Origin: Planctomycetota bacterium
GTDB taxonomy: Bacteria; Planctomycetota; JACQVV01; JASMLP01
Assembly (NCBI GenBank): GCA_030748635.1
Contig: JASMLP010000028.1
Coordinates: 24,633 to 88,632 of the forward strand
DNA: 64,000 bases
Direction: 5' to 3'
The notes under the pieces were generated by a model. That model ran no database searches and was not told the origin of the DNA. It was given only the letters and a program-made list of their open reading frames with translations. Below, one piece after another: positions 1-64,000 of the stretch; the stretch's first letter is position 1; the number at the start of each line of letters is the position of its first letter. The position numbers were made by a program, and so were the translations under genes.

Positions 1-315
1 GAGGAGGATCTCATGCCCTATGAAATCCTCGACGCGATCGAACGAGCGGCGATTCGGGACAAGATGATGCCGATCGAGGTGTGGGGGGTGGTGCAGCGTC
101 AGTTTCCCGAGGTCGAAAGGGGATTGCTCTCCGAGTGGGTCGAACGTTTCTTTGTCCTCTGGTGCCAGAACCAATGGAAGCGGGAGCGGTATGCGCCCAG
201 TTTTCATCTGGATGATGAGAATCTGGACCCCAAGACCTGGTGTCGGTTTCCGATCCTGTCGGGAGGGTTCGAACGTGAACTCGACATCTTGCGCGAGCAG
301 CGCGTATCGGAATGA
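1..315 (+). CDS. nadE: NAD(+) synthase, C-terminal fragment cut by window edge
   Basis: The reading frame is open at base 1, so the ATG at 13 is internal and only the last 104 codons are present. The tail NQWKRERYAPSFHLDD followed by a CRFPILSGGFE-like end matches what I remember of the C-terminus of NadE-type NAD synthases, which amidate deaminated NAD with ammonia or glutamine in the last step of NAD synthesis. The ATP-binding SGGxDS core would lie upstream, outside the window. It ends 19 bases before the convergent MBL hydrolase gene. The family call rests on the C-terminal motif only. Confidence 0.65.
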   Translation, partial: EEDLMPYEILDAIERAAIRDKMMPIEVWGVVQRQFPEVERGLLSEWVERFFVLWCQNQWKRERYAPSFHLDDENLDPKTWCRFPILSGGFERELDILREQRVSE

Positions 316-334
316 AGGTTTTCTGAACCGACTC

Positions 335-1162
335 TCATCGCGAGAGGAAGGGGGCCAGTTCACTCGGGTCGTGAGCCGAGAAGATCTCGATCTCGTCGGC
401 GTGATCGCGCGCGAGTCGGCGCAGGTGACCCAGACTTTCCCGTCGTTTCGGTCCGTCGACCTGGAGTAGCCAGTGAAAGAAGGCCGAAGAGGGCGCCATG
501 CGGGAACGGTTCGGGTCGATTTCGAGGCGGTGGAAGTAGGAATCTCCGGCGTGGAGAAGCCAGCCTTTGTCGAGTCGTATAGCGACTCCACAGAGACCTC
601 GGGTGTGACCGGGAAGAGGGATGAGCAGGACATCTCCATCGAGTTCATCGATGGGCTGGGCTCCGGGGATCCCCATCCAGGTGGTTCCGGGCTGGTCGTG
701 AACTCTCCACTGGGGACCGTGATCCCACTGGAGAGGCTGGTACCGTTTGTTCTCCATCCAGGTCGAGGGGTGATGGGCGGCCTCGAACTCGGTGGCATGG
801 ACGTGGACTCGAGTCCGGGGAAAGTCGGGGAGCGCTCCGGCGTGGTCCAGATCCATGTGAGTCAAAACGATGTGCTGAAGATCGTCCGGAGAAATGCCGC
901 GGGTTTCTAGCTGGCGAATGAGGAGTTCCTCTTCGCTCAACTGGGGATTGGACATGAAGAGGAAACCGCGCCCGAGACGCTCTTTCGGGGCTCTCAGGTC
1001 TTCCTGTCCGAATCCGGTATCGACGACGGTCAGTCCGCGGGGGTGATCGATCAGCAGGCTGTGGCAGATGAGATGATCTTCGGTGCCGCTACGCGACCAT
1101 TGAGGGAAATAGAGGGACCCCAACGCGTGAAGAGTGCCCAGGTTGAGGTGTTCGATCTGCAT
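335..1162 (-). CDS. MBL-fold metallo-hydrolase (AHL-lactonase-like subgroup)
   Basis: A 275-residue metallo-beta-lactamase fold protein. The zinc motif reads THMDLDHAG (HxDxDH form), with later metal ligands in the GHTRG and HAGDSYF segments and a closing FSAHDP histidine. No signal peptide is visible, so it is probably cytoplasmic. The layout resembles the N-acyl homoserine lactonase/AttM-like branch, but this branch contains many hydrolases of unknown substrate, so a quorum-quenching role is only a possibility. It is convergent with nadE and divergent from the DUF454 gene, with 103 bases between the two starts. I see no good Shine-Dalgarno before the ATG. Confidence 0.8.
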   Translation of the reverse strand: MQIEHLNLGTLHALGSLYFPQWSRSGTEDHLICHSLLIDHPRGLTVVDTGFGQEDLRAPKERLGRGFLFMSNPQLSEEELLIRQLETRGISPDDLQHIVLTHMDLDHAGALPDFPRTRVHVHATEFEAAHHPSTWMENKRYQPLQWDHGPQWRVHDQPGTTWMGIPGAQPIDELDGDVLLIPLPGHTRGLCGVAIRLDKGWLLHAGDSYFHRLEIDPNRSRMAPSSAFFHWLLQVDGPKRRESLGHLRRLARDHADEIEIFSAHDPSELAPFLSR

Positions 1163-1265
1163 GGTTTCGAGGATTCGGTGAAGAGGAGTTTGGGGAGGGG
1201 GAAGGTCCTTCGACTTGAAAAGGATCCTGGAAACGGGATCAGGAATCCAGCAGGATGTGGGGCCG

Positions 1266-1709
1266 ATGAGTGATCAAGAATCCGACAAACAAATTCGTGG
1301 CCCGGTTCGCTTGCTTTTTCTAATCCTCGGATTCGGGTTTCTCGCCCTGGCCTGGCTGGGGTTCGTCTTGCCGGGTCTTCCCGGAACTCCGTTTCTTCTG
1401 CTGGCTAGTTATTTCTGGGTGCGTTCTTCGCCTCGACTTCACCAATGGCTACTGGAGTCCCGATATTTTGGGCCGCTCCTTCGCGACTGGCAAAACCATC
1501 GTGCGGTGCGGCCTTCTGTGAAGACCACCGCTTTGGTCTCCATGGTCCTGGTGGTCAGTTTGAGCATCATTCTGGGGGGATTTCGAGGGTGGCTGCTGGC
1601 GGCGCTGGTGGCTCTGGCGCTGGTCGGTCTCGTGGTGGTGGTGCGTTTACCCGTTGTGGTGGAAACCGATCCGCACACTCCTTCCGGTCGGGATACGGAA
1701 ACTGTCTGA
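1266..1709 (+). CDS. DUF454 (YbaN-like) small inner-membrane protein
   Basis: About 147 residues from the ATG at 1266; the track's longer start at 1215 adds an unconvincing N-terminus. A hydrophobic helix near residues 12-35 leads into GFVLPGLPGTPFLLLASYFW, the hallmark of DUF454/YbaN proteins. Then comes a loop with SPRLHQWLLESRYFGP and two further hydrophobic helices near residues 90-130. The family sits in the inner membrane and its function is unknown. It stands alone here, divergent from the MBL hydrolase and convergent with the lipoprotein gene 23 bases downstream. Confidence 0.85.
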   Translation: MSDQESDKQIRGPVRLLFLILGFGFLALAWLGFVLPGLPGTPFLLLASYFWVRSSPRLHQWLLESRYFGPLLRDWQNHRAVRPSVKTTALVSMVLVVSLSIILGGFRGWLLAALVALALVGLVVVVRLPVVVETDPHTPSGRDTETV

Positions 1710-1732
1710 ACTTGGTTTCTCCGCTCCGGAGC

Positions 1733-2251
1733 TTATCGGGACTTCGGGAGCTTGCGGAAGGTTCCGGGTTGGCGGAAGAGTTCGGGATCGCTTTCGTGTT
1801 TCAGAAAAGCTTGCTCGAGGGCGGTCGTGGAGTCGAGGTCGTCATCCAGGAGATCGGTATTGAGGATGCGCAAAACGATCTGACCGGGCTCTGTAACCTG
1901 ATAGGTGAAGAGATGATATTTTCGCTCCTCGGGTTTGATATTTCCCCGGGAGGTACCCACGCACTGGATCTGAACACAGTCGGTTTTTCCGATTCGAACC
2001 GGGTACCCTCGGAAGAACATCCCACTCTTGCTGTTGCTGGGGTAAAAAATCAGATATTCGGTCTGGGAATATTTCAGGATCAACATCTCTTCGGGATCCC
2101 GGGATTTGTTCGCTTTCTCCGCAACGAACCTCCAGTGTCCCAGGACGGTGGGGTCGATCGGTAGGTCTTGTTTCGCGGCGACGGGCGCTTCGTATTCGCA
2201 GGCGGGAAGAAAGAGGACCAGAGAGATCCAGGAGAGGGTGATCCATTTCAT
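1733..2251 (-). CDS. Putative lipoprotein of unknown function
   Basis: The start is placed at the internal ATG (MKWITLSWISLVLFLPAC), because it yields a textbook lipoprotein signal with lipobox LPAC; the track's extra 26 N-terminal residues are not signal-like. The mature part is about 150 residues, mostly polar, with the stretch VLGHWRFVAEKANKSRDP and several beta-strand-like segments, recalling small lipocalin-like or lipid-binding lipoproteins. I do not recognise the family. It lies 74 bases downstream of asnS on the same strand and may be carried on the same message. Confidence 0.7.
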   Translation of the reverse strand: MKWITLSWISLVLFLPACEYEAPVAAKQDLPIDPTVLGHWRFVAEKANKSRDPEEMLILKYSQTEYLIFYPSNSKSGMFFRGYPVRIGKTDCVQIQCVGTSRGNIKPEERKYHLFTYQVTEPGQIVLRILNTDLLDDDLDSTTALEQAFLKHESDPELFRQPGTFRKLPKSR

Positions 2252-2325
2252 GATGATATTTTTTCGAGAGACTTGGGGGTGAGTGAGGCGACTGAGAAGC
2301 GAACAACGTTTTACGAAACCGCTAC

Positions 2326-3618
2326 TCACGGTCGGATTCGGTCGAGGAGACGTGGAAAGGGGATCGTCTCACGAACGTGCGGAGTGCCGCACATCCAGGC
2401 GACTGTTCTTTCCAGTCCCAGTCCGAAGCCGGCGTGTGGAACCGACCCGTAGCGGCGCAGATCGAGGTACCAGTCGAAGGCTTCTTCGGGGAGGTGGTGT
2501 TCCGCTATTTTCTTCTGAAGAAAGCTCAGGCTTTCCGCTCGCTGACCGCCACCGATGACTTCTCCGACTCCCTCGGGCGCGATCATGTCGTATCCCAGGG
2601 CGAGGCGTGGATCTTCCGGATCCTCTTTCATGTAGAAAGCTTTGATCTGGGCCGGGAATCGGTGAATCAGGACCGGTTTTGCAAAGTGTTCGGAGATCGC
2701 GGTCTCATCGGGGGCCCCGAAGTCGCCACCCCACTCGAATTCGATCCCCTTGGAGTGGAGGATCTGCACGGCTTCGTCGTAGGAGATACGAGGAAAGGGG
2801 GGGGTGATCGCTTCGAGAGGGGCGAGGTCTCGCTCGAGGGCTTCCAGTTCGGCTTGGCAGTCGCTGAGTATCGCGGTGACGATGGAGTGCACGAGAGCTT
2901 CTCCCAAATCCATCACCTCGTTCAAGTCGGCGAAAGCGACCTCGGGTTCGACCATCCAGAATTCGGTCAGATGTCGGCGGGTTTTGGATTTTTCGGCTCG
3001 GAAGGTCGGGCCGAAGCAGTACACCTTGCCGTGGGCCATGGCGGCCGCTTCCATGTAGAGTTGGCCGCTCTGGGTCAGGTAGGCCTTGTCGTCGAAATAG
3101 TCGACCTCGAAGAGCGTGGTGGTTCCTTCGCAGGCGGCCGGGGTGAAGATCGGAGCGTCGACCAGGATGAATTGACGGTGGTCGAAGAAATCCCGGATAG
3201 CCTTGACGATGCGGGAACGGATTCGGATCGTGGCGTGCTGCTTTTTGGATCGGAGCCACAGGTGACGGTGTCCCATGAGGAAGCCGGTCGAATGTTCCTT
3301 GGGAGTGATCGGATAGTCCTCGGAAGTCTGAAGTACCTCGACTCCGGTAATATGTATTTCATGACCCCCAACCGATCGGGCATCCGCGTTGACCCGTCCA
3401 GTGATGGAAAGAGAAGTCTCCTGAGTGAGCTTCTGGCAGGACTCGAAGGTCGCTTCGTCGACATCTTTTTTGCCGGCGACGCACTGACAAATTCCGCTGC
3501 CATCGCGAAGCATGAGGAACTGCACGTTTTTCGATCCGCGTTTGTTGTAGAGCCAGCCTCGGAGGGTCACCTCCTGGTCGACATGCTGGGAGAGTTCTTC
3601 GATCCGACAGGTAGTCAT
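2326..3618 (-). CDS. asnS: Asparagine--tRNA ligase
   Basis: A class IIb aminoacyl-tRNA synthetase of 430 residues that charges tRNA-Asn with asparagine. An N-terminal OB-fold anticodon-binding domain (about residues 10-110, with [15 protein letters not shown]) is followed by the catalytic core. Motif 2 is near [21 protein letters not shown] and motif 3 near [15 protein letters not shown]. The sequence [10 protein letters not shown] and the ending [10 protein letters not shown] separate AsnRS from AspRS. The start is the ATG at 3618, overlapping the upstream phosphodiesterase stop by 4 nt; the track's extra 63 residues are arginine/proline-rich readthrough of that gene. It is the last gene of the coupled 6.2-2.3 kb operon. 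Confidence 0.95.
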
Positions 3619-4373
3619 GATGCGTGGGCCTTTCGGGCGGGTTCGAGCAGGGACCGGGCACGGTCGGGGTAATTGGTGATGATGCCGTCGATGCCGGCTC
3701 CGAGGATCACTTCCAGCGCGGTCGGTGAATCGACCGTCCAGACGAAGACGGAGAGACCGCGCCGTCGCCAGCCGCGGATGATTTCGTGAGTGAGGTTGGC
3801 CACGCAAACCGAGAGCGTACCGATACCCGCCGCGAGGGCTCGGTCGGCCAGAATCGGAGCTTTTTGGTCGGGATCGTCATCGGGGAGTTGCAAAATCCAG
3901 GCGGCTCCGAGTTCCGGACAGAGTTCCCGGCAGCGTTGGATGGTCTCCAGTTCGAAGGAGTGGACCATGCAGTGACGCACGGCGTCCGCATCGATAATCG
4001 TCTGGACGACAGCTTCTTCGATGCCTTGGACTTTGATTTCGATACAGGTCTGAAGTTTGCCTCGTAACAGTTCGAGGACATCGCGCAGGGAAGGAGCGCG
4101 TTCATCCGAGAATTCAGGCGCAAACCAGGAACCGGCGTCCAGAGTGGAAAGGGTCGATGAATCCACTTCGAAGACTGGCCTAGGATCGCCAGTCGTTCGG
4201 GTGAGTCTCTCATCGTGGAAAACGACCGGTAGTCCATCAGCCGTGGCTCGGACATCGAGTTCGACCGCGTCGGCCCCGTGTTCAATGGCGAGAGAAAAGG
4301 CCGCCAGCGTGTTCTCGGGGGCGTGGCCGCTGGATCCTCGATGAGCGATGACCTGAGTGGGATGAATGTTCAT
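3615..4373 (-). CDS. Glycerophosphodiester phosphodiesterase
   Basis: A 252-residue GDPD with a TIM-barrel fold. The catalytic N-terminus [18 protein letters not shown] carries the HRG...ENT signature; [20 protein letters not shown] supplies the ELD metal ligands and the second catalytic histidine. No signal peptide is present, so it is probably cytoplasmic, hydrolysing glycerophosphodiesters to glycerol 3-phosphate and alcohols, as UgpQ does. It overlaps its neighbours on both sides by 4 nt. The placement between a methionine/folate gene and asnS gives no clear pathway link. glpD, which would use the product, lies about 3 kb away on the other strand. Confidence 0.93.
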
Positions 4374-6232
4374 GGTTTAGGTCCGGTAGAAACCGATCGT
4401 GTCTGGATGTGGGTGATCAGTTCGGTGGCTAGCGAAATGCGGCCAAAAGGGGTGATGAGATAGAAAGCCGGAACGATATCGAAAACGGCGTCGATGGTTT
4501 CCCGGGCGATGGCGAGGCCTTCGGCCCGGCCGGATTCCCCTGAAAGGCCCTTCATCCGACGTCGGATTTCGGAAGGAACCTCGATTCCCGGAACCTCGTT
4601 GTGGAGGAATTCCGCGTTGCGTTCCGAAACCAGGGGAAGGATGCCCAGAAAGACGGGGATTCCCATGGGCTGACAGGCTTTCCAGCACTCTTTGATCCGT
4701 TCCACATCGTAGACCGGTTGCGACAGAGCGTACTGGGCGCCGCGTTCGACTTTTTTGGAGAGTCGGCGCACCTGGGGTTCGTAGCGGCGACCGTTGGGGT
4801 TGAGCGCGCAGCTGATCCGGAACCCAGTGGCTTTACGAATCGATTTTCCGGTGATGCTGTACCCCTCGTTGAGATCGTGGATCATTGAGATCAAGCGGAG
4901 GCTGTTGAGATCGAATACACTCGTGGCCCCGGGTTGATCCCCCACGCGAGCCGGGTCGCCGGTGATGGCCAGAATATGCCGGATCCCCAGTGCCCAGGCG
5001 CCCATGAGGGACGATTGGGTTCCGATGAGGTTGCGGTCGCGACAGGCCAGGTGAGTGATGGTCGGGATACCGATATCGCGCTGGATGATGTGGCTCATCG
5101 CGATCCCTCCGAGTCGGGTGATCGCCAGAGGGTTGTCGCCTACGGTGATGGCGTCACAACCGATCTCTTTCATCTTCTGACAACTGGAGAGGACCTGGTC
5201 GGTGTCCATGTGGGGTGGAGGATCGATCTCGTTGACGATTATTTTCTCGCCGCGTTCGAATTTATCCAGGAAGTCTTCTTCGTGGGTCGGTGGGGGTGGG
5301 GTCGGCTCGGTTCGGGGTTGAGCCGGTTGGGAGGTGGAGCGGGGAGATGGTTTTTCTCCCTCGAGTCGCTCCACGACTTTTCGGATATCGTCCGGACTCG
5401 TGCCGCAGCAGCCTCCGATGAGATTGGCGCCGGCAGCGACCATCTTGGCGGCGGATTCAGCCAGATATTCCGGAGTGGTGAGGTACATGTAGCGACCTTC
5501 CACGTAGCTGGGGAAACCGGCGTTGGGGAAGGCGGAGAGACGAAACTTGGTTTGGTTCCCGATCTGAGTGATCACCTCGAGTATGCGGCGCGGGCCGCTG
5601 CCGCAGTTGGCGCCGATGACATCCGCGCCGGCCAATTCGAGTTGACGGACCGCTCGGGTGGGGCTGATTCCGGCTGCGGTTCCCCCCCGTTCCTGGAAAG
5701 CCATCTGGCAGCATACCGGGAGATCGCACGATTCTCGTGAAACTTGCAGGGCCAGAAGCAGGTCGTCGAGTCGGGTGAAGGTTTCCAAGATGATCAGGTC
5801 GACGCCCCCTTCGGCCAGGGCCACGATCTGTTCCCGGAAGATCTCGCGTTTCTGGGCCTCTGGCAAACGGGTTTCTTCCAGTCGGGGTTCGGCCAGGGGA
5901 CCGACCGAGCCGGCGACGAAGATCCCTTCCCCAGCAGCTTCCACTGCCAGGCAAGCGCCCGAGAAATTGATATCACGAGTTCGGTCCTCGAGGCCAAACA
6001 TCTGGAGCTTGGTTCGGTTGGCGCCAAAGGTATTGGTCTCGATCAGATGGACCCCGGCATCCAGATACGCTTCGTGAATGGAGCGTACCAGGTGGGGACG
6101 GTCGAGATTGAGCTCGTCGTAGCAGGCTTCGAACGGAATACCCTTGTCGTACAGGTAGGTGCCGATGGCACCGTCAGCGACGAGAATGTGTTCATCGAGT
6201 TGGGTCAGGAAGTCACGACTCTTGCGGGTCAT
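4370..6232 (-). CDS. Homocysteine S-methyltransferase / 5,10-methylenetetrahydrofolate reductase fusion
   Basis: A 620-residue bifunctional protein. The N-terminal half (about 1-300) is a homocysteine S-methyltransferase beginning ILVADGAIGTYLYDKG, with zinc-binding cysteines in GANCGSG and GGCCGTSPDD. After a proline/threonine-rich linker comes a MetF-type flavoprotein reductase (about 330-620) with THLACRDRNLIGTQS and HILAITGDPAR. The same fusion occurs in Bacillus YitJ, where it couples methylene-THF reduction to methionine synthesis. The ATG at 6232 is chosen over the track start because the family N-terminus begins there and a strong -10 box ends 8 nt upstream; no Shine-Dalgarno is present. 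It is first gene of the operon. Confidence 0.93.
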   Translation of the reverse strand: MTRKSRDFLTQLDEHILVADGAIGTYLYDKGIPFEACYDELNLDRPHLVRSIHEAYLDAGVHLIETNTFGANRTKLQMFGLEDRTRDINFSGACLAVEAAGEGIFVAGSVGPLAEPRLEETRLPEAQKREIFREQIVALAEGGVDLIILETFTRLDDLLLALQVSRESCDLPVCCQMAFQERGGTAAGISPTRAVRQLELAGADVIGANCGSGPRRILEVITQIGNQTKFRLSAFPNAGFPSYVEGRYMYLTTPEYLAESAAKMVAAGANLIGGCCGTSPDDIRKVVERLEGEKPSPRSTSQPAQPRTEPTPPPPTHEEDFLDKFERGEKIIVNEIDPPPHMDTDQVLSSCQKMKEIGCDAITVGDNPLAITRLGGIAMSHIIQRDIGIPTITHLACRDRNLIGTQSSLMGAWALGIRHILAITGDPARVGDQPGATSVFDLNSLRLISMIHDLNEGYSITGKSIRKATGFRISCALNPNGRRYEPQVRRLSKKVERGAQYALSQPVYDVERIKECWKACQPMGIPVFLGILPLVSERNAEFLHNEVPGIEVPSEIRRRMKGLSGESGRAEGLAIARETIDAVFDIVPAFYLITPFGRISLATELITHIQTRSVSTGPKP

Positions 6233-6240
6233 GGCTGGGG

Positions 6241-6269
6241 ATTCTACCCTCGACCCTCCTGCGGTCCAA
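6241..6269 (-). promoter_or_regulatory. Sigma-70-type promoter for the metF-fusion/GDPD/asnS operon
   Basis: On the minus strand, TTGGAC and TAGAAT are separated by 17 bases. The -10 matches the consensus at 5 of 6 positions. Transcription should begin close to the A of the ATG at 6232, predicting a leaderless or almost leaderless message. Confidence 0.55.
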
Positions 6270-6296
6270 CTCTCGGAAGCCTCAGATCGAAAGAAA

Positions 6297-7487
6297 ATGA
6301 CGAAGATGACGAAAAAACTTGTGATGGCGGATCGTCGACCGATCCTGGCAATACTCGTTCTGGCAGCCGGGTTGCGATTGGGGTATGCCTTGATGCTGGG
6401 GCCTGAGCCGCTATTTCCCGACGCCATCGAATTCCAGGCTCAGGCTCTCCATGTGGCCGCTGGGGAGGGGGCGATCGTGAGCGAAGAGCGCGTGGCGACT
6501 CGCCCCCCTCTTCTGGCCATCCTCCTGGCACCTTTTGCCTGGATCTGGGGCGAGGACTTTCGGCCCGCTCGTCTCTTCTTGGCTCTGATCTCGGTTCTCA
6601 CGATCTTTTTGGTGCATCGCCTGGGGAGTCGGTTCGGAGGAAGGGATGTGGGAATCTGGGCCGCGCTTCTCGTGGCTCTCGACCCTTTTCTGGTCTACCT
6701 GGCTCCGGCGGTTCTTTCAGAAACGGTCTTTGTCTTTCTGCTTGTCGCGGCGGTGATCCTGGTTCATCGTTTTCGAGAGGAGGCTCGCTGGGAAGACGGT
6801 TTCTGGGGCGGTTTTTTTCTGGGACTCGCCGCGTTGACCCGAACGTCAGCCCTGCTGCTTCCCTTTTGGTTCGTGCTGGTGATGAGACCTCACAAGAAAC
6901 CTTCGGGCGCCCTGGCTCTTCTGGTGGGGGCGGCACTGGCCGTGGCTCCGGGGATTGTGGTCCCATCGCTTACGTTGGATACATGGGTGCCGATCACGAC
7001 CAAGGGAGGGCAAAATCTCTACGAGGCGCTCGGTCCTGGAGCTACCGGTCGGGTTCGGATCCTGGAGATGGAATTCCCACCTCATCTGGAAGGGCTTTCG
7101 CTGGTTGAGAAAGATCGGGAATTTCGTCGTCTTGCGTGGGACTCCGTGCTCGAGCGACCGGGTGTGGCTTTGCGTCTGGCTTTCTACAAAGCTCTCTATT
7201 TCTGGAATCCGGTTCCCAACGCTGAGGAATATCGACATCCCTGGATGATTCTCGTGTCGGTGCTTTATGCCTTGCCTCTTTTCGTTTTGGCCATTTTAGG
7301 CCTTCGCCGGGTTTGGGCTCGGGGGGGGGTCGTTCTTCTTGTTCCCATGCTGTATTTCACCGCTCTCCATATGGTCTTTCTCGGATCGATCCGGTACCGT
7401 GTTCCGCTTCATCCGCTGATGGCGGTGATGGGAGCCTCATTCCTGGCTCACTGCTGCAGAAGAGGTCAAGTATCCGGGGAGTGTTAG
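6297..7487 (+). CDS. GT39/ArnT-like membrane glycosyltransferase
   Basis: About 396 residues from the chosen ATG at 6297; ATGs at 6306 and 6324 are equally possible, and the track's longer start runs over the divergent gene. It is a polytopic membrane protein with roughly ten hydrophobic helices. The first helix is followed by LFPDAIEFQAQAL, which sits where GT39/PMT enzymes carry their catalytic acidic residue in the first periplasmic loop. Such enzymes transfer sugars from polyprenyl-phosphate donors onto lipids or proteins at the outer face of the inner membrane. The acceptor is unknown. It is followed 4 bases later by glpD, suggesting co-transcription but not a shared pathway. Confidence 0.75.
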   Translation: MTKMTKKLVMADRRPILAILVLAAGLRLGYALMLGPEPLFPDAIEFQAQALHVAAGEGAIVSEERVATRPPLLAILLAPFAWIWGEDFRPARLFLALISVLTIFLVHRLGSRFGGRDVGIWAALLVALDPFLVYLAPAVLSETVFVFLLVAAVILVHRFREEARWEDGFWGGFFLGLAALTRTSALLLPFWFVLVMRPHKKPSGALALLVGAALAVAPGIVVPSLTLDTWVPITTKGGQNLYEALGPGATGRVRILEMEFPPHLEGLSLVEKDREFRRLAWDSVLERPGVALRLAFYKALYFWNPVPNAEEYRHPWMILVSVLYALPLFVLAILGLRRVWARGGVVLLVPMLYFTALHMVFLGSIRYRVPLHPLMAVMGASFLAHCCRRGQVSGEC

Positions 7488-7491
7488 AGAC

Positions 7492-9081
7492 GTGTCTTTT
7501 TCTTATCGGGACCGAAAGCAGATTCTCCAGACGTGTACCGATCAGACCTTCGATCTGGTCGTGATCGGTGGTGGAATCACCGGAGTGGGGGTTGCTCGAG
7601 AAGCTTCCATGCGTGGGCTTTCTGTCTTGTTGTTGGAGCAGGGAGATCTGGCTGAAGGCACTTCGAGTCGCTCCTCGAAGCTGATTCATGGAGGTTTACG
7701 CTACCTGGAACAGTTTCAGTTCGGACTCGTATTCGAATCGGTATCCGAGCGTAGAAAACTCCGTCGCCTGGCTCCACACCTGGTCCGGCCCTTGGCGTTT
7801 TTGTTTCCGGTTTACGAGGACTCCAGGCACGGGCTTCTGGCGGTATCGGCCGCGATGTGGATGTACGACGCGCTGGCCTGCTTTCGGAATGAACACCTTC
7901 ACAAAACGCTGGGGGTACAAGGGGTTCTCGATCGTGAAGGAGGGCTCCGGTCGGAGGGGCTCAAGGGCGGGGTTCTCTATTATGACGCGATGGCTGATGA
8001 CGCGAGATTGGTGCTGGAAACCGCGATCTCGGCGGCCGATCACGGTGCGTCGATTCTCACTCGGGCCCGTGTTCACGGATTCGGAGAGGGAGAATCGGAA
8101 CGGGTGGATCGGGTCCTATTTCGGGATCTCGATGGAGGAGGAGATTTCGAAGTTCGAGCTCGGATGGTGGTTTCGGCCACCGGACCGTGGACGGATCGTG
8201 TTCTGGGTGAATTGTCCGGGACCGAATCTACGCTGCTGCGTCCTACCAAGGGGGTGCACCTGGTCCTCTCTCCGGGCCGTCTACCTCTGGAACACGCGGT
8301 GGTGGTACGGACACGAGATGGAAGAATCGTTTTTGTGCTGCCCTGGAAAGGGCAGGTGGCAATCGGGACCACCGATACGGATTTTTCGGAAGATCCATCG
8401 GCGGTTGGGGTCGATGCCGCGGATATCGAATATCTTCTCCCTGCCGTGAACGCCTGTTTTCCCGAAGCTCATCTCGTCCCTGAAGATGTGGTGGGGCATT
8501 GGGCGGGAGTCCGGCCGCTGTTGCGTGAGGAGGGGGTCGGGGAGTCTGAGGTCTCTCGGGAACACGAAATCGTTTTTGTAAAACCCAACCTGGTCGCTGT
8601 GGTCGGGGGGAAGTTGACTACCTATCGGCTCATGTCAGAAGAGGTTTTGGATGAGATCCTGCCAAGTCTTTCCGAGGTGATGGATACTTCGGGTTTCCGC
8701 AAGGCGCGGTCGGATCAGGAGGTTCTTCCGGGAGCTCCCGACTGGGAAGTGGGGCGCGAAAGGGAAACCGCTTACCATGCGCAGATGGTCGAGGAAGGGC
8801 TGGGGGATGCGACGGCTGTTCATCTTCTGGAGCAGTATGGAGTCCGGGCTCCCTCGGTTCTTGCCGTGGCGAGGGAGGTGGGTCTGGAGAGAGCGTTCGA
8901 CCCGATCGTTGAAGGGTTGCTCCCGATCCGGGCGGAGATCGCCTACGGGGTCGAAGAGGAGATGGTACTTTCGGCCGCGGATCTTCTGGACCGACGACTC
9001 AGTTTGCGTCAGAGGCATCTGGAAGGAACGTTACAGGTCGAGGAAGAGGTTGAATGTCTGGTTCGTGAGCTGCGATCCTGA
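7492..9081 (+). CDS. glpD: FAD-dependent glycerol-3-phosphate dehydrogenase
   Basis: A 529-residue membrane-associated flavoprotein that oxidises glycerol 3-phosphate to DHAP and passes electrons to quinones. The Rossmann dinucleotide motif VVIGGGITGVGVAREA is near residue 25, followed by the GlpD signature GTSSRSSKLIHGGLRYLE. GKLTTYRLMSEE near residue 380 marks the conserved FAD-binding C-terminal strand, before the GlpD C-terminal helical cap. The start is a GTG with a weak upstream site. The neighbouring GDPD and the more distant plsB also handle glycerol 3-phosphate, though no common operon is seen. Confidence 0.93.
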   Translation: MSFSYRDRKQILQTCTDQTFDLVVIGGGITGVGVAREASMRGLSVLLLEQGDLAEGTSSRSSKLIHGGLRYLEQFQFGLVFESVSERRKLRRLAPHLVRPLAFLFPVYEDSRHGLLAVSAAMWMYDALACFRNEHLHKTLGVQGVLDREGGLRSEGLKGGVLYYDAMADDARLVLETAISAADHGASILTRARVHGFGEGESERVDRVLFRDLDGGGDFEVRARMVVSATGPWTDRVLGELSGTESTLLRPTKGVHLVLSPGRLPLEHAVVVRTRDGRIVFVLPWKGQVAIGTTDTDFSEDPSAVGVDAADIEYLLPAVNACFPEAHLVPEDVVGHWAGVRPLLREEGVGESEVSREHEIVFVKPNLVAVVGGKLTTYRLMSEEVLDEILPSLSEVMDTSGFRKARSDQEVLPGAPDWEVGRERETAYHAQMVEEGLGDATAVHLLEQYGVRAPSVLAVAREVGLERAFDPIVEGLLPIRAEIAYGVEEEMVLSAADLLDRRLSLRQRHLEGTLQVEEEVECLVRELRS

Positions 9082-9132
9082 AAACCGCTTCCGCCCTCGT
9101 TTCGCTGGATCCAGGAAAGATCCGTCGGCGTT

Positions 9133-11196
9133 TTATCCCGGCAGTTTCACGGTGACGGTGACTTCGTTGCCTCGCTCGTTGAAACGTACGGAATGGGAGT
9201 ACTCCTGGATGAGCAATAGGCCTCGTCCTCGTCTTTTCTTGAGATCGATCTGTTTGGTCTCACGAAGCGTATTGGAGACATCAAAGCCGCGGCCTCGGTC
9301 AGAAACCACGATTTCGAGACGATCGCCAGATGCTCGTAGTAGCAACTGGACTCGACGGATGGGATTCTCCTGATTCCCGTGTACGATGGCATTGGCCAGC
9401 AGTTCTCGAATCAGTAACCGGAACGAGCCTTCGGATTCCTCTGCGAAACCGAACTTTTTGGCCTGATCGGTGACTTCCTGCGATATGGGGCCGAGAAGCT
9501 CGCTTCTGGAGGGAATCGTGCGATACCAGGTCTGAAGGTCGGGAAGGGTACGAACCGAGAGGATGGTGACATCGTCGTCGAATGAGTTCGACCCCCTGTG
9601 ATTGCGCAAGGAAGAGAGGACCCGTCTGGCGAGCTCTGTGGCGGTATCCTTTTCGGAGTGTTCGAGGCAGTGGATCAGCTTCTCTCGGCCATAAGTCGTC
9701 CCCCCCATATTTTTGGATTCGACGAGACCGTCGGTGTAGAGAAGAAGTTTGGAGCCCGGGGCAATCTCTACGGATTCTGTTTCGTATGTGCTTGCGGAAC
9801 GCAGTCCGACCGGGAAACCGTTTTGCCCGAGAATCTGGCACTGTGAATCTTCTTGAATCAGTACGGGGTAAGGGTGGCCGGCATTGGCATATTGCAACGT
9901 CATGTGGCGAGAATCGAGAATGCCCAAAAAACAGGTGACGAACATGCCGGGGGGAGTCCCCTCGTGGAGAGCTTTGTGAGTGGAATTCAGAATCTCAGCG
10001 GGATCGTCGAGATTGTTGCTGTAAGCGTGAATCAGGCTTCGGAACATCGCCATGACCAGAGCGCTGGAGAGGTGGTGGCCCGCTACATCGGCGACAAGGA
10101 TCACCGTCTGGAAGGATGAAATGGGGAATGTGTCGTGATAATCGCCCCCCAGGGTGTTGGTGGAACATCGTTCACTTCCCAATTCGATCCCCAGCAATTC
10201 CGGGGTTTTTCGGGGAAGAAGAAACTGCTGAATCGACAGGGCATTCTGGATTTCCTGGTCGATGCGACGTTTCTCCATGGCCTGGGATTGAAGCAAGATC
10301 TTTTCGTAGAGCACGCCGGTTTGAACTCCCACGGCGCTGACTCGTTCGAGGTCGTGCTGTCCAAACATGTGTGAAATTCTGGACGTGTTACAGAGAAGAA
10401 CTCCCTCTACCTGGTCATTCGCGATCAGGGGCGCCGCGATGACACTCTGGATTTTTCCCAGGCGGACCGACTCTCGATGCTGAAACCTCGCGTCTCGTAG
10501 CATGTTCTGGAAGAGAATGGACTCGCCACTTCGAAGAACTTCTTCCGTGACCGCGCTGGAGACTCTCGGATAAGGGCCGCGAACTTGGGTTTCTTTCAAA
10601 TTTTGATTTCGATAGGCGATGATGCGGAGCTTTTCTTCGGGTCCAGATCGGAGAAGAACATATCCGTGTTCGGCATGTGGCAATTCGTCCATTACGATGC
10701 GCAGGACGTTCCGGAGTAATTTGTCTGCGTCGATAATGTGCGTGAGTTCGGTGGTGATGCGGTAGAGGAGGGCGAGGTCGTTTTGGGTCTGGTGGAGATC
10801 GTCGACCAGTCGACGGTGGATTTCGACCGGTCGCCCTCGACCTTCGATGCCCGAAGAGGTCTCATCGGTCCAGAGATCGTCGGAAGTCTGGTCTTCCGGG
10901 GAGGGCTCGGTTTCAGTCCCATCGTCATACATCATCCGGACCGCCTGGGTTTCGAGGAGGTCTCCATGCTGTAAGGTATGGCTCCGAGTGGCATTTCCGT
11001 TCACCGTGAAGGGGAGATCGGAATGTACCTGAAGGATTTGGTGGGAGGATTCGGAGAGGATGGAGAATCCGGCTTTTTGGGACACGATTCGTCGAGGAGG
11101 GCATCCCTTGTCGATCGTAAAGTGGCCACCGGAACTCAGGTCGAATCGAGTTCCCGATCCCGGGCCGTGCAGGATGATAAGCAAGGGTTCTGTCAT
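9133..11196 (-). CDS. FHA-like/GAF/SpoIIE phosphatase/anti-sigma kinase multidomain regulator
   Basis: 687 residues. Residues 1-95 look like a degenerate FHA fold. A helical linker and GAF domain (about 145-295) follow. Then comes a PP2C/SpoIIE phosphatase (about 330-545) with metal motifs GGDYHDTF, VADVAGHHLSSAL, YTDGLVE and SFDDDVTIL. The C-terminus is an RsbW-like HATPase_c domain (about 555-680) with ELLANAIVHGNQ and DRGRGFDV. Phosphatase and kinase-like ATPase modules of partner-switching systems act on STAS antagonists and sigma factors; neither partner is encoded nearby. The start is the ATG at 11196, because the track's extra 115 residues are antisense to argS. A TACAAT box lies 6 nt before the ATG with no Shine-Dalgarno. 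Confidence 0.88.
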   Translation of the reverse strand: MTEPLLIILHGPGSGTRFDLSSGGHFTIDKGCPPRRIVSQKAGFSILSESSHQILQVHSDLPFTVNGNATRSHTLQHGDLLETQAVRMMYDDGTETEPSPEDQTSDDLWTDETSSGIEGRGRPVEIHRRLVDDLHQTQNDLALLYRITTELTHIIDADKLLRNVLRIVMDELPHAEHGYVLLRSGPEEKLRIIAYRNQNLKETQVRGPYPRVSSAVTEEVLRSGESILFQNMLRDARFQHRESVRLGKIQSVIAAPLIANDQVEGVLLCNTSRISHMFGQHDLERVSAVGVQTGVLYEKILLQSQAMEKRRIDQEIQNALSIQQFLLPRKTPELLGIELGSERCSTNTLGGDYHDTFPISSFQTVILVADVAGHHLSSALVMAMFRSLIHAYSNNLDDPAEILNSTHKALHEGTPPGMFVTCFLGILDSRHMTLQYANAGHPYPVLIQEDSQCQILGQNGFPVGLRSASTYETESVEIAPGSKLLLYTDGLVESKNMGGTTYGREKLIHCLEHSEKDTATELARRVLSSLRNHRGSNSFDDDVTILSVRTLPDLQTWYRTIPSRSELLGPISQEVTDQAKKFGFAEESEGSFRLLIRELLANAIVHGNQENPIRRVQLLLRASGDRLEIVVSDRGRGFDVSNTLRETKQIDLKKRRGRGLLLIQEYSHSVRFNERGNEVTVTVKLPG

Positions 11197-11202
11197 GTCA
11201 CC

Positions 11203-11208
11203 ATTGTA
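11203..11208 (-). promoter_or_regulatory. Candidate -10 box (TACAAT) for the SpoIIE-type regulator
   Basis: TACAAT on the minus strand ends 6 nt before the ATG at 11196, so initiation would fall at or next to the start codon. The -35 region is weak (TTCTCT at 17-bp spacing). It lies within the very short gap shared with argS. Confidence 0.4.
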
Positions 11209-11239
11209 TTCAGAAGCGGTGCTGTAGAGAATGTCGCCC

Positions 11240-12955
11240 ATGAATCCTCTTGTACAGGTTGTTCTTGACGATATCGCGCAGCAGGTGGCTACCCGGATGG
11301 ATCTGGAAGTGGCCGAGGTCCGTTCTTTACTCGAGGTCCCTCGTGAATCCGGGCGGGGAGATTTCGCCTTGCCCTGTTTCCCATTTGCTCGGGTGATGCG
11401 TCGCGCTCCCCAGCAAATCGCGGAGGAGATCGCGACGGCTTTCGAGCCGGGGCCGATTATACAAAGTTGCCAGGCGACTGGACCCTTTGTCAATTTTACC
11501 CTCGATCCCGCCGAGCGGGCTCGACGAGTTCTGGGAGCCATCCACTCCGGTGGAGACGATTTCGGAAGCCAGGATATAGGGAGCGGGAAAACGGTGGTTC
11601 TGGACTATTCCAGCCCTAATATTGCCAAGCCGTTTCATGTCGGCCATCTTCGCTCCACCGTGATCGGCGCGGCTCTCATCCGGGTCTACAGGAGCCTGGG
11701 ATATCAGACGATCGGGGTGAACCACTTGGGGGACTGGGGAACCCAGTTCGGGCATATGATGGCCGCTTACTCCAGGGAAGACTGGAAGGATCCTGAGCGA
11801 GAAGCTTCTGATCCGATTCCGTTTTATCGGGAACTCTATGCTCGTTTCAATCTCGAGATCGAGCGGGATGCGGGGCTGGCCGAGGAAGGACGGAACTGGT
11901 TCCGGAGGCTGGAGGAAGGGGATCAGGAAGCCCGAGAGCTCTGGAAGAAATTTCACGATGTTTCGATGATCGAGTTCGATCGAATTTACCGTAAGCTTGG
12001 AGTCACCTTCGATCATTTTACCGGGGAGTCTTTTTACAACGACAAGATGGACCGAGTTGTGGAAGAGGCGCGTTCGCGGGAGGTGGCGGTGGAGAGTGAG
12101 GGGGCGCTGGTGATTTCGGTTGGAGACCATGTGCCTCCGGTCATGTTGCTCAAGAGTAACGGGACGACGACTTACCACACTCGTGATCTGGCTGCCGCCA
12201 TGTACCGACAAGAGACATTTGATTTCGAAATGCTCCTCTATGTGGTTGGGGAAGAGCAGCGCCTCCATTTTCAGCAACTCTTTCACGCGTTGGAGCGGAT
12301 GGGATTTGAATGGGCCGCGCGCTGCCGGCATGTGGGATTTGGTCGCTATCCCAATATCTCCAGTCGGGGGCAGGGTGGGAAACGGTTCGTAGGGCTCGAC
12401 GAGATCCTGGATGAAGCGATCCGAAGGGCCAAGGAGAAGGCTTCGGAGAATTCTGACATCGAAGACGCCAGCGGCGTGGCCGAGGTCGTGGGGATCGGGG
12501 CGGTGATTTTCAACGACCTCAAGAACAATCGGAAAAAGGATGTCGATTTCGATCCGGAAGACTGGAATACGATTCTGGAATTTCGCGGAGATACGGGCCC
12601 CTATGTCCAGTACAGTCACGCTCGAACAGCCTCGATCATTCGCAAGCACGGGGCGCCCGTGTCCACTCGCATCGACTATCAGCTTCTGACCACTCCGGAA
12701 GACCGGACCCTGGTCTCTTTGCTCGAATCCTATCCCGGACGACTGGCCATGGCGGGGCAGGAGGTCGAGCCGTCTCTCGTGACTCGATATCTCCTCGATC
12801 TGACCAAGGCTCTGAGTCATTACTACCATAAACACAAGGTCCTCGTGGAGGATCCTCCATTGCGAGCAGCTCGTATCTTGCTCATCGACTGTGCGCGCCA
12901 GGTGATCGCCAACGGATTGAAGATCCTGGGGGTTGCCGCGCCGGAGAGGATGTAG
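11240..12955 (+). CDS. argS: Arginine--tRNA ligase
   Basis: About 571 residues. A class I synthetase with an N-terminal Add-1 domain (about 1-90), then the nucleotide-binding core with the HIGH-like motif FHVGHLRSTVIG. The KMSKS position is replaced by the SSRGQGGKRFVGLDE loop, consistent with ArgRS enzymes that lack canonical KMSK. The DALR anticodon-binding domain ends in the family-typical segment ALSHYYHKHKV. Two starts are possible (ATG at 11231 or 11240); 11240 gives better spacing from the GAGA-type site. Only about 40 bases separate it from the divergent regulator, so its promoter must overlap that gene's 5' end. Confidence 0.95.
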   Translation: MNPLVQVVLDDIAQQVATRMDLEVAEVRSLLEVPRESGRGDFALPCFPFARVMRRAPQQIAEEIATAFEPGPIIQSCQATGPFVNFTLDPAERARRVLGAIHSGGDDFGSQDIGSGKTVVLDYSSPNIAKPFHVGHLRSTVIGAALIRVYRSLGYQTIGVNHLGDWGTQFGHMMAAYSREDWKDPEREASDPIPFYRELYARFNLEIERDAGLAEEGRNWFRRLEEGDQEARELWKKFHDVSMIEFDRIYRKLGVTFDHFTGESFYNDKMDRVVEEARSREVAVESEGALVISVGDHVPPVMLLKSNGTTTYHTRDLAAAMYRQETFDFEMLLYVVGEEQRLHFQQLFHALERMGFEWAARCRHVGFGRYPNISSRGQGGKRFVGLDEILDEAIRRAKEKASENSDIEDASGVAEVVGIGAVIFNDLKNNRKKDVDFDPEDWNTILEFRGDTGPYVQYSHARTASIIRKHGAPVSTRIDYQLLTTPEDRTLVSLLESYPGRLAMAGQEVEPSLVTRYLLDLTKALSHYYHKHKVLVEDPPLRAARILLIDCARQVIANGLKILGVAAPERM

Positions 12956-12962
12956 GGAAATC

Positions 12963-14081
12963 ATGATGGACCGACCTCTGGAAGGTTTCACAATCCTGGA
13001 CCTGAGTCAGTTGCTTCCCGGCCCCTACGCCACTCGTCTGCTGGCCGACCTGGGAGCCCGAGTGATCAAGGTGGAACCTCCGGGGGGAGATCCTCTGAGG
13101 CAGGTTCCGCCGACGGATGCCGAGGGAAAGAGCCTCCTTTTCGCCGCGATCAATCACGGCAAGGAGAGTGTGGTTCTGGATCTGAAGCAGGATGCCGATC
13201 GAAAAAAACTGGCCACCCTGGTCGGGCGGGCTGACGGTCTGGTGGAGTCTTTCCGGCCGGGAGTTACGGCGCGACTGGGAGCCGATTATGAAACCTTGAA
13301 AGCGATTCACCCTGGGCTGATCTACTGTTCGATCACCGGGTTTGGTCAAGATGGCGCCTGGTCTTCTCGTCCCGGGCATGACCTCAATTTTGTTTCACTT
13401 AGCGGGATTCTGGCGACGACAGGTCCTCGTTCCGGTGAAGCCGGTATTCCGGGATTTCCTGTGGGGGATGTCGCCGGAGGCTCTCTGGTCTCGGTTCTGG
13501 GAATCCTGGCCGCACTTCTGGGCCGCTCCCGGAGTGGGCGGGGGTGTCATCTCGATATTTCGATGTCCGAGGCGGTCGCTTCGCTGGCCGTGGTTCCCTG
13601 GGTTCACTGTCGCGCACTGGAAGAGTCGGGACGGCCGGGGACGTTGCCGCTGACCGGTCTTTTGCCCAGTTATCGGCTCTACGAGACTTCGGATGGGCGA
13701 TCCCTTGCTGTGGCCGCGTTGGAGCCGAAGTTCTGGCTTCCGCTTTGCGAAGCGCTCGAGCTTTCCGATCACGCCGGAAGCGCGTACGGGGATGATCCCG
13801 AGGTTCATCGGGATTTCGAGGCGGTGTTTGCGACTCGCACCCTGGAGGAATGGGTGAAAACTTTAGAGACGGTGGAAACCTGTGTTTCTCCGGTTTTGAC
13901 TCCGATTGAGGCCGCTCGTTCCTCGCTTTTTCAGGAGCGCGATTTTTCGGGTCAGGCCGAACCGTTCGCGCCGGGCTTTCCCTACTGTGTCGATGGCCAG
14001 AGACCTGGCGGATTGGGAACAACCTCCGATCTGGGAGCGGATACCCAACAGGTCATGGATTGGGCGGAGTCCGGATCCTGA
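12963..14081 (+). CDS. Class III CoA-transferase / alpha-methylacyl-CoA racemase family protein
   Basis: A 372-residue CaiB/BaiF-fold protein starting at the double ATG 7 bases after argS. The N-terminus LDLSQLLPGPYATRLLADLGARVIKVEPPGGDPLR is the family signature. The catalytic aspartate is D140 in SRPGHDLNFVSLSGIL. The GHDxNF(I)xxSG pattern is closest to alpha-methylacyl-CoA racemase (AMACR), which epimerises branched acyl-CoAs before beta-oxidation, rather than to formyl-CoA or carnitine transferases. The nearby etfBA genes could serve acyl-CoA oxidation, but no dehydrogenase is in the window. Substrate is not determinable. Confidence 0.85.
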   Translation: MMDRPLEGFTILDLSQLLPGPYATRLLADLGARVIKVEPPGGDPLRQVPPTDAEGKSLLFAAINHGKESVVLDLKQDADRKKLATLVGRADGLVESFRPGVTARLGADYETLKAIHPGLIYCSITGFGQDGAWSSRPGHDLNFVSLSGILATTGPRSGEAGIPGFPVGDVAGGSLVSVLGILAALLGRSRSGRGCHLDISMSEAVASLAVVPWVHCRALEESGRPGTLPLTGLLPSYRLYETSDGRSLAVAALEPKFWLPLCEALELSDHAGSAYGDDPEVHRDFEAVFATRTLEEWVKTLETVETCVSPVLTPIEAARSSLFQERDFSGQAEPFAPGFPYCVDGQRPGGLGTTSDLGADTQQVMDWAESGS

Positions 14082-14089
14082 AAAAACGA

Positions 14090-15037
14090 CTATTCGGTGG
14101 GCTCCGTTCTCGGTTGAGAATGGCGGTACCAGAAGGGGTAGCGGGACACTTCCTGGAAGCCGGAATGTTCGTAGAGGGAGCAGGCTGCGAAGTTGCCTTC
14201 GATCACGGTCAGGCGAACCCGAGCAATGCCTTGTCGATTGAATCCGGAAAGGCAGGCGCTGAGAAGGGCCTGGCCGAGGCCTCGCCCCCGATGCTCCGAG
14301 AGGACGTAGAGTTGGGCGATGATTCCGTCCGCGGTGGCGCCACAAAAACCGCAGGGTTTATTCTCGTAGGTGGCGACCAGGGAGCGAGACGAGCGCTGAG
14401 GGGTTCCGGGATTCAGGACCGGAAGTCGGATGAGATCTCGACACTCCTCGATCGGATGAGGAATCGTGTTCATGAGCAGGTCGGGCGATCGGAACATGAT
14501 GCTTGCGCACAGATCAAGATCCTCCGGTTGGTAGGGGCGCAGTTCATAGCCTTTGTGGAGATCTGGGGAGGAGACGGGATTTTCCCGGGAAAAAAGATGT
14601 TCCAGAATCCGGACCTGAAAGGCGCGAAACCCTATCGAAAGGAAAACGTTTCTGAAGAGGTGTTTGGGACGTCCGATCGGTTCGTCCCAGCTCTGGTTGC
14701 TGGAGATCTGAGTCGGAATCTGTGGAGTTTCCTGATCGACGTGTCGAGATCCACATCGGACCAGTTCTCGCAGTACTCGGGGGTGATCTCCCACGGCATG
14801 GATCAGGGCCAAATCGGTTTTCTGGCCGGCAATGGGGCGCAGGACGATGAATCCTGTGGGACGGTTCGATTGTCGAGCGAGAAGAACCGGATTTTCCTCG
14901 ATGCGAGTTTTCCACGCGCGAACAGCGCTTTTCGAAAAGGCGGTTCCAAAGGTTCGCTGGAAACGTTTTTCCAGATCGTCTACCAGCGGATCCAGTCCGT
15001 CCCGGCTTTTTTCGACTTCTATGTTCATCACTCCCAT
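14090..15037 (-). CDS. GNAT-family N-acetyltransferase, probably tandem-domain
   Basis: About 315 residues. The C-terminal third (about 180-305) is a clear GNAT domain: the acetyl-CoA loop is SEHRGRGLGQALL and the closing strand is NFAACSLYEHSGFQEV. The N-terminal half has a weaker GNAT-like pattern (PTGFIVLRPIAGQ, then VLRELV), suggesting a duplicated and degenerate first domain. Substrate is unknown. ATGs at 15037 and 15028 are both possible; the second leaves the inverted repeat at 15030-15059 outside the gene. It is convergent with the CoA-transferase gene (8-base gap) and divergent from the RND pump. Confidence 0.75.
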   Translation of the reverse strand: MGVMNIEVEKSRDGLDPLVDDLEKRFQRTFGTAFSKSAVRAWKTRIEENPVLLARQSNRPTGFIVLRPIAGQKTDLALIHAVGDHPRVLRELVRCGSRHVDQETPQIPTQISSNQSWDEPIGRPKHLFRNVFLSIGFRAFQVRILEHLFSRENPVSSPDLHKGYELRPYQPEDLDLCASIMFRSPDLLMNTIPHPIEECRDLIRLPVLNPGTPQRSSRSLVATYENKPCGFCGATADGIIAQLYVLSEHRGRGLGQALLSACLSGFNRQGIARVRLTVIEGNFAACSLYEHSGFQEVSRYPFWYRHSQPRTEPTE

Positions 15038-15059
15038 GGTTCGATCATTTTATGGGAGT
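15030..15059. promoter_or_regulatory. Operator-like inverted repeat upstream of the RND pump
   Basis: ACTCCCAT and ATGGGAGT form a perfect 8-bp inverted repeat with a 14-base spacer, so the half-sites are centred 22 bp apart, about two helical turns. It sits between the divergent GNAT and RND genes, 41 bases before the pump ATG. This geometry suits a dimeric repressor. No regulator gene is adjacent. Confidence 0.45.
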
Positions 15060-15099
15060 TCTTGCGTCGGAGAGCACCTCTTACTGAAAATAGATCTAC

Positions 15100-18000
15100 A
15101 TGAAGATCTCGGAGAACTCATTTATTCGCTGGGCGATCGATCGGCCCGTGACGGTTCGCATGGTTTTGCTGGCTGTCGTGGTGGTCGGATTTCTGGTTTA
15201 CCAGCGGATCCCGTTACAGCAATTTCCTAGTGGATTTAATCCTCGTTTTCTGACCATCCGGGTTCCGTATCGATCCACGTCTCCCGAGGAGGTGGAGCGG
15301 GCTATCGTGCTCCCGGTGGAAGAGGCTATCGGGACCCTTTCGGGGATCGAGGAACTCCGCTCTCACGCGATGGAGAATGGAGCCCGTTTCGCCCTCCGCT
15401 TTGCCGGCGGAACGGATATGGATGCGGCCTATGTTCAGGTTGTGGATCGGATGGAACTGGCCATGGTCCGGTTACCGAGCGATGTCCAGAGGTACTGGAT
15501 CCGAAAATTCAATCTGGCGGATCGACCCATTCTCTGGATGGCGGCGAGTTCGGTGTCGGGAAAGGAATCCGGGCTTCTACTCGAGCGAGCCCACGATATA
15601 CAAAATCATGTAATTCGAAGACTCGAGCGAGTTCCCGGGGTGGCCAAAGTGGAGGGGGGCGGACTGACTCGAAAACGTTATGAAATCGTTTTCAATCTAG
15701 GGGCGTTGAGACGCCACCGGATCAACCTGTACGCACTGCTCAATCGGCTCGAAAAGGAGAACCTGGATCTGTCGATCGGTGAAGTGTTTCGGGGGGGGCG
15801 TCGGCACTATCTGCGGTCGGTCGGGCGTTTCTCGTCCTTGCCAGAAGTCGAGCGCTTTCCCGTCGCGCCGGGGGTACCTCTTACCGCGGTGGCGACGCTT
15901 CGGGAAGTGCATTTTCTCGAAAGAGATGTCGCACGGGTGGATGGATTATCGGCCACCACGTTTGCGGTTTACAAGGAGGGCGACGCGAATACCGTCGAGA
16001 CCGCCGCGGCGGTTCGCAGGGTGATCACTTCGGACCTTCCGGAGCATCCATCTCTGGCGGGGTTGCGGTTTCATGTTCTGTGGGATCAGGGAGAATCCAT
16101 ACGCTGGTCGATGGAGCAATTAGAGGAGACGGCGGCCTTTGGTGGCGCACTCGCGATCCTGGTGCTCTTCGTGTTTTTGCGGCGCATCGGAATGACCGCG
16201 ATCATCTCTTTTGCGATCCCCTTTTCACTCGTTTTGACTCTGATCGTGCTCTATTTCCAGGGGGAGAGTCTGAACATGATCTCCCTGATGGGGTTGACTC
16301 TCGGAGTGGGGATGCTGGTCGACAATTCGGTCGTGGTTTCCGAGAGCATCGAGAGGGTTCGGGATCGAAAGGTGGGTGATTCGCGTTCGGCGGCTCTTCT
16401 GGGGACTTCCGAGGTCGCCTTAGCGGTGCTCATCGCGACGAGCACGACGCTGGTGGTGTTCGTGCCGTTGATGTTGATGGGAGAGGATAATTTTCAGTTT
16501 TTCATGATGCGTCTGGGATTGCCTATCTGTTACGCGTTGATCGCCAGTCTCGGTACCGCGTTGATTCTGATCCCCTTCGCGGCCAGTCGACTCCCCGATC
16601 CGTGTCGCTCTTCGGGAGCGGTTCGTGGGGGGATCTGGGCGTTATTCGACCGGGGGGTCGAGCGTTTCTTGAGCGCGCTGCAGGGGATTTATCTTTCGAT
16701 GTTGGGGTGGATGTTGCGTCGCCGGGCCGATGCGCTCTTACTCCTTTTGCTTCCCGCGTTTCTCGGGATGGCCTGGCTCCACGGGCAGTTGAACAGGACC
16801 GACGAAAATCAGGGCGAAGATCGGGACTTTATCCTCTCGGTCCGATTCCCGGATTCTTACGATCTTTCCGATGCCGATCACGCCATGGCGATGGCTGAAC
16901 AAGCTCTGCTGGAAAAGGTTTCGAAAAAGCGACTGGAGATCGACCGGGTATTCTGCAAGTTCGATGCTCGAAGAGGCCGGCTCTGGGTTTTTCTGACACC
17001 GGGGGAGAAGGCTGTTCGTCCCCGCAGCGAGATCCTCCCAGAGGTCGAAGAGAAGCTCCCGAAAATGAAGAATATCGATTTTCAGGTGGGTTGGCATTCG
17101 GGGCGCGGGGAGGACGACTCCAAGATCCCGATCGTTCTGGAGGGGAGGGATACCCAGCGACTCGTGGCGCTGGCCGAGGATGTTCAGCGTTTGATCGGCG
17201 GATTGCCGGGAGTGGTCGGCATCGAAACGGATATCGAGTCGGGTTACGAGGAGGTGCACGTCCACATCGACCGGCAGGCGGCAGAACGGGTAGGAGTCGA
17301 TCCGAGGAACGCGATGGGTACGCTTGTGTACACCTTGCGTGGCCGCAGTCTTCCCGAGCTTCAGATGGGAGATGAGGAAATCGATCTGTTGGCCCGGTTC
17401 GAGGAGGAGGCCCCACTCACTATCGCGGACCTCCGGGATTTGCGCGTATTTACCCGAAACGGCGGGACCGTGCCGCTGGGCGGATTCGCCGACTTTCGGC
17501 CGTCACGTGGAATGGGCGGGATCCAGCGAGTCAACGGGATGACTCGAGTGACGGTTCTGGCCACATCGACCAGCGAGGACCTGGAGAAACTTTCGGCGAG
17601 TATCGATGCTCGTCTTGCCGGATTGTCTCTACCCGAGGGATATCGGTGGGTTTTCTCCGGGCGATTCGAGAAGATGGCAGAGAACATGAAGGCTTATAAA
17701 TTTGCCATGCTGATGGCGGTGGTATTCGTATTTTTGTTGATGGGTGTATTGTTCGAGTCGATAGTGCTCCCCTTCGCCGTTCTGGCTACGATTCCCTTCG
17801 GGTTTTTGGGCGTGTACGCCATCCTTGTGCTGACCGACACCGCGATGGGGGTCCTGTCCCTGATCGGGGTCGTGATCTTGGTCGGGATCGTGGTCAATAA
17901 CGGAGTCGTACTCGTGGATCGGATCAATCGGTTGCGACGTTCTGGAGAAACGCGAACTGCGGCGATCCTGGGGGCGGGAGCGGCTCGTTTACGGCCGATT

Positions 18001-18237
18001 CTCATGACCGCCTTGACCACCATTGTCGGGTTGATCCCCATGGCTTTTGGGGCGAGCGGAACCACCGGTATCCCTTACTTTCCCATTGCTCGCACGGTGA
18101 TCGGGGGATTGACGGCTTCGACCCTATTTACCCTGTTTCTGGTGCCGCTGGTTTTCACGCTTCTGGAAGATTTTGGACAGGAAATTCGTCGTCTTGTAAA
18201 CCGGTTTCTCGCGGCCGGATCTCGGGAGGTGACGTGA
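15100..18237 (+). CDS. RND-family efflux/export permease
   Basis: 1045 residues, the usual length for AcrB/MexB-type inner-membrane proton antiporters. The first transmembrane helix (near residues 16-33) precedes the porter loop IPLQQFPSGFNPRFLTIRVPY. TM4 contains GMLVDNSVVVSESIERV and TM10 GIVVNNGVVLVDRIN. Relative to AcrB, the first TM4 aspartate is kept, the second is Asn, and the TM10 lysine position is Asn, as in many RND pumps of the VDNxxVV type. No periplasmic adaptor (MFP) or TolC gene is adjacent, so partners must be elsewhere. Its stop overlaps the plsB GTG start by 4 nt, an unusual coupling to lipid synthesis. Confidence 0.92.
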   Translation: MKISENSFIRWAIDRPVTVRMVLLAVVVVGFLVYQRIPLQQFPSGFNPRFLTIRVPYRSTSPEEVERAIVLPVEEAIGTLSGIEELRSHAMENGARFALRFAGGTDMDAAYVQVVDRMELAMVRLPSDVQRYWIRKFNLADRPILWMAASSVSGKESGLLLERAHDIQNHVIRRLERVPGVAKVEGGGLTRKRYEIVFNLGALRRHRINLYALLNRLEKENLDLSIGEVFRGGRRHYLRSVGRFSSLPEVERFPVAPGVPLTAVATLREVHFLERDVARVDGLSATTFAVYKEGDANTVETAAAVRRVITSDLPEHPSLAGLRFHVLWDQGESIRWSMEQLEETAAFGGALAILVLFVFLRRIGMTAIISFAIPFSLVLTLIVLYFQGESLNMISLMGLTLGVGMLVDNSVVVSESIERVRDRKVGDSRSAALLGTSEVALAVLIATSTTLVVFVPLMLMGEDNFQFFMMRLGLPICYALIASLGTALILIPFAASRLPDPCRSSGAVRGGIWALFDRGVERFLSALQGIYLSMLGWMLRRRADALLLLLLPAFLGMAWLHGQLNRTDENQGEDRDFILSVRFPDSYDLSDADHAMAMAEQALLEKVSKKRLEIDRVFCKFDARRGRLWVFLTPGEKAVRPRSEILPEVEEKLPKMKNIDFQVGWHSGRGEDDSKIPIVLEGRDTQRLVALAEDVQRLIGGLPGVVGIETDIESGYEEVHVHIDRQAAERVGVDPRNAMGTLVYTLRGRSLPELQMGDEEIDLLARFEEEAPLTIADLRDLRVFTRNGGTVPLGGFADFRPSRGMGGIQRVNGMTRVTVLATSTSEDLEKLSASIDARLAGLSLPEGYRWVFSGRFEKMAENMKAYKFAMLMAVVFVFLLMGVLFESIVLPFAVLATIPFGFLGVYAILVLTDTAMGVLSLIGVVILVGIVVNNGVVLVDRINRLRRSGETRTAAILGAGAARLRPILMTALTTIVGLIPMAFGASGTTGIPYFPIARTVIGGLTASTLFTLFLVPLVFTLLEDFGQEIRRLVNRFLAAGSREVT

Positions 18238-20732
18238 CGTTACCGACACGCTTTGACCTCTACGCCAGTCGGATGTATCCCGAGACGGGGCCGATTCTCC
18301 GGCGACTGTTCGGCGCTCTTTTCGGGCCGGTTCGAGTGGATCCCGAAGGGGTGGAGAAGATCCAGGATCTTTCGAAACGCGGGACGGTCGTGTACTGCAT
18401 GCGGACCCGGAGTCAGTTGGATTTTCTCTATTTCAACTGGCTTTATGTTTGCAAAGGGCTTCCGCTGCCAGGATTCGTCAACGGAATTCAGATGCGGCTC
18501 TGGCAACCGTTTTCCCGCATGCTGCATACAACCTTGGCCCGGCTTGGAATGCGGCTTCTCAAGGGAAGAATTCCCAATCCGCTGGAATCGGGTTATATCG
18601 AAGGGCTGGCTCGCGACAAGGAATCGATCATGATTTTCCTGGGGCGAAGTACCAGTTTGCTGGATCGTTTGTTCCCGGAACTCTGGGGGCCGATACAGGC
18701 TCTGGTCGAGGCGCAGGCTCGCTGTAGCGATCCGATTTATCTGGTCCCCCAGTTGCTGGTTGTGAGCAGGGACCCTTCAAAAGTCCGACCCGGCCTGATC
18801 GATGTTCTTTTCGGGGAGACTCTCGAACCTGGGCGTCTCCGGCGTCTGGTCTCCTTTTTTCGGGGGCGTCGTACGGGGCGAGTGCAGTGGGGAGATCCGA
18901 TCGATTTGCGGGAGTTCATCCGGAGTCGGAGCGGTGAATCGGCCCCTGTCCTTGCGCGGAAATTGCGGTGGGTATTGCGGAACTATATCTATCGTGAGTC
19001 GCGGGCGATTACGGGTCCTCGTAGGCGTCCTCGGTGGCGGGTACGAGAAAAAGTTTTGCGTAGCTTGGAGAAAGACATAGATCGTTTGGCCCAGGAGAAC
19101 GATCTGTCGCCAGATGAAGTCCGTCGTAAAATCGACGCCGTGGTTCGGGAAGTGGCTGCCGATACCCGACATCGCTGGGTGTTGATGGCTTACCGCTTTT
19201 TCTACTGGGTCTGGAACACGATGTTTTCGGGAGTGCACTTCGAAACCCGCGAAATGGGAGAATTCCGGGAGACGATGAAGAAAGCCCCGGTTGTTCTGGT
19301 GAGTTCTCACAAGAGCCATCTCGACTATTTACTCATCTCGTACATCTTTTTCGACAACGCACTTTCCGTGCCCCATATCGCTGCCGGAAAGAACCTCTCT
19401 TTTTGGCCTCTGGGGTTCATCTTTCGGCGACTCGGGGCTTTTTTCATTCGAAGAAGGTTTCGGGGTGATCCCTTGTACGTGGAGGTTTTCAAAAAATACT
19501 TGCGTCAGATTATTCTGGACGGATACCCCGTGGAATTTTTTATCGAGGGAACTCGTAGTCGCACCGGCAAGGTCTTGCTCCCACGCCTGGGGTTGCTGCA
19601 GATGATCGTGGAGACCTATCTTTCGGGAAAAGATGAGGATCTGGCCATTGTTCCGATCGCCGTCACCTATGAACGGGTTCCAGAGGATGGAGCCCATGCT
19701 CGGGAACTTTCCGGTGAGCCGAAAAAAGCGGAAAGTTTACTGGGGCTCTTCTCGATGCACAAAGTCCTGCGGCAGCGGTATGGACGGGTTTTTATCCGGT
19801 TAGGAGATCCTATTTTTCTGAAAACCTGGTTCGCCCCGTTCTTGCAAGAGGAGGGAGCTGCTCGCTCTCAGTTGCGTGAATCGACGCATCAGCTGGGGCT
19901 TGCGATCACGAACAAAATTCTCGAAGGGACAGTGGTCACTCCGACAAGTTTGGTCGCGGCGGTCTTGCTCTCCGCGCCCGAAGGCGAAGTGAGTCGTGAG
20001 GAACTTGATTGGGGGGTGAGTCGTTTGCTCGAAATCCTGGAAGGGGGGGCGGCCATGATTCCGTCCGATACGGATCCTGTCGGACCCTGGGTGGATCAGG
20101 CGCTCGGTCTTTTCTCCCGGGCGGGAGCTCTGGATGAGCGTATCGTGGGACAGGAAGAGAGGTGCCTCTTGCGGGCCGAACAACGACTTCGGCTGGCCTA
20201 TTACCGCAACAGCGTTTTGTTTCTGTTCTGGAATCTGTCGCTGTCGCTTCGGGCTTTGAAGTCCTTCGAGGGGGGGAGTTTGGATCAAGAGGGTTGGTTT
20301 CGCGAGTTCGAAGCCTGGTCGGAGTGGTTGGAAGGACAGAGAATTTTTCCTGTTCCACCAGAGTCCGAAGCTTCTTTTCGGCAGGTTTTGGCGACTCTTA
20401 CCCGAGTTGCCGGGCTCGAGTTCGGGGAAGAGGGGGTCGGGTTTACAGCCGAAGGAGAAAAGGTCTGCGATCTCTTACTCGGATGGACCTCGGATGTGGT
20501 CGTGGCTCATCAACTGGTGATGGAATATCTGGAGGACCAGGCTTCAGGAGATGGTGGAACCTTCGGAGTGGTCTCTTCGATTCTTGAAGAGGGGCGGTCG
20601 AGGGCTCGTTGGAATTCCTCGGACCGTCCGGAGGCGTGGTCTCGGCCGCTACTCGAGTCCGCGCTGATCGCGGTGAATGGACTCGATGTCGAAGATCGAT
20701 CGCGATGGCGACGTCGACTCCATTCTGGGTAG
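18234..20732 (+). CDS. plsB: Glycerol-3-phosphate O-acyltransferase, PlsB type
   Basis: 832 residues, close to PlsB length (about 807). It acylates sn-glycerol 3-phosphate at position 1 to start phospholipid synthesis at the inner membrane. The catalytic block I SSHKSHLDYLL (HX4D) is near residue 360, followed by block III FFIEGTRSRTGK and a block IV proline in AIVPIAVTYE. An N-terminal segment (MRTRSQLDFLYFNW, near residue 55) resembles a second, degenerate acyltransferase block lacking the histidine. The start is GTG inside GTGA, overlapping the RND stop, with a good GGAGGTGA ribosome site. glpD and a GDPD in the window share its substrate. Confidence 0.88.
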   Translation: MTLPTRFDLYASRMYPETGPILRRLFGALFGPVRVDPEGVEKIQDLSKRGTVVYCMRTRSQLDFLYFNWLYVCKGLPLPGFVNGIQMRLWQPFSRMLHTTLARLGMRLLKGRIPNPLESGYIEGLARDKESIMIFLGRSTSLLDRLFPELWGPIQALVEAQARCSDPIYLVPQLLVVSRDPSKVRPGLIDVLFGETLEPGRLRRLVSFFRGRRTGRVQWGDPIDLREFIRSRSGESAPVLARKLRWVLRNYIYRESRAITGPRRRPRWRVREKVLRSLEKDIDRLAQENDLSPDEVRRKIDAVVREVAADTRHRWVLMAYRFFYWVWNTMFSGVHFETREMGEFRETMKKAPVVLVSSHKSHLDYLLISYIFFDNALSVPHIAAGKNLSFWPLGFIFRRLGAFFIRRRFRGDPLYVEVFKKYLRQIILDGYPVEFFIEGTRSRTGKVLLPRLGLLQMIVETYLSGKDEDLAIVPIAVTYERVPEDGAHARELSGEPKKAESLLGLFSMHKVLRQRYGRVFIRLGDPIFLKTWFAPFLQEEGAARSQLRESTHQLGLAITNKILEGTVVTPTSLVAAVLLSAPEGEVSREELDWGVSRLLEILEGGAAMIPSDTDPVGPWVDQALGLFSRAGALDERIVGQEERCLLRAEQRLRLAYYRNSVLFLFWNLSLSLRALKSFEGGSLDQEGWFREFEAWSEWLEGQRIFPVPPESEASFRQVLATLTRVAGLEFGEEGVGFTAEGEKVCDLLLGWTSDVVVAHQLVMEYLEDQASGDGGTFGVVSSILEEGRSRARWNSSDRPEAWSRPLLESALIAVNGLDVEDRSRWRRRLHSG

Positions 20733-20802
20733 ACCGTAGAAATCGAGAGCGTTTTTTGGATGATCTCGAAAACACCTATGATGAAACCTGTGAACCGTCG
20801 TG

Positions 20803-22536
20803 ATGAAGCCTATGAATGAAACTGGCAAGCCGATGTCGAGTTTGATCGCCCCTTACGGGGGAGTGTGCGTCGATCTCGAGGTGACAAAAGAGATGTTTGG
20901 TGAGGAGAAGGAGCGAGGGGAGCAACTTCCGTCGATCCAGATATCTCCGCGTGTGCAGTGTGATCTGGAACTGCTGGCGGTGGGCGCTTTTTCTCCACTG
21001 GATACGTTCATGGGTCAAGCTGACTTTCAGCGGGTTCTCGACGAAATGCGCCTGGAAGATGGGACTCTATTCCCGATTCCCATCACTCTTCCGGTCGCGG
21101 ATGATGTTTCGGTATCTCTCGATTCGGAAATCGCTTTGCGAAGTGCGCACAATGAATTGCTGGCGATTCTTCGGGTGGAAGAGGTGTATGAGTGGGATTC
21201 CGAAGAGATGTCCACGAAGGTCTTTGGGACCCGGGATTTCCGACACCCGCTAGTCGCGGAGTTGCCCCGTTGGGGAAAACGAAATCTTTCCGGCACCTTG
21301 CGGGTGATTCAGCGACCTCGCCATCTGGATTTTCAGAATTTGCGTCTAACCCCCGCGGAGGTTCGTGAGCGACTGGAAGGGACAAAGAATGTCGTCGCGT
21401 TTCAGACTCGCAACCCTCTTCACCGGGCTCACGAGGAGATGATCCGCCGGGCTGTAGATCAGGTCGAAGGAACCTTGCTCCTCCATCCGGTGGTCGGAAT
21501 GACTCGATCGGGAGATATCGATCACTATACGCGGGTGCGTTCGTACATCACCTTGCTCGACGCACATTTCGACTCGGTGCCTTATCTGCTCGCGCTTTTA
21601 CCTCTGGCCATGCGAATGGCGGGACCGCGTGAAGCGTTGTGGCACGCGATTATTCGCCGGAATTATGGCGCCAACGCGATGATTGTCGGTCGGGATCATG
21701 CTAGTCCCGGAGTCGATTCGAAGGGGCAGCCTTTTTACGGTCCGTTCGAAGCTCAGGATCTGGTTCGGAATCATGCCGAAGAGGTCGGTGTTTCGCCACT
21801 TTGCTTCTCTCCGATGGTCTATCTTCCGGATGAGGAACGCTACGAAGAGGTGAGTCGAGTCGAAGAGGGGGTCGCTCGCCTCTCGCTTTCGGGGACCGAG
21901 GTTCGGGATGAGTACCTTGATCGGGGTCGTTCTCTGCCGGAGTGGTGTACCCGTCCGGAGGTCGCTCGGGTGCTGGCTGATGTTCACCAGCCTAAATGTC
22001 ATCAGGGGGTGTGTATCTGGCTCACGGGACTCTCGGGCGCCGGGAAGTCGGTCACCGCGGAAAATCTGGCTGCGTATCTGCTGGAACGGGGTCGGCGAGT
22101 TACCCTGTTGGATGGGGATGTGATTCGTACTCACCTCTCCCACGGTCTGGGATTTTCTCGGGAGGATCGGGATACGAACATTCGTCGTATCGGTTACGTA
22201 GCCTCGGAAATTGTTCGACACGGCGGTTGCGTCGTTTGCGCAGCCATCAGTCCCTATCGATCTACGCGGGGTGATGTGCGGGCCCGAATGGAACGAGGTC
22301 ATTTTGTCGAGGTCTTCGTGGATACACCGCTAGAAGTTTGCGAATCCCGGGATACGAAAGGGCTTTATGCGAAAGCTCGTCGGGGAGAGATCACCGGTTT
22401 CACGGGGATCGACGATCCTTACGAATCCCCTCGCAACCCGGAGATCCGGATCGAGACCGTCGATTCCACCGCTCAGGAGAACGCGCGCTCCATACTCCAA
22501 TTTCTGATCGATCGGGGGTTTGTACACCCGGAGTAA
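20803..22536 (+). CDS. Bifunctional sulfate adenylyltransferase / adenylylsulfate kinase
   Basis: About 577 residues making APS and then PAPS from sulfate. The N-terminal Sat domain (about 20-390) has the PUA-like entry domain and the catalytic motifs QTRNPLHRAHE and GRDHASPGVD. The C-terminal CysC kinase (about 400-575) has an intact P-loop GLSGAGKS, then DGDVIRTHLSHGLGFSREDRDTN and the FVDTPLEVCE strand, so both halves look active. This Sat-CysC order is the same as in some bacterial fusions. Alternative starts are GTG 20800, ATG 20812 and ATG 20833; none has a strong ribosome site. No cysH, cysI or sulfotransferase is adjacent. Confidence 0.93.
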   Translation: MKPMNETGKPMSSLIAPYGGVCVDLEVTKEMFGEEKERGEQLPSIQISPRVQCDLELLAVGAFSPLDTFMGQADFQRVLDEMRLEDGTLFPIPITLPVADDVSVSLDSEIALRSAHNELLAILRVEEVYEWDSEEMSTKVFGTRDFRHPLVAELPRWGKRNLSGTLRVIQRPRHLDFQNLRLTPAEVRERLEGTKNVVAFQTRNPLHRAHEEMIRRAVDQVEGTLLLHPVVGMTRSGDIDHYTRVRSYITLLDAHFDSVPYLLALLPLAMRMAGPREALWHAIIRRNYGANAMIVGRDHASPGVDSKGQPFYGPFEAQDLVRNHAEEVGVSPLCFSPMVYLPDEERYEEVSRVEEGVARLSLSGTEVRDEYLDRGRSLPEWCTRPEVARVLADVHQPKCHQGVCIWLTGLSGAGKSVTAENLAAYLLERGRRVTLLDGDVIRTHLSHGLGFSREDRDTNIRRIGYVASEIVRHGGCVVCAAISPYRSTRGDVRARMERGHFVEVFVDTPLEVCESRDTKGLYAKARRGEITGFTGIDDPYESPRNPEIRIETVDSTAQENARSILQFLIDRGFVHPE

Positions 22537-22560
22537 TCGGTCGGGACAGGGAGGTGGGGG

Positions 22561-23214
22561 TTAACCGCGACTGGCTTCGTAATCGGCCATGACCTGCAAG
22601 AACTCCGCTTCGGTCTGGGCGCGAAGAAAAGGATTGTTCTGGCGCTGAGCGCCCAGAATATCGCTGGCTTGCTCGCCGTAATCGTGGCCGGGGTAGATGC
22701 GAGTATCTTCGGGGAGGGAACTGAGAAGTTGAAGGGATCGAAAGAGTGTAGAGGTGTCCGACCCAGGAAACACCGTTCTCCCTGTGCGTCCGATGAAGAG
22801 AGTGTCACCGGTAAAAAGATGTCTTTGCAGGAGAAAGCAGAGATGGTCCTCTGCATGTCCTGGAGTGTGAAGGACCTCGATTTTAAGTTTTCCACATTCG
22901 ATCTGGCTCCCGTGAGTCAGCGCCTGGATCGGGGCTTCGATTCCCTCGATATTTGTACGAAAAGCGCTCACCTTCGCGTCGGTGGCCTCGAGGATATCCG
23001 GGATGGAGACCAGGTGGTCGGCATGAGTGTGGGTGAGAAGGATATGCTGGATTTGCGTTCCGTCTTTTTGAGCGTCGGCCAGAATCGGCGCCGGGTCGGT
23101 CGCCGCGTCGATGAGAAAACCCGCTCCGCCCCCTAGTGGACCGACCAGATATGAGAAGTTCTTGTCGTGACCGCCCCGATAGGTTCGGATGGAAAAGTCC
23201 GTAGGTAAAATCAA
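22561..23214 (-). CDS. MBL-fold hydrolase, ETHE1/glyoxalase II-like
   Basis: 217 residues. Zinc motif THTHADHLV, then HTPGHAEDH, FTGDTLFIGRTGRTVFPGSD and a closing YPGHDYGE. The block GDTLxxxxxGRTxFxGxD..TLxxSL and the GHDY end are typical of ETHE1-like persulfide dioxygenases and GloB-type thioester hydrolases; I favour ETHE1-like but cannot exclude glyoxalase II. It overlaps the etfA stop by 4 nt, so it is the third gene of an etfB-etfA-MBL operon, and it is convergent with sat-cysC. A role in sulfide or persulfide oxidation is an inference. Confidence 0.8.
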   Translation of the reverse strand: MILPTDFSIRTYRGGHDKNFSYLVGPLGGGAGFLIDAATDPAPILADAQKDGTQIQHILLTHTHADHLVSIPDILEATDAKVSAFRTNIEGIEAPIQALTHGSQIECGKLKIEVLHTPGHAEDHLCFLLQRHLFTGDTLFIGRTGRTVFPGSDTSTLFRSLQLLSSLPEDTRIYPGHDYGEQASDILGAQRQNNPFLRAQTEAEFLQVMADYEASRG

Positions 23215-24209
23215 TGTTCGGCGTCCTTGATCTTGCGAAGTTCTTCGGTCAGGCGAGGGACCACATCGAAAAGATCACCGACGATCCCGTAGGTGGCCAG
23301 GCCGAAAATGGGCGCTTCCGCATCCTTGTTGATGGCGACGATGTTCCTGCTCGTACGCATGCCCGCGATGTGCTGGATCTGTCCGCTGATGCCGCAGGCG
23401 ATATAGAGGCCGGGATTCACGGTCTTTCCGGTCTGCCCGACCTGGTCTTCGTGGGGGCGCCAACCGAGATCGACCGCGGCGCGACTGGCACCGACGGTGC
23501 CGCCGAGCGCTTCGGCAAGATCTTCGAGAATGTTGAAGTTCTCGGGGCCTTTCAGTCCTCGACCCCCCGCGACGATGGTATCGGCCTCCGTGAGGTCCAG
23601 TTTTTTTCCTGCTGCGGCTTCGAAACCGGTGATCTGGGTTTTGAGTTGGGCGTCTTCGAGGTTGAGATCGCTGAGAGCAACGACTTCTGAACCGGCTGAT
23701 TCTTCGCTACGCACCGGTTTTCCGGCGGCTTTGGGGCGTAGACTGACCACGGCGGGCAGGGTTTTGGGGCGGATTTTCAGGAGCACTTTCCCCGCGTAAG
23801 CGGGTCGGGTAGCTACCAGGTGGCCTTCACTTATTTCCAGATCTGTGCAGTCCACCAGGAGGCCGGATTGGAGACGAGCGGCGACACGGGGTGAGAGGTC
23901 TTTCCCGCGGCGACTGGCTGGGAAGAGGATGGTTGACGGGTCGTAGGTTTTGGCGGCGGCCAGAACGGTTTCGGTGAGTCCTTCGGGGGCGTATTGCTCG
24001 AATCGAGGGTCATCGAGAACCAGGATTCGGTGGGCGCCCCAGTGTCCCAGTTCAGCGGCTTTTTCTGTTATTCCAGATCCCACCGCGACGGCGATCGCCT
24101 CACCTCCGGTCGATTCGGCCAGTTTTCTGGCCTGATAGATGATTTCGTAACTTACAGACCGAAATTCGCCATCACGGATCTCTGCGATGGCCAGAATGTT
24201 TTGTCCCAT
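23211..24209 (-). CDS. etfA: Electron transfer flavoprotein alpha subunit
   Basis: 332 residues. The C-terminal FAD-binding domain carries VGASRAAVDLGWRPHEDQVGQTGKTVNPGLYIACGISG-type sequence, the classic ETF-alpha signature (only part quoted here: GQTGKTVNPGLYIACGIS). The N-terminal Rossmann-like domain pairs with EtfB. The heterodimer accepts electrons from acyl-CoA or other flavin dehydrogenases and passes them to the quinone pool via ETF-QO. It lies 44 bases downstream of etfB. The neighbourhood has a CoA-racemase family gene 9 kb away but no dehydrogenase or ETF-QO, so the electron donor is unknown. Confidence 0.95.
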   Translation of the reverse strand: MGQNILAIAEIRDGEFRSVSYEIIYQARKLAESTGGEAIAVAVGSGITEKAAELGHWGAHRILVLDDPRFEQYAPEGLTETVLAAAKTYDPSTILFPASRRGKDLSPRVAARLQSGLLVDCTDLEISEGHLVATRPAYAGKVLLKIRPKTLPAVVSLRPKAAGKPVRSEESAGSEVVALSDLNLEDAQLKTQITGFEAAAGKKLDLTEADTIVAGGRGLKGPENFNILEDLAEALGGTVGASRAAVDLGWRPHEDQVGQTGKTVNPGLYIACGISGQIQHIAGMRTSRNIVAINKDAEAPIFGLATYGIVGDLFDVVPRLTEELRKIKDAEH

Positions 24210-24253
24210 GGTGGATTTATCTCCGGTTCTTGGCAGATGGGGAAAGGGGGAGG

Positions 24254-25000
24254 TTAGAGAACCTTGGCTTCTTCTTGGAGCACTCGGATCAGTTCGGGAA
24301 CCGCATCGGCGCCCTCACCCACGATCTTGCCCGGGGGACGATCGGGAGGAAACGACATTTCTACAATTTCCAGAGAAGAGTCTGGCAACTCGACAGGACG
24401 AATTTCCAGAGGTTTTTTCTTGGCCTTCATGATTCCCGGGAGGGAGGGGAGTTTGGGCTCATTGAGACCTTTTTGCGTGGTGATTCCACAGGGAAGTGGC
24501 ATGTTGCCGATCTCATGGCCACCCTCGGTTTCACGCTGAACCGTGGCTTTGCTTCCCTCGACGTCAAACTGAATGACGTCGGATAGAAGAGGGATATCGA
24601 GGATGGAAGCCACCATCGGTCCGACCGCACAGTTGTCGTCATCGACTCCGCGACATCCGAAGAAGAGCAGATCGAATTCGAGTTCTTTCAGGGCACTCGC
24701 AAGCACTTGCGCGGTTTGCAGCGGGTCGGTCGGTGGGCGTTGGACTTGCAGGAGAATCCCTTGGTCGGCGCCCATGGCCAGAGCGGTACGGATCTCCTTG
24801 GTGGTCTCTTCGGGGCCGAGCGCAAGAATGATGACTTCACCATCGCTTCCGCGATGGGTTAGCGCTTCTGTAATCGCGAATTCATCGTATGGATTGACAA
24901 TCCATTCCACATCGGTGTCGTCGATCGCTGTTCCGCTGGAGTCGATTTTGATTCGTGTTCCGGTATCGGGTACTCGTTTCAAGCAGACCACACACTTCAT
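24254..25000 (-). CDS. etfB: Electron transfer flavoprotein beta subunit
   Basis: 248 residues. Begins MKCVVCLKRVPDT, a typical ETF-beta start, and contains YDEFAITEAL and the AMP-binding loop region DNCAVGPMVA. This subunit binds AMP and docks the partner dehydrogenases through its recognition loop. It is the first gene of the etfBA-MBL operon. The ATG at 25000 is preceded by GGAG at proper spacing and by a strong promoter at 25071-25099, leaving a leader of about 65 bases. Confidence 0.95.
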   Translation of the reverse strand: MKCVVCLKRVPDTGTRIKIDSSGTAIDDTDVEWIVNPYDEFAITEALTHRGSDGEVIILALGPEETTKEIRTALAMGADQGILLQVQRPPTDPLQTAQVLASALKELEFDLLFFGCRGVDDDNCAVGPMVASILDIPLLSDVIQFDVEGSKATVQRETEGGHEIGNMPLPCGITTQKGLNEPKLPSLPGIMKAKKKPLEIRPVELPDSSLEIVEMSFPPDRPPGKIVGEGADAVPELIRVLQEEAKVL

Positions 25001-25070
25001 GTATATTCTCCATGTATCTGTTTAGGGCTCGTTCTCCGGGGTTCGGAGGGATACCTTCAGATGGGCAGGG

Positions 25071-25099
25071 ATTGTAGGAGGGGCTCCGGACCAGTTCAA
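25071..25099 (-). promoter_or_regulatory. Sigma-70-type promoter for etfBA-MBL
   Basis: TTGAAC and TACAAT separated by 17 bases on the minus strand, 71 bases before the etfB ATG. Back-to-back with the promoter at 25138-25167 serving the CHAT gene. Confidence 0.6.
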
Positions 25100-25137
25100 T
25101 TCGAAAGTTCGAGTTCGTTATCTCTTTCAGAGGCGTC

Positions 25138-25167
25138 TTGAAGGCAATCTTCTGAACGGGATAGAAT
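25138..25167 (+). promoter_or_regulatory. Sigma-70-type promoter for the CHAT gene
   Basis: TTGAAG and TAGAAT separated by 18 bases. Predicted transcription start is near 25174, just before a short ORF at 25176. Confidence 0.55.
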
Positions 25168-25175
25168 GTTCATTC

Positions 25176-25262
25176 ATGGACTTGTGTTTCCAGGTGATCG
25201 TGACAGGGGCGGGTGGACGACACCCAATCCAACGTTGTTCTGCCTTCTTCTTTCAAGGTTGA
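25176..25262 (+). CDS. Possible 28-codon leader peptide upstream of the CHAT gene
   Basis: ATG at 25176 opens MDLCFQVIVTGAGGRHPIQR and ends TGA at 25262, 7 bases before the ATG at 25270 inside the CHAT reading frame. It lies about 8 nt after the -10 box of the predicted promoter, so it could be read from a leaderless message. It overlaps the GTG start at 25213 out of frame. It may equally be a chance ORF. Confidence 0.25.
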   Translation: MDLCFQVIVTGAGGRHPIQRCSAFFFQG

Positions 25263-26823
25263 GGTCTTGATGAGCGCTTTTGGCCTCGATGAAACTTACT
25301 ATCCGGATGAATCCACCGAGATCCTTTTTGGAGCTCATCGGGAAATTCGAAAACGAGTGGAGATGGTTTCCCCGGAGGTCTGGGTCGAGGGGAAACCCGC
25401 GTCGGTCCAGCTACGCGTTCTGCCAGAGGATGATGTCAAGGCGATGCGAGCCGAATTTACGATGCTCGGTCGGGCGGGAAGTGAATCGTACGAGATCCAG
25501 GTGTTTGTCGCTGCGCAGTCGGTGTCTGTCGAAGAGGATATGACCGTCGCCTCCATTCGGGTCGCTCGAGATGAAGAGCCGGCGGAGGTGAGCTGGGAGA
25601 TCACTCCGGAACGCTCCGGCCCGCTGCGAGTTCTTTTCAGCTTCTTCTGTCATGGAGGGTATGCCGGACGGATGGCTCTTGACGTCGAGGTTCAGAAGGA
25701 AGGGGAGTCGGCAGACTCCAGGACCCTCCAGGCGGAGATCTCGATTCGTCCCGCGGGCAAGGCTCCCGATCTATATCTGATGGTCGAACGATTTCCGGAT
25801 GGGGACTCAACCGATCTTTGTTATCACCTGTATTCTCCGATCGACTCCTTGACCTGCCATTATCAGGAGGCGGGCTCGATTCGGTACGAGGAAAGTGGTA
25901 GCCCGGAGTCCTGGCGACAGAAATTGTTTGCGCCCCCTCCCGAGGAGAGTGACCTGTCGGAAACCGTTCAGCATTACGCGCAAATCGGTCGCGATCTTTA
26001 CGATGCATTCTTTCCCAAGCCGCTGCAGAATCTTTACTGGGAACTCCGGGAGCGTATTCAGAGTATTCAGGTCGTATCTGGGGAACACGAGATCCCCTGG
26101 GAGGCGATCAAGCCGTATCGGACTCAGCCGGCATTCGAAGATCCTCACCTGGGAGAACGTTATGCCATAGCTCGGTGGTTTTCTGGCCCCGCTCCTTATT
26201 GTGAATTTCCTGTAGCCGAGGGCCGGGTCTTGTCGATTGATATCGGAAAAAGGGAAGAGTCCAGCCATAGCGATGCCCGTTTTCTCTCCGCCTTTTCACT
26301 GATCGAGTACAAAGATCTGGATAATAGCTTGAAAGGATTTCGCGCTTGGATGGAAGATATCAACGAACTCTGTTCGTTGCATATTTCGTGTCGAGGACCT
26401 TTCAAAGAGGCGGATTCGATGAAATCTCTTCCGTTCTCTTCCGGGGAGCGTATGGAGCCCGGTTCGATCAGCAGGGGAGTTGAATTGTCTTTTCTGAATC
26501 GACCTCTGGTTTTCATGAATTCGAGTGATACCGGTCATGGCGGAGGTGTGCCGTTGGATCCGGAGGTTTGGGCCCGAGCTTTTCTGCGTACGGGGGCTTC
26601 GGTGTTTACCGGCGCCATCTGGAGTGTCGAAGAAGATCTGGCGCATGAATTCGCGCGATCCTTCTACATGAACCTTCTCAATCGCCAGGTACTCGGGCAC
26701 GCGGTCCGTCTGGCTCGATTGGCAGTGAAGATGATCGGTTTGCGACGGGGTTCACCAGCCTGGTTGGCCTATGTGGTCTATGGTGATCCGGTCGCGGACG
26801 CCAATCCGGCTCGAATCCGATGA
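25213..26823 (+). CDS. CHAT-domain protein with apparently inactive catalytic dyad
   Basis: 536 residues from a GTG start; the ATG at 25270 has a better GAGG ribosome site and may be the true start. Residues about 1-180 are beta-rich and unrecognised. Residues about 300-536 resemble a CHAT caspase-fold domain: the final part PEVWARAFLRTGASVFTGAIWSV and WLAYVVYGDP is the family's C-terminal half. By eye, the HG catalytic position in LHISCRG is Arg394 and the NAC-x-x-G cysteine position in FMNSSDTG is Ser438, so both catalytic residues seem replaced. No partner protease target, TIR or STAND gene is adjacent. CHAT proteases act in prokaryotic immunity and signalling; this one may be a scaffold. 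Confidence 0.7.
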   Translation: MDDTQSNVVLPSSFKVEVLMSAFGLDETYYPDESTEILFGAHREIRKRVEMVSPEVWVEGKPASVQLRVLPEDDVKAMRAEFTMLGRAGSESYEIQVFVAAQSVSVEEDMTVASIRVARDEEPAEVSWEITPERSGPLRVLFSFFCHGGYAGRMALDVEVQKEGESADSRTLQAEISIRPAGKAPDLYLMVERFPDGDSTDLCYHLYSPIDSLTCHYQEAGSIRYEESGSPESWRQKLFAPPPEESDLSETVQHYAQIGRDLYDAFFPKPLQNLYWELRERIQSIQVVSGEHEIPWEAIKPYRTQPAFEDPHLGERYAIARWFSGPAPYCEFPVAEGRVLSIDIGKREESSHSDARFLSAFSLIEYKDLDNSLKGFRAWMEDINELCSLHISCRGPFKEADSMKSLPFSSGERMEPGSISRGVELSFLNRPLVFMNSSDTGHGGGVPLDPEVWARAFLRTGASVFTGAIWSVEEDLAHEFARSFYMNLLNRQVLGHAVRLARLAVKMIGLRRGSPAWLAYVVYGDPVADANPARIR

Positions 26824-26840
26824 GCCGATAGCGGCGATGT

Positions 26841-27800
26841 CTATTTTCTATTGAACCAACGATCGGGAAGAACGCTTTTGAGTCCCCGAGTGATGTCTCG
26901 CAGGTTGGCCGCGCTTTCCTCGATATTCTGAAGGGTTTGCTGGATATCGACCGGCTTGCCGGTGTCATTTTGTCCGAGCATGGTCCGTAATTCTCGACTG
27001 GCCTCTGAAGTGTTGCTGGCTGTTTTTTGCAGATTACTGATCATCTGGTGAAGATCTGCAGGTTGTCCTTCAGGTCCTGAAATCGAGCCTCTCACGAGTC
27101 GAGTGATCTCTCGAATGTCCGACGTGGCTCGCTTGAGATCGATGAGGAGGGTCTGGACATCGACCCCTTCAGCGGGTTCGTTGCCGATGATCTGGTTCAC
27201 ACCTTTGCTGATATTTGTGAGGTGGTTGGAAGCTTCACGCAGATTGCCGAGGAGATGGCTGAAGTTGTCCACCGATCCGTCTTCTCCGGCCAGCCCTTTA
27301 CGGAGCGATAGACTGATCGTTTTGATATGACCGATGGTCTGGGTCATCTCCTCGAGGATCGACCCGATCTGGATCGGCTCTTTTCCCCAGACGGTACTTC
27401 CCGAGGTCAGTTTCGGAGTGTCCAGGGAGCCGAATCCGATTTCGACATGTTTGTCTCCAAGCAAATTCGTGCTGGCGATGGTGATGGAACTGCTGGTTCG
27501 CAACCATTTCCGATAATCCTCTTCATCCTGGATCCGGAGGATGGCCAGGTAGTGGGGACCGTCTTCTGGGGTGGAATCGATGGTGATTGAGTTGACGGAT
27601 CCGACTCGGAAACCGGCCAGTTTGACTTCCGAGCCGGGGCGGAGGCCGGAAACATCCCGAAATCGGACCTGGATCTGCACATGGGGGCCGATCGCTTGCT
27701 CTCCCTGGGAGAGGAATGTGACGTAAAGAGCAGCCGCTCCCAGAGTGAGCAGGGTAAGGAGACCGACGAGAATTGGGCTACTGAATCGTTTGGGCTGCAT
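26841..27800 (-). CDS. MlaD/MCE-domain lipid-transport substrate-binding protein
   Basis: 319 residues with one N-terminal membrane anchor (ILVGLLTLLTLGAAALYVTF) and an MCE domain (about 38-130) with the family core VSGLRPGSEVKLAGFRVGSV. The C-terminal half is helical, with regularly spaced TLLIDLKRATSDIREITRL-like heptads that probably form the hydrophobic tunnel of a hexamer. MlaD rings in the periplasm carry phospholipids to or from the MlaFE ABC transporter. It overlaps the ATPase stop by 23 nt. No mlaC or mlaB homologue follows. It ends 17 bases from the convergent CHAT gene. Confidence 0.88.
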   Translation of the reverse strand: MQPKRFSSPILVGLLTLLTLGAAALYVTFLSQGEQAIGPHVQIQVRFRDVSGLRPGSEVKLAGFRVGSVNSITIDSTPEDGPHYLAILRIQDEEDYRKWLRTSSSITIASTNLLGDKHVEIGFGSLDTPKLTSGSTVWGKEPIQIGSILEEMTQTIGHIKTISLSLRKGLAGEDGSVDNFSHLLGNLREASNHLTNISKGVNQIIGNEPAEGVDVQTLLIDLKRATSDIREITRLVRGSISGPEGQPADLHQMISNLQKTASNTSEASRELRTMLGQNDTGKPVDIQQTLQNIEESAANLRDITRGLKSVLPDRWFNRK

Positions 27801-28554
27801 AGTCGACCTCTCCCTGGAGGAAGTGACGGATTTCGGGGTGTGTTTCGCACTCGTCGATTCGGCCGATAAAACGGATCTGGCCGTCTCTCATGAAGCATAC
27901 CCTGTCCGCGATGATTCGGGCAGAATTCATGTCGTGAGTGGCTGTGATGCTGGTGAGTCCTCTGGATTCGGACAATCGACGGATGAGTTTCGCGATGTCC
28001 ATGGCCACCGGGGGATCGAGGCCCGCGGTCGGCTCGTCGTAAAGCATGGTATCGGGTTCCAGGAGAAGGGAGCGGGCCAGGGCGATCCGCCGTTTTTGGC
28101 CGCCGGAGAGCTCACGGATTTCTTTGGATAGAAGACCTCGGATCCGATGCATTTCGACCTGCTCCAGAGTGGACTGGATTCGGTCGAGGATCTCGGTCGG
28201 TGAAAGTTTGTGATTTTCTCGCAGTGGCCAGGAAAGGTTTTCCTCCACATTACAAAAGTCGAACAGGGCCCCTTCTTGAAACAGCATGCCGATTCGATTT
28301 CCCCGGATTCGCTGATGGAGAAGTTTCTGCTCGGGCCAGCGGAGAAGGTCCTGAACATCCCCCACGTCGATGCGTCCTGAAAATGGGCCGGACGATTCAT
28401 CTTCGATTCCGGCGACGTGCCGAAGAAGGGTGCTCTTTCCGCATCCTGAAGGGCCGATCAATACCAGCGCCTCACCAGTATCGACCTTCAGTTCGATGTC
28501 CTGGAGGATTTTTACGTCCCCGTAAGATTTGGCGAAATCGTGAATGGTGATCAT
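27778..28554 (-). CDS. MlaF-like ABC transporter ATPase
   Basis: About 258 residues from the ATG at 28554; the track's extra 45 residues are not ABC-like. Walker A GPSGCGKST, signature LSGGQKRRIALARSLL, Walker B TMLYDEPTAGLDP and a switch histidine in ITATHDM are all intact. It energises retrograde or anterograde phospholipid transport with the MlaE permease and MlaD. The start overlaps the mlaE stop by 4 nt (ATGA). Confidence 0.92.
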   Translation of the reverse strand: MITIHDFAKSYGDVKILQDIELKVDTGEALVLIGPSGCGKSTLLRHVAGIEDESSGPFSGRIDVGDVQDLLRWPEQKLLHQRIRGNRIGMLFQEGALFDFCNVEENLSWPLRENHKLSPTEILDRIQSTLEQVEMHRIRGLLSKEIRELSGGQKRRIALARSLLLEPDTMLYDEPTAGLDPPVAMDIAKLIRRLSESRGLTSITATHDMNSARIIADRVCFMRDGQIRFIGRIDECETHPEIRHFLQGEVDYAAQTIQ

Positions 28555-29351
28555 TCGAAGAGGTGGATGAACGCTTTGGTGAGAAAAAAGTTGCTGACTA
28601 AAATGACAAAACTGGCCGTGACGACTGAACGTTTGGTGTTGATGCCTAGTTGGCTGGCGCCGCCGCGTGCCGAGAGGCCGTAATGACAACCGACAATCGC
28701 GATGACCAGGCCAAAGAAGACCGATTTGAAGAGACCGCAGTAGAGATCGAGCGAGTCGAGTGAATCGAGTGTTTTACCGTGGTAGGTGGCAAACGGAATG
28801 TCGAGATGACCGATGCCCACGATATACCCACCGAGAATTCCAGAGATGCCGGCCAGAAGAGTGATGGAGACCAGGCTCAAGATCGTGGCCAGAAATCGAG
28901 GGGCGATCAGTTCGTCTTCTACAGACAAAGAGAGCGAACGCATGGCGAGTAGTTGACCGGAAATTTGCATTGCTCCCAGTTCCGCCGTGATTCCCGCTCC
29001 CGCTCGGCCGGCGATGAGCAGGGCGGCAAAGATCGGAGCGAGTTCGCGCAAGATGCTAGCGCAGACGATACTGGCGACGGTCAGGCTCACCCCGAACTGG
29101 GCCAGAGCGGTCGAAACATGCACGGCCATCACCATGCCGACAAAGAAGGTGGCGATGGTGACGATAGGGATGGACCCGACCCCAATATGTACGATCTGGT
29201 CCATGCTACGACGCCACTTGCACCGGAGGGTTACTATCGAGCGAACCGAACGACCGAGGGTTTCCAGTGAGGAACCGGTTTCCGATAAGAAGGAGATTAC
29301 ATTGCGCCCCAGGAAGGCAAATCCGAGGGACAGATATCGAGTGGCCAGCAC
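28551..29351 (-). CDS. MlaE-like ABC transporter permease
   Basis: A GTG start at 29351 gives 266 residues, the normal MlaE length; the track's ATG at 29600 would add 83 basic, low-complexity residues and run under the divergent gene. Several hydrophobic helices are visible, with the family core IFAALLIAGRAGAGITAELGAM and QLLAMRSLSLS. It forms the inner-membrane channel of an MCE-type lipid transporter. First gene of the mlaEFD-like operon. No convincing promoter was found in the 225 bases to the divergent HEAT gene. Confidence 0.88.
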   Translation of the reverse strand: MLATRYLSLGFAFLGRNVISFLSETGSSLETLGRSVRSIVTLRCKWRRSMDQIVHIGVGSIPIVTIATFFVGMVMAVHVSTALAQFGVSLTVASIVCASILRELAPIFAALLIAGRAGAGITAELGAMQISGQLLAMRSLSLSVEDELIAPRFLATILSLVSITLLAGISGILGGYIVGIGHLDIPFATYHGKTLDSLDSLDLYCGLFKSVFFGLVIAIVGCHYGLSARGGASQLGINTKRSVVTASFVILVSNFFLTKAFIHLFE

Positions 29352-29493
29352 GTTATCCCGCTTGTTGAGAGAGGCGTGAGTGGGTCGAAAATGTATCAAG
29401 CCGGATTTCCGTTCCGGCGACGAGCGGGACAGTTTACGGATTTCCTTTCTTCGGTGCGAGAGAAACACCGACTGGAGCGGGGATTTCCTCCGG

Positions 29494-29522
29494 TTGTCGC
29501 ATATTTTCGAGGGTCTTATACT
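29494..29522 (+). promoter_or_regulatory. Sigma-70-type promoter for the 29.6-34.4 kb envelope operon
   Basis: TTGTCG and TATACT separated by 17 bases; the -10 matches at 5 of 6 positions. Predicted start near 29529, giving a leader of about 48 bases before the ATG at 29577, which has a GGAAAGAGAG ribosome site. Confidence 0.6.
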
Positions 29523-29576
29523 GAAGGGGGAAGGGAACCTTCGCGTCACAGAGAGTTTTCTTCTGGAAAGAGAGTG

Positions 29577-30521
29577 ATGGAAAACACAGGTCGAGAACAA
29601 AAGGGATCAATCCCCGGTTCATCTTTGATTCCTGGGAGTGGGGAGCGTGATGTACGCCCCGGTTTTCCCGATGGAGGGAGGACACGAACGGCTCCGGAGG
29701 AAATTTCTTGTGATTCTTGCGGCCAGGTTTTTTCCGCAGAGCATCTGCGAACCGGAAAAGCTCGGGTGGTCGAAGGTGCGGTTACGTGCCCTCTCTGTCG
29801 GCTTCGAAGTGAACGCAAGGGCAAGAAAAGTTTCGATTTGCAGCTTGTAGGGAGCGCGGTTTTGCTGTTTGTGGTCGCTCCCGTTCTCGTGTTGCTTTTG
29901 CTGACTCACTGGGAGCCAGCGAGCGACTCGGGTCCGGTTCCTGATCGGATCGAGACGGAATTTGCCGAACGGATGGAGGCCCGGCTGGAGCGGTTGGAGA
30001 TTTTGTTACAGGCCGTTTCTCGCTCGGAGAAGGAGGGAGAGATTCGGCAACTCGAAAAAAGGATTGCGTCTCTGGAAGCGGCCAGAGAAAAGCTCGCCTC
30101 CTCGGCAGCGGCTCCCGCTCGCAAGGGAGGATCTTCCTCGTCGAGAAGTCGCATAGAGTCCAGTGGACTTTCTCCGCGGCGTCTTCAGAGGGCGCTGACA
30201 CAACGTCTCGAAACCGTGTTCACGAACGGGACTATCGTCGAGCGCCTGGAGGCGCTTGCCCGGATCGACCGCCTCAGAGACCCGGAACAGGTTCGTCTGG
30301 TTCGGGAGCGTCTGGAAGGGGACGATGAGGATCTGGTCCGAACGGTCGCGGCGGAGATTTTGGGGCGTTTGGGCGATTCGGATTCATTGCCGGCGCTTCG
30401 GAAACTTTCCGATGATAGTAACCTCCTACTGCGTCATGCGGTCAAGCAGGCGGTGAAACGGATTGGGGAAAGAAATGAACGGAAGAAGAAGTCGCCTCCT
30501 TCGGATCGGGGGACTCGATGA
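29577..30521 (+). CDS. Zinc-ribbon, transmembrane, coiled-coil and HEAT-repeat protein
   Basis: 314 residues from the ATG at 29577 (the track start at 29376 is rejected because the promoter and ribosome site lie after it). A cytoplasmic zinc ribbon CDSCGQVF...VTCPLCR (about 40-75) is followed by one transmembrane helix (about 88-110). Then come a coiled coil rich in Glu/Leu/Arg (about 125-170), a Ser/Arg linker and two or three HEAT-like repeats (about 225-300, e.g. VRTVAAEILGRLGDSDSLPALRKL). The zinc-ribbon/TM arrangement is seen in planctomycete-like proteins of unknown role. It overlaps the next gene by 4 nt; I do not know its function. Confidence 0.75.
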   Translation: MENTGREQKGSIPGSSLIPGSGERDVRPGFPDGGRTRTAPEEISCDSCGQVFSAEHLRTGKARVVEGAVTCPLCRLRSERKGKKSFDLQLVGSAVLLFVVAPVLVLLLLTHWEPASDSGPVPDRIETEFAERMEARLERLEILLQAVSRSEKEGEIRQLEKRIASLEAAREKLASSAAAPARKGGSSSSRSRIESSGLSPRRLQRALTQRLETVFTNGTIVERLEALARIDRLRDPEQVRLVRERLEGDDEDLVRTVAAEILGRLGDSDSLPALRKLSDDSNLLLRHAVKQAVKRIGERNERKKKSPPSDRGTR

Positions 30522-32185
30522 ATCCGTCAACCCTGAAGGAAAAGGGTTCGGGACGTTTGCTCTCTTCCTCCATTCACCCGGAACTCTCCGCTTCCGAGAG
30601 CAACGTTTCCTGGATCATTCGTCTTCGTCAAAGCCCTCCGGTGGTTCTTTCTTGTTTGGCTCATCTGTTCGTTTTTTGGGTGGCGATTCGTTGGCTGCTC
30701 TTTCCTGTCCCGCAGGCGGATCCCAACCCGACAACGCTTTCGATTTCACTTCAGCTTCCTGGAGATCATTCGGATCCGATTGAACAAACTCTTGACGAGG
30801 AGTCCCAGGTACGCGAGTTATCTCATGAACTCGACCTGGAGGCGAAAATGGATTCCAAGATCCAGACTCCCATCGAATCGCAACGGCGCGATCAGCGCAT
30901 CGGTTTGGGGGGAAATCGCGGTCGACGGACCGATGCGAGGAGTCGTCCGCTACTCGACCCGTCCGCCACGCTTACGGTTCTGGAAAGAGTTCGAGCTTTA
31001 CAGGCCACGCGTTCCTCCGTCTTCGCTCACCGAACCACCTGGGGGCGTGGGCAGGCTGTCGGTCGTTACGGGGGAACTCCGGAGTCCGAACAGGCGGTCG
31101 ATCTCGGGCTCGATTGGTTGGCACAACATCAATCGAGTGATGGCCGCTGGGACGCCAACGGTTTTCATGGACGATGCCGCGGGGGTTCTCGCTGTTCGGG
31201 GCAGGGGTTGGCCAGTTTCGATCCCGCGCAAACCGGTCTCGCCATCCTGGCTTTTCTGGGGGTCGGGCAAACGCATCAGATGGGTGAACACAAAGAGGTG
31301 GTCCGGCGCGGGCTGGAATTTCTTCTCTCCTGTCAGGCCTCCTCCGGGTTGCTCGATGGGGACAATGAATATTCCCGGCAAGGGAATCTCTACAATCACA
31401 CGATCTCTCTTCTCGCTCTGGCCGAAGCTTACGGGATGACCCGGGATACCCGCTTTCTCCAACCGGTGGCCCGTGGGATCGAATTTCTCGCTCGTTCGCA
31501 GCAGTCGGGAGGAGGATGGACCTACACGCCTTTTGCCGAGGAAGAGCGAAATGACAGTTCGATCACGGGGTTCGCTGTTCAAGCGATCAAGGCCGCATTG
31601 GTGGCGCAGGTCCCGGTTCCAGAGAAACTCGTTCGGGGGGTGATTCGCCACTTCCGACAGATGACCCAAGCGGACGGTTCTGTGGTCTATGCCGATGTCG
31701 GTGTACGCAGGAATCGGCAATCGCGATCTCTGGTCGCGGTGGGAGCGTGTAGCCGATTGCTTCTGGGGTTGAGTCGACAGAACCCGATTGTCCGGCGTCA
31801 GATCGCGTCGTTACGGAGTCATCCACCCGATTGGCAGCGGCGCAGTTCTATCCATAATTCCTATTACAGGTGGTACTACGGAACACTCGCGACATTTTTG
31901 GCCGGAAGTGAAGACTGGGCGTCTTGGAATGTTCGGATGCATGCTGCGCTCGTGAAGACGCAGATCCGAAAGGGTTGTGCGGCGGGATCTTGGTCGACCG
32001 ATAGCAAATGGGGGCCCAATGGGGGACGTATTTACGTGACAGCAATCAATGTGCTGACACTCGAAATCTACTACCGTTATGTGCCGGATTATTTCCAGAA
32101 AGAACAGGGTTTGGCTCGGTTCTGGAGGACTCCGGTTGCCGGAGGAGAGGCGCCGGTGAACGAATCCACGTCTCGAAGGAGGTGA
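30518..32185 (+). CDS. Membrane-anchored squalene-cyclase-repeat (prenyltransferase-like) protein
   Basis: 555 residues. One transmembrane helix near residues 38-65 (PPVVLSCLAHLFVFWVAIRW) is followed by a linker, then an alpha/alpha-toroid of prenyltransferase/squalene-oxidase repeats from about residue 185. Examples are GLDWLAQHQSSDGRWD, GIEFLARSQQSGGGW and QTGLAILAFLGVGQTH. I see no DXDD protonation motif of hopene cyclases, so it is more likely a protein- or glycan-binding toroid than a terpene cyclase. The N-terminal helix plus proline-containing linker looks TonB-like in topology. It is coupled by ATGA to the HEAT gene and followed closely by a lipoprotein gene. Confidence 0.8.
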   Translation: MNPSTLKEKGSGRLLSSSIHPELSASESNVSWIIRLRQSPPVVLSCLAHLFVFWVAIRWLLFPVPQADPNPTTLSISLQLPGDHSDPIEQTLDEESQVRELSHELDLEAKMDSKIQTPIESQRRDQRIGLGGNRGRRTDARSRPLLDPSATLTVLERVRALQATRSSVFAHRTTWGRGQAVGRYGGTPESEQAVDLGLDWLAQHQSSDGRWDANGFHGRCRGGSRCSGQGLASFDPAQTGLAILAFLGVGQTHQMGEHKEVVRRGLEFLLSCQASSGLLDGDNEYSRQGNLYNHTISLLALAEAYGMTRDTRFLQPVARGIEFLARSQQSGGGWTYTPFAEEERNDSSITGFAVQAIKAALVAQVPVPEKLVRGVIRHFRQMTQADGSVVYADVGVRRNRQSRSLVAVGACSRLLLGLSRQNPIVRRQIASLRSHPPDWQRRSSIHNSYYRWYYGTLATFLAGSEDWASWNVRMHAALVKTQIRKGCAAGSWSTDSKWGPNGGRIYVTAINVLTLEIYYRYVPDYFQKEQGLARFWRTPVAGGEAPVNESTSRRR

Positions 32186-32187
32186 GT

Positions 32188-32739
32188 ATGGCGAAGAGGA
32201 AAAGTGTTTTTCTGCTAATGGGGGCGCTGGTTTTTGGCTTCGGGTGTGCCGATCGACATCCGATTCCTGAAGAGGCGGGGTTTGAAAATACTGTGGCACC
32301 GATCGGTTCGTATTCGGAGTATCGGGCCGTCTGGAAAGCCACATACAGTGTGTTGCAAAAATACTTTCTGATCCGGGTCAGTCGCTATGAGGACGGTTAC
32401 ATCGTGGCCACCAGTCGGCTGCGAGATCGTGGTGGGCAGATGACCCGTACAAAAATTGTTGGGCAGGTGGTCGAAAATGAAGACGGGTTCTTCGAACCTC
32501 AGGTCCGGGCGACTCTTCAGATGGATCTTTCCGATCCCTTGGGGCACGCGCGGACGATTCGTCAGCCGCACATAAAGTGGCACAATCTGGATTTCGATCG
32601 CACGCTGGAGGTGCGACTCATGAATGAGATCCAGGAAGAGTTGCGGGGAAAGCCCAATCCGTTTTCTCGGCTCTCTCCGATGCCAGGTAATCCGAGAAAG
32701 GTCGCTGCTCGTTCTTCGGGGGTGATTGACGTCCGATGA
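32188..32739 (+). CDS. Putative lipoprotein, third gene of the envelope operon
   Basis: 183 residues from the ATG at 32188, which has a strong AAGGAGGTGAGT ribosome site only 2 bases after the upstream stop. The signal peptide MAKRKSVFLLMGALVFGFGC ends in a lipobox (GFGC). The mature protein has a compact domain with YSVLQKYFLIRVSRYEDGYIVATSR, an alpha/beta pattern I do not recognise. The tail is proline- and arginine-rich. Overlaps the TPR gene start by 4 nt. Confidence 0.75.
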   Translation: MAKRKSVFLLMGALVFGFGCADRHPIPEEAGFENTVAPIGSYSEYRAVWKATYSVLQKYFLIRVSRYEDGYIVATSRLRDRGGQMTRTKIVGQVVENEDGFFEPQVRATLQMDLSDPLGHARTIRQPHIKWHNLDFDRTLEVRLMNEIQEELRGKPNPFSRLSPMPGNPRKVAARSSGVIDVR

Positions 32740-34370
32740 AACCAACGGTGGCACTCCGGATTCTCGAGGGAGGGATTTTCCTCCTATTTGCATCGGTGTT
32801 GGGGGCACAGTCCCCTCTTTCCTCGGACCTGGAGGCTTTCTCTACCGCTCTGGATTCCGCCGGTTCCGGTTTCGAGGCGGGAGTGCGGCCCGAGATTCAC
32901 AAGGGGATCGAAGCGTTCGAGTCCGGTCGTTACACAGAGGCTTCACGGGCGTTTTTCATTCAAGCTGAAAAGTATCCTCTGGATCCTCGTTCTCATTTGC
33001 TGCTCTGTTTCTCTCGTCTCGTCGAGGGGGAGATGAAGGCGGCGAGTGGAGCTCTGGTTCGTGCTCTCTCGGTGGCATTGGTCTGGAGAAAGGTGCCGCT
33101 GCGTCTTCCTCTTTACGTCCGCGACTCCGACGAACTTCGTTCGAATCTGAATGGACTGGAGTCGTCCGTTGCCGGATCCGAACCCGCTCCAGAGCAGGTT
33201 TTGCTCTCGGGATTCTGTGACCACGCGATGGGGCGGTCCGATCGGGCTCGAAATCGACTCGAAAGTCTTGTGCGCCAGGAATCGAGGGTCGCCGCTCTGG
33301 CCCGTCGTTTACTGCGATGGATGATGCCCGAAGGAGACGGGTTGGTTCGTGCTCGTTACCCCTCCCATCGTGATCCGAAGACCGGAAATTACACCGACCC
33401 GATGACCCGAGGGTATCGGGCGTTTTCGGAGGGTCGATTTTCTTCGGCGGCTCGCAGTTTCTGCGAGGCGACTCTTCAGGATCCGGATAATCCGATCGCC
33501 CGGATCGAGTTCTGTCAGGCCCTGTTCGCTATCGGTCATTACCAACTCGCAGGCAGGCTCCTCCGACGAGCGATACTCCGTTTTCCCTCCCTGCTGGAAA
33601 AAAGACTGGATCGGCACGCCATCTATTCCGATCCGACGGATTTTTTGAAGCATCAAGAACGGTTGGCTTCCTGGATCGAAACCCATCCTCAGGGTTCGGA
33701 CGCCCTCTGGCTTTACGGGTTTAATGCGTTGTATTCGGGGCATCTCGAGGAAGCTCGGCTCGTGTTTCTGGCGATACGAAAGCATCGGCAGGAGGACCGG
33801 GCGACGGTTCGGATTCTGGAGCAGATCGAGAAACGACGATCCGCCGGAGAAGAGCATTTGCCGGTTCCGGATGGGCCTCGCGCGGGGGAAGAGGATCCAA
33901 CGCGCGGTATGGATCGGGAAACCCGTCTCCGTTGGTGTTTCGAGAACGGTCACTTCGAGCGAGCTCGGGAAATCCTGGTTCGCTGGCTGCAAGAGGAGGG
34001 GGATCCGGTTTACGGTTCGTTGCAATTGGCTCGCGCCGAATATTTTCTGGGACGTTTTGACGCGGCTGGCAGGGCTGTCCGAAACGCAATGGATGCGTCA
34101 GAGAATTGGAAAACGTTTACCTTCGATCTGTCGAACGGAGGCTTTCCCGAGGGCGTGGAGTCCGCGTCGCTGGCCCGGTTAAGGAAGTATGTCGAGATGC
34201 ACGGAGCGGAACGGGAGCCCCGTTTTTTCCTGGCGGTGGTCTGTTTCTTTCGGCGTGAATATCTGGAATCCCGCGGCCATTTGCGGAAGCTGTACGCTCG
34301 ACATCCGAGTGATGAAGCGGTGGCTTTCTTCCTCCTGATGATTCAGCAGGAGTTTGACCGTTCCGACTGA
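32736..34370 (+). CDS. Secreted TPR-repeat protein
   Basis: 544 residues with a likely signal peptide (ILEGGIFLLFASVLGAQS) and a series of TPR-like helical hairpins, e.g. IEAFESGRYTEASRAFFIQAEKYPLDPRSHLLL, AFSEGRFSSAARSFCEATLQDPDNP and FLGRFDAAGRAVRNAM (only fragments quoted). TPR arrays act as scaffolds for protein complexes, here probably periplasmic. It is the last of four coupled genes and likely works with the lipoprotein and the cyclase-repeat protein. No enzymatic motif seen. Confidence 0.78.
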   Translation: MKPTVALRILEGGIFLLFASVLGAQSPLSSDLEAFSTALDSAGSGFEAGVRPEIHKGIEAFESGRYTEASRAFFIQAEKYPLDPRSHLLLCFSRLVEGEMKAASGALVRALSVALVWRKVPLRLPLYVRDSDELRSNLNGLESSVAGSEPAPEQVLLSGFCDHAMGRSDRARNRLESLVRQESRVAALARRLLRWMMPEGDGLVRARYPSHRDPKTGNYTDPMTRGYRAFSEGRFSSAARSFCEATLQDPDNPIARIEFCQALFAIGHYQLAGRLLRRAILRFPSLLEKRLDRHAIYSDPTDFLKHQERLASWIETHPQGSDALWLYGFNALYSGHLEEARLVFLAIRKHRQEDRATVRILEQIEKRRSAGEEHLPVPDGPRAGEEDPTRGMDRETRLRWCFENGHFERAREILVRWLQEEGDPVYGSLQLARAEYFLGRFDAAGRAVRNAMDASENWKTFTFDLSNGGFPEGVESASLARLRKYVEMHGAEREPRFFLAVVCFFRREYLESRGHLRKLYARHPSDEAVAFFLLMIQQEFDRSD

Positions 34371-34436
34371 GTGATACTTGGAGAGACGCGGACGAGAGTG
34401 CCGGGCGACTTTTATGGGTGTAGATATGGGGAAAAG

Positions 34437-35222
34437 ATGTCTCTATTGATCGGATCTTCGGCGATGGGCGGGTTGTCAGTGCTGGTCGTTTTCCTCTTGT
34501 TGTGGGGGCTGAGTTTGCGACTTTCCGACTCGAGCATTGTCGATGTGGCCTGGGGGCCCGGTTTTTTCTTTCTGGCGCTGGTGGTCTGGAAGGTGTCGGG
34601 CCAGCCCCTCGATATGCGACGTGGAATGATGCTGGGGATGGTTGGGCTCTGGGGAATCCGCCTGGGGGCCTACCTGGCTTACCGCAACTGGGGTCGAGGT
34701 GAGGATCGACGGTATCTGGCCATGCGCAATCGGCACGGGGAGCGTTGGCCTCTTCGCAGTTTGGTCATCGTCTTTTTCCTACAGGGATTTCTGCTCTGGC
34801 TGATCTCCTGGCCGGTTCAGGTCGCGGTAGTTTTCGGAGGACCGGAAGATCTGGGCGTTTGGGATGGGATCGGACTGCTTCTTTATGTCATCGGACTCGG
34901 TTTCGAGGTTGTCGCGGACTGGCAGCTGGCTCGGTTTCGGGCCCGAGAAACGGATCCTGGGGCCTTGTTGATTTCCGGTGTCTGGAGGTACAGTCGCCAC
35001 CCCAACTACTTCGGTGAGGCCTTACTTTGGTGGGGGATCGGTCTGGTGGCTTGTTCGGCTGGTGGGGTCTGGTGGTGCTTGATCGGACCGGGAGTGCTGA
35101 GCTTTCTCTTGCTCCGCGTTTCGGGGGTGCCGATGTTAGAGGCAACTTTGAGCGAGGAAAAACCCGGGTACGCGGATTACGTGAGAAGAACCAACGCCTT
35201 TGTGCCCTGGTTCCCACGCTGA
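34437..35222 (+). CDS. DUF1295 membrane protein (steroid 5-alpha-reductase/ICMT-like)
   Basis: About 261 residues from the ATG at 34437 with a GGGGAAAAG site; the track's GTG start at 34371 adds a non-hydrophobic stretch. It has about seven hydrophobic helices. DVAWGPGFFFLALVVW near residue 30 and YSRHPNYFGEALLWWGIG near residue 190 are DUF1295 hallmarks; the second holds the cofactor-binding RHPNY motif shared with isoprenylcysteine methyltransferases and steroid reductases. The reaction is unknown. It follows the TPR gene by 66 bases and may be co-transcribed with that operon. Confidence 0.88.
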   Translation: MSLLIGSSAMGGLSVLVVFLLLWGLSLRLSDSSIVDVAWGPGFFFLALVVWKVSGQPLDMRRGMMLGMVGLWGIRLGAYLAYRNWGRGEDRRYLAMRNRHGERWPLRSLVIVFFLQGFLLWLISWPVQVAVVFGGPEDLGVWDGIGLLLYVIGLGFEVVADWQLARFRARETDPGALLISGVWRYSRHPNYFGEALLWWGIGLVACSAGGVWWCLIGPGVLSFLLLRVSGVPMLEATLSEEKPGYADYVRRTNAFVPWFPR

Positions 35223-35237
35223 AGTCTGATCGTCAGA

Positions 35238-36647
35238 CTATCGAGAACTCAGCGGAAGCCATTCGGGGCGTTGGGTTCCGACCAGATGATTCGCGAGTTC
35301 AGTGTCGATGGTGAAGACGGAGCCCGGGCGTTCCGAGAGCTGTACGTAGGTTTTGTCGGGAGAGCTTTTTGTTGGAGACCCGATATAGATCACCGTCAGC
35401 CCTTCGGTATGATCCGGGGCTAAAAGCTGAACGGTAACCCGGGCCGGAGTCAGGCCGTAGCGGACTGGGGGGGGAGAGCCGACTCCATCGGCCTCGATCG
35501 ACTCGATCCGGGCGTTTCGGATCCTGTCGATGAGTTTCTGGACAGATCGCTTGTCGGCCGATTCACGTAGGTGGGTACCATCCGGCTTCTGGTCGAGAAT
35601 GGTCCAACCAGACTTCACGCGAAGCAAGGTCCAGTGGCTGCCATCGGGGCGAGAGAAAATGACTCGGGCCAGGGGCGAAGGGAATCGGTGAATGAGGTCT
35701 CGGCTGCGTAGTTCTTGGGGCTGCTCGATCTGAGAGAAAATTTTCGAGTCGATCTGAAGGATCGCGTCACGACCCTCGATTCGGACGTGGGTCTTGTTTT
35801 GAGGTCCGCTCGGTCGACCGATCTCGATCGGTCCCACGCGGTAGCCTTCTTCGAGTTCCAAAACGATGCGCCATTTAGGAGGTGTGAGACCGTGGAGGGC
35901 CAGGTCCGGAGGGGCTCCCTCCGCGAATTTTTGGGCTTGGAGGTTTCTCAATCCGTTCAGAAGTTGTCGCACCGATTTGGGATCCGCCGGGTCGGCGATG
36001 GGAGAAGAAAAGAGCCAGGCCGACTTGCGATCTCCCCGCTTCAGAGTGTAGCTGGCATCTTGGCCGGAAGGGCTCAGGGCGCCAGCTTTGACACGGATTG
36101 TACGCACGAGGTGGATGGGGAATCGAACCAGAGATCGGTCGCGTAGGGAGTGAAGAGTCGGAGAAAGAATTTCGCTTTCCTCGCTGGGGATAGCCAGGAG
36201 AGTTTTCCCGGGGTCCACTCGTACGTAGGTGATCTGGTTCAGAGGGCCTGCGGATCCTAGCGATATTGTCTTTTCATTATCTTTCGTTCGAAAGCGGATT
36301 CGGGTGCGAGGGGAAGCGAGTCCGTGGGAATCGGACTCTTCGATCCCATTCAGGGTATTGGCGGGCAGGTGGGTGATCGCTTCGAGAAGGCGGTGCAACT
36401 CTACCGAATCGGCTTGATCCCGGACCGGAGCGGTGATCATCCAGTTTTCGCTTTCCGGAATTCGGTGGAGTTCGAGGGGCGCGAATCCCGAGTGTTCGAT
36501 GGTGAGTTGAGTGATGGCTTGAGCTTGGAGTCCGGGGAAGATCTGTTCGGCCCCCTCCTGGAACGGCACGTCGATTTCGTGCAAGAGCACATAGGCGGAG
36601 AGTCCCAATGCCAGGAGGATGAGGAGTGCGGTGCTCTTGGGGTTCAT
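35238..36647 (-). CDS. DUF4340 protein, exporter-associated
   Basis: 469 residues with an N-terminal hydrophobic helix (TALLILLALGLSAYVLL) and repeated DUF4340 modules in the periplasm, e.g. FAPLELHRIPESENWMI, followed by strand-rich blocks (IGSPTKSSPDKTYVQLSERP) near the C-terminus. DUF4340 proteins usually accompany GldG-like proteins and an ABC-2 exporter, as here. The function of these complexes outside Bacteroidota gliding is not settled. It lies 7 bases downstream of the GldG-like gene as the last member of the operon. Confidence 0.82.
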   Translation of the reverse strand: MNPKSTALLILLALGLSAYVLLHEIDVPFQEGAEQIFPGLQAQAITQLTIEHSGFAPLELHRIPESENWMITAPVRDQADSVELHRLLEAITHLPANTLNGIEESDSHGLASPRTRIRFRTKDNEKTISLGSAGPLNQITYVRVDPGKTLLAIPSEESEILSPTLHSLRDRSLVRFPIHLVRTIRVKAGALSPSGQDASYTLKRGDRKSAWLFSSPIADPADPKSVRQLLNGLRNLQAQKFAEGAPPDLALHGLTPPKWRIVLELEEGYRVGPIEIGRPSGPQNKTHVRIEGRDAILQIDSKIFSQIEQPQELRSRDLIHRFPSPLARVIFSRPDGSHWTLLRVKSGWTILDQKPDGTHLRESADKRSVQKLIDRIRNARIESIEADGVGSPPPVRYGLTPARVTVQLLAPDHTEGLTVIYIGSPTKSSPDKTYVQLSERPGSVFTIDTELANHLVGTQRPEWLPLSSR

Positions 36648-36654
36648 AAGCGTT

Positions 36655-38178
36655 TTACCGACGTCGGATCAGCCAGACCCCAACGCCCCCGGTGAAGGCG
36701 AGGAGTGGAAGAATGACCAGAACCAGACGCCCCATCTGGGCCCGCTGGTCCTCATCGAGTTCGATTCGTCGTTGGTCCGTGGCGCGGGGGTTGATCTCGA
36801 TCAGGCGTTCCCGGCCGGCGAGCCAACTGATCATGGCCTGGGCAAGATCGAGGTTGCCGTGGTATTCGATCGCACGGTCGTCGGTGAAGTCGGAGTCTCC
36901 GATCAAAATCGCTTGGGCATGGGGACGTTGACCCGATTCGTCTGCCGGACCCAGGTAGCGACGAGCGGCAAAGGCGAGGGTCAGAGGACCCTTGGGGTCG
37001 GTTTCGTCGGGACGCACCTCTTCCTCCCGATATGAGGATTCGCTCCAGGACTCCTCCGAGGAACGGATCAGGGGCCAGACTCGGACATCGCCTTCGAGAG
37101 GGTCTGTCGTCGAGGTGAGTGAGCGGGCTTCGGGGAGAAACACCCCGATATTGCGACGGTGGAGGAAGGCCGTGACCGGATGCTCCTTGGCAAGGTCGTT
37201 GGTGAGAACTCGGGTGTCCGCGGCCAACTCGAGTAGGATCTTGCCTTCACCCCCCTGGCGGGCTTGACGAGCGCGGTGTACGACCAAGTCATCTCTCGGC
37301 TCCACCTGGAACCATTGAGATATCGCTTCCAGTCCGGTGGTGACTGTGGGCTCGAGAGCGAGAAAGAGCCGCCCACCCTCCAGGAGATAGCTTTTCAGCA
37401 ACTCGATCTCCTGGGGGAGAAAAGTGCGACGAGGTCCGTTGATGATCACGATTCGAGCATCCTCGGGAATCTGTTTTACCGCTTGCAGGTCGAGGGATTC
37501 GAGTTCGTATCCGTCGAGTTGGAGCTGCTTGGCCAGGCGCTTGTTTTCGTTCTCGGGATCTTTTTCACCGTGTCCCTGAGTCCAGTAGAGGCGAAAGGAG
37601 GATTCGCGGGTGAGTCGGAGAATGCCGCTGGTCATCGCTTCCTCACCGGTGAAACTTTCGATTCTGCGGTCTTGGGGGCCGAAACCGAAGGCGGTGGGCC
37701 GGGCGAGTTCTTCGATCGGGATGATCCGGTGGCGAGACCCGGAGACGAGCAACACTACATTGCGTCGCCGGATCGAATATCGTTCCACCAACTGTTTGAC
37801 CCGGTCCAGATCGCGGTGGATCTCGAGTGTGGTCTTGTGGATGCGAGAGCTGACCGCCATGTATTCGTCGAGGAGGTCTCGGGTCATGCCGGCCGCGGAT
37901 TCCACCAGATCGCGATCGAACGGGAGTTCGGCGGCGGCGGGATCGAACAGAAACACCACATCGATGTCGACATCGAGTTCTTCGAGTACGTTGAGAGTCT
38001 TGGGACTGAGAGTGAAAGCGCCCACTCCCGACAGATCGAAACGGGTGTAGTGTCGAGCGCCTAGGTAGTTGGACAGAATGAGGAGGGCGAGAGCGGCTAC
38101 GAGGGCCAGAAGCGTTTCCGCGCTGTAGAGTGTTCGCTTCTTCGAACCGAAGCTGGGGGAGGGTTTGGAGTTACTCAA
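36655..38178 (-). CDS. GldG-like ABC exporter auxiliary protein
   Basis: About 507 residues from a TTG start at 38178, chosen because it overlaps the upstream TGA (TTGA) and lies 6 bases after GGAGAAG; the track's ATG at 38391 is antisense-like and proline-rich. There is one N-terminal helix (ETLLALVAALALLILSNYL), a long periplasmic ABC_transp_aux region with DLSGVGAFTLSPKTLNVLEEL and RIVIINGPRRTFLPQEIELL, and a C-terminal helix (MGRLVLVILPLLAFTGGVGVWLIRRR). GldG proteins partner with GldA and GldF. This gene sits between the permease and DUF4340 genes. Confidence 0.85.
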   Translation of the reverse strand: MSNSKPSPSFGSKKRTLYSAETLLALVAALALLILSNYLGARHYTRFDLSGVGAFTLSPKTLNVLEELDVDIDVVFLFDPAAAELPFDRDLVESAAGMTRDLLDEYMAVSSRIHKTTLEIHRDLDRVKQLVERYSIRRRNVVLLVSGSRHRIIPIEELARPTAFGFGPQDRRIESFTGEEAMTSGILRLTRESSFRLYWTQGHGEKDPENENKRLAKQLQLDGYELESLDLQAVKQIPEDARIVIINGPRRTFLPQEIELLKSYLLEGGRLFLALEPTVTTGLEAISQWFQVEPRDDLVVHRARQARQGGEGKILLELAADTRVLTNDLAKEHPVTAFLHRRNIGVFLPEARSLTSTTDPLEGDVRVWPLIRSSEESWSESSYREEEVRPDETDPKGPLTLAFAARRYLGPADESGQRPHAQAILIGDSDFTDDRAIEYHGNLDLAQAMISWLAGRERLIEINPRATDQRRIELDEDQRAQMGRLVLVILPLLAFTGGVGVWLIRRR

Positions 38179-38912
38179 GGGCTTCTCCACTGTCTCGTCT
38201 GGAGCATTTTCCAGCTTACGAAAAGGAAGAACAGCGTGCCGCTGAGAAAGAAGGTAAGCGCGCGGGTATCCAGGATCCCTTTGGCCAGATCGTGGAAATG
38301 AAAGGGGATCGATGTGTGGCGCAAGTAGGGGATGATGTCGGCCGGGGGGCCGAGGAAATGAAGAAAGTGAAGAAAGAGGAGGCTCAGGCACAGCACGACC
38401 GAAACTACGGCGGAGATCATCTGCTCGTCGCTGATGACGCTGGCGAAGAGGCCGATCGAACAGTAGAAGCTTCCGACCAGAAGGGTTCCCAGAATTCCAG
38501 TGCCGATGGGTCCCCAGTGAGGAGCGGAACCGTAGCTGGAAAGGACCAGGAAATGGAGGGCAACGGGTAGCCAGAGTCCCCCGAAAAGGATCCAGCTGGC
38601 GAAGAACTTGGAGAGAACAACCTGGAGATTGGTGACCGGGGCGGTGAGTAGAACTTCGAGGGTGCCGCGTCGTTTTTCCTCGGCGAAGAGTCGCATGGTC
38701 AGGAGCGGAGGCGCGAGGGTGATGAGGATGAAAAAGAAGTTGGAGCTGAATGTGGCGCGGACGATGGTCGAGTAGTCTCCCCGCGAGGTTTCGACGTAGA
38801 GAAAGAACAGGAATCCCTGCATGAGCCAGAAGAGAGTCAAGACGAGATAAGTCAGCGGACTTACGGCGTAAGCGTGGACCTCGCGACGAAGGAGAACAGC
38901 AAAGGGCCTCAT
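38175..38912 (-). CDS. GldF-like ABC-2 permease
   Basis: 245 residues from the ATG at 38912 (the longer track form runs through the ATPase gene). It is a six-helix ABC-2 type permease with LLTMRLFAEEKRRGTLEVLLTAPVTNLQVVL, the cytoplasmic loop characteristic of GldF/NosY-type permeases (motif MRLFAEEKRRGTLE). It overlaps the ATPase stop by 4 nt at its start and the GldG start by 4 nt at its end, so translation of the four genes is probably coupled. Confidence 0.9.
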   Translation of the reverse strand: MRPFAVLLRREVHAYAVSPLTYLVLTLFWLMQGFLFFLYVETSRGDYSTIVRATFSSNFFFILITLAPPLLTMRLFAEEKRRGTLEVLLTAPVTNLQVVLSKFFASWILFGGLWLPVALHFLVLSSYGSAPHWGPIGTGILGTLLVGSFYCSIGLFASVISDEQMISAVVSVVLCLSLLFLHFLHFLGPPADIIPYLRHTSIPFHFHDLAKGILDTRALTFFLSGTLFFLFVSWKMLQTRQWRSP

Positions 38913-39649
38913 TCCGCTTCTCCCCCCTTCGTGATGCGGATGAAGATCTCTTCGAGCGCGTCGGGCCCGGAGGGAACGGAGTGAGTTTCGGCCAGCTCCT
39001 TCATGGTGCCCGAGCCGACGATCTGACCCCGATCGATCACCAGCAATCGGTCGCAGAGGACGGAAGCTTCCGAGAGGATATGCGTACACAGCAGTACGGT
39101 CTTGTCTTCGCGGAGTTCTCGGACGATGGCTCGCAGGTGGCGGACCTGATGGGGGTCGAGGCCGGAGGTCGGTTCGTCTAACACCACGACTGGAGGGTCG
39201 GCCAGGAGCGCGTCGGCGAGACCGACTCGTTGGCGATAACCTTTGGAAAGTTGTCCCAAGATACGCTGGCGTACATCGACGACCTGGCATCGCTGGAGGA
39301 TCTCTTCGATCTTCGTGCGTCGGGCGGCTCTGGGAAAAAGCCCCTTCAACTGGCCGCGATAATCGAGGTATTCAATGACTCTCATCTCTTCGGGCAGCGG
39401 GTTGGATTCGGGGAGATATCCGATGCGACGACGGACTTCGATCGAATCCCGGGCAACGTCGAAACCCGCGACTCGCGCGGATCCTGATGTCGCTGGTAGC
39501 AGGGTGGAGAGGATACGCAAGGTCGTCGTTTTCCCCGCTCCGTTGGGGCCGAGGACTCCGAGAATTTCACCGGGATGGGCCTCGAAGGAGACCTCTTTCA
39601 GCGCGTGTATATTCCCGTAGGTCTTGGAAAGTCCCTGAGCCTCGATCAT
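38909..39649 (-). CDS. GldA-like ABC transporter ATPase
   Basis: 246 residues. Walker A GPNGAGKTTT, a signature-equivalent QLSKGYRQRVGLADALLADP, Walker B VVVLDEPTSGLDP and switch histidine TILSE/CTHILSE are present. The LSKGYRQR signature is typical of ABC-2/Gld/NatA-type ATPases. First gene of the gldA-gldF-gldG-DUF4340 operon. The ATG at 39649 is preceded by TATCAT 8 nt upstream and no ribosome site, pointing to a leaderless start. Substrate of the exporter is unknown. Confidence 0.92.
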   Translation of the reverse strand: MIEAQGLSKTYGNIHALKEVSFEAHPGEILGVLGPNGAGKTTTLRILSTLLPATSGSARVAGFDVARDSIEVRRRIGYLPESNPLPEEMRVIEYLDYRGQLKGLFPRAARRTKIEEILQRCQVVDVRQRILGQLSKGYRQRVGLADALLADPPVVVLDEPTSGLDPHQVRHLRAIVRELREDKTVLLCTHILSEASVLCDRLLVIDRGQIVGSGTMKELAETHSVPSGPDALEEIFIRITKGGEAE

Positions 39650-39657
39650 CGGGCGTC

Positions 39658-39663
39658 ATGATA
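39658..39663 (-). promoter_or_regulatory. Candidate -10 box (TATCAT) for the gldAFG operon
   Basis: TATCAT on the minus strand ends 8 nt before the gldA ATG; 5 of 6 consensus matches. The -35 region is weak. Spacing fits a leaderless message. Confidence 0.35.
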
Positions 39664-39690
39664 CCCGAAGCGAACCGAGAAAAGGATCGT

Positions 39691-39963
39691 TCAGATTTTC
39701 GGACCGAGGGGCTCCTCGAGGGTCGTGGCCATCTCTTTCGCGCCGGGAAACCGGTCCTCGGGATTTTTGGCCTGGGCGCGATGGCAGAGAGCGTCGAGCG
39801 GTTCGGAGAGGGACGGAACCTTTGCCTTCAGGCTGGGGGCCGGATTTTTAACAATGGCCTGCTGGATTTCGAAGGCGTTTCGTCCCTGGAAGGGTCGAGT
39901 TCCGACCATCCGTTCGTAGAGAATCACGCCGATGGAGAAGAGGTCGCTCCACGGGCTGGAGGC
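39691..39963 (-). pseudogene. C-terminal remnant of a Ser/Thr protein kinase
   Basis: Reading from the codons at 39963 gives ASSPWSDLFSIGVILYERMVGTRPF and continues to the track's 78-residue ORF. The SDLFSIGVILYE segment is kinase subdomain IX (with its invariant Asp), and ALCHRAQAKNPEDRFPGAKEM is subdomain XI with its Arg. Subdomains I-VIII (P-loop, VAIK lysine, HRD, DFG, APE) are missing; homology stops at the dnaK terminator. There is no start codon with a ribosome site, so I treat it as a decayed gene rather than a small protein. It must have lost its front half by deletion. Confidence 0.7.
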
Positions 39964-39964
39964 T

Positions 39965-40003
39965 GAAAAACAATCGGGGTCCGAGGCGTAGGCCTCGGAC
40001 CCC
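39965..40003 (-). terminator. Rho-independent terminator of dnaK
   Basis: GGGGTCCGAGGC and GCCTCGGACCCC form a perfect 12-bp stem with a 4-base loop, followed on the minus strand by GATTGTTTTTC. It lies 36 bases after the dnaK stop. Confidence 0.85.
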
Positions 40004-40038
40004 GAGGGGTCAGGCTTTCGGTCGAGTGAGAGAGCGGA

Positions 40039-41964
40039 CTATTTGGCCGCGTCCTCCTTGACCTCGAATTCGGCGTCGATCACATCGCCGTCACCTCCGC
40101 CGGCGGTGGCTCCGGCCGGCTCCCCCTGGGGAGCGCCTTCGGCAGCGCCTTGCTGCTGAGCCATTTCCTCGTAGAGGATTTTGCCGATCGCCTGGGCGTC
40201 GGTCTGGAGGGTCTGGGTGGCCGTCTGGATGGCCTGGAGATCGTCGTCCTCAGCGGCCTTCTTGAGGCCGGTGATGGCGTCTTCAATCTTCTTCTTCTCC
40301 TCGTCGGAGATTTTCTCTCCGTGTTCTTCGAGGGTTTTTTCGGTCTGGTGGGCGAGACTGTCGGCCATGTTCTTGGCGTCGACGAGTTCACGCTTTTTCT
40401 TGTCCTCGGCGGCGTGTTCCTCGGCTTCCCGGGTCATCCGATCGATGTCAGCATCATCTAATCCGCTGGAACTCTGGATCTCGATCGTCTGCTCCTTGCC
40501 GGTTCCCATGTCCTTGGCGTTGACGTTCAGGATGCCGTTGGCGTCCATCTTGAAGGTGACCTCGATCTTGGGAATGCCGCGCGGGGCGGGTGCGATGCCG
40601 GTCAACTGGAAGTTGCCCAGTCTGCGGTTGTCGGAAGCCATTTCTCGTTCGCCCTGGAGGACGAGGATCTCGACCGCCGGCTGGTTGTCGGCCGCGGTGG
40701 AGAAGACTTCCTTCTTCTCGTGCGGAATGGTGGTGTTGCGTTCGATGAGCTTGGTCATCACGCCGCCGAGGGTTTCGATGCCCAGCGAGAGCGGGGTGAC
40801 GTCGAGAAGGAGCACGTCCTTGAGATCATCGTCGCCCATCAGAATGCCGGCCTGGATGGCGGCGCCGAGGGAAACGACCTCGTCGGGATTGACGCTCCGG
40901 TTGGGTTCTTTGCCGAAGATCTCCTTGGCGAGGGCCTGCACGGCCGGAACGCGGGTCGATCCGCCAACGAGGAGAATCTCGTCGATTTCGCCCGGTTTGA
41001 GGTTGGAGTCGCGCATCGCTTTTTCACACGGCTGACGGGTCCGTTCGAGCAGGGGATCGATCAGCTTCTCGAATTCGGCCCGGGTGAGCTTGCGCAGAAG
41101 GTGCTTGGGGCCGGTCTGATCGGCGGTGATGAAGGGGAGGTTGACCTCGGTCTGGGTGGTCGAGGAGAGTTCGCACTTGGCCTTCTCGCAGGCTTCCTTG
41201 AGGCGTTGGAGAGCCATCTGGTCCTCGAGAAGATTGATGCCGTGCTCTTTGCGGAATTCCTCGGCTACGAAGTGGATCAGGACCTCGTCGAGGTCGTCTC
41301 CACCGAGGTGGGTGTCGCCACTGGTGGCTTTGACCTCGAAGACGCCGTCTCCGCACTCGAGCACCGAAATGTCGAAGGTACCGCCACCAAAATCGTAGAT
41401 GGCGATCTTCTGGTTCTTGTCGGTTTTGAGTCCGTAGGCGAGGGCCGCGGCGGTGGGCTCGTTGATGATCCGCTTGACTTCGAGACCCGCGATGCGACCG
41501 GCGTCCTTGGTGGCCTGACGCTGGCTGTCGTTGAAGTAGGCCGGGACGGTGATGACCGCTTCGGTGACCTCGGCTCCCAGATGGTCTTCGGCCTGCTCTT
41601 TCAGCTTCTGGAGAATCCAGGCGCTGATCTCCGGGGGAGTGTACGCTTTGCCGCGCACTTCGACTTTGACCAGCTCTTCGGGATCGCCGACGACCTGGTA
41701 GGGGACGGTTTTCTCTTCCTGGGACACCTCGTTGTGACGACGCCCCATGAAACGTTTGATGGAAAAGACGGTGTTCTTGGGGTTGGTAACGGCCTGACGC
41801 TTGGCGACCTGCCCGACAAGGCGTTCCTTGTCTTCGGTGACGGCGACGACCGAAGGGGTCGTACGGTGGCCTTCCGCGTTTTCGAGGACCTGAGGCTGGC
41901 CCCCTTCCATGATGGCGACTACGGAGTTGGTGGTTCCGAGGTCGATGCCGATGATTTTGGACAT
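40039..41964 (-). CDS. dnaK: Chaperone protein DnaK (Hsp70)
   Basis: 641 residues, the standard DnaK length. The ATPase domain starts [16 protein letters not shown] and contains [21 protein letters not shown] and [12 protein letters not shown]; the substrate-binding domain follows the [17 protein letters not shown] linker segment, and the tail [15 protein letters not shown] is the usual DnaK end. It folds and protects proteins with DnaJ and GrpE, neither of which is encoded here. The ATG at 41964 has an AAGGAG site. The 238-base gap upstream holds a sigma-54 promoter and an inverted repeat; a terminator follows the gene, so it is probably monocistronic. Confidence 0.97.
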
Positions 41965-42033
41965 GATGATCTCCTTACTTGTCTGGAGTGAATTCGAACG
42001 GGACGGTCGCTAGGTGGCGACACCCCTCGGTAT

Positions 42034-42050
42034 AGCATTTCTTGTGCCAA
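42034..42050 (-). promoter_or_regulatory. Sigma-54 (RpoN) promoter of dnaK
   Basis: TTGGCACAAGAAATGCT on the minus strand matches the -24/-12 consensus TGGCAC-N5-TTGC with a single change (ATGC for TTGC); GG and GC are correctly spaced. Predicted start near 42024, about 60 bases before the dnaK ATG. Such promoters need an enhancer-binding activator like the NtrC-type protein encoded just upstream. Confidence 0.65.
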
Positions 42051-42088
42051 GGAGTGGGGATTGCGTAAGTCTTTGCCGGTAAATGGGT

Positions 42089-42105
42089 AATGAATTTGAC
42101 TCATT
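42089..42105. promoter_or_regulatory. Inverted repeat, candidate activator site upstream of dnaK
   Basis: AATGA-N7-TCATT, 17 bp, about 40 bp upstream of the -24 element. Its TGACTCATTC part recurs as a 10-mer just upstream of the histidine kinase gene (44282-44291 in the opposite orientation). Confidence 0.45.
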
Positions 42106-42202
42106 CCGTCTCGAGGTCAGGATGGCACTTCCATTCGGGGGGGTGTGCCGTAGCGACCGGGTTGACCTGGGAGGGAAAATCCCAAACTCCGGACCGTGGG
42201 AG

Positions 42203-43561
42203 TCAGCGCAGATCGTATTCCTTGATCTTGCGGTAAAGGGTTCGGACACCGATCCCCAGGATTGTGGCGGCTTGATCTCGGTTGCCGCCGGTCTGCTCCA
42301 GGGTTTTTCCGATCAGCAGTTTCTCGGCGTCACGGAGCGACATCCCCGCGGACAGGGAGGGGGCCGATCTGGGCAGAGCGACCGCCGAGCCGATTAGTTC
42401 GGAAGGGAGGTGTTCGAGTTCGACGGTTGGGTTCGTGGAGAGGAGGACGAGATTTTCGATGACATTGCGCAGTTCCCGAACGTTGCCTGGCCAGGGGAGT
42501 TCCACCAGGCACTTCTGGGCGGCGGGGGAGAGGGTCAGTTCGGATTTACCGTGGAGGAGTTGGAATTCCTCGAGGTAGTGTTTGATGAGGAGCGGAATGT
42601 CCTGCTTTCGGTCCCGGAGGGGGGGGATCTGGATCTCGACCACCCGGAGGCGGAAGTAGAGGTCTTCCCGAAACCGACCGGCCTCGACTTCTTCGGAAAG
42701 GTTTCGGTTTGTGGCGCCGATGAGGCGAACATCGATCGAGATCAGGTCGTTGCTGCCCACGCGCTGGACCTTCTGCTCCTCGAGGATTCGCAGGAGTTTG
42801 GCCTGGGTGTCCAGCGGCATATCACCGAGTTCATCCAGAAACAGGGTCCCCCGGGTCGCGGATTCAAAACGCCCTTCCCGTTTTCGGTAGGCTCCGGTGA
42901 AGGCTCCTTTTTCATGTCCGAACAGTTCGCTTTCCAGGAGACCTCCACTCATGGCGGCGCAATTGAGGGGGACGAAAGGTCCTTCACGTCGCCGACTGCC
43001 GTTATGTATCGCTCGGGCCACCAACTCTTTACCGGTCCCACTTTCACCGGTGACCAGAACGGTGGCTGAGGTCGGGGCGATCTGGGCCATGATGTCGAAG
43101 ATCCGTTGCATGGCCGCGGTCTCTCCGATCAGGCCTTCGAATCCGTACCGTTTATCGAGCGCGCGGTGGAGGTCGAGGTTGTCGCGAGAGAGGGCCTGTT
43201 TTTCCAGGAGATTTTTCACCAGAGTTCGAAGATTTTCCAGATTGATCGGCTTTTCGAGATAGTTGGCAGCTCCTTTCTGCATCGCTTCAACAGCGCTGGT
43301 GACGCAGGCGTGACCGGTGATGAGGACGACTTCAACCGATGGATCTTGGGCCTTGGCATGACGCAAGATTTCCATTCCGTCGATGTCGTAGATTTTCAGG
43401 TCGGTGATGACGATGTCGTATCGCTCACGGGTGAGCCAGTCCAAGCCTTCGGTTCCACTGGTCGCGACGTGGCAACGACATCCTACCCGTTCGAGCGCTT
43501 CAGCGGTGATCTCGGCGTGATTCTTGTCGTCGTCGATCACTAGGATGATCGGGGAGGTCAT
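42203..43561 (-). CDS. Sigma-54-dependent response regulator (NtrC family)
   Basis: 452 residues. Receiver domain (about 1-120) with acidic pocket DDDKNH and phospho-acceptor D in YDIVITDLKIYD. AAA+ domain (about 140-370) with Walker A GESGTGKE, the sigma-54-contacting GAFTGA loop (GHEKGAFTGAYRKREGRF) intact, and the arginine-finger region. Fis-type HTH at the C-terminus (GGNRDQAATILGIGVRTLYRKI). It should activate RpoN-dependent promoters when phosphorylated. It overlaps the kinase stop by 4 nt at its start, and the dnaK sigma-54 promoter lies directly downstream. Confidence 0.95.
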   Translation of the reverse strand: MTSPIILVIDDDKNHAEITAEALERVGCRCHVATSGTEGLDWLTRERYDIVITDLKIYDIDGMEILRHAKAQDPSVEVVLITGHACVTSAVEAMQKGAANYLEKPINLENLRTLVKNLLEKQALSRDNLDLHRALDKRYGFEGLIGETAAMQRIFDIMAQIAPTSATVLVTGESGTGKELVARAIHNGSRRREGPFVPLNCAAMSGGLLESELFGHEKGAFTGAYRKREGRFESATRGTLFLDELGDMPLDTQAKLLRILEEQKVQRVGSNDLISIDVRLIGATNRNLSEEVEAGRFREDLYFRLRVVEIQIPPLRDRKQDIPLLIKHYLEEFQLLHGKSELTLSPAAQKCLVELPWPGNVRELRNVIENLVLLSTNPTVELEHLPSELIGSAVALPRSAPSLSAGMSLRDAEKLLIGKTLEQTGGNRDQAATILGIGVRTLYRKIKEYDLR

Positions 43562-44265
43562 GGAACCTCCGGGATGGGGAGTCGGAGAATAAAGGCCGTC
43601 CCTTTACCGAATTCGGATTGGACCTCGATGGTCCCTCCGTGTTCTTCGACAATACGGCGGGTGGTGGGAAGTCCCAGACCCGTTCCGGTTCCTTTCCTGG
43701 AAAAATAGACCTGCCAGATTTTGGGCAGGTCTTTCGATTCGATACCGGTTCCAGTATCGGTGATCTCCAGACGAACCTGTCCCTCTTCGAGTAGGGATCG
43801 GATCAAGATTTCTCCTCCCTCGGGCATCGCTTGGCGGGCGTTGATGATCAGGTTGTACAACGCTTGCTTGAAGGAGGTCGGGTCGAGAGTGATTCTGGGA
43901 AGGTCCTCGGCCAGGCTTCTGCGAACCTGAATACCCGCGGTATAAGCTTCGGGGGCGAAGAACTCCAGGGTCTCTTCGACTACTTGATTCAGGTCGTGTG
44001 GCGCCTGTCGAGTCAGATCGGGGCCGCGGGCAAAACGGAGGAAATCGCCGAGTACCCCCTCCATCCTTCGGACTTCGTCGAGAAGCACCTGGATGCGTTT
44101 GCGGGTTTTTCGTTCCTCTGGGGTTTCTGGAGTGGCGAAATCCTCCTGGAGGATCTGGAGGTTGAGCTTGATCGTACTGAGGGGATTTTTGATCTCGTGA
44201 GCCAAACCACCTGCGAGGGTTCCCAGGAAGGCCAGACGATCGGATTCCTCACGATTCACACGCAT
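43558..44265 (-). CDS. Soluble NtrB-like sensor histidine kinase
   Basis: 235 residues from an ATG with a clear AGGAG site. It consists of little more than the transmitter: HisKA with H-box LAHEIKNPLSTIK (about 20-90), then HATPase_c with N-box LYNLIINARQAMPEGG, G1 ITDTGTGIE and G2 TGLGLPTTRRIVEEHGG. There is no transmembrane helix, PAS or other sensor domain, so the signal must be sensed by a partner or by the dimer itself. It is the upstream member of the HK-RR operon. A 12-bp palindrome sits against its ribosome site. Confidence 0.93.
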   Translation of the reverse strand: MRVNREESDRLAFLGTLAGGLAHEIKNPLSTIKLNLQILQEDFATPETPEERKTRKRIQVLLDEVRRMEGVLGDFLRFARGPDLTRQAPHDLNQVVEETLEFFAPEAYTAGIQVRRSLAEDLPRITLDPTSFKQALYNLIINARQAMPEGGEILIRSLLEEGQVRLEITDTGTGIESKDLPKIWQVYFSRKGTGTGLGLPTTRRIVEEHGGTIEVQSEFGKGTAFILRLPIPEVP

Positions 44266-44270
44266 AGCTC

Positions 44271-44282
44271 CTCAAATTTGAG
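44271..44282. promoter_or_regulatory. Palindrome CTCAAATTTGAG at the histidine kinase start
   Basis: A perfect 12-bp palindrome ending 5 bases before the AGGAG region used by the kinase gene at 44265, and adjoining GAATGAGTCAT (44282-44292). It could be an operator or an RNA hairpin controlling the ribosome site. Confidence 0.4.
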
Positions 44283-44345
44283 AATGAGTCATCATTGTAC
44301 ACAACCTGTTGCCTGACGAGCACCTCGGCACGTGGCCGTGGTGGT

Positions 44346-44375
44346 TTGTGAGGGGGGATCATGCGATAATAAAAT
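44346..44375 (+). promoter_or_regulatory. Sigma-70-type promoter for the FHA-protease gene
   Basis: TTGTGA and TAAAAT separated by 18 bases; the -10 ends 10 nt before the ATG at 44386 and no ribosome site is present, so the message is probably leaderless. Confidence 0.5.
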
Positions 44376-44385
44376 AAGATATCCG

Positions 44386-45975
44386 ATGAAGTTCACCTTC
44401 CAGTTCTTGCACGATGCTACCCTTTCTCCGGTTTCAATCGAGGAGGAGGTGGTGCATATCGGGACGGCGCCAGGCAACCATATCTCCTTTGATCGCGGTC
44501 GGCACCCGATGGTTTCCCGGGCGCATGCTCAGATCCTGGCTGATGAGTCGGGAACGGTCTGGCTTTACGACAATGACAGTCGATCCGGGATCTATATCGA
44601 TGGGCAGCAAGTGGAGGATCGAAAAGAACTCGTTGAAGGTGTTCAGATCACATTCGGAAAGAAAGGACCGACACTTCAGGTCTCTTTCCAGTCGAATGGA
44701 TCCCGGGTCCTGACTCGTAAGCGGGTCGGTCAAACTGCGATTATTCGCCTGGTTCGCGACGAGGTGTCCCGGCGCCAGGCCGCGATGGGGCCGCTTCGTG
44801 GGATTACCGGTGCGGTCAAGCGAGTGGTGACCGATGGATCTCCGGAATTCAAGCGTAACGCCTCTGTCTTGTTGATCCTTATCGCGAGTTGCCTGGCGGT
44901 TGTCTGGTATCGCGTGGGGGTGGGTGAGGGAGAGCAGAGGCAAACGCGAGAATTGCTCGATGCCAATGTGGAGGAAACTCGTAGCCGCCTCCTCAGTAAT
45001 CAAAAGGTTCTGGATGAAACCCGTCGTCGCTTGCAGGCCAACGGAGTGGATTTGCAAGAGACTCGCCAGCGCTTGGTGAAGAATCAGGAGGCGTTGCAAG
45101 AAACCCGTCGTCAACTGGAAGATACTCGATCTCGTGAAGTGGAGACTCGGCAGGAGTTAGCTCGATACGAGGGGCTGCACGATGAATTTTCCCGGGAAAT
45201 TGGAAAACGCAAAAAGCTGGAGCGCGAGTTGGAGCAATTGCGAACGGGAATGGGAGATCCATTTGCCGGAGTGGCTCATGCCTACCGGGATGGGGTTTAC
45301 CTGATCGCGGTACGGTTTCCCAACGGACAGCTTCAGGGGTTGGGGACCGCTTTTCTTGTTCGTGAAGATGGTGTTCTGGCTACCAATGCTCACGTTATCC
45401 TGGGAATTCGGGAATTGATTGAACGTTTTTCGAGACGAGGAATTCAGGTTCAACCGATTCTGATCATGAATCGAGAACCAGCCAAGAGGTTCCGGATTTT
45501 GCAGATGAAGGTTCACCCCGAGTACACCAAGAAGCGTTCCCAGTCCGTGGATACCGCGGTGATGAAAATCGACACGGTTGGGGAGCGGCTGGGGCCGGTG
45601 TTGCGGCTCGCTTCGTCCAAGGTGTTACGGAATCTTCGGTCCGGACAACCGATCGCGCTGCTGGGATTTCCAGGGGAGGAGAACAATCCGCACAAGCCGA
45701 TTGCGACCTTCAAGCACGGTCACATCAGTCGGGTCACCACCTTGCAGAAGGCGGCGGGTTCCTATCTCGATGAAATTCTGGTCCAGCATTCGGTTTCGAT
45801 TACTCCGGGAACGAGTGGAAGTCCGATTCTGGATGACCAGGGGCGGGTGGTGGCGATTCAGTCGTCCGGTTTGGCCATTACCATTCGCCCTCTGGGTATC
45901 CGCTTCATGTCACCCGCTCGGATCAACTGGGCGATTCGTGGCGATAAAATTCAGGAATTGCTCGAGGAATTTTGA
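44386..45975 (+). CDS. FHA-domain, coiled-coil, trypsin-like serine protease
   Basis: 529 residues from the ATG at 44386. FHA domain (about 1-100) with HPMVSRAHAQILADE; FHA domains bind phosphothreonine, though the Ser-Gly-Ile tail deviates from the usual Asn-Gly-Thr. A transmembrane helix follows (ASVLLILIASCLAVVWY, near 165-182), then a long coiled coil of ETRRRLQ-type heptads (about 190-290). The C-terminal chymotrypsin-fold protease has a full triad: His336 (ATNAHV), Asp389 (SVDTAVMKID) and Ser479 (GTSGSPI). This is a HtrA-like envelope protease without PDZ, with a cytoplasmic phospho-sensor. It faces the HK-RR operon and is coupled to the HEAT gene. Confidence 0.87.
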   Translation: MKFTFQFLHDATLSPVSIEEEVVHIGTAPGNHISFDRGRHPMVSRAHAQILADESGTVWLYDNDSRSGIYIDGQQVEDRKELVEGVQITFGKKGPTLQVSFQSNGSRVLTRKRVGQTAIIRLVRDEVSRRQAAMGPLRGITGAVKRVVTDGSPEFKRNASVLLILIASCLAVVWYRVGVGEGEQRQTRELLDANVEETRSRLLSNQKVLDETRRRLQANGVDLQETRQRLVKNQEALQETRRQLEDTRSREVETRQELARYEGLHDEFSREIGKRKKLERELEQLRTGMGDPFAGVAHAYRDGVYLIAVRFPNGQLQGLGTAFLVREDGVLATNAHVILGIRELIERFSRRGIQVQPILIMNREPAKRFRILQMKVHPEYTKKRSQSVDTAVMKIDTVGERLGPVLRLASSKVLRNLRSGQPIALLGFPGEENNPHKPIATFKHGHISRVTTLQKAAGSYLDEILVQHSVSITPGTSGSPILDDQGRVVAIQSSGLAITIRPLGIRFMSPARINWAIRGDKIQELLEEF

Positions 45976-45976
45976 G

Positions 45977-48805
45977 GTGATTTCCTGGCGTGGTATTGTC
46001 AGCACCTTGTGGATGGGAATTTTTCTCGTTTGGGCCGATTTTGGAGCGGCTCAAGACGATTCGAAGGCCTTGCTGGAGCAGTTGGAGTCGATCGTTCAAA
46101 ATTCCGAAATTCCGGCGGACAAGCGGAAGAGGGTATTGCAAGACGTTCGTCTGGAAGTACTTCGCCGCGCGATCAGTGCCGAGGTCGTACTCGATCGCAT
46201 CGAGTCGTTCATCCAGCAGCAGGAGGAGGAGATCTTCGGTTATTCCCTCGATCTGACTCGGGCCTGGATTCACCTGTTTTCGGTCTGTCCGGATCCTCGT
46301 TCGACTCGGGCTTTGATCGGGGCTTCGTCCGCGTCGCGGTTTCAGGTTCGTGAGGCGGCCTGCGAAGGGCTGGGAAGAATCGGTGGTGAGGGAGCCGTGG
46401 AAGCGCTCACAGTCCTCCTGCGGGATGCGGTCCCTCGGGTTTCGATCGCGGCTTGCTACGCCCTGGGAAGATTGAGGTCTGAAGAGGCAGCCGCTCAGAT
46501 CATTCCTCTTCTCGAAGGGCATCTTGATGTGAGGATCGCCGCTTGCCGATCTCTGGCCCAGTGTGGAGGTGATCGAGCCCTCCCGTCTCTCCTCGAGGCG
46601 ACTGGGGATAAAGATTCCGATGTTCGCCTCGAGGCGCTGGGGGCTGCGCTGGAGATCGTGGAGTCATCAACGACTACTTCCGGCTTCCGATCCCAATCTT
46701 TACTCGCTTTTGTCGCTGGGTTTCTCAGTGACGCCAGCATCGATGTTCGCTGCGGTGTGATCCGGATGCTGGTGGAGAGGAATCATCTTTTTGCGGTGGG
46801 AGACTTGATCGAAGCTCTTTCGGCGCCGCACGATTGGATTCGATATCCATCGTGTCGAATGCTTCATGCGCTGTATTCACAACGTTTTGGATACGACCCC
46901 GGCGAAGCTCCCGATAGCGAACTGAATCGTGATGCGGTCGAACGATGGAAAGCTTGGTGGGCGAAGAAATCGAGTCATCCGGATCGAGATCGGATGACTC
47001 TTCTGCTCGTAGGGCTGAGAAGCCCTCTGGGCAAAATCCGACAGGGAGTGGAGCGGCAAATCACGGTTTTGGGAACGAAGTCCCCTGATCTCTACTGGGC
47101 TCCCGAGTCGGGTGATGATCTGATTTACGGCTGTTCGGTGGTCGGTATCGAGTGTCGACGAGTTCTGGCTCGGATTCTTGCTGTGGGGGCTCCCGCGGCA
47201 GGTCAGGAGCTCTTTCGCTCCTGGCTGGAAGATGAGGATCAGGCGATTCGGGAAGCTGGATTGACGGCTCTTTTGCGCCTGGGACTCGAGGAGGATCTGC
47301 TCCGTATGGCCGGTCGACTTGGGGATCCTTCGGACGAGGTGTTCCATAAAATTCTGAAAGCTCTGGTTCAGAATCCATCTCCGCGATCCACGACTCTTCT
47401 CATCTCGGCGGCTCGAACTCTTTCGAACCCAGAGAGGCTTCTGGCGGTGATTCGTGGACTCGGGCTCAGGAAAGATCCGAAGGCTTGCGCCTATCTCGAA
47501 TCGCTCGTCCCGTTATCGGATCGATCACGATCTCTGGCTCTCCTCGACGCTTATCGAGAGATCGATCATCCCGATTCAGTCCGTGGCGGGTGCCTGTTGA
47601 CACAGCATGAAGATCCCCTGGTTCGGACTCGAAGTTGTCTTTGGCTGGGACGGATGATTCAGATGGGGTGGGGAGGAGATGAGGTTACGGAATGCTTGCA
47701 GACTCGTCTAGCAGACGATGAGGAGAGTGTGGTTCGAAGGGCCGCGTCCTGGAGCCTCGGGTGGGGGGAGTGTCGAACCGATGTTCTGGTCTCCCTGGAA
47801 AAGGCGACCTGGGATCCCGAGGTCGCCGAAGCAGCGCTCCAGTCGATGGGGCGACTGGGAGGCGAGAAGGCTCTGGTGGGGCTCAAGCGAGTACTCGATC
47901 GGGCATCGGAAGAAAATATTCGAGTCGAGGTATTTCGCGCTCTGGGACGTCTGGAATCGGCCGCGGCGGATCCGATCCTGATGCAAGGTCTCGGGGATCG
48001 ATCCGACCAGGTACGGCGTGTGATTCTGGAGGGTGAGATCTCGATCGAACAGGATGCCCAGGTGGAACGGATCGTGGAATTGGTGCGTTCTGATCCTAGC
48101 TTGTCTGTGCGAGTTTCCGCCACAATCGCTCTGGCAAGAGCGGAGGGGGAGAAGGCCGGAAACCTGCTGGTGCAGTTGGCCGATGAAGCCGACCGGGAAG
48201 AAATTCGGCTGGCTGCCCGGTGCGGCCTCTACGGCAGCGGGCGAATAAGCACATTCGATGCTGGAATTCTCGAGGTCGAACAGGTTCGCCTGGTGTCGTT
48301 TGCGCTGGAGACCCTTGCCAAGCGACCGATCAAGGTCGATTGGAATTCCTTGATCGATCGGTTGGCGAAGGGGCGCTACGACAAGGAACTTGTCGAGGGG
48401 CGCGATCCTTTGGAGCTTCGGGTGGCGTGGGCTTTTCTGGCCGGAGCAGAAACCGAGATGCCAGGAGGGATGACGGATTGGGTGGGGCAACGTTCCGCTC
48501 CTTGTGTGTCCCTGGTCAAGCTCTTGCGAGGACAGGGAGGAGAGAAGGAACTCCAGGTTGTTCGGCGTGGGTTCGGATATCTTCTGGATGGACTTCAGGA
48601 AGGTGATTTTTCCACCCGCAGAGCTCTGTCCGATTTCGTTTTTCAGGCGACCGGGAAGCGGTTTGAGTACGATCCCAGGGCGGGGCGTGGAGAACGTCGC
48701 AAGGCGGTCATTCGCTTTCGAAGATGGTGGCATGAAATGTCGAGAAATCTCTCTTGGAGTGAGACGGACAAGAAATTCGTTTCGGGCACATTCAAGGATG
48801 AGTGA
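45977..48805 (+). CDS. Large exported HEAT-repeat protein
   Basis: 943 residues from a GTG start 1 base after the upstream stop; the track's longer ORF runs through the protease gene. A likely signal peptide (WRGIVSTLWMGIFLVWADFGAAQ) precedes many HEAT-like repeats, e.g. VREAACEGLGRIGGEGAVEALT, VSIAACYALGRLRSEEAAAQII and VRRAASWSLGWGE. No catalytic motif is seen. Such repeats form superhelical protein-binding scaffolds, here in the periplasm, possibly binding the neighbouring protease. The last segment (about 860-943) is basic and non-repetitive. Confidence 0.8.
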   Translation: MISWRGIVSTLWMGIFLVWADFGAAQDDSKALLEQLESIVQNSEIPADKRKRVLQDVRLEVLRRAISAEVVLDRIESFIQQQEEEIFGYSLDLTRAWIHLFSVCPDPRSTRALIGASSASRFQVREAACEGLGRIGGEGAVEALTVLLRDAVPRVSIAACYALGRLRSEEAAAQIIPLLEGHLDVRIAACRSLAQCGGDRALPSLLEATGDKDSDVRLEALGAALEIVESSTTTSGFRSQSLLAFVAGFLSDASIDVRCGVIRMLVERNHLFAVGDLIEALSAPHDWIRYPSCRMLHALYSQRFGYDPGEAPDSELNRDAVERWKAWWAKKSSHPDRDRMTLLLVGLRSPLGKIRQGVERQITVLGTKSPDLYWAPESGDDLIYGCSVVGIECRRVLARILAVGAPAAGQELFRSWLEDEDQAIREAGLTALLRLGLEEDLLRMAGRLGDPSDEVFHKILKALVQNPSPRSTTLLISAARTLSNPERLLAVIRGLGLRKDPKACAYLESLVPLSDRSRSLALLDAYREIDHPDSVRGGCLLTQHEDPLVRTRSCLWLGRMIQMGWGGDEVTECLQTRLADDEESVVRRAASWSLGWGECRTDVLVSLEKATWDPEVAEAALQSMGRLGGEKALVGLKRVLDRASEENIRVEVFRALGRLESAAADPILMQGLGDRSDQVRRVILEGEISIEQDAQVERIVELVRSDPSLSVRVSATIALARAEGEKAGNLLVQLADEADREEIRLAARCGLYGSGRISTFDAGILEVEQVRLVSFALETLAKRPIKVDWNSLIDRLAKGRYDKELVEGRDPLELRVAWAFLAGAETEMPGGMTDWVGQRSAPCVSLVKLLRGQGGEKELQVVRRGFGYLLDGLQEGDFSTRRALSDFVFQATGKRFEYDPRAGRGERRKAVIRFRRWWHEMSRNLSWSETDKKFVSGTFKDE

Positions 48806-49441
48806 GTGAATATGGGTTTTCTTGAGTCCGGAATAGAAGAATTCCTCGGGGACTGGATCGACCAGGACGATGCGGTGTTAGCAGCCATGGAGGAGGAAGC
48901 TCGAGAGCGCTCCTTCCCGATTGTCGGTCCGGAAGTGGGGCGTTTCCTCGCTCAACTGGTTCTCCTCTCCAGGGCTCGACGAATCCTGGAAATGGGGTCG
49001 GGGTTTGGATATTCGGCTCTCTGGATGGCTCGGTATCTACCCTCTGGAGGCCGGGTGATTCAGACTGAAAACGATCCGGATAATGTGGATCGGTCTCGTG
49101 AATATTTCCAACGCGCGGGATGTGAGGATCGGACGGAGTGGCATCTTGGTGATGCCATGGAGATTGTTTCGGGTCTGGAGGGGGGCTTTGACCTGGTTCT
49201 GATCGATGTAGAAAAATCGAGATATCCAGCGGCTTTCGAACAGGTACGGGATCGCTTGAATCCCGGAGGGCTTTTGGTGGTTGACAACGCTCTCTGGAGA
49301 GGGCAAGTCGCCAACCCCAACTTCCAGGACTCTTCCACTCTGGGTGTGCGCAAGCTTCTGGAGGCGGTGGCGTCGGACAGGGCACTCCTCTGCAGTTTAC
49401 TCCCACTGCGAGATGGGGTTCTGGTCGCATTGCGCCGGTAG
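48806..49441 (+). CDS. SAM-dependent O-methyltransferase (COMT-like)
   Basis: 211 residues, class I methyltransferase of the O-methyltransferase 3/CCoAOMT type. Motif I is RILEMGSGFGYSALWMAR and the acidic motif is FDLVLIDVEKSRYPAAF, followed by GGLLVVDNALWRG, the family metal/substrate block. Substrate unknown. GTG 48806 directly follows the HEAT stop; ATG 48812 is the alternative. It is probably the third gene of the protease-HEAT-methyltransferase unit and is convergent with the PpiD-like gene. Confidence 0.85.
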   Translation: MNMGFLESGIEEFLGDWIDQDDAVLAAMEEEARERSFPIVGPEVGRFLAQLVLLSRARRILEMGSGFGYSALWMARYLPSGGRVIQTENDPDNVDRSREYFQRAGCEDRTEWHLGDAMEIVSGLEGGFDLVLIDVEKSRYPAAFEQVRDRLNPGGLLVVDNALWRGQVANPNFQDSSTLGVRKLLEAVASDRALLCSLLPLRDGVLVALRR

Positions 49442-49489
49442 TTCGAAGGGGACCTCGGCGCCACCTATGAATCGGAATTTCTGTTCGGT

Positions 49490-51703
49490 CTATTTTTCGA
49501 AGAGATCTTTGTAGACCTCTTTGCTCAGGGAGAGTTCACCATTTTTAATCGCGGTTTCGAGAACGCTTCGAGATTCGAGATAGCGACTCTGGTAGTCGGC
49601 CAGGCGACGTTTTGAGATGTCAGAACGGATCCGTTCCACCGCATGATCTGGGATGTCATTTTCAGACGGGGGTGTGGCCTTGGTGACTTGGATGAGAAAT
49701 GTGCGACTTTCGTCGTCGGTCTGAATCGGGTCGAGAATTTTGCCGAGATTTTCGGCTCGGATGCTGCTCAGAATCGCGCTCACATTTTGTCCGAACTGCG
49801 TCAATTTGCGGGCATCCTGAAAAGTCCCTGTATCCTGGATGGTTAGCCGGTTTTGATTGGCTCCCTCTTTCCACGAAGTTTTGCGCATGGTTTCGGCGAT
49901 TTGGGTCATATCTTTTTTCGTTCGATCTGCGCAGTAGCTTTGATAAAGCACATCGAGGATGGCTTCGGGCGAAACCTCTTGGGTGGTGTCCCGTTTTGTG
50001 ACTCGCACGTACAGTGGACCGTGGCTCGTGGTGAGCGTAGCTCCTGACTGACCGGGTTGAAGGGACTGGATTCGTGTGAGTAACGCCTTCTCATGGCGGA
50101 AAAACGGGAAAGCGGAAAGGTTCGACATGGAGATCGGACCGACTGTTTGATAGTGGAGTTCGAGGTTTTTGGACTCGGCTTCAAACGACTTTTTGGAATC
50201 TTCGAGCAGGGTAGAAAGCTCCTCGATCCTTTCAGTACATTGCTTGCGGGCCAGCGTGCTTTTCTGAATGAGTTCCAGGTCCGCTCGAACCTCCTCGAAA
50301 GAGGGGGGATTCCCGGAAGAATCGGGCGGAAGAGTGGACTTGATCCGATCGTAAAACCCTCGAAGTTCGCGTGTAGTGACCTGAAGGCTTTTACTGGCTT
50401 CTGTGGGGTTGGCGTGGGCAACCTGGAGAGTGAGGAGGTCGTCTCTAGTAAATTTGTCTGGATGTGAGGCTCGGTACCCTTCGAGGATCGTGTCTCGGTC
50501 GATGTCCGAACGAGTTCGCACCTGCTCTGCGCTTTTGGATAGAAGGATAAAGAAGACGGGCGCTTCATTGGACTCATCTCTGAGTACACGTCCTTCACCG
50601 ACTTGCATGTTGGGGAGAGCATCGACTACAGGTGTGGGCACGAAATGGTCGATAAATATTGTTTCTGGTATCTCCTCCGGGGTCAGGTCGTGGATTCGGG
50701 TGAGTTCCAGTCCGGTCTGGAGGGCCAGGGTTGCTGGGTTCGTGGTTCCGGATTCGAACAAGGAGGTGGCTTTCTCGACAGATTTCCGAGTGCTTTCGTT
50801 GCGGGCTTCGGTTCGCAGCAGACTTCGAACCATTTCTCGGGTGACCTTGGAATCTTTTTTGAGTTCGTTTTCGAGTCGAGCGGTTACGTCTTTCTCCGCG
50901 ATGGCCAAGGCGTTGGTGTTTGAGATGTCGGGGCCGTGAAGAAGAACCCCATGGATCCGCTCTGGGGAACGGAATTCGGGGTGGTCGTGCAGGTGGTTTT
51001 CGTAGTACCAGTCCAGGACCGCCTTTTCATGAGCGGGCAGTCCCCCCTCGGACTCTAATTCGCGACGAATTTCGTCGGTGGATCGTTCTACGAATTGAAG
51101 TTGAAAGACCTTGTTCTGGGACTGGTATTCCGTCAAGACTTCTTGAATGGAGACTTTCGACTGCTGTTCGATCAGGAATGATTGCCATTTGCGGATCAGC
51201 AACCACTGGCTCAGGATTTTCATCAAATCTTGTTCGGAGAAGATTCCAGAATTGATCCCGTTCTGGATCGATTTGCGACCTTTTTCAGCCGTTCCCGTCT
51301 GACTGACATCTGAGTAGCGACTTCGCCTTTGCTCATTTTCTACTCGAGTTCCGATATCGGAGTAGATCTGCTGGAGAAATTTGTCGATTTCTTTTTCGTG
51401 AACGCTGAGTCCCGCTTGTTTGGCGGCGCGGAGTTGGTAAATCCAGGAGTAGGGGGCAAAGGGGTCGTTTTGTACGTCCCAGGCGGCGGGGTCGCTGGAA
51501 ATGGATCCGAGAATTCTCATCCGTCGACGAACATTTTCGACTTCCCATTGAGAAACCGATTTTTGAAAGATTTCCGCGACAGTTTCATCCCCTTCTTGCG
51601 GGGTGAAGAGGTAGGCGCCGGGAAGCCCAAACATGAGGGCAAGCAGGGATCCGAAGATGATCAGCATCCAGCGCTGGTATTCTTGTACCTTCTCGAAATA
51701 CAT
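49490..51703 (-). CDS. PpiD/SurA_N-like membrane-anchored folding factor
   Basis: 737 residues with one N-terminal transmembrane helix (MLIIFGSLLALMFGLPGAYLF, about 13-33) and a long periplasmic part. Residues about 85-240 show SurA_N-like helices. The central and C-terminal segments have PPIC-like ends (GPLYVRVTKRD, PVFFILLSK), but no complete parvulin domain is evident. It is shaped like PpiD, the inner-membrane periplasmic chaperone, though larger. Last gene of the PPIase-scpB operon. Isomerase activity is doubtful. Confidence 0.6.
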   Translation of the reverse strand: MYFEKVQEYQRWMLIIFGSLLALMFGLPGAYLFTPQEGDETVAEIFQKSVSQWEVENVRRRMRILGSISSDPAAWDVQNDPFAPYSWIYQLRAAKQAGLSVHEKEIDKFLQQIYSDIGTRVENEQRRSRYSDVSQTGTAEKGRKSIQNGINSGIFSEQDLMKILSQWLLIRKWQSFLIEQQSKVSIQEVLTEYQSQNKVFQLQFVERSTDEIRRELESEGGLPAHEKAVLDWYYENHLHDHPEFRSPERIHGVLLHGPDISNTNALAIAEKDVTARLENELKKDSKVTREMVRSLLRTEARNESTRKSVEKATSLFESGTTNPATLALQTGLELTRIHDLTPEEIPETIFIDHFVPTPVVDALPNMQVGEGRVLRDESNEAPVFFILLSKSAEQVRTRSDIDRDTILEGYRASHPDKFTRDDLLTLQVAHANPTEASKSLQVTTRELRGFYDRIKSTLPPDSSGNPPSFEEVRADLELIQKSTLARKQCTERIEELSTLLEDSKKSFEAESKNLELHYQTVGPISMSNLSAFPFFRHEKALLTRIQSLQPGQSGATLTTSHGPLYVRVTKRDTTQEVSPEAILDVLYQSYCADRTKKDMTQIAETMRKTSWKEGANQNRLTIQDTGTFQDARKLTQFGQNVSAILSSIRAENLGKILDPIQTDDESRTFLIQVTKATPPSENDIPDHAVERIRSDISKRRLADYQSRYLESRSVLETAIKNGELSLSKEVYKDLFEK

Positions 51704-51733
51704 CTGGTATGGCTCCTGGGGAGAGTGTGGGTC

Positions 51734-52504
51734 TCAAACGGAAGGGGGATCTTCAGGATCGCTTTCCTGTGAGGTTGTGTCCAATGTTTCGGTCTCAATG
51801 GGCGGAATCGCCTGGAGAATCGGCGGCTCGGAGAGTTCTGTATCCTCCGGTTCGGAGGATTGCTCGGAGATCGAGTCTCCCGTCGTTCCCGTTTCGGTAA
51901 TCATTTCGGCAAGCCCGGGAAGGTCCCGGACGGATTTGAGAGCAAAATCCTCCAGGAACTTGCGGGTGGTTCCGTAAAGGATCGGTTTCCCGATGACTTC
52001 TTCTCGTTTGACGATGCGAACCAGTTTACGTTCCATCAATTTGCGTAGCAGCGCTCCACTATCGACCCCACGGATGGCATCAATGTCGGCCCGAAGGATG
52101 GGTTGACGATAGGCCACGATCGAAAGAGTTTCGAGAAGCGCGGGCGAAAGACGAGTCGACTTTTTTTTGCGGGCGAGTTTGAGTATGTAGGGAGCGAATT
52201 CGGGGAGGGTTCGGATCTGGAAACCTCCGGCGACATCTTGAATCTCGTAGGGACGCTGTTCGGATGCCCATCGCTCTTTGAGTTGTTCGATTTCCGTCAC
52301 GATTTCAGAATTGGGAAGTATTCCGTCGAGCGCTTCAGCAATTCGAGATGGGTCGAGTGGTTCTCCGGAAGCGAAGAGTAGGGCTTCGATGATTCGACGG
52401 GCAGACTGCTCGGAAAGTGGAGGGAAGGTGGTCGGATCTTGGCTTTCTTCTTCCGGGTCGATCCCTTCGGCCTCAATATCGGGCACGGAGTCGTTTTGTG
52501 TCAT
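51734..52504 (-). CDS. scpB: Segregation and condensation protein B
   Basis: 256 residues from the ATG at 52504. The ScpB winged-helix pair begins SARRIIEALLFASGEPLDPSRIAEAL and includes ALLETLSIVAYRQPILRADIDAIRGVDSG (fragments quoted), which is the family's signature. Beyond it lies an acidic, disordered tail rich in Glu/Pro/Thr/Ser. ScpB dimers bind ScpA and the SMC complex in chromosome condensation; scpA is not in the window. It lies 5 bases after the parvulin-type lipoprotein gene and 30 before the PpiD-like gene. Confidence 0.92.
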   Translation of the reverse strand: MTQNDSVPDIEAEGIDPEEESQDPTTFPPLSEQSARRIIEALLFASGEPLDPSRIAEALDGILPNSEIVTEIEQLKERWASEQRPYEIQDVAGGFQIRTLPEFAPYILKLARKKKSTRLSPALLETLSIVAYRQPILRADIDAIRGVDSGALLRKLMERKLVRIVKREEVIGKPILYGTTRKFLEDFALKSVRDLPGLAEMITETGTTGDSISEQSSEPEDTELSEPPILQAIPPIETETLDTTSQESDPEDPPSV

Positions 52505-52509
52505 GACTG

Positions 52510-53550
52510 TCAGTACCGTTGGATTTCGTAGAATCGTTTGATGCCGATGCGGTCGGCTTGAAAGGAAGCCCACTCCTGGATTTCGTCGGCCAGGACGGGG
52601 TTTTGGACCAGGGAGCGTTCAATTTCTGCCGAGAGTTCCGCGTAGGTCTTCGCTTGAGGTTCATGATATTTGAGCAGTTTGTAGATGCAGAACCCTTCGG
52701 GAAGTTCGATGGCGTCGGAGATCTGTCCGGGACGCATCTTCGAAATGACGGAGCGAACTCCCTCGGGAAGGCGGTTGGCTGTTAGGGTCGGAAGGCGACC
52801 TCCGGAAGAACTCATGGGACCGGAGGATTCTTTCTGGGCGAGGCGGGCGAAATCAGCCCCTCTCCTCAATTTGGACAGAATCGTCTGGCTTTTCTTCGCG
52901 TCGGCGAGAACGATTCGGCGAAGTTCGAAGCGTTCGGTGGTGAGCGCGTAGAAGCGGACCAATCGTTCCAACGGAAGCTTATCCACGAGAATTTGTTCGG
53001 ATTCTTGAGCAAACTGTTTGCGGAGCGATTCGAGGTTGCTCTGGCGTTGCTTCAGGAACGCTTCCAGATCCAGATCCAGCGACTTGCGAATTTTTTTTCT
53101 CGCGTCTTCGATCTTGAACTCCACATCCTTCTCCACCGCGTCGGCGAGTTGCTTCTCGGAAATGGTGATCGCGAGTCGGGTTTTCTCTTGGCGAATCATC
53201 CGACGCAGGATCAATTCTCTGGCGATTTCTTCGAATTCATTGGCGTAACGGATCAGGAAGAGATCGGCAAAATCGGCGGCTCGAATCTTCTCTTTGCCGA
53301 CTTCGACAAGTGTTGGGCCGCGGTCGTGAGAGGAATGACTTCCGGAGGTGGATTTCCGTTTTGATTTGGAACCTTTGGTTCGACCCCGGGGACTGGGGGG
53401 GCGGTCGGATCGAACTTTATGGGGGGAGGCCGGCTTTGAGTTGGCACGCAGAGTCACCGACTCCGGTAAGGGAGTTTTCGCTTCCGGGGCAGGGGGGGCG
53501 CTACAGCAACCGCAAAGAAGTGCCAGGCAGGCAGCAAATCGTAGATTCAT
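52510..53550 (-). CDS. Parvulin-type (PPIC) peptidyl-prolyl isomerase lipoprotein
   Basis: About 346 residues from the ATG at 53550 (the track's 53562 is a GTG). Lipobox in LALLCGC gives an acylated, envelope-anchored protein, followed by a proline/serine-rich linker. A SurA_N-like helical region (about 90-200) precedes a PPIC parvulin domain (about 215-310: GADFARLAQKESSGPMSSSGGRLP, ending RPGQISDAIELPEGFCIYKLL; fragments). It probably assists outer-membrane protein folding. First gene of an operon with scpB and the PpiD-like gene, behind a near-consensus promoter. Confidence 0.85.
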   Translation of the reverse strand: MNLRFAACLALLCGCCSAPPAPEAKTPLPESVTLRANSKPASPHKVRSDRPPSPRGRTKGSKSKRKSTSGSHSSHDRGPTLVEVGKEKIRAADFADLFLIRYANEFEEIARELILRRMIRQEKTRLAITISEKQLADAVEKDVEFKIEDARKKIRKSLDLDLEAFLKQRQSNLESLRKQFAQESEQILVDKLPLERLVRFYALTTERFELRRIVLADAKKSQTILSKLRRGADFARLAQKESSGPMSSSGGRLPTLTANRLPEGVRSVISKMRPGQISDAIELPEGFCIYKLLKYHEPQAKTYAELSAEIERSLVQNPVLADEIQEWASFQADRIGIKRFYEIQRY

Positions 53551-53576
53551 GGACCACTTCACAATAGAAAGGGGGG

Positions 53577-53605
53577 ATTGTAGGCTTCCGGACCCGGACC
53601 GTCAA
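53577..53605 (-). promoter_or_regulatory. Near-consensus sigma-70 promoter for the PPIase-scpB operon
   Basis: TTGACG and TACAAT separated by 17 bases on the minus strand; 5 of 6 matches in each box. Predicted start near 53570, about 20 bases before the ATG. Confidence 0.7.
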
Positions 53606-53679
53606 TCCGTACCCGATCGGCGTGGGTGGAGGGCAAATTCTCCGCTTGAGTTCTCGGCAGTGGGTCGAGTGCGGAAAAG

Positions 53680-54962
<1,283 letters not shown>

Positions 54963-55013
54963 TGTTTGACTCCTTGGCCCGCGAAGAAAGCGGGTACGAC
55001 TTTCTTTTGCGGA

Positions 55014-55334
55014 TTAACTGGCGGCGATCTTATCGATGCGCACGGCCGTAAATTTTTGACGATGACCGACTTTCGTTTTGCTGTCCTGGCGACGTCGAAA
55101 GTGTCGGACGTAGATTTTCTTTCCCTTGACCAAGGGATCGACAACGTGGGCGTCGATCTGAATTCCGTCAAGGGTTGGGTTGCCTACCCGGATGTCATCA
55201 CCGTTACGGAAGTAGATGATCCGGGAGAAATCGATTTTCGAATCGAGTTCGAGATCGCGACCGAGATCTACCTCGATCGTGTCTCCTTCGGTGACTTTGT
55301 ACTGTTTTCCGCGGTCTTCTATGATTGCATACAT
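55014..55334 (-). CDS. rplU: 50S ribosomal protein L21
   Basis: 106 residues starting MYAIIEDRGKQYKVTEGDTI, with KIYVRHFRRRQDSKTKVGHRQKFTAVRI at the C-terminus, the L21 signature (fragments). Binds 23S rRNA near L20. It follows rng by 39 bases and precedes rpmA by 51; no separate promoter was found, so it probably shares the rng transcript. Confidence 0.96.
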   Translation of the reverse strand: MYAIIEDRGKQYKVTEGDTIEVDLGRDLELDSKIDFSRIIYFRNGDDIRVGNPTLDGIQIDAHVVDPLVKGKKIYVRHFRRRQDSKTKVGHRQKFTAVRIDKIAAS

Positions 55335-55373
55335 GTCTTTAACTCATTAAATCGCAAATGGTTGCGGTTGTGA

Positions 55374-56879
55374 CTATCTGATTCGGATCGTTTTTCCCGT
55401 CCCGTTGTAGTAATTCACGTCGATTTGTTCCAGTGAAAATTCCGGTCGGCCTTCAATATAGACAGACAGATTATGCTTCGCTTCTAGCTCCGCGATCGAT
55501 TGACGATGAATGTTTAGTAGCTCGGTCGCGGTGCTGGGATGGGTTCCCACGACCACTCTTCGAACCCCCTCGTTTTTCGTCGCGTTCATGATCATTCGGG
55601 TGAGCATGAGACCCAGAGATTCTGCTGTTTTTACGTGTCCCTTTCCGTGACAGAGGGGGCAGGGACGATGGGTTGTGGTTTGAAGCCCGGGACCCATTCG
55701 TTGTCTTGTGAGTTCGATGATGCCGAACTGACTGATGCGTCCGATACGGAAGCGCGCTCCATCCCGTCGCAGAAAGGTTTTGAATTTCTTCTCGATCTCG
55801 CGTCGGTTTTTTTCTTCGCGCATGTCGATGAAGTCGACCACGATCACGCCCCCCATGTCGCGCAGTCGCAATTGTCGAGCGACTTCTTCCGCGGCTTCCG
55901 CGTTGACTCGAAGCGCGGTGTTTTCGATATCCTTCTCTTCCGTGAATCGTCCGCTGTTGACATCGATGGCTACGAGGGCTTCGGTCTGATCGATGACGAT
56001 CGAGCCGCCCGAAGGTAGAGGGACCTGTCTTTGCAGGGTGCGTTCGATCTGTTCTTCGAGTCGAAAGCGATAAAAGAGCGGTTCTCTGCGATCGTAAAGT
56101 TTGACGCGACCCCGCATTCTTGGACTTACTACACGCATAAGGTCATAGATTTTACGGGCTCCCTCCGGCGAATCGATCAGGATTTCGTCCACGTCGTTAG
56201 TGAGGGCGTCCCGGATGGTTCGGACGACCAGGTCGCTTTCCTGGTAGAGGGTGACCGGGGCCACCGAACGCTTTTCGCGGGCCTGAATGGCGTCCCACAA
56301 TTTGAGCAGATATTTGAGGTCTTTCTGGAGTTCGGTCTTGGTTCGATCCACGCCGGCGGTACGGACGATGACTCCCAGTTCAGGTGGAAGAGAGATCGAA
56401 CTGAGTTTGGAGCGAATATCTTTGCGCTTTTTCGCGTCATCAATTTTTCGGCTGACTCCGGATCGGCGGACCTGCGGCATCAGGACAACATATCGTCCTG
56501 GAAGCGAGATGTAGGTGGATAAGGTGGCTCCTTTTTCGCCGATTTCGTTCTTGGTGATCTGGCAGACAATTTCCTGTCCGCGGTGGAGCAGATCCTGGAT
56601 GCGTCTTCGTCCTCCGGGTCCGTCGCCGGAAGAACGGGCGCCGACGACTGCTGGGCAGACATCGGAAGAGTGGAGAAACCCGTTGCGTTTTTCACCGATC
56701 TGGACGAAAGCGGCCTGGATGCTCGGTTCGACGTTGACCACCCGGCCTTTGTATATGTTTCCATAGCCGGAGGCGATCGAGTCCCTTTCAAGGTAGAGTT
56801 CTTCGAGGGTGCCGTTTTCGATTACAGCGACCCGGGTCTCACCCGATTGGGCCATGTTGATAAGGATTTTCTTGGGCAT
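55374..56879 (-). CDS. rng: Ribonuclease G (RNase E/G family)
   Basis: 501 residues, RNase G length without the RNase E C-terminal scaffold. S1-type RNA-binding domain at about 38-130 (GNIYKGRVVNVEPSIQAAFVQIG), a 5'-sensor region, then the DNase I-like catalytic part with IDVNSGRFTEEKDIENTALRVN (metal Asp) and VVDFIDMREEKNR. The Zn-link CPLCHGKG is present. It matures 16S rRNA and initiates mRNA decay. First gene of rng-rplU-rpmA-obg. Upstream is a 509-base intergenic region with unusual features. The start ATG has only a weak ribosome site. Confidence 0.95.
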   Translation of the reverse strand: MPKKILINMAQSGETRVAVIENGTLEELYLERDSIASGYGNIYKGRVVNVEPSIQAAFVQIGEKRNGFLHSSDVCPAVVGARSSGDGPGGRRRIQDLLHRGQEIVCQITKNEIGEKGATLSTYISLPGRYVVLMPQVRRSGVSRKIDDAKKRKDIRSKLSSISLPPELGVIVRTAGVDRTKTELQKDLKYLLKLWDAIQAREKRSVAPVTLYQESDLVVRTIRDALTNDVDEILIDSPEGARKIYDLMRVVSPRMRGRVKLYDRREPLFYRFRLEEQIERTLQRQVPLPSGGSIVIDQTEALVAIDVNSGRFTEEKDIENTALRVNAEAAEEVARQLRLRDMGGVIVVDFIDMREEKNRREIEKKFKTFLRRDGARFRIGRISQFGIIELTRQRMGPGLQTTTHRPCPLCHGKGHVKTAESLGLMLTRMIMNATKNEGVRRVVVGTHPSTATELLNIHRQSIAELEAKHNLSVYIEGRPEFSLEQIDVNYYNGTGKTIRIR

Positions 56880-57136
56880 GAATCGTGAGGCCGATCTCCG
56901 CAGGACCTATTCGATCTGAAGACCCTAATCGGTAGGGAATCTTTTCGATGCGGCTGCTACGGTGGAATTGGTTTCGTGAATCCCGGGGTTCGGGGAGCGG
57001 GAAGAGAACGGAGATTCCGCCTCGCCCTGCTCGACCTCGAGGAAGGGCGGAGTGAATCAAACCGGGCCACAGATGTCAAGTGGGAGGGGGCCCCTGATTG
57101 CGATTCTTGGAAGGTCGGAGCGGCCAAATCTCGGGT
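56880..57136. other. Intergenic leader region upstream of rng
   Basis: No gene is convincing here. The small ORFs on the track (e.g. 56976-57245) lack ribosome sites and family resemblance. A weak hairpin CCCTA-ATCGG-TAGGG lies at 56923-56937. The rng promoter must be in or beyond this stretch; no strong -35/-10 pair was found. Confidence 0.5.
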
Positions 57137-57217
57137 TTTCCAACGGATTTCCACAAAATTCTGGTTCTTTCCACGGGATGAGACAAGGTTTCCACTTTTC
57201 TTCCCCGGATATTCCAC
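57137..57217 (+). repeat. Helically phased TTTCCAC repeats next to an AT-rich tract
   Basis: TTTCCAA at 57137, TTTCCAC at 57148, 57168 and 57189, and ATTCCAC at 57211: spacings 11, 20, 21 and 22 bp, all close to whole helical turns. The last copy runs into ACAAAAAATAAAAAACT, an AT-rich tract unlike the GC-rich surroundings. Two copies (ATTTCCACA, TATTCCACA) are one mismatch from TTTTCCACA, a DnaA-box form used in some bacteria. Confidence 0.7.
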
Positions 57218-57278
57218 AAAAAATAAAAAACTGGGATTTCCTTGATTTCCGGTATGACCATTGCTTAGATTATCCGTG

Positions 57279-57373
57279 CTCTGGGTTCTGTCTCCCACGA
57301 AACCCGGAGTGAGATCTCCCAATCTCCCTGAGGGCCAGACCAAGTTTACCCTGGTCTGGCCCTTCCCTTTTTT
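57279..57373 (+). ncRNA. Candidate small RNA, plus strand
   Basis: Bounded by a weak promoter (TTGATT at 57242, TAGATT at 57266, 18-base spacer) and a strong terminator at 57331-57373. The 5' part can fold as CTCTGGGTT (57279-57287) with AACCCGGAG (57301-57309), 9 pairs including one G-U, then the terminator hairpin. It is antisense to nothing coding, lying between the minus-strand rng and carB genes. It matches no RNA family I recognise (not 4.5S, 6S, tmRNA or RNase P by signature). Confidence 0.45.
57331..57373 (+). terminator. Strong rho-independent terminator facing plus strand
   Basis: AGGGCCAGACCA and TGGTCTGGCCCT form a perfect 12-bp stem with a 9-base loop, followed by TTCCCTTTTTT in the plus direction. 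On the minus strand there is no T-tract after the stem, so it is not a normal terminator for carB, which ends 16 bases away. Confidence 0.8.
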
Positions 57374-57388
57374 CCGGCGAGGCTGGAT

Positions 57389-59191
57389 TCAGGAAGGATC
57401 GACCTGCAGGAGTTGATGGTACTCCTGCAAGGTGCGTACCTGGGGGTTTTGCTTCTGACTATTTCGAATTCCTCGAATGGCCGCGGCTGTCCCGGAGAGA
57501 GTGGTGATCATCGGGATCCCGAGCAGGAGCGCTGATTGCCCGATAGCATCTTCATCATATCGGGCCTTTTTTCCTAATGGGGTGTTGATGATCAGGTCGA
57601 TGGCGCCGTTTTTCATCAAGTCGACTACATCGGGTCGTCCCTCATGAACTTTGTATGTAAAAGTTGCAGGAATCCCGTTTTGCTTCAGGGCGCGTGCGGT
57701 GCCACGGGTGGCCAGGATATCAAAACCCAACTCTTGGAAATCTCGGGCCAAGTCGATCACCGAAACCTTGTCGTTCTCATTCACACTCAGAAATACGGTT
57801 CCAGATGTGGGGAGATGCAGGAAGCCTCCCTCCATGGCTTTGGAGTAGGCGTTGCCCAGACGGAGGCTGATTCCCATGACCTCCCCGGTTGACTTCATCT
57901 CGGGCCCGAGGAAGAGTCGAGTGCCCGGAAATCGGGAAAACGGAAACACCGGCTTCTTGACGCTGATGTAGCGAGTTTCCGCTTTTCCTGTCAGGCCGAG
58001 GTCCGAGAGGCGGTGGCCGAGGCAGACCCGAGTCGCTATTTGAGCCAGAGGGACGCCGACTGCCTTGGAAACGAAGGGGATGGTTCTCGAGGCCCGTGGG
58101 TTGACTTCGAGCACGTACACCACTTCGTTTTTCATGGCGAACTGGATGTTGAGCAGTCCAACCACCCCCAGGCGCAAGGCGAGACGTCGGGTGGTCTCTT
58201 CGATCGTGGAGAGGCATTCCGAGGAGATGAGGTACGGGGGGATAACGCAGGAGCTGTCTCCGGAGTGGATTCCGGCTTCCTCAATGTGCTGCATGACCCC
58301 GCCGATGAAGACCTCGGTGCCGTCGCAAACGGCGTCGACATCGAACTCGAAGGCATCTTCGAGGAATTGATCGATCAGGATAGGATGTTCCGGACTGATT
58401 TCGGCGCTTCGGCGAACATAGTGGATCAGATCGTCCGGGTCGTAGACGATCGACATGGATCGGCCACCGAGCACGTAGGAGGGGCGTACGAGAACCGGGT
58501 AACCGATGCGGTTAGCGATCTGGATGGCTTCGTCCACGGTTCTGGCCGAACCGTCCTCAGGGTGGGGGAGATTTAGTTCGGTCAGAATCGCGCCAAATTT
58601 TTCGCGGTTCTCGGCCAGATCGATCTGTTCGGGGGAAGTCCCGAGGATGGGGGCGCCTGCTTCACCGAGTTGCCTCGCGATCGAGAGAGGGGTTTGTCCC
58701 CCAAACTGGATCAAAACACCATCAGGCTGCTCCAGTTCGAGGACATTCATCACGTCCTCGAAGGTCAAAGGTTCGAAGTAGAGTTTGTCTGCAACATCGA
58801 AGTCGGTCGAAACCGTTTCCGGGTTGCAGTTGATCATGATCGCTTCACGCCCTTCGTCCTGCAGAGCGAATACGGATTGAACGCAGCAGTAATCGAATTC
58901 GATACCTTGACCGATCCGGTTAGGGCCTCCGCCAAGTATCACGATCTTCTGTTTGTCGGAGGGACGGCTTTCGTTTTCTGTTTCGTAAGTGGAATAAAAG
59001 TAAGGTGTTTCGGCTTCGAACTCGGCCGCGCAGGTATCGACGGTTTTGAAGGTCGGGCGGATGCCGTGTTCGATTCGAGATTTTCGGATCTGGTGGGCAT
59101 TGTGTCCGATGAGATGGGCTAACTGTTCATCGGAATACCCGAGCCGTTTTCCTTCCAGAAGAAGATCTCGATCGATCGGAGGTGAGGTCAT
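57389..59191 (-). CDS. carB2: Carbamoyl-phosphate synthase large chain, C-terminal half (split CarB)
   Basis: 600 residues. Begins [21 protein letters not shown], matching the second part of the CarB oligomerisation domain. Then come the second ATP-grasp unit ([36 protein letters not shown]) making carbamoyl phosphate from carbamate, and the MGS-like allosteric domain ([34 protein letters not shown]). With carB1 it totals 1087 residues, equal to a normal CarB. Its ATG overlaps the carB1 TGA by 4 nt, so both halves are probably made from one message and assemble. Confidence 0.92.
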
Positions 59192-60651
59192 CTCGGAGCG
59201 ACCTCCGAGCGGAGGGGTTCGTGTCCGGAGCGAAAGCGTTCTTCGAAATCGACCAGTTCGGCGATCTGCTCGAGGAACCAGGGATCGATGTAGGTGATCT
59301 TGGCGATTTCAGTGACCGTCATTCCGAGTCGTAAAGCGTCCGCGACCGCGAACAAACGATCTTCAACCGGTTGCATCAGGTGTCCTCGAAGCTCTTCGAG
59401 GGATGTCCACCCCTTGCTATCGGCTCCGAGGCCGGCGCGTCCGATTTCCAGGCTGCGCATGCCTTTTTGAATCGATTCTTTGAATGTCCGTCCAATCGAC
59501 ATCACTTCGCCGACCGATTTCATCTGGATGCCCAGGAGATTGCTACATCCCTCGAACTTTGCGAAATCCCAGCGAGGAATCTTGCATACCACATAGTCGA
59601 TGGTGGGCTCGAAACTGGCGAGAGTCTTTCGGGTGATGTCGTTGGGGATCTCGTCGAGCGTGTAGCCGAGGGCCAGCTTGGCCGCGACTTTGGCGATCGG
59701 GAAACCGGTTGCTTTGGAAGCCAGAGCGGAGGATCGGCTGACTCGAGGATTCATCTCGATCACCACCATGCGGCCGCTTTGGGGGTGAATCGCGAACTGG
59801 ACATTGGAACCTCCGGTCTCGACGCCGATGGCTCGAAGGCAGATCAGCCCCCAGTCTCTCATCTTCTGGTAGTCCCGATCGGAAAGAGTCTGGGAGGGAG
59901 CTACGGTGATGGAGTCGCCGGTGTGGACCCCCATGGGGTCGATGTTCTCGATCGAACAGATCACGATGCAGTTGTCTTTATGGTCGCGAACGACTTCGAG
60001 TTCAAACTCTTTCCAACCCAGCAGGTACTCCTCGACCAGCACTTCTGAAATGGGGCTGGCGGTGAGGGCTTTTTCGACCAGGGAGTCGAATTCTTCGACA
60101 TTGTAGGCGGTGCCTCCACCGGTGCCTCCCAGGGTAAAGGCCGGTCGCAGGCTGATCGGAAAATCCAGTTCCGGAAGAAGCGCTCGCGCTTGTTCGACGG
60201 TTTTGACTGTGTTGCCCCGGGGAACATCGAGGCCCGCTTCGAGCATCGTATTGTGAAAGAGTTGGCGGTCTTCAGCTTTACGAATCGCTTCAGGTTTGGC
60301 GCCGATCACCTCGACTCCGTGTTGTTCGAAAACTCCAGCGTCTGCGACTTCGAGCGTCACGTTGAGGGCGGTTTGGCCCCCCACGGTGGGAAGTACGGCG
60401 TCCGGTTTTTCTCGGATCACGATCTGCTCGATCACCGAGGCGGTAATCGGTTCGATATAGGTACGGTCGGCAAAAGAGGGGTCGGTCATGATCGTGGCTG
60501 GATTGCTGTTGACCAACACGACTTCACACCCCTCTTCGCGCAGCGCTTTGAGAGCTTGGGTGCCCGAATAATCGAACTCGCAAGCTTGACCGATGACGAT
60601 GGGGCCCGCGCCGACGAGAAGGATTTTTTTTAATTCCGGACGGCGCGGCAT
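59188..60651 (-). CDS. carB1: Carbamoyl-phosphate synthase large chain, N-terminal half (split CarB)
   Basis: 487 residues from the ATG at 60651; the track's extra 116 residues are antisense-like readthrough of carA. It contains the first pre-ATP-grasp ([21 protein letters not shown]) and ATP-grasp domain ([16 protein letters not shown]), which phosphorylates bicarbonate, and the beginning of the oligomerisation domain ([18 protein letters not shown]), then about ten residues and a stop. Lies 2 bases after carA. Split CarB is known in Aquifex and some methanogens. Confidence 0.92.
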
Positions 60652-60653
60652 CT

Positions 60654-61793
60654 TCAGTCCCCCCTCGCGTGGTTGCGAACGGTGTTCGCAAAACGTTCGA
60701 AGAGATATTCCGAGTCGTGGGGTCCGGGGCAAGCTTCCGGGTGATACTGGACAGAAAAACAAGGTTGGTCTATCACTTCGATCCCTTCGACGGTGCCGTC
60801 GTTCAGGTTGAGGTGGGTGATGCGGATCCGGTCGGAATCCAGACTCTCTTCTTCCACGGCAAAACCGTGGTTTTGGCTCGTGATTTCGACCTGACCGCTT
60901 TGGAGATCCTTGACGGGATGATTCGCTCCGTGATGTCCAAAGGGGAGTTTGAAGGTGCGTCCTCCCAGCGCCAAGCCGAGGATCTGATGGCCGAGGCAAA
61001 TGCCGAAGGTAGGAATTGAATGTTCCAGAAGTCTTTGGACGGTGGAGATCGCATAGGTCACCGCAGCCGGATCGCCAGGACCGTTGCTGAGCAGAACACC
61101 GTGAGGGGCGTGAGACTGAATCTCCTCGAAAGGGGTGGTCGAGGGGACGACCTGGATTCGGAAACCGTATCCGGCGAGACCGCGAAGGATGTTGGTTTTG
61201 ACGCCGAAATCGAGGACCAGAATCGTGGGGCCTTCAACATCCGAAAACAGATAGGGCTCTGAGCAGGTAACCTGGCTTGCCAGATCTTTACCGGACATCT
61301 TTCCCGCTTCCAGGGCTTCCTGCGTGAGTTGGTCGAGGGGTTCGGTCGGATCGGAGGTGAGAACTCCACCGAGAGAGCCGTGCTGTCGGATCTTGCGGGT
61401 GAGGGCCCGGGTGTCGATTTCGGAAATTCCCGGTACGTCGTGAGCGGCAAGATATTCCGAAAGCGAAAGGCTCGCCTGACGATGACTGTGGATTCGAGAA
61501 TGTTCGCGGACGATGAATCCTTCGACCTGAATGCCGTTACTTTCGACGTCTTCTTCGTTGATCCCGTAGTTGCCCACATGGGGATAGGTGATCGTGACGA
61601 GTTGGCCGGTATAAGAGGGGTCGGTCAGAATTTCCTGGTAGCCGGTCATCCCGGTATGGAAGCACACTTCTCCGGACGCTTTTTTGGAGGATCCAAATCC
61701 GAGTCCCTCGAAGACGGTGCCGTCTTCGAGCACGAGCCGAACCCGATTTCTGGGGGTTTGTGGTGGTCTCGAGGAGGGGGGCGAAAAAGGCAT
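60654..61793 (-). CDS. carA: Carbamoyl-phosphate synthase small chain
   Basis: 379 residues from the ATG at 61793. The N-terminal CPSase_sm_chain domain ([38 protein letters not shown]) is followed by a class I glutamine amidotransferase with the nucleophile in [16 protein letters not shown] and the His-Glu pair in [13 protein letters not shown]. It supplies ammonia to CarB. The track's start at 61832 is a TTG that I read instead as the -35 box of its promoter. First gene of carA-carB1-carB2. Confidence 0.95.
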
Positions 61794-61803
61794 ATCGTGG
61801 CGA

Positions 61804-61832
61804 ACGATAGCACCCGAGTCCGGCCTTTTCAA
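61804..61832 (-). promoter_or_regulatory. Sigma-70-type promoter for carA-carB1-carB2
   Basis: TTGAAA and TATCGT separated by 17 bases on the minus strand; the -10 ends 10 nt before the carA ATG and no ribosome site lies between. Predicts an almost leaderless car message. Confidence 0.55.
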
Positions 61833-61847
61833 TCGATCCGATAATTC

Positions 61848-63017
61848 CTACGGGGTCGGAAGGAATTCGTCGTTGCCCAGGAGTTCACGAAGGACCCCGG
61901 TCGCATACGATCCGGGCGGCAGGCTGAAGGCGGTCTGGAGGATTCCTGTGGGCTCCTCATAGCGGACTTCGAGATTTTGAATCGGAACTCGGTAAGGGCG
62001 GCGCGCTCCACGAAGTCGCGTACTTCTCCAGGTGGCGGTCGTCACTTCCGGCCCTAGGGTGGCCCGAAGAACGTTCGCTTCGAGTTCACCCGCAGATTCC
62101 TGCGCTGGGGTCATTTTTGAACCGAAAATGGGGCCGGAGGGGCTGATCTCGAATCGCTGGGCCCTCGGGGACTCTACGAGAGGATTTTCGACGATGAAGA
62201 CGGCCCCCTTCTGGTGGATCCAGGCCAGGTCACCCTTTTCGACCTGATCGAATGTCGGAAGGCGCTGAGCCAAGCAGCGGTTGAAAAGTGCGGACTGAAG
62301 GGATTCGAGATACAGGCGCTGCTCATCTCGACTGAGGAGGGAGACCGCTTTCTCGAAACTGCCTCCTCGGTCCAGGCAGTGACGCATACGACGGACGGAT
62401 CGTGTGGAAGCGGATCCAGAAAGTAAGAGTTCGGCCGCCGGTTCGGGGTGGTTCAGGAGGAGGTGGGCTCCGATGGTCGCGTTGGTGCCGGAGCGCCCAA
62501 AGCGTTGGGGTCCAAAATAGTTGGGGAGCCCGCGTTCGGACAGGATGGTGGCCGATCGTCGCGCGTGAGCGGCGAGTGTCGGGTCCACCTGGCGGACTCG
62601 AAGTCGAAAGCGATTGCATTTCAGGTGGCCGCGTCGGATGCGACGTTGATGACGAGTGACTTCCAAAATTTCGAGTCCATCGATGGCGATCTTGCCGGCG
62701 CGTTCCGGGTCGGCACCTCGGAGAGTCATCGCCTGCGTGGTGACGGCTTGCCGGTCCTTGCGACCGGCATAGCCGATGTCTCGGATCGAAATTCCAAATT
62801 CTCGGGATAGGCGGCGGGCGAGGTACGGAGTGGTCATGTCCCGTTTCCGGATCACGATCCAGAGGTGTTCTCCTTCTCCGGTCGGCGCATAGAGTGGGAT
62901 CTCTTCGACAACGAAATCTTCGGGCGACTGCTTGGCGACTCCGGTTGCCCCCGAATGATCACCCGTCAGTCGTGGACCGCCGGGAGAGGAGAGTGTGTGC
63001 AGTGATGGTAAGGTCAT
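61848..63017 (-). CDS. truD: tRNA pseudouridine(13) synthase
   Basis: 389 residues. The catalytic aspartate is D88 in IGYAGRKDRQAVTTQAM, the TruD signature; DFVVEEIP opens the fold and NYFGPQRFGR is the second diagnostic motif. The enzyme converts U13 of tRNA-Glu to pseudouridine. It precedes carA by 54 bases with a separate promoter for carA between. No strong promoter was found upstream of truD itself. Confidence 0.94.
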   Translation of the reverse strand: MTLPSLHTLSSPGGPRLTGDHSGATGVAKQSPEDFVVEEIPLYAPTGEGEHLWIVIRKRDMTTPYLARRLSREFGISIRDIGYAGRKDRQAVTTQAMTLRGADPERAGKIAIDGLEILEVTRHQRRIRRGHLKCNRFRLRVRQVDPTLAAHARRSATILSERGLPNYFGPQRFGRSGTNATIGAHLLLNHPEPAAELLLSGSASTRSVRRMRHCLDRGGSFEKAVSLLSRDEQRLYLESLQSALFNRCLAQRLPTFDQVEKGDLAWIHQKGAVFIVENPLVESPRAQRFEISPSGPIFGSKMTPAQESAGELEANVLRATLGPEVTTATWRSTRLRGARRPYRVPIQNLEVRYEEPTGILQTAFSLPPGSYATGVLRELLGNDEFLPTP

Positions 63018-63494
63018 GAGAGTGGGCTGAAATCGTAAATGGTCTTTACGGAGAATGGTGGCTTTCTTTACTTTTTTCGTCTAAACGGTTGATCCCAGAC
63101 GATTATCCAACCATTTTTCTTTTGGGGCGCGAAGGAAGCCGGTCCGTTTTATGGGGGGCGAACGATGAGAGCAATACTTGTCGGGAGGATTCGAAGTGAA
63201 GGTTGTTAAGCCATGTAAGTGATTGTTTTCATGAACGATGGATACAATCGGCGGATTTTTCCGTTGCTCGCAGAAACGCTGTCATTTTCACGGAGATTTT
63301 TCCTAAAGCACGGATCGTTTTCTTCATCGTCCCTGATTTCAAAATTTTGTCCATTTTTATGAGGCTTCTGGGGTGTGGGGGCATGAGGGTTGCAGTTAGA
63401 AGGCTGTTCGGATAGTTCTGTACAGTAAAGGGTGTGAGGGCCTGGGGTCGGGCGAAGGGTGCTCGGCCGGGGTTTCTCCAGGAAAGGATGACGG
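63018..63494. other. AT-richer intergenic region without a convincing gene
   Basis: 477 bases between the divergent truD and the exported protein at the end of the window. It is visibly richer in A/T than the rest of the window. CAAAATTTTG at 63340-63349 is a perfect 10-bp palindrome. The 70-residue ORF at 63203-63415 has no ribosome site or recognisable features. A weak TTGCAG followed by TAGTTC (17 bases, from 63391) could be a promoter for the downstream gene. Confidence 0.5.
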
Positions 63495-64000
63495 ATGAGA
63501 GCGATCTCGATGTTGGGAATGGTTTTGATACTCATGGGTTCGATGCTGGGCAGTCCGGTTGCGGCCGAGGAATCCGAGGTGGAAGCGGTGGAGATCCGCC
63601 AGGCCCGATTTACGGCCCTGACTCTCGAGTCGTTCGGGAATACCTCGCTTGCCAAGAAACTCCGGGTACTCCTGGATAAAAAGGACGTCGGGAGCATCCG
63701 ACAGTGGCTGAAGAAACATCAAGACGCGGTCCGAGCAGCCAATCTGGCTTTTTTTGACGCTTCCTCCGCTTCCGATCGTGTAAAGATCAAGAAACAGGAA
63801 GATGCGATCCGGGACGAACTGGTGAAGCGGGTGGAAAAAATCGAAAGAATAGAGAAGAAGCGTCAAGCGGACGGTAGAAAACGTGAGCGAGATGACAAGG
63901 GGCGCTGGCGAGATGACAAGGGCTGGGGAGCGCAAGAGCGAGAAGAAGATGATCGTCGTAGGGGGCGTGGTTGGAGGGAAAATTCCGACGATGAAGACGA
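63495..64000 (+). CDS. Exported, highly charged protein, cut by window edge
   Basis: Not in the ORF track because it has no stop inside the window. The ATG at 63495 follows GGAAAGGATGACGG. Signal peptide MRAISMLGMVLILMGSMLGS then VAAEES. The mature part has a helical domain (LAKKLRVLLDKKDVGSIRQWLKKHQD; fragments) and then a Lys/Arg/Asp/Glu-rich stretch with the repeat RDDKGRW/RDDKGWG. Family unknown. It looks like a periplasmic or secreted protein whose charged tail may bind polyanions, metal or nucleic acid. Confidence 0.7.
   Translation, partial: MRAISMLGMVLILMGSMLGSPVAAEESEVEAVEIRQARFTALTLESFGNTSLAKKLRVLLDKKDVGSIRQWLKKHQDAVRAANLAFFDASSASDRVKIKKQEDAIRDELVKRVEKIERIEKKRQADGRKRERDDKGRWRDDKGWGAQEREEDDRRRGRGWRENSDDED

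Follow-up and report, generated by a model that had tools for sequence, protein, structure and literature searches.

A planctomycete CHAT-domain protein with both catalytic positions replaced, a probable pseudoprotease

Proteins with a CHAT domain share the caspase-like fold and usually carry a catalytic His/Cys pair. One gene in a 64,000-nucleotide stretch of a Planctomycetota genome (contig JASMLP010000028.1; hereafter the window) encodes a CHAT protein in which these two positions read Arg and Ser. Does such a protein still cleave peptides, is it kept for some other purpose, or is the gene in decay? The reading we favour is that it belongs to the DUF7363-CHAT branch of caspase-like proteins, is catalytically dead and probably acts by binding.

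An intact gene among housekeeping neighbours

The gene and the only transcription signal proposed for it are as follows:

25213..26823, + strand: pseudo-CHAT gene, 536 aa, GTG start, identified from the open reading frame and its translation, with typical codon usage
25138..25167, + strand: weak promoter-like match TTGAAG-18-TAGAAT, sigma-70-like at 9/12 positions

The presence of the gene was confirmed as a single intact ORF of 536 codons, and an alternative start exists at ATG 25270 (Met20). Its 537 open codons compare with a maximum of 312 in 500 Markov-resampled sequences of the same composition. GC, GC3 and synonymous codon usage are like those of neighbouring genes, and the gene therefore looks long resident. 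A promoter of its own, as proposed in the first-pass annotation, is suggested by the one weak 9/12 match and by the arrangement divergent from etfB, and stays tentative; two sigma-70-like matches were seen versus 0.7 expected.

The source genome comprises 4.25 Mb in 217 contigs. Here the gene is divergent from etfB-etfA and convergent with an mlaDFE-type set (mla genes named from translations). No partner-like gene and no operon were found adjacent to it, and the neighbours read as housekeeping, so that the earlier description of a gene standing alone holds for this singleton between etfBA and the mla genes. In the one other genome of the same order the ortholog is absent; the genes upstream of etfB differ and include no CHAT protein. 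No close relative was found among 392 genomes sampled across the phylum, and a contig search of genomes with the window protein alone returned no relatives. Phages and viral contigs likewise gave none, so nothing points to a viral origin. PADLOC and NCBIfam gave no match to the protein.

Elsewhere in the same genome a C14 caspase is encoded (L189:231-1502, C78) whose FAGHGD and DCCYSG motifs read intact, making it a possible partner. The C-terminal part of this caspase contains two similar repeats around a 'RARIL...HYVGW'-type sequence. A second weak match to the CHAT profile (L055:1273-2616, C3) was considered as a CHAT paralog and rejected, as it reads as a gingipain-like C25 peptidase; this C25-like protein is lipoprotein-like and has intact SGHG and GAC motifs.

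Domain architecture and the catalytic positions

The protein can be divided into three regions, with four residues of interest around the active site:

25363..25680, + strand: beta-sandwich, DUF7363-like (PF24063), residues 51-156, from alignment position and an all-beta model
25765..25983, + strand: pre-CHAT region, residues 185-257, from alignments; a 'PDLTLLI' strand plus helices, common to the subfamily
25984..26802, + strand: CHAT (caspase-like) domain, residues 258-530, from PF12770, profile match and Foldseek; N-terminal limit mapped from the relative L101
26380..26382, + strand: His390, a conserved non-catalytic His in the 'LHF' strand, present in 59/59 relatives
26392..26394, + strand: Arg394 (CGA), replacing the catalytic His; the column is His in 58/59 relatives
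26524..26526, + strand: Ser438 (AGT), replacing the catalytic Cys; the column is Cys in 59/59 relatives
26536..26538, + strand: His442, at a position that is Arg in 37/59 relatives; the sole His within 10 residues of Ser438

The C-terminal CHAT assignment, called clear at first reading, is borne out. PF12770, the only Pfam family matched, covers residues 384-524 (E 3.9e-9; 36.8 bits versus a cut-off of 24), and a profile of the relatives, built without the window protein and without the other dyad-less protein described below, matches residues 284-528 with E 5e-37. The AlphaFold2 model, computed from 61 aligned sequences with four rows from plasmid records left out, has a mean pLDDT of 83 and a pTM of 0.86. 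Foldseek ranked Csx29/TPR-CHAT first (E 1.7e-10), followed by separase, SAVED-CHAT and DdvA, all of these being matches at the level of the fold, with low TM-scores and ~10-15% identity (TM-score 0.30-0.44 and 10-15% identity for Csx29/TPR-CHAT). Csx29/TPR-CHAT of the type III-E Craspase is thus the best solved fold for the protein, but it has TPR repeats, an active CHAT2 with His/Cys and a CRISPR link, whereas the window protein has no TPR match and sits among housekeeping genes.

The N-terminus had been described as an unrecognised beta-rich region. It is beta-rich in the AlphaFold2 model, in which the fold starts near residue 45; the N-terminal ~40 residues, modelled at low confidence, are probably disordered. 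The DUF7363 matches of five relatives fall on or within columns 51-156 of the window protein, and these residues probably correspond to DUF7363. Pfam itself gives no DUF7363 match, and the isolated N-terminal region aligned to DUF7363 by hhalign with E 8e-4 and a probability of 24% only, hence the name DUF7363-like. The same order of beta-sandwich, pre-CHAT region and CHAT is found in DUF7363-CHAT proteins of Chloroflexota, Actinomycetota, Planctomycetota and others (e.g. G236/L056 and Oscillochloris L101), and they share ~22-30% of residues with the window protein across as many as 430-470 positions. Many of these have extra N-terminal domains, often TCAD7, DUF7362 and DUF7379 placed before DUF7363, which the window protein lacks. 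Practically all of them keep His and Cys, whereas the window protein has neither.

The loss of the HG and NAC motifs was the central claim of the first reading, and it stands. Residues at the dyad were counted in a 61-protein alignment containing 59 relatives from many phyla, the other dyad-less protein being set aside. The placement of Arg394 in the His column and Ser438 in the Cys column agrees between two MAFFT alignments and the profile. Predicted secondary structure places 394 at the end of strand 388-394 and 438 near the end of strand 432-439, and in the AlphaFold2 model both residues occupy the ends of the two core strands, the places expected for His and Cys; profile alignment and structure prediction thus find the equivalences correct. 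One read error could not account for Arg394, since all His codons differ from CGA by more than one base.

Arginine is incapable of acting as a general base. In TPR-CHAT, mutation of C627 to Ser or Ala abolishes protease activity (PMC9729208), and activity is also abolished in Csx29 H615A/C658A (PMC10028731). On these two grounds, the Arg at one position and the effect of a Cys-to-Ser change at the other, protease activity is very unlikely, and we are confident that the protein is dead as a cysteine protease. As both catalytic positions are truly replaced, pseudoprotease is the best of the readings first offered.

Rarity, ancestry and rival readings

A four-sequence alignment used as query retrieved 65 relatives from named records. 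The wider survey of substitutions covered ~158 distinct CHAT domains spanning both positions. His and Cys are both present in 154 of these (two counted from split hits), His alone is lost in two (L105, L038), and both residues are lost in two, the window protein and a distant planctomycete FHA...CHAT protein from the genome G043. The set was picked by similarity to conserved CHAT sequence, and dead members are perhaps underestimated in it for that reason, although the dyad lay outside the two patterns that gave the 65 relatives from named records. In the two proteins with His alone lost, this residue is Ser (L105:3630-5882) and Thr (L038:8871-10595), respectively, and the Cys is kept.

The G043 protein (L034:8685-13160) belongs to the same phylum, also combines a DUF7363-like region with CHAT, and has likewise lost the dyad. 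It differs in its length of 1492 aa, its N-terminal FHA domain, the residues that replace the dyad (motifs read HLFAPMTF and VSVSPP) and its gene context. It has a long low-complexity middle, and its AlphaFold2 model reaches pLDDT 81 and pTM 0.83. The tree groups the two pseudo-CHAT proteins, both on long branches. When one was left out at a time, each fell beside the Chloroflexota proteins L095 and L099, with an SH-aLRT of 90 for the window protein and 15 for G043. The grouping looked like shared ancestry, but as both branches are long it speaks neither for nor against a common origin of the two losses. Among the nearest tree neighbours of the window protein, L095 (L095:2172-5900) joins clostripain (Peptidase_C11) and CHAT, two caspase-fold peptidases in one chain. 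Another CHAT protein related to the window protein lies on a plasmid island of Agrobacterium pTiCFBP5877 (L033), which encodes a metallophosphoesterase, three CHAT and two TIR proteins with a caspase-family protein adjoining.

The end branch of the window protein measures 1.7-2.1 versus a median of ~0.45-0.5. This length fits a changed constraint following the loss of catalysis, and it is also what would be expected under the main rival reading, in which the function was no longer needed, the catalytic residues were lost and the gene is drifting. Such a relic would also be consistent with changes at Asp354, Val452, Ser514 and Ala516, positions that are near-invariant elsewhere, and with a singleton that lacks an operon partner and an ortholog in the one same-order genome. 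Recent decay is argued against by the long intact ORF, free of any stop or frameshift across 1.6 kb, and by the resident codon usage. The fold core is moreover kept in 38/54 columns of >=80% conservation, in line with the confident AlphaFold2 model. We therefore consider decay unlikely, and retention of the protein for a binding or regulatory role to be the probable course.

The active site shows an exchange of residues, with Arg394 in place of His and His442 in place of the Arg of 37/59 relatives. This exchange might be a coincidence, might compensate for charge, or might give Ser438 a base at a new place. It is quite improbable that the protein represents either a Ser438/His442 serine site, with Arg standing where the His used to be, or a planctomycete lineage of CHAT regulators without catalytic function that includes G043.

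A rewired serine-based site, which the first-pass annotation had entertained, is itself very unlikely. It would use Ser438, which does hold the nucleophile position, with a relocated base, most plausibly the His442 four residues downstream. The Arg/His exchange is compatible with such an arrangement, and in inactive Csx29 the Cys+3 residue D661 comes close to the catalytic His (PMC10028731). Against this, the Cys-to-Ser form of TPR-CHAT is inactive even with its His present (PMC9729208), and none of the relatives compared has a site of this kind. Least probable is an active cysteine protease in which another Cys, for example Cys393 or Cys387, would be paired with His390 or His442. All four residues are present in the domain, but His390 is invariant also where the normal dyad exists, Cys393 is Cys in 23/59 dyad-bearing relatives, position 387 is mostly Asp or Gly, and 393, next to 394 on the strand, is expected on structural grounds to point its side chain away, so that the His390/Cys393 pair offers no rescue.

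A putative binding role and its place among bacterial pseudo-caspases

Under the preferred reading of a dead but retained CHAT protein, the window protein would be unable to cleave peptides and would act through binding. Contacts with a peptide or a partner protein may be made by the beta-sandwich together with the CHAT core, which is otherwise intact. The protein could serve as a signalling adaptor or, towards a caspase-like protease, as a decoy or dominant-negative, with the C14 caspase of the same genome as a candidate partner. It may plausibly be a scaffold, decoy or inhibitor; the narrower proposal that it inhibits some other caspase-like enzyme, or acts as its decoy, is tentative and less probable. 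For the inactive caspase domains found in ternary conflict systems, a dominant-negative or peptide-binding role has been proposed (PMC7159879), and by analogy this role may serve as the nearest model. The domains of the vWA-MoxR-VMAP ternary systems (PMC7159879) are also inactive, but they are fused to vWA in multi-gene systems, whereas the window gene is alone.

Rare as it is in close relatives, loss of the dyad is common across the caspase-like proteins of bacteria as a whole (PMC3501461, PMC6426788, PMC7159879). The dyad is intact in 84% of bacterial metacaspases and in only 64% of those of Planctomycetes (Asplund-Samuelsson et al., PMC3501461), with Ser the most frequent replacement of the Cys (PMC3501461). 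Pseudo-orthocaspases, mostly Tyr-Ser, account for 8.6% of bacterial orthocaspases (PMC6426788). These C14B proteins (PMC6426788) and the dyad-less metacaspases (PMC3501461) resemble the window protein in having lost both residues, in the Cys to Ser replacement and in their presumed inactivity. They belong, however, to the p20 C14 family and usually replace His by Tyr, whereas the window protein is a CHAT protein with Arg and has no Peptidase_C14 match. Csx29 itself contains a pseudo-caspase domain, CHAT1 (PMC10028731). Within the limited coverage of the literature consulted, no free-standing CHAT protein of the DUF7363-CHAT subfamily with both residues lost is described.

The immediate importance for defence biology is modest, because operon, partner and ortholog are all missing. 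Pseudo-caspase folds are established in bacteria, with the pseudo-orthocaspases, Csx29 CHAT1 and the ternary conflict systems, and the window protein is a rare further member. That bacteria repeatedly keep inactive forms suggests the caspase fold is useful as a binder besides being a protease. A match to CHAT should accordingly not always be annotated as a peptidase, and a free-standing CHAT protein without the dyad offers a clean subject for testing the use of the caspase fold as a binder.
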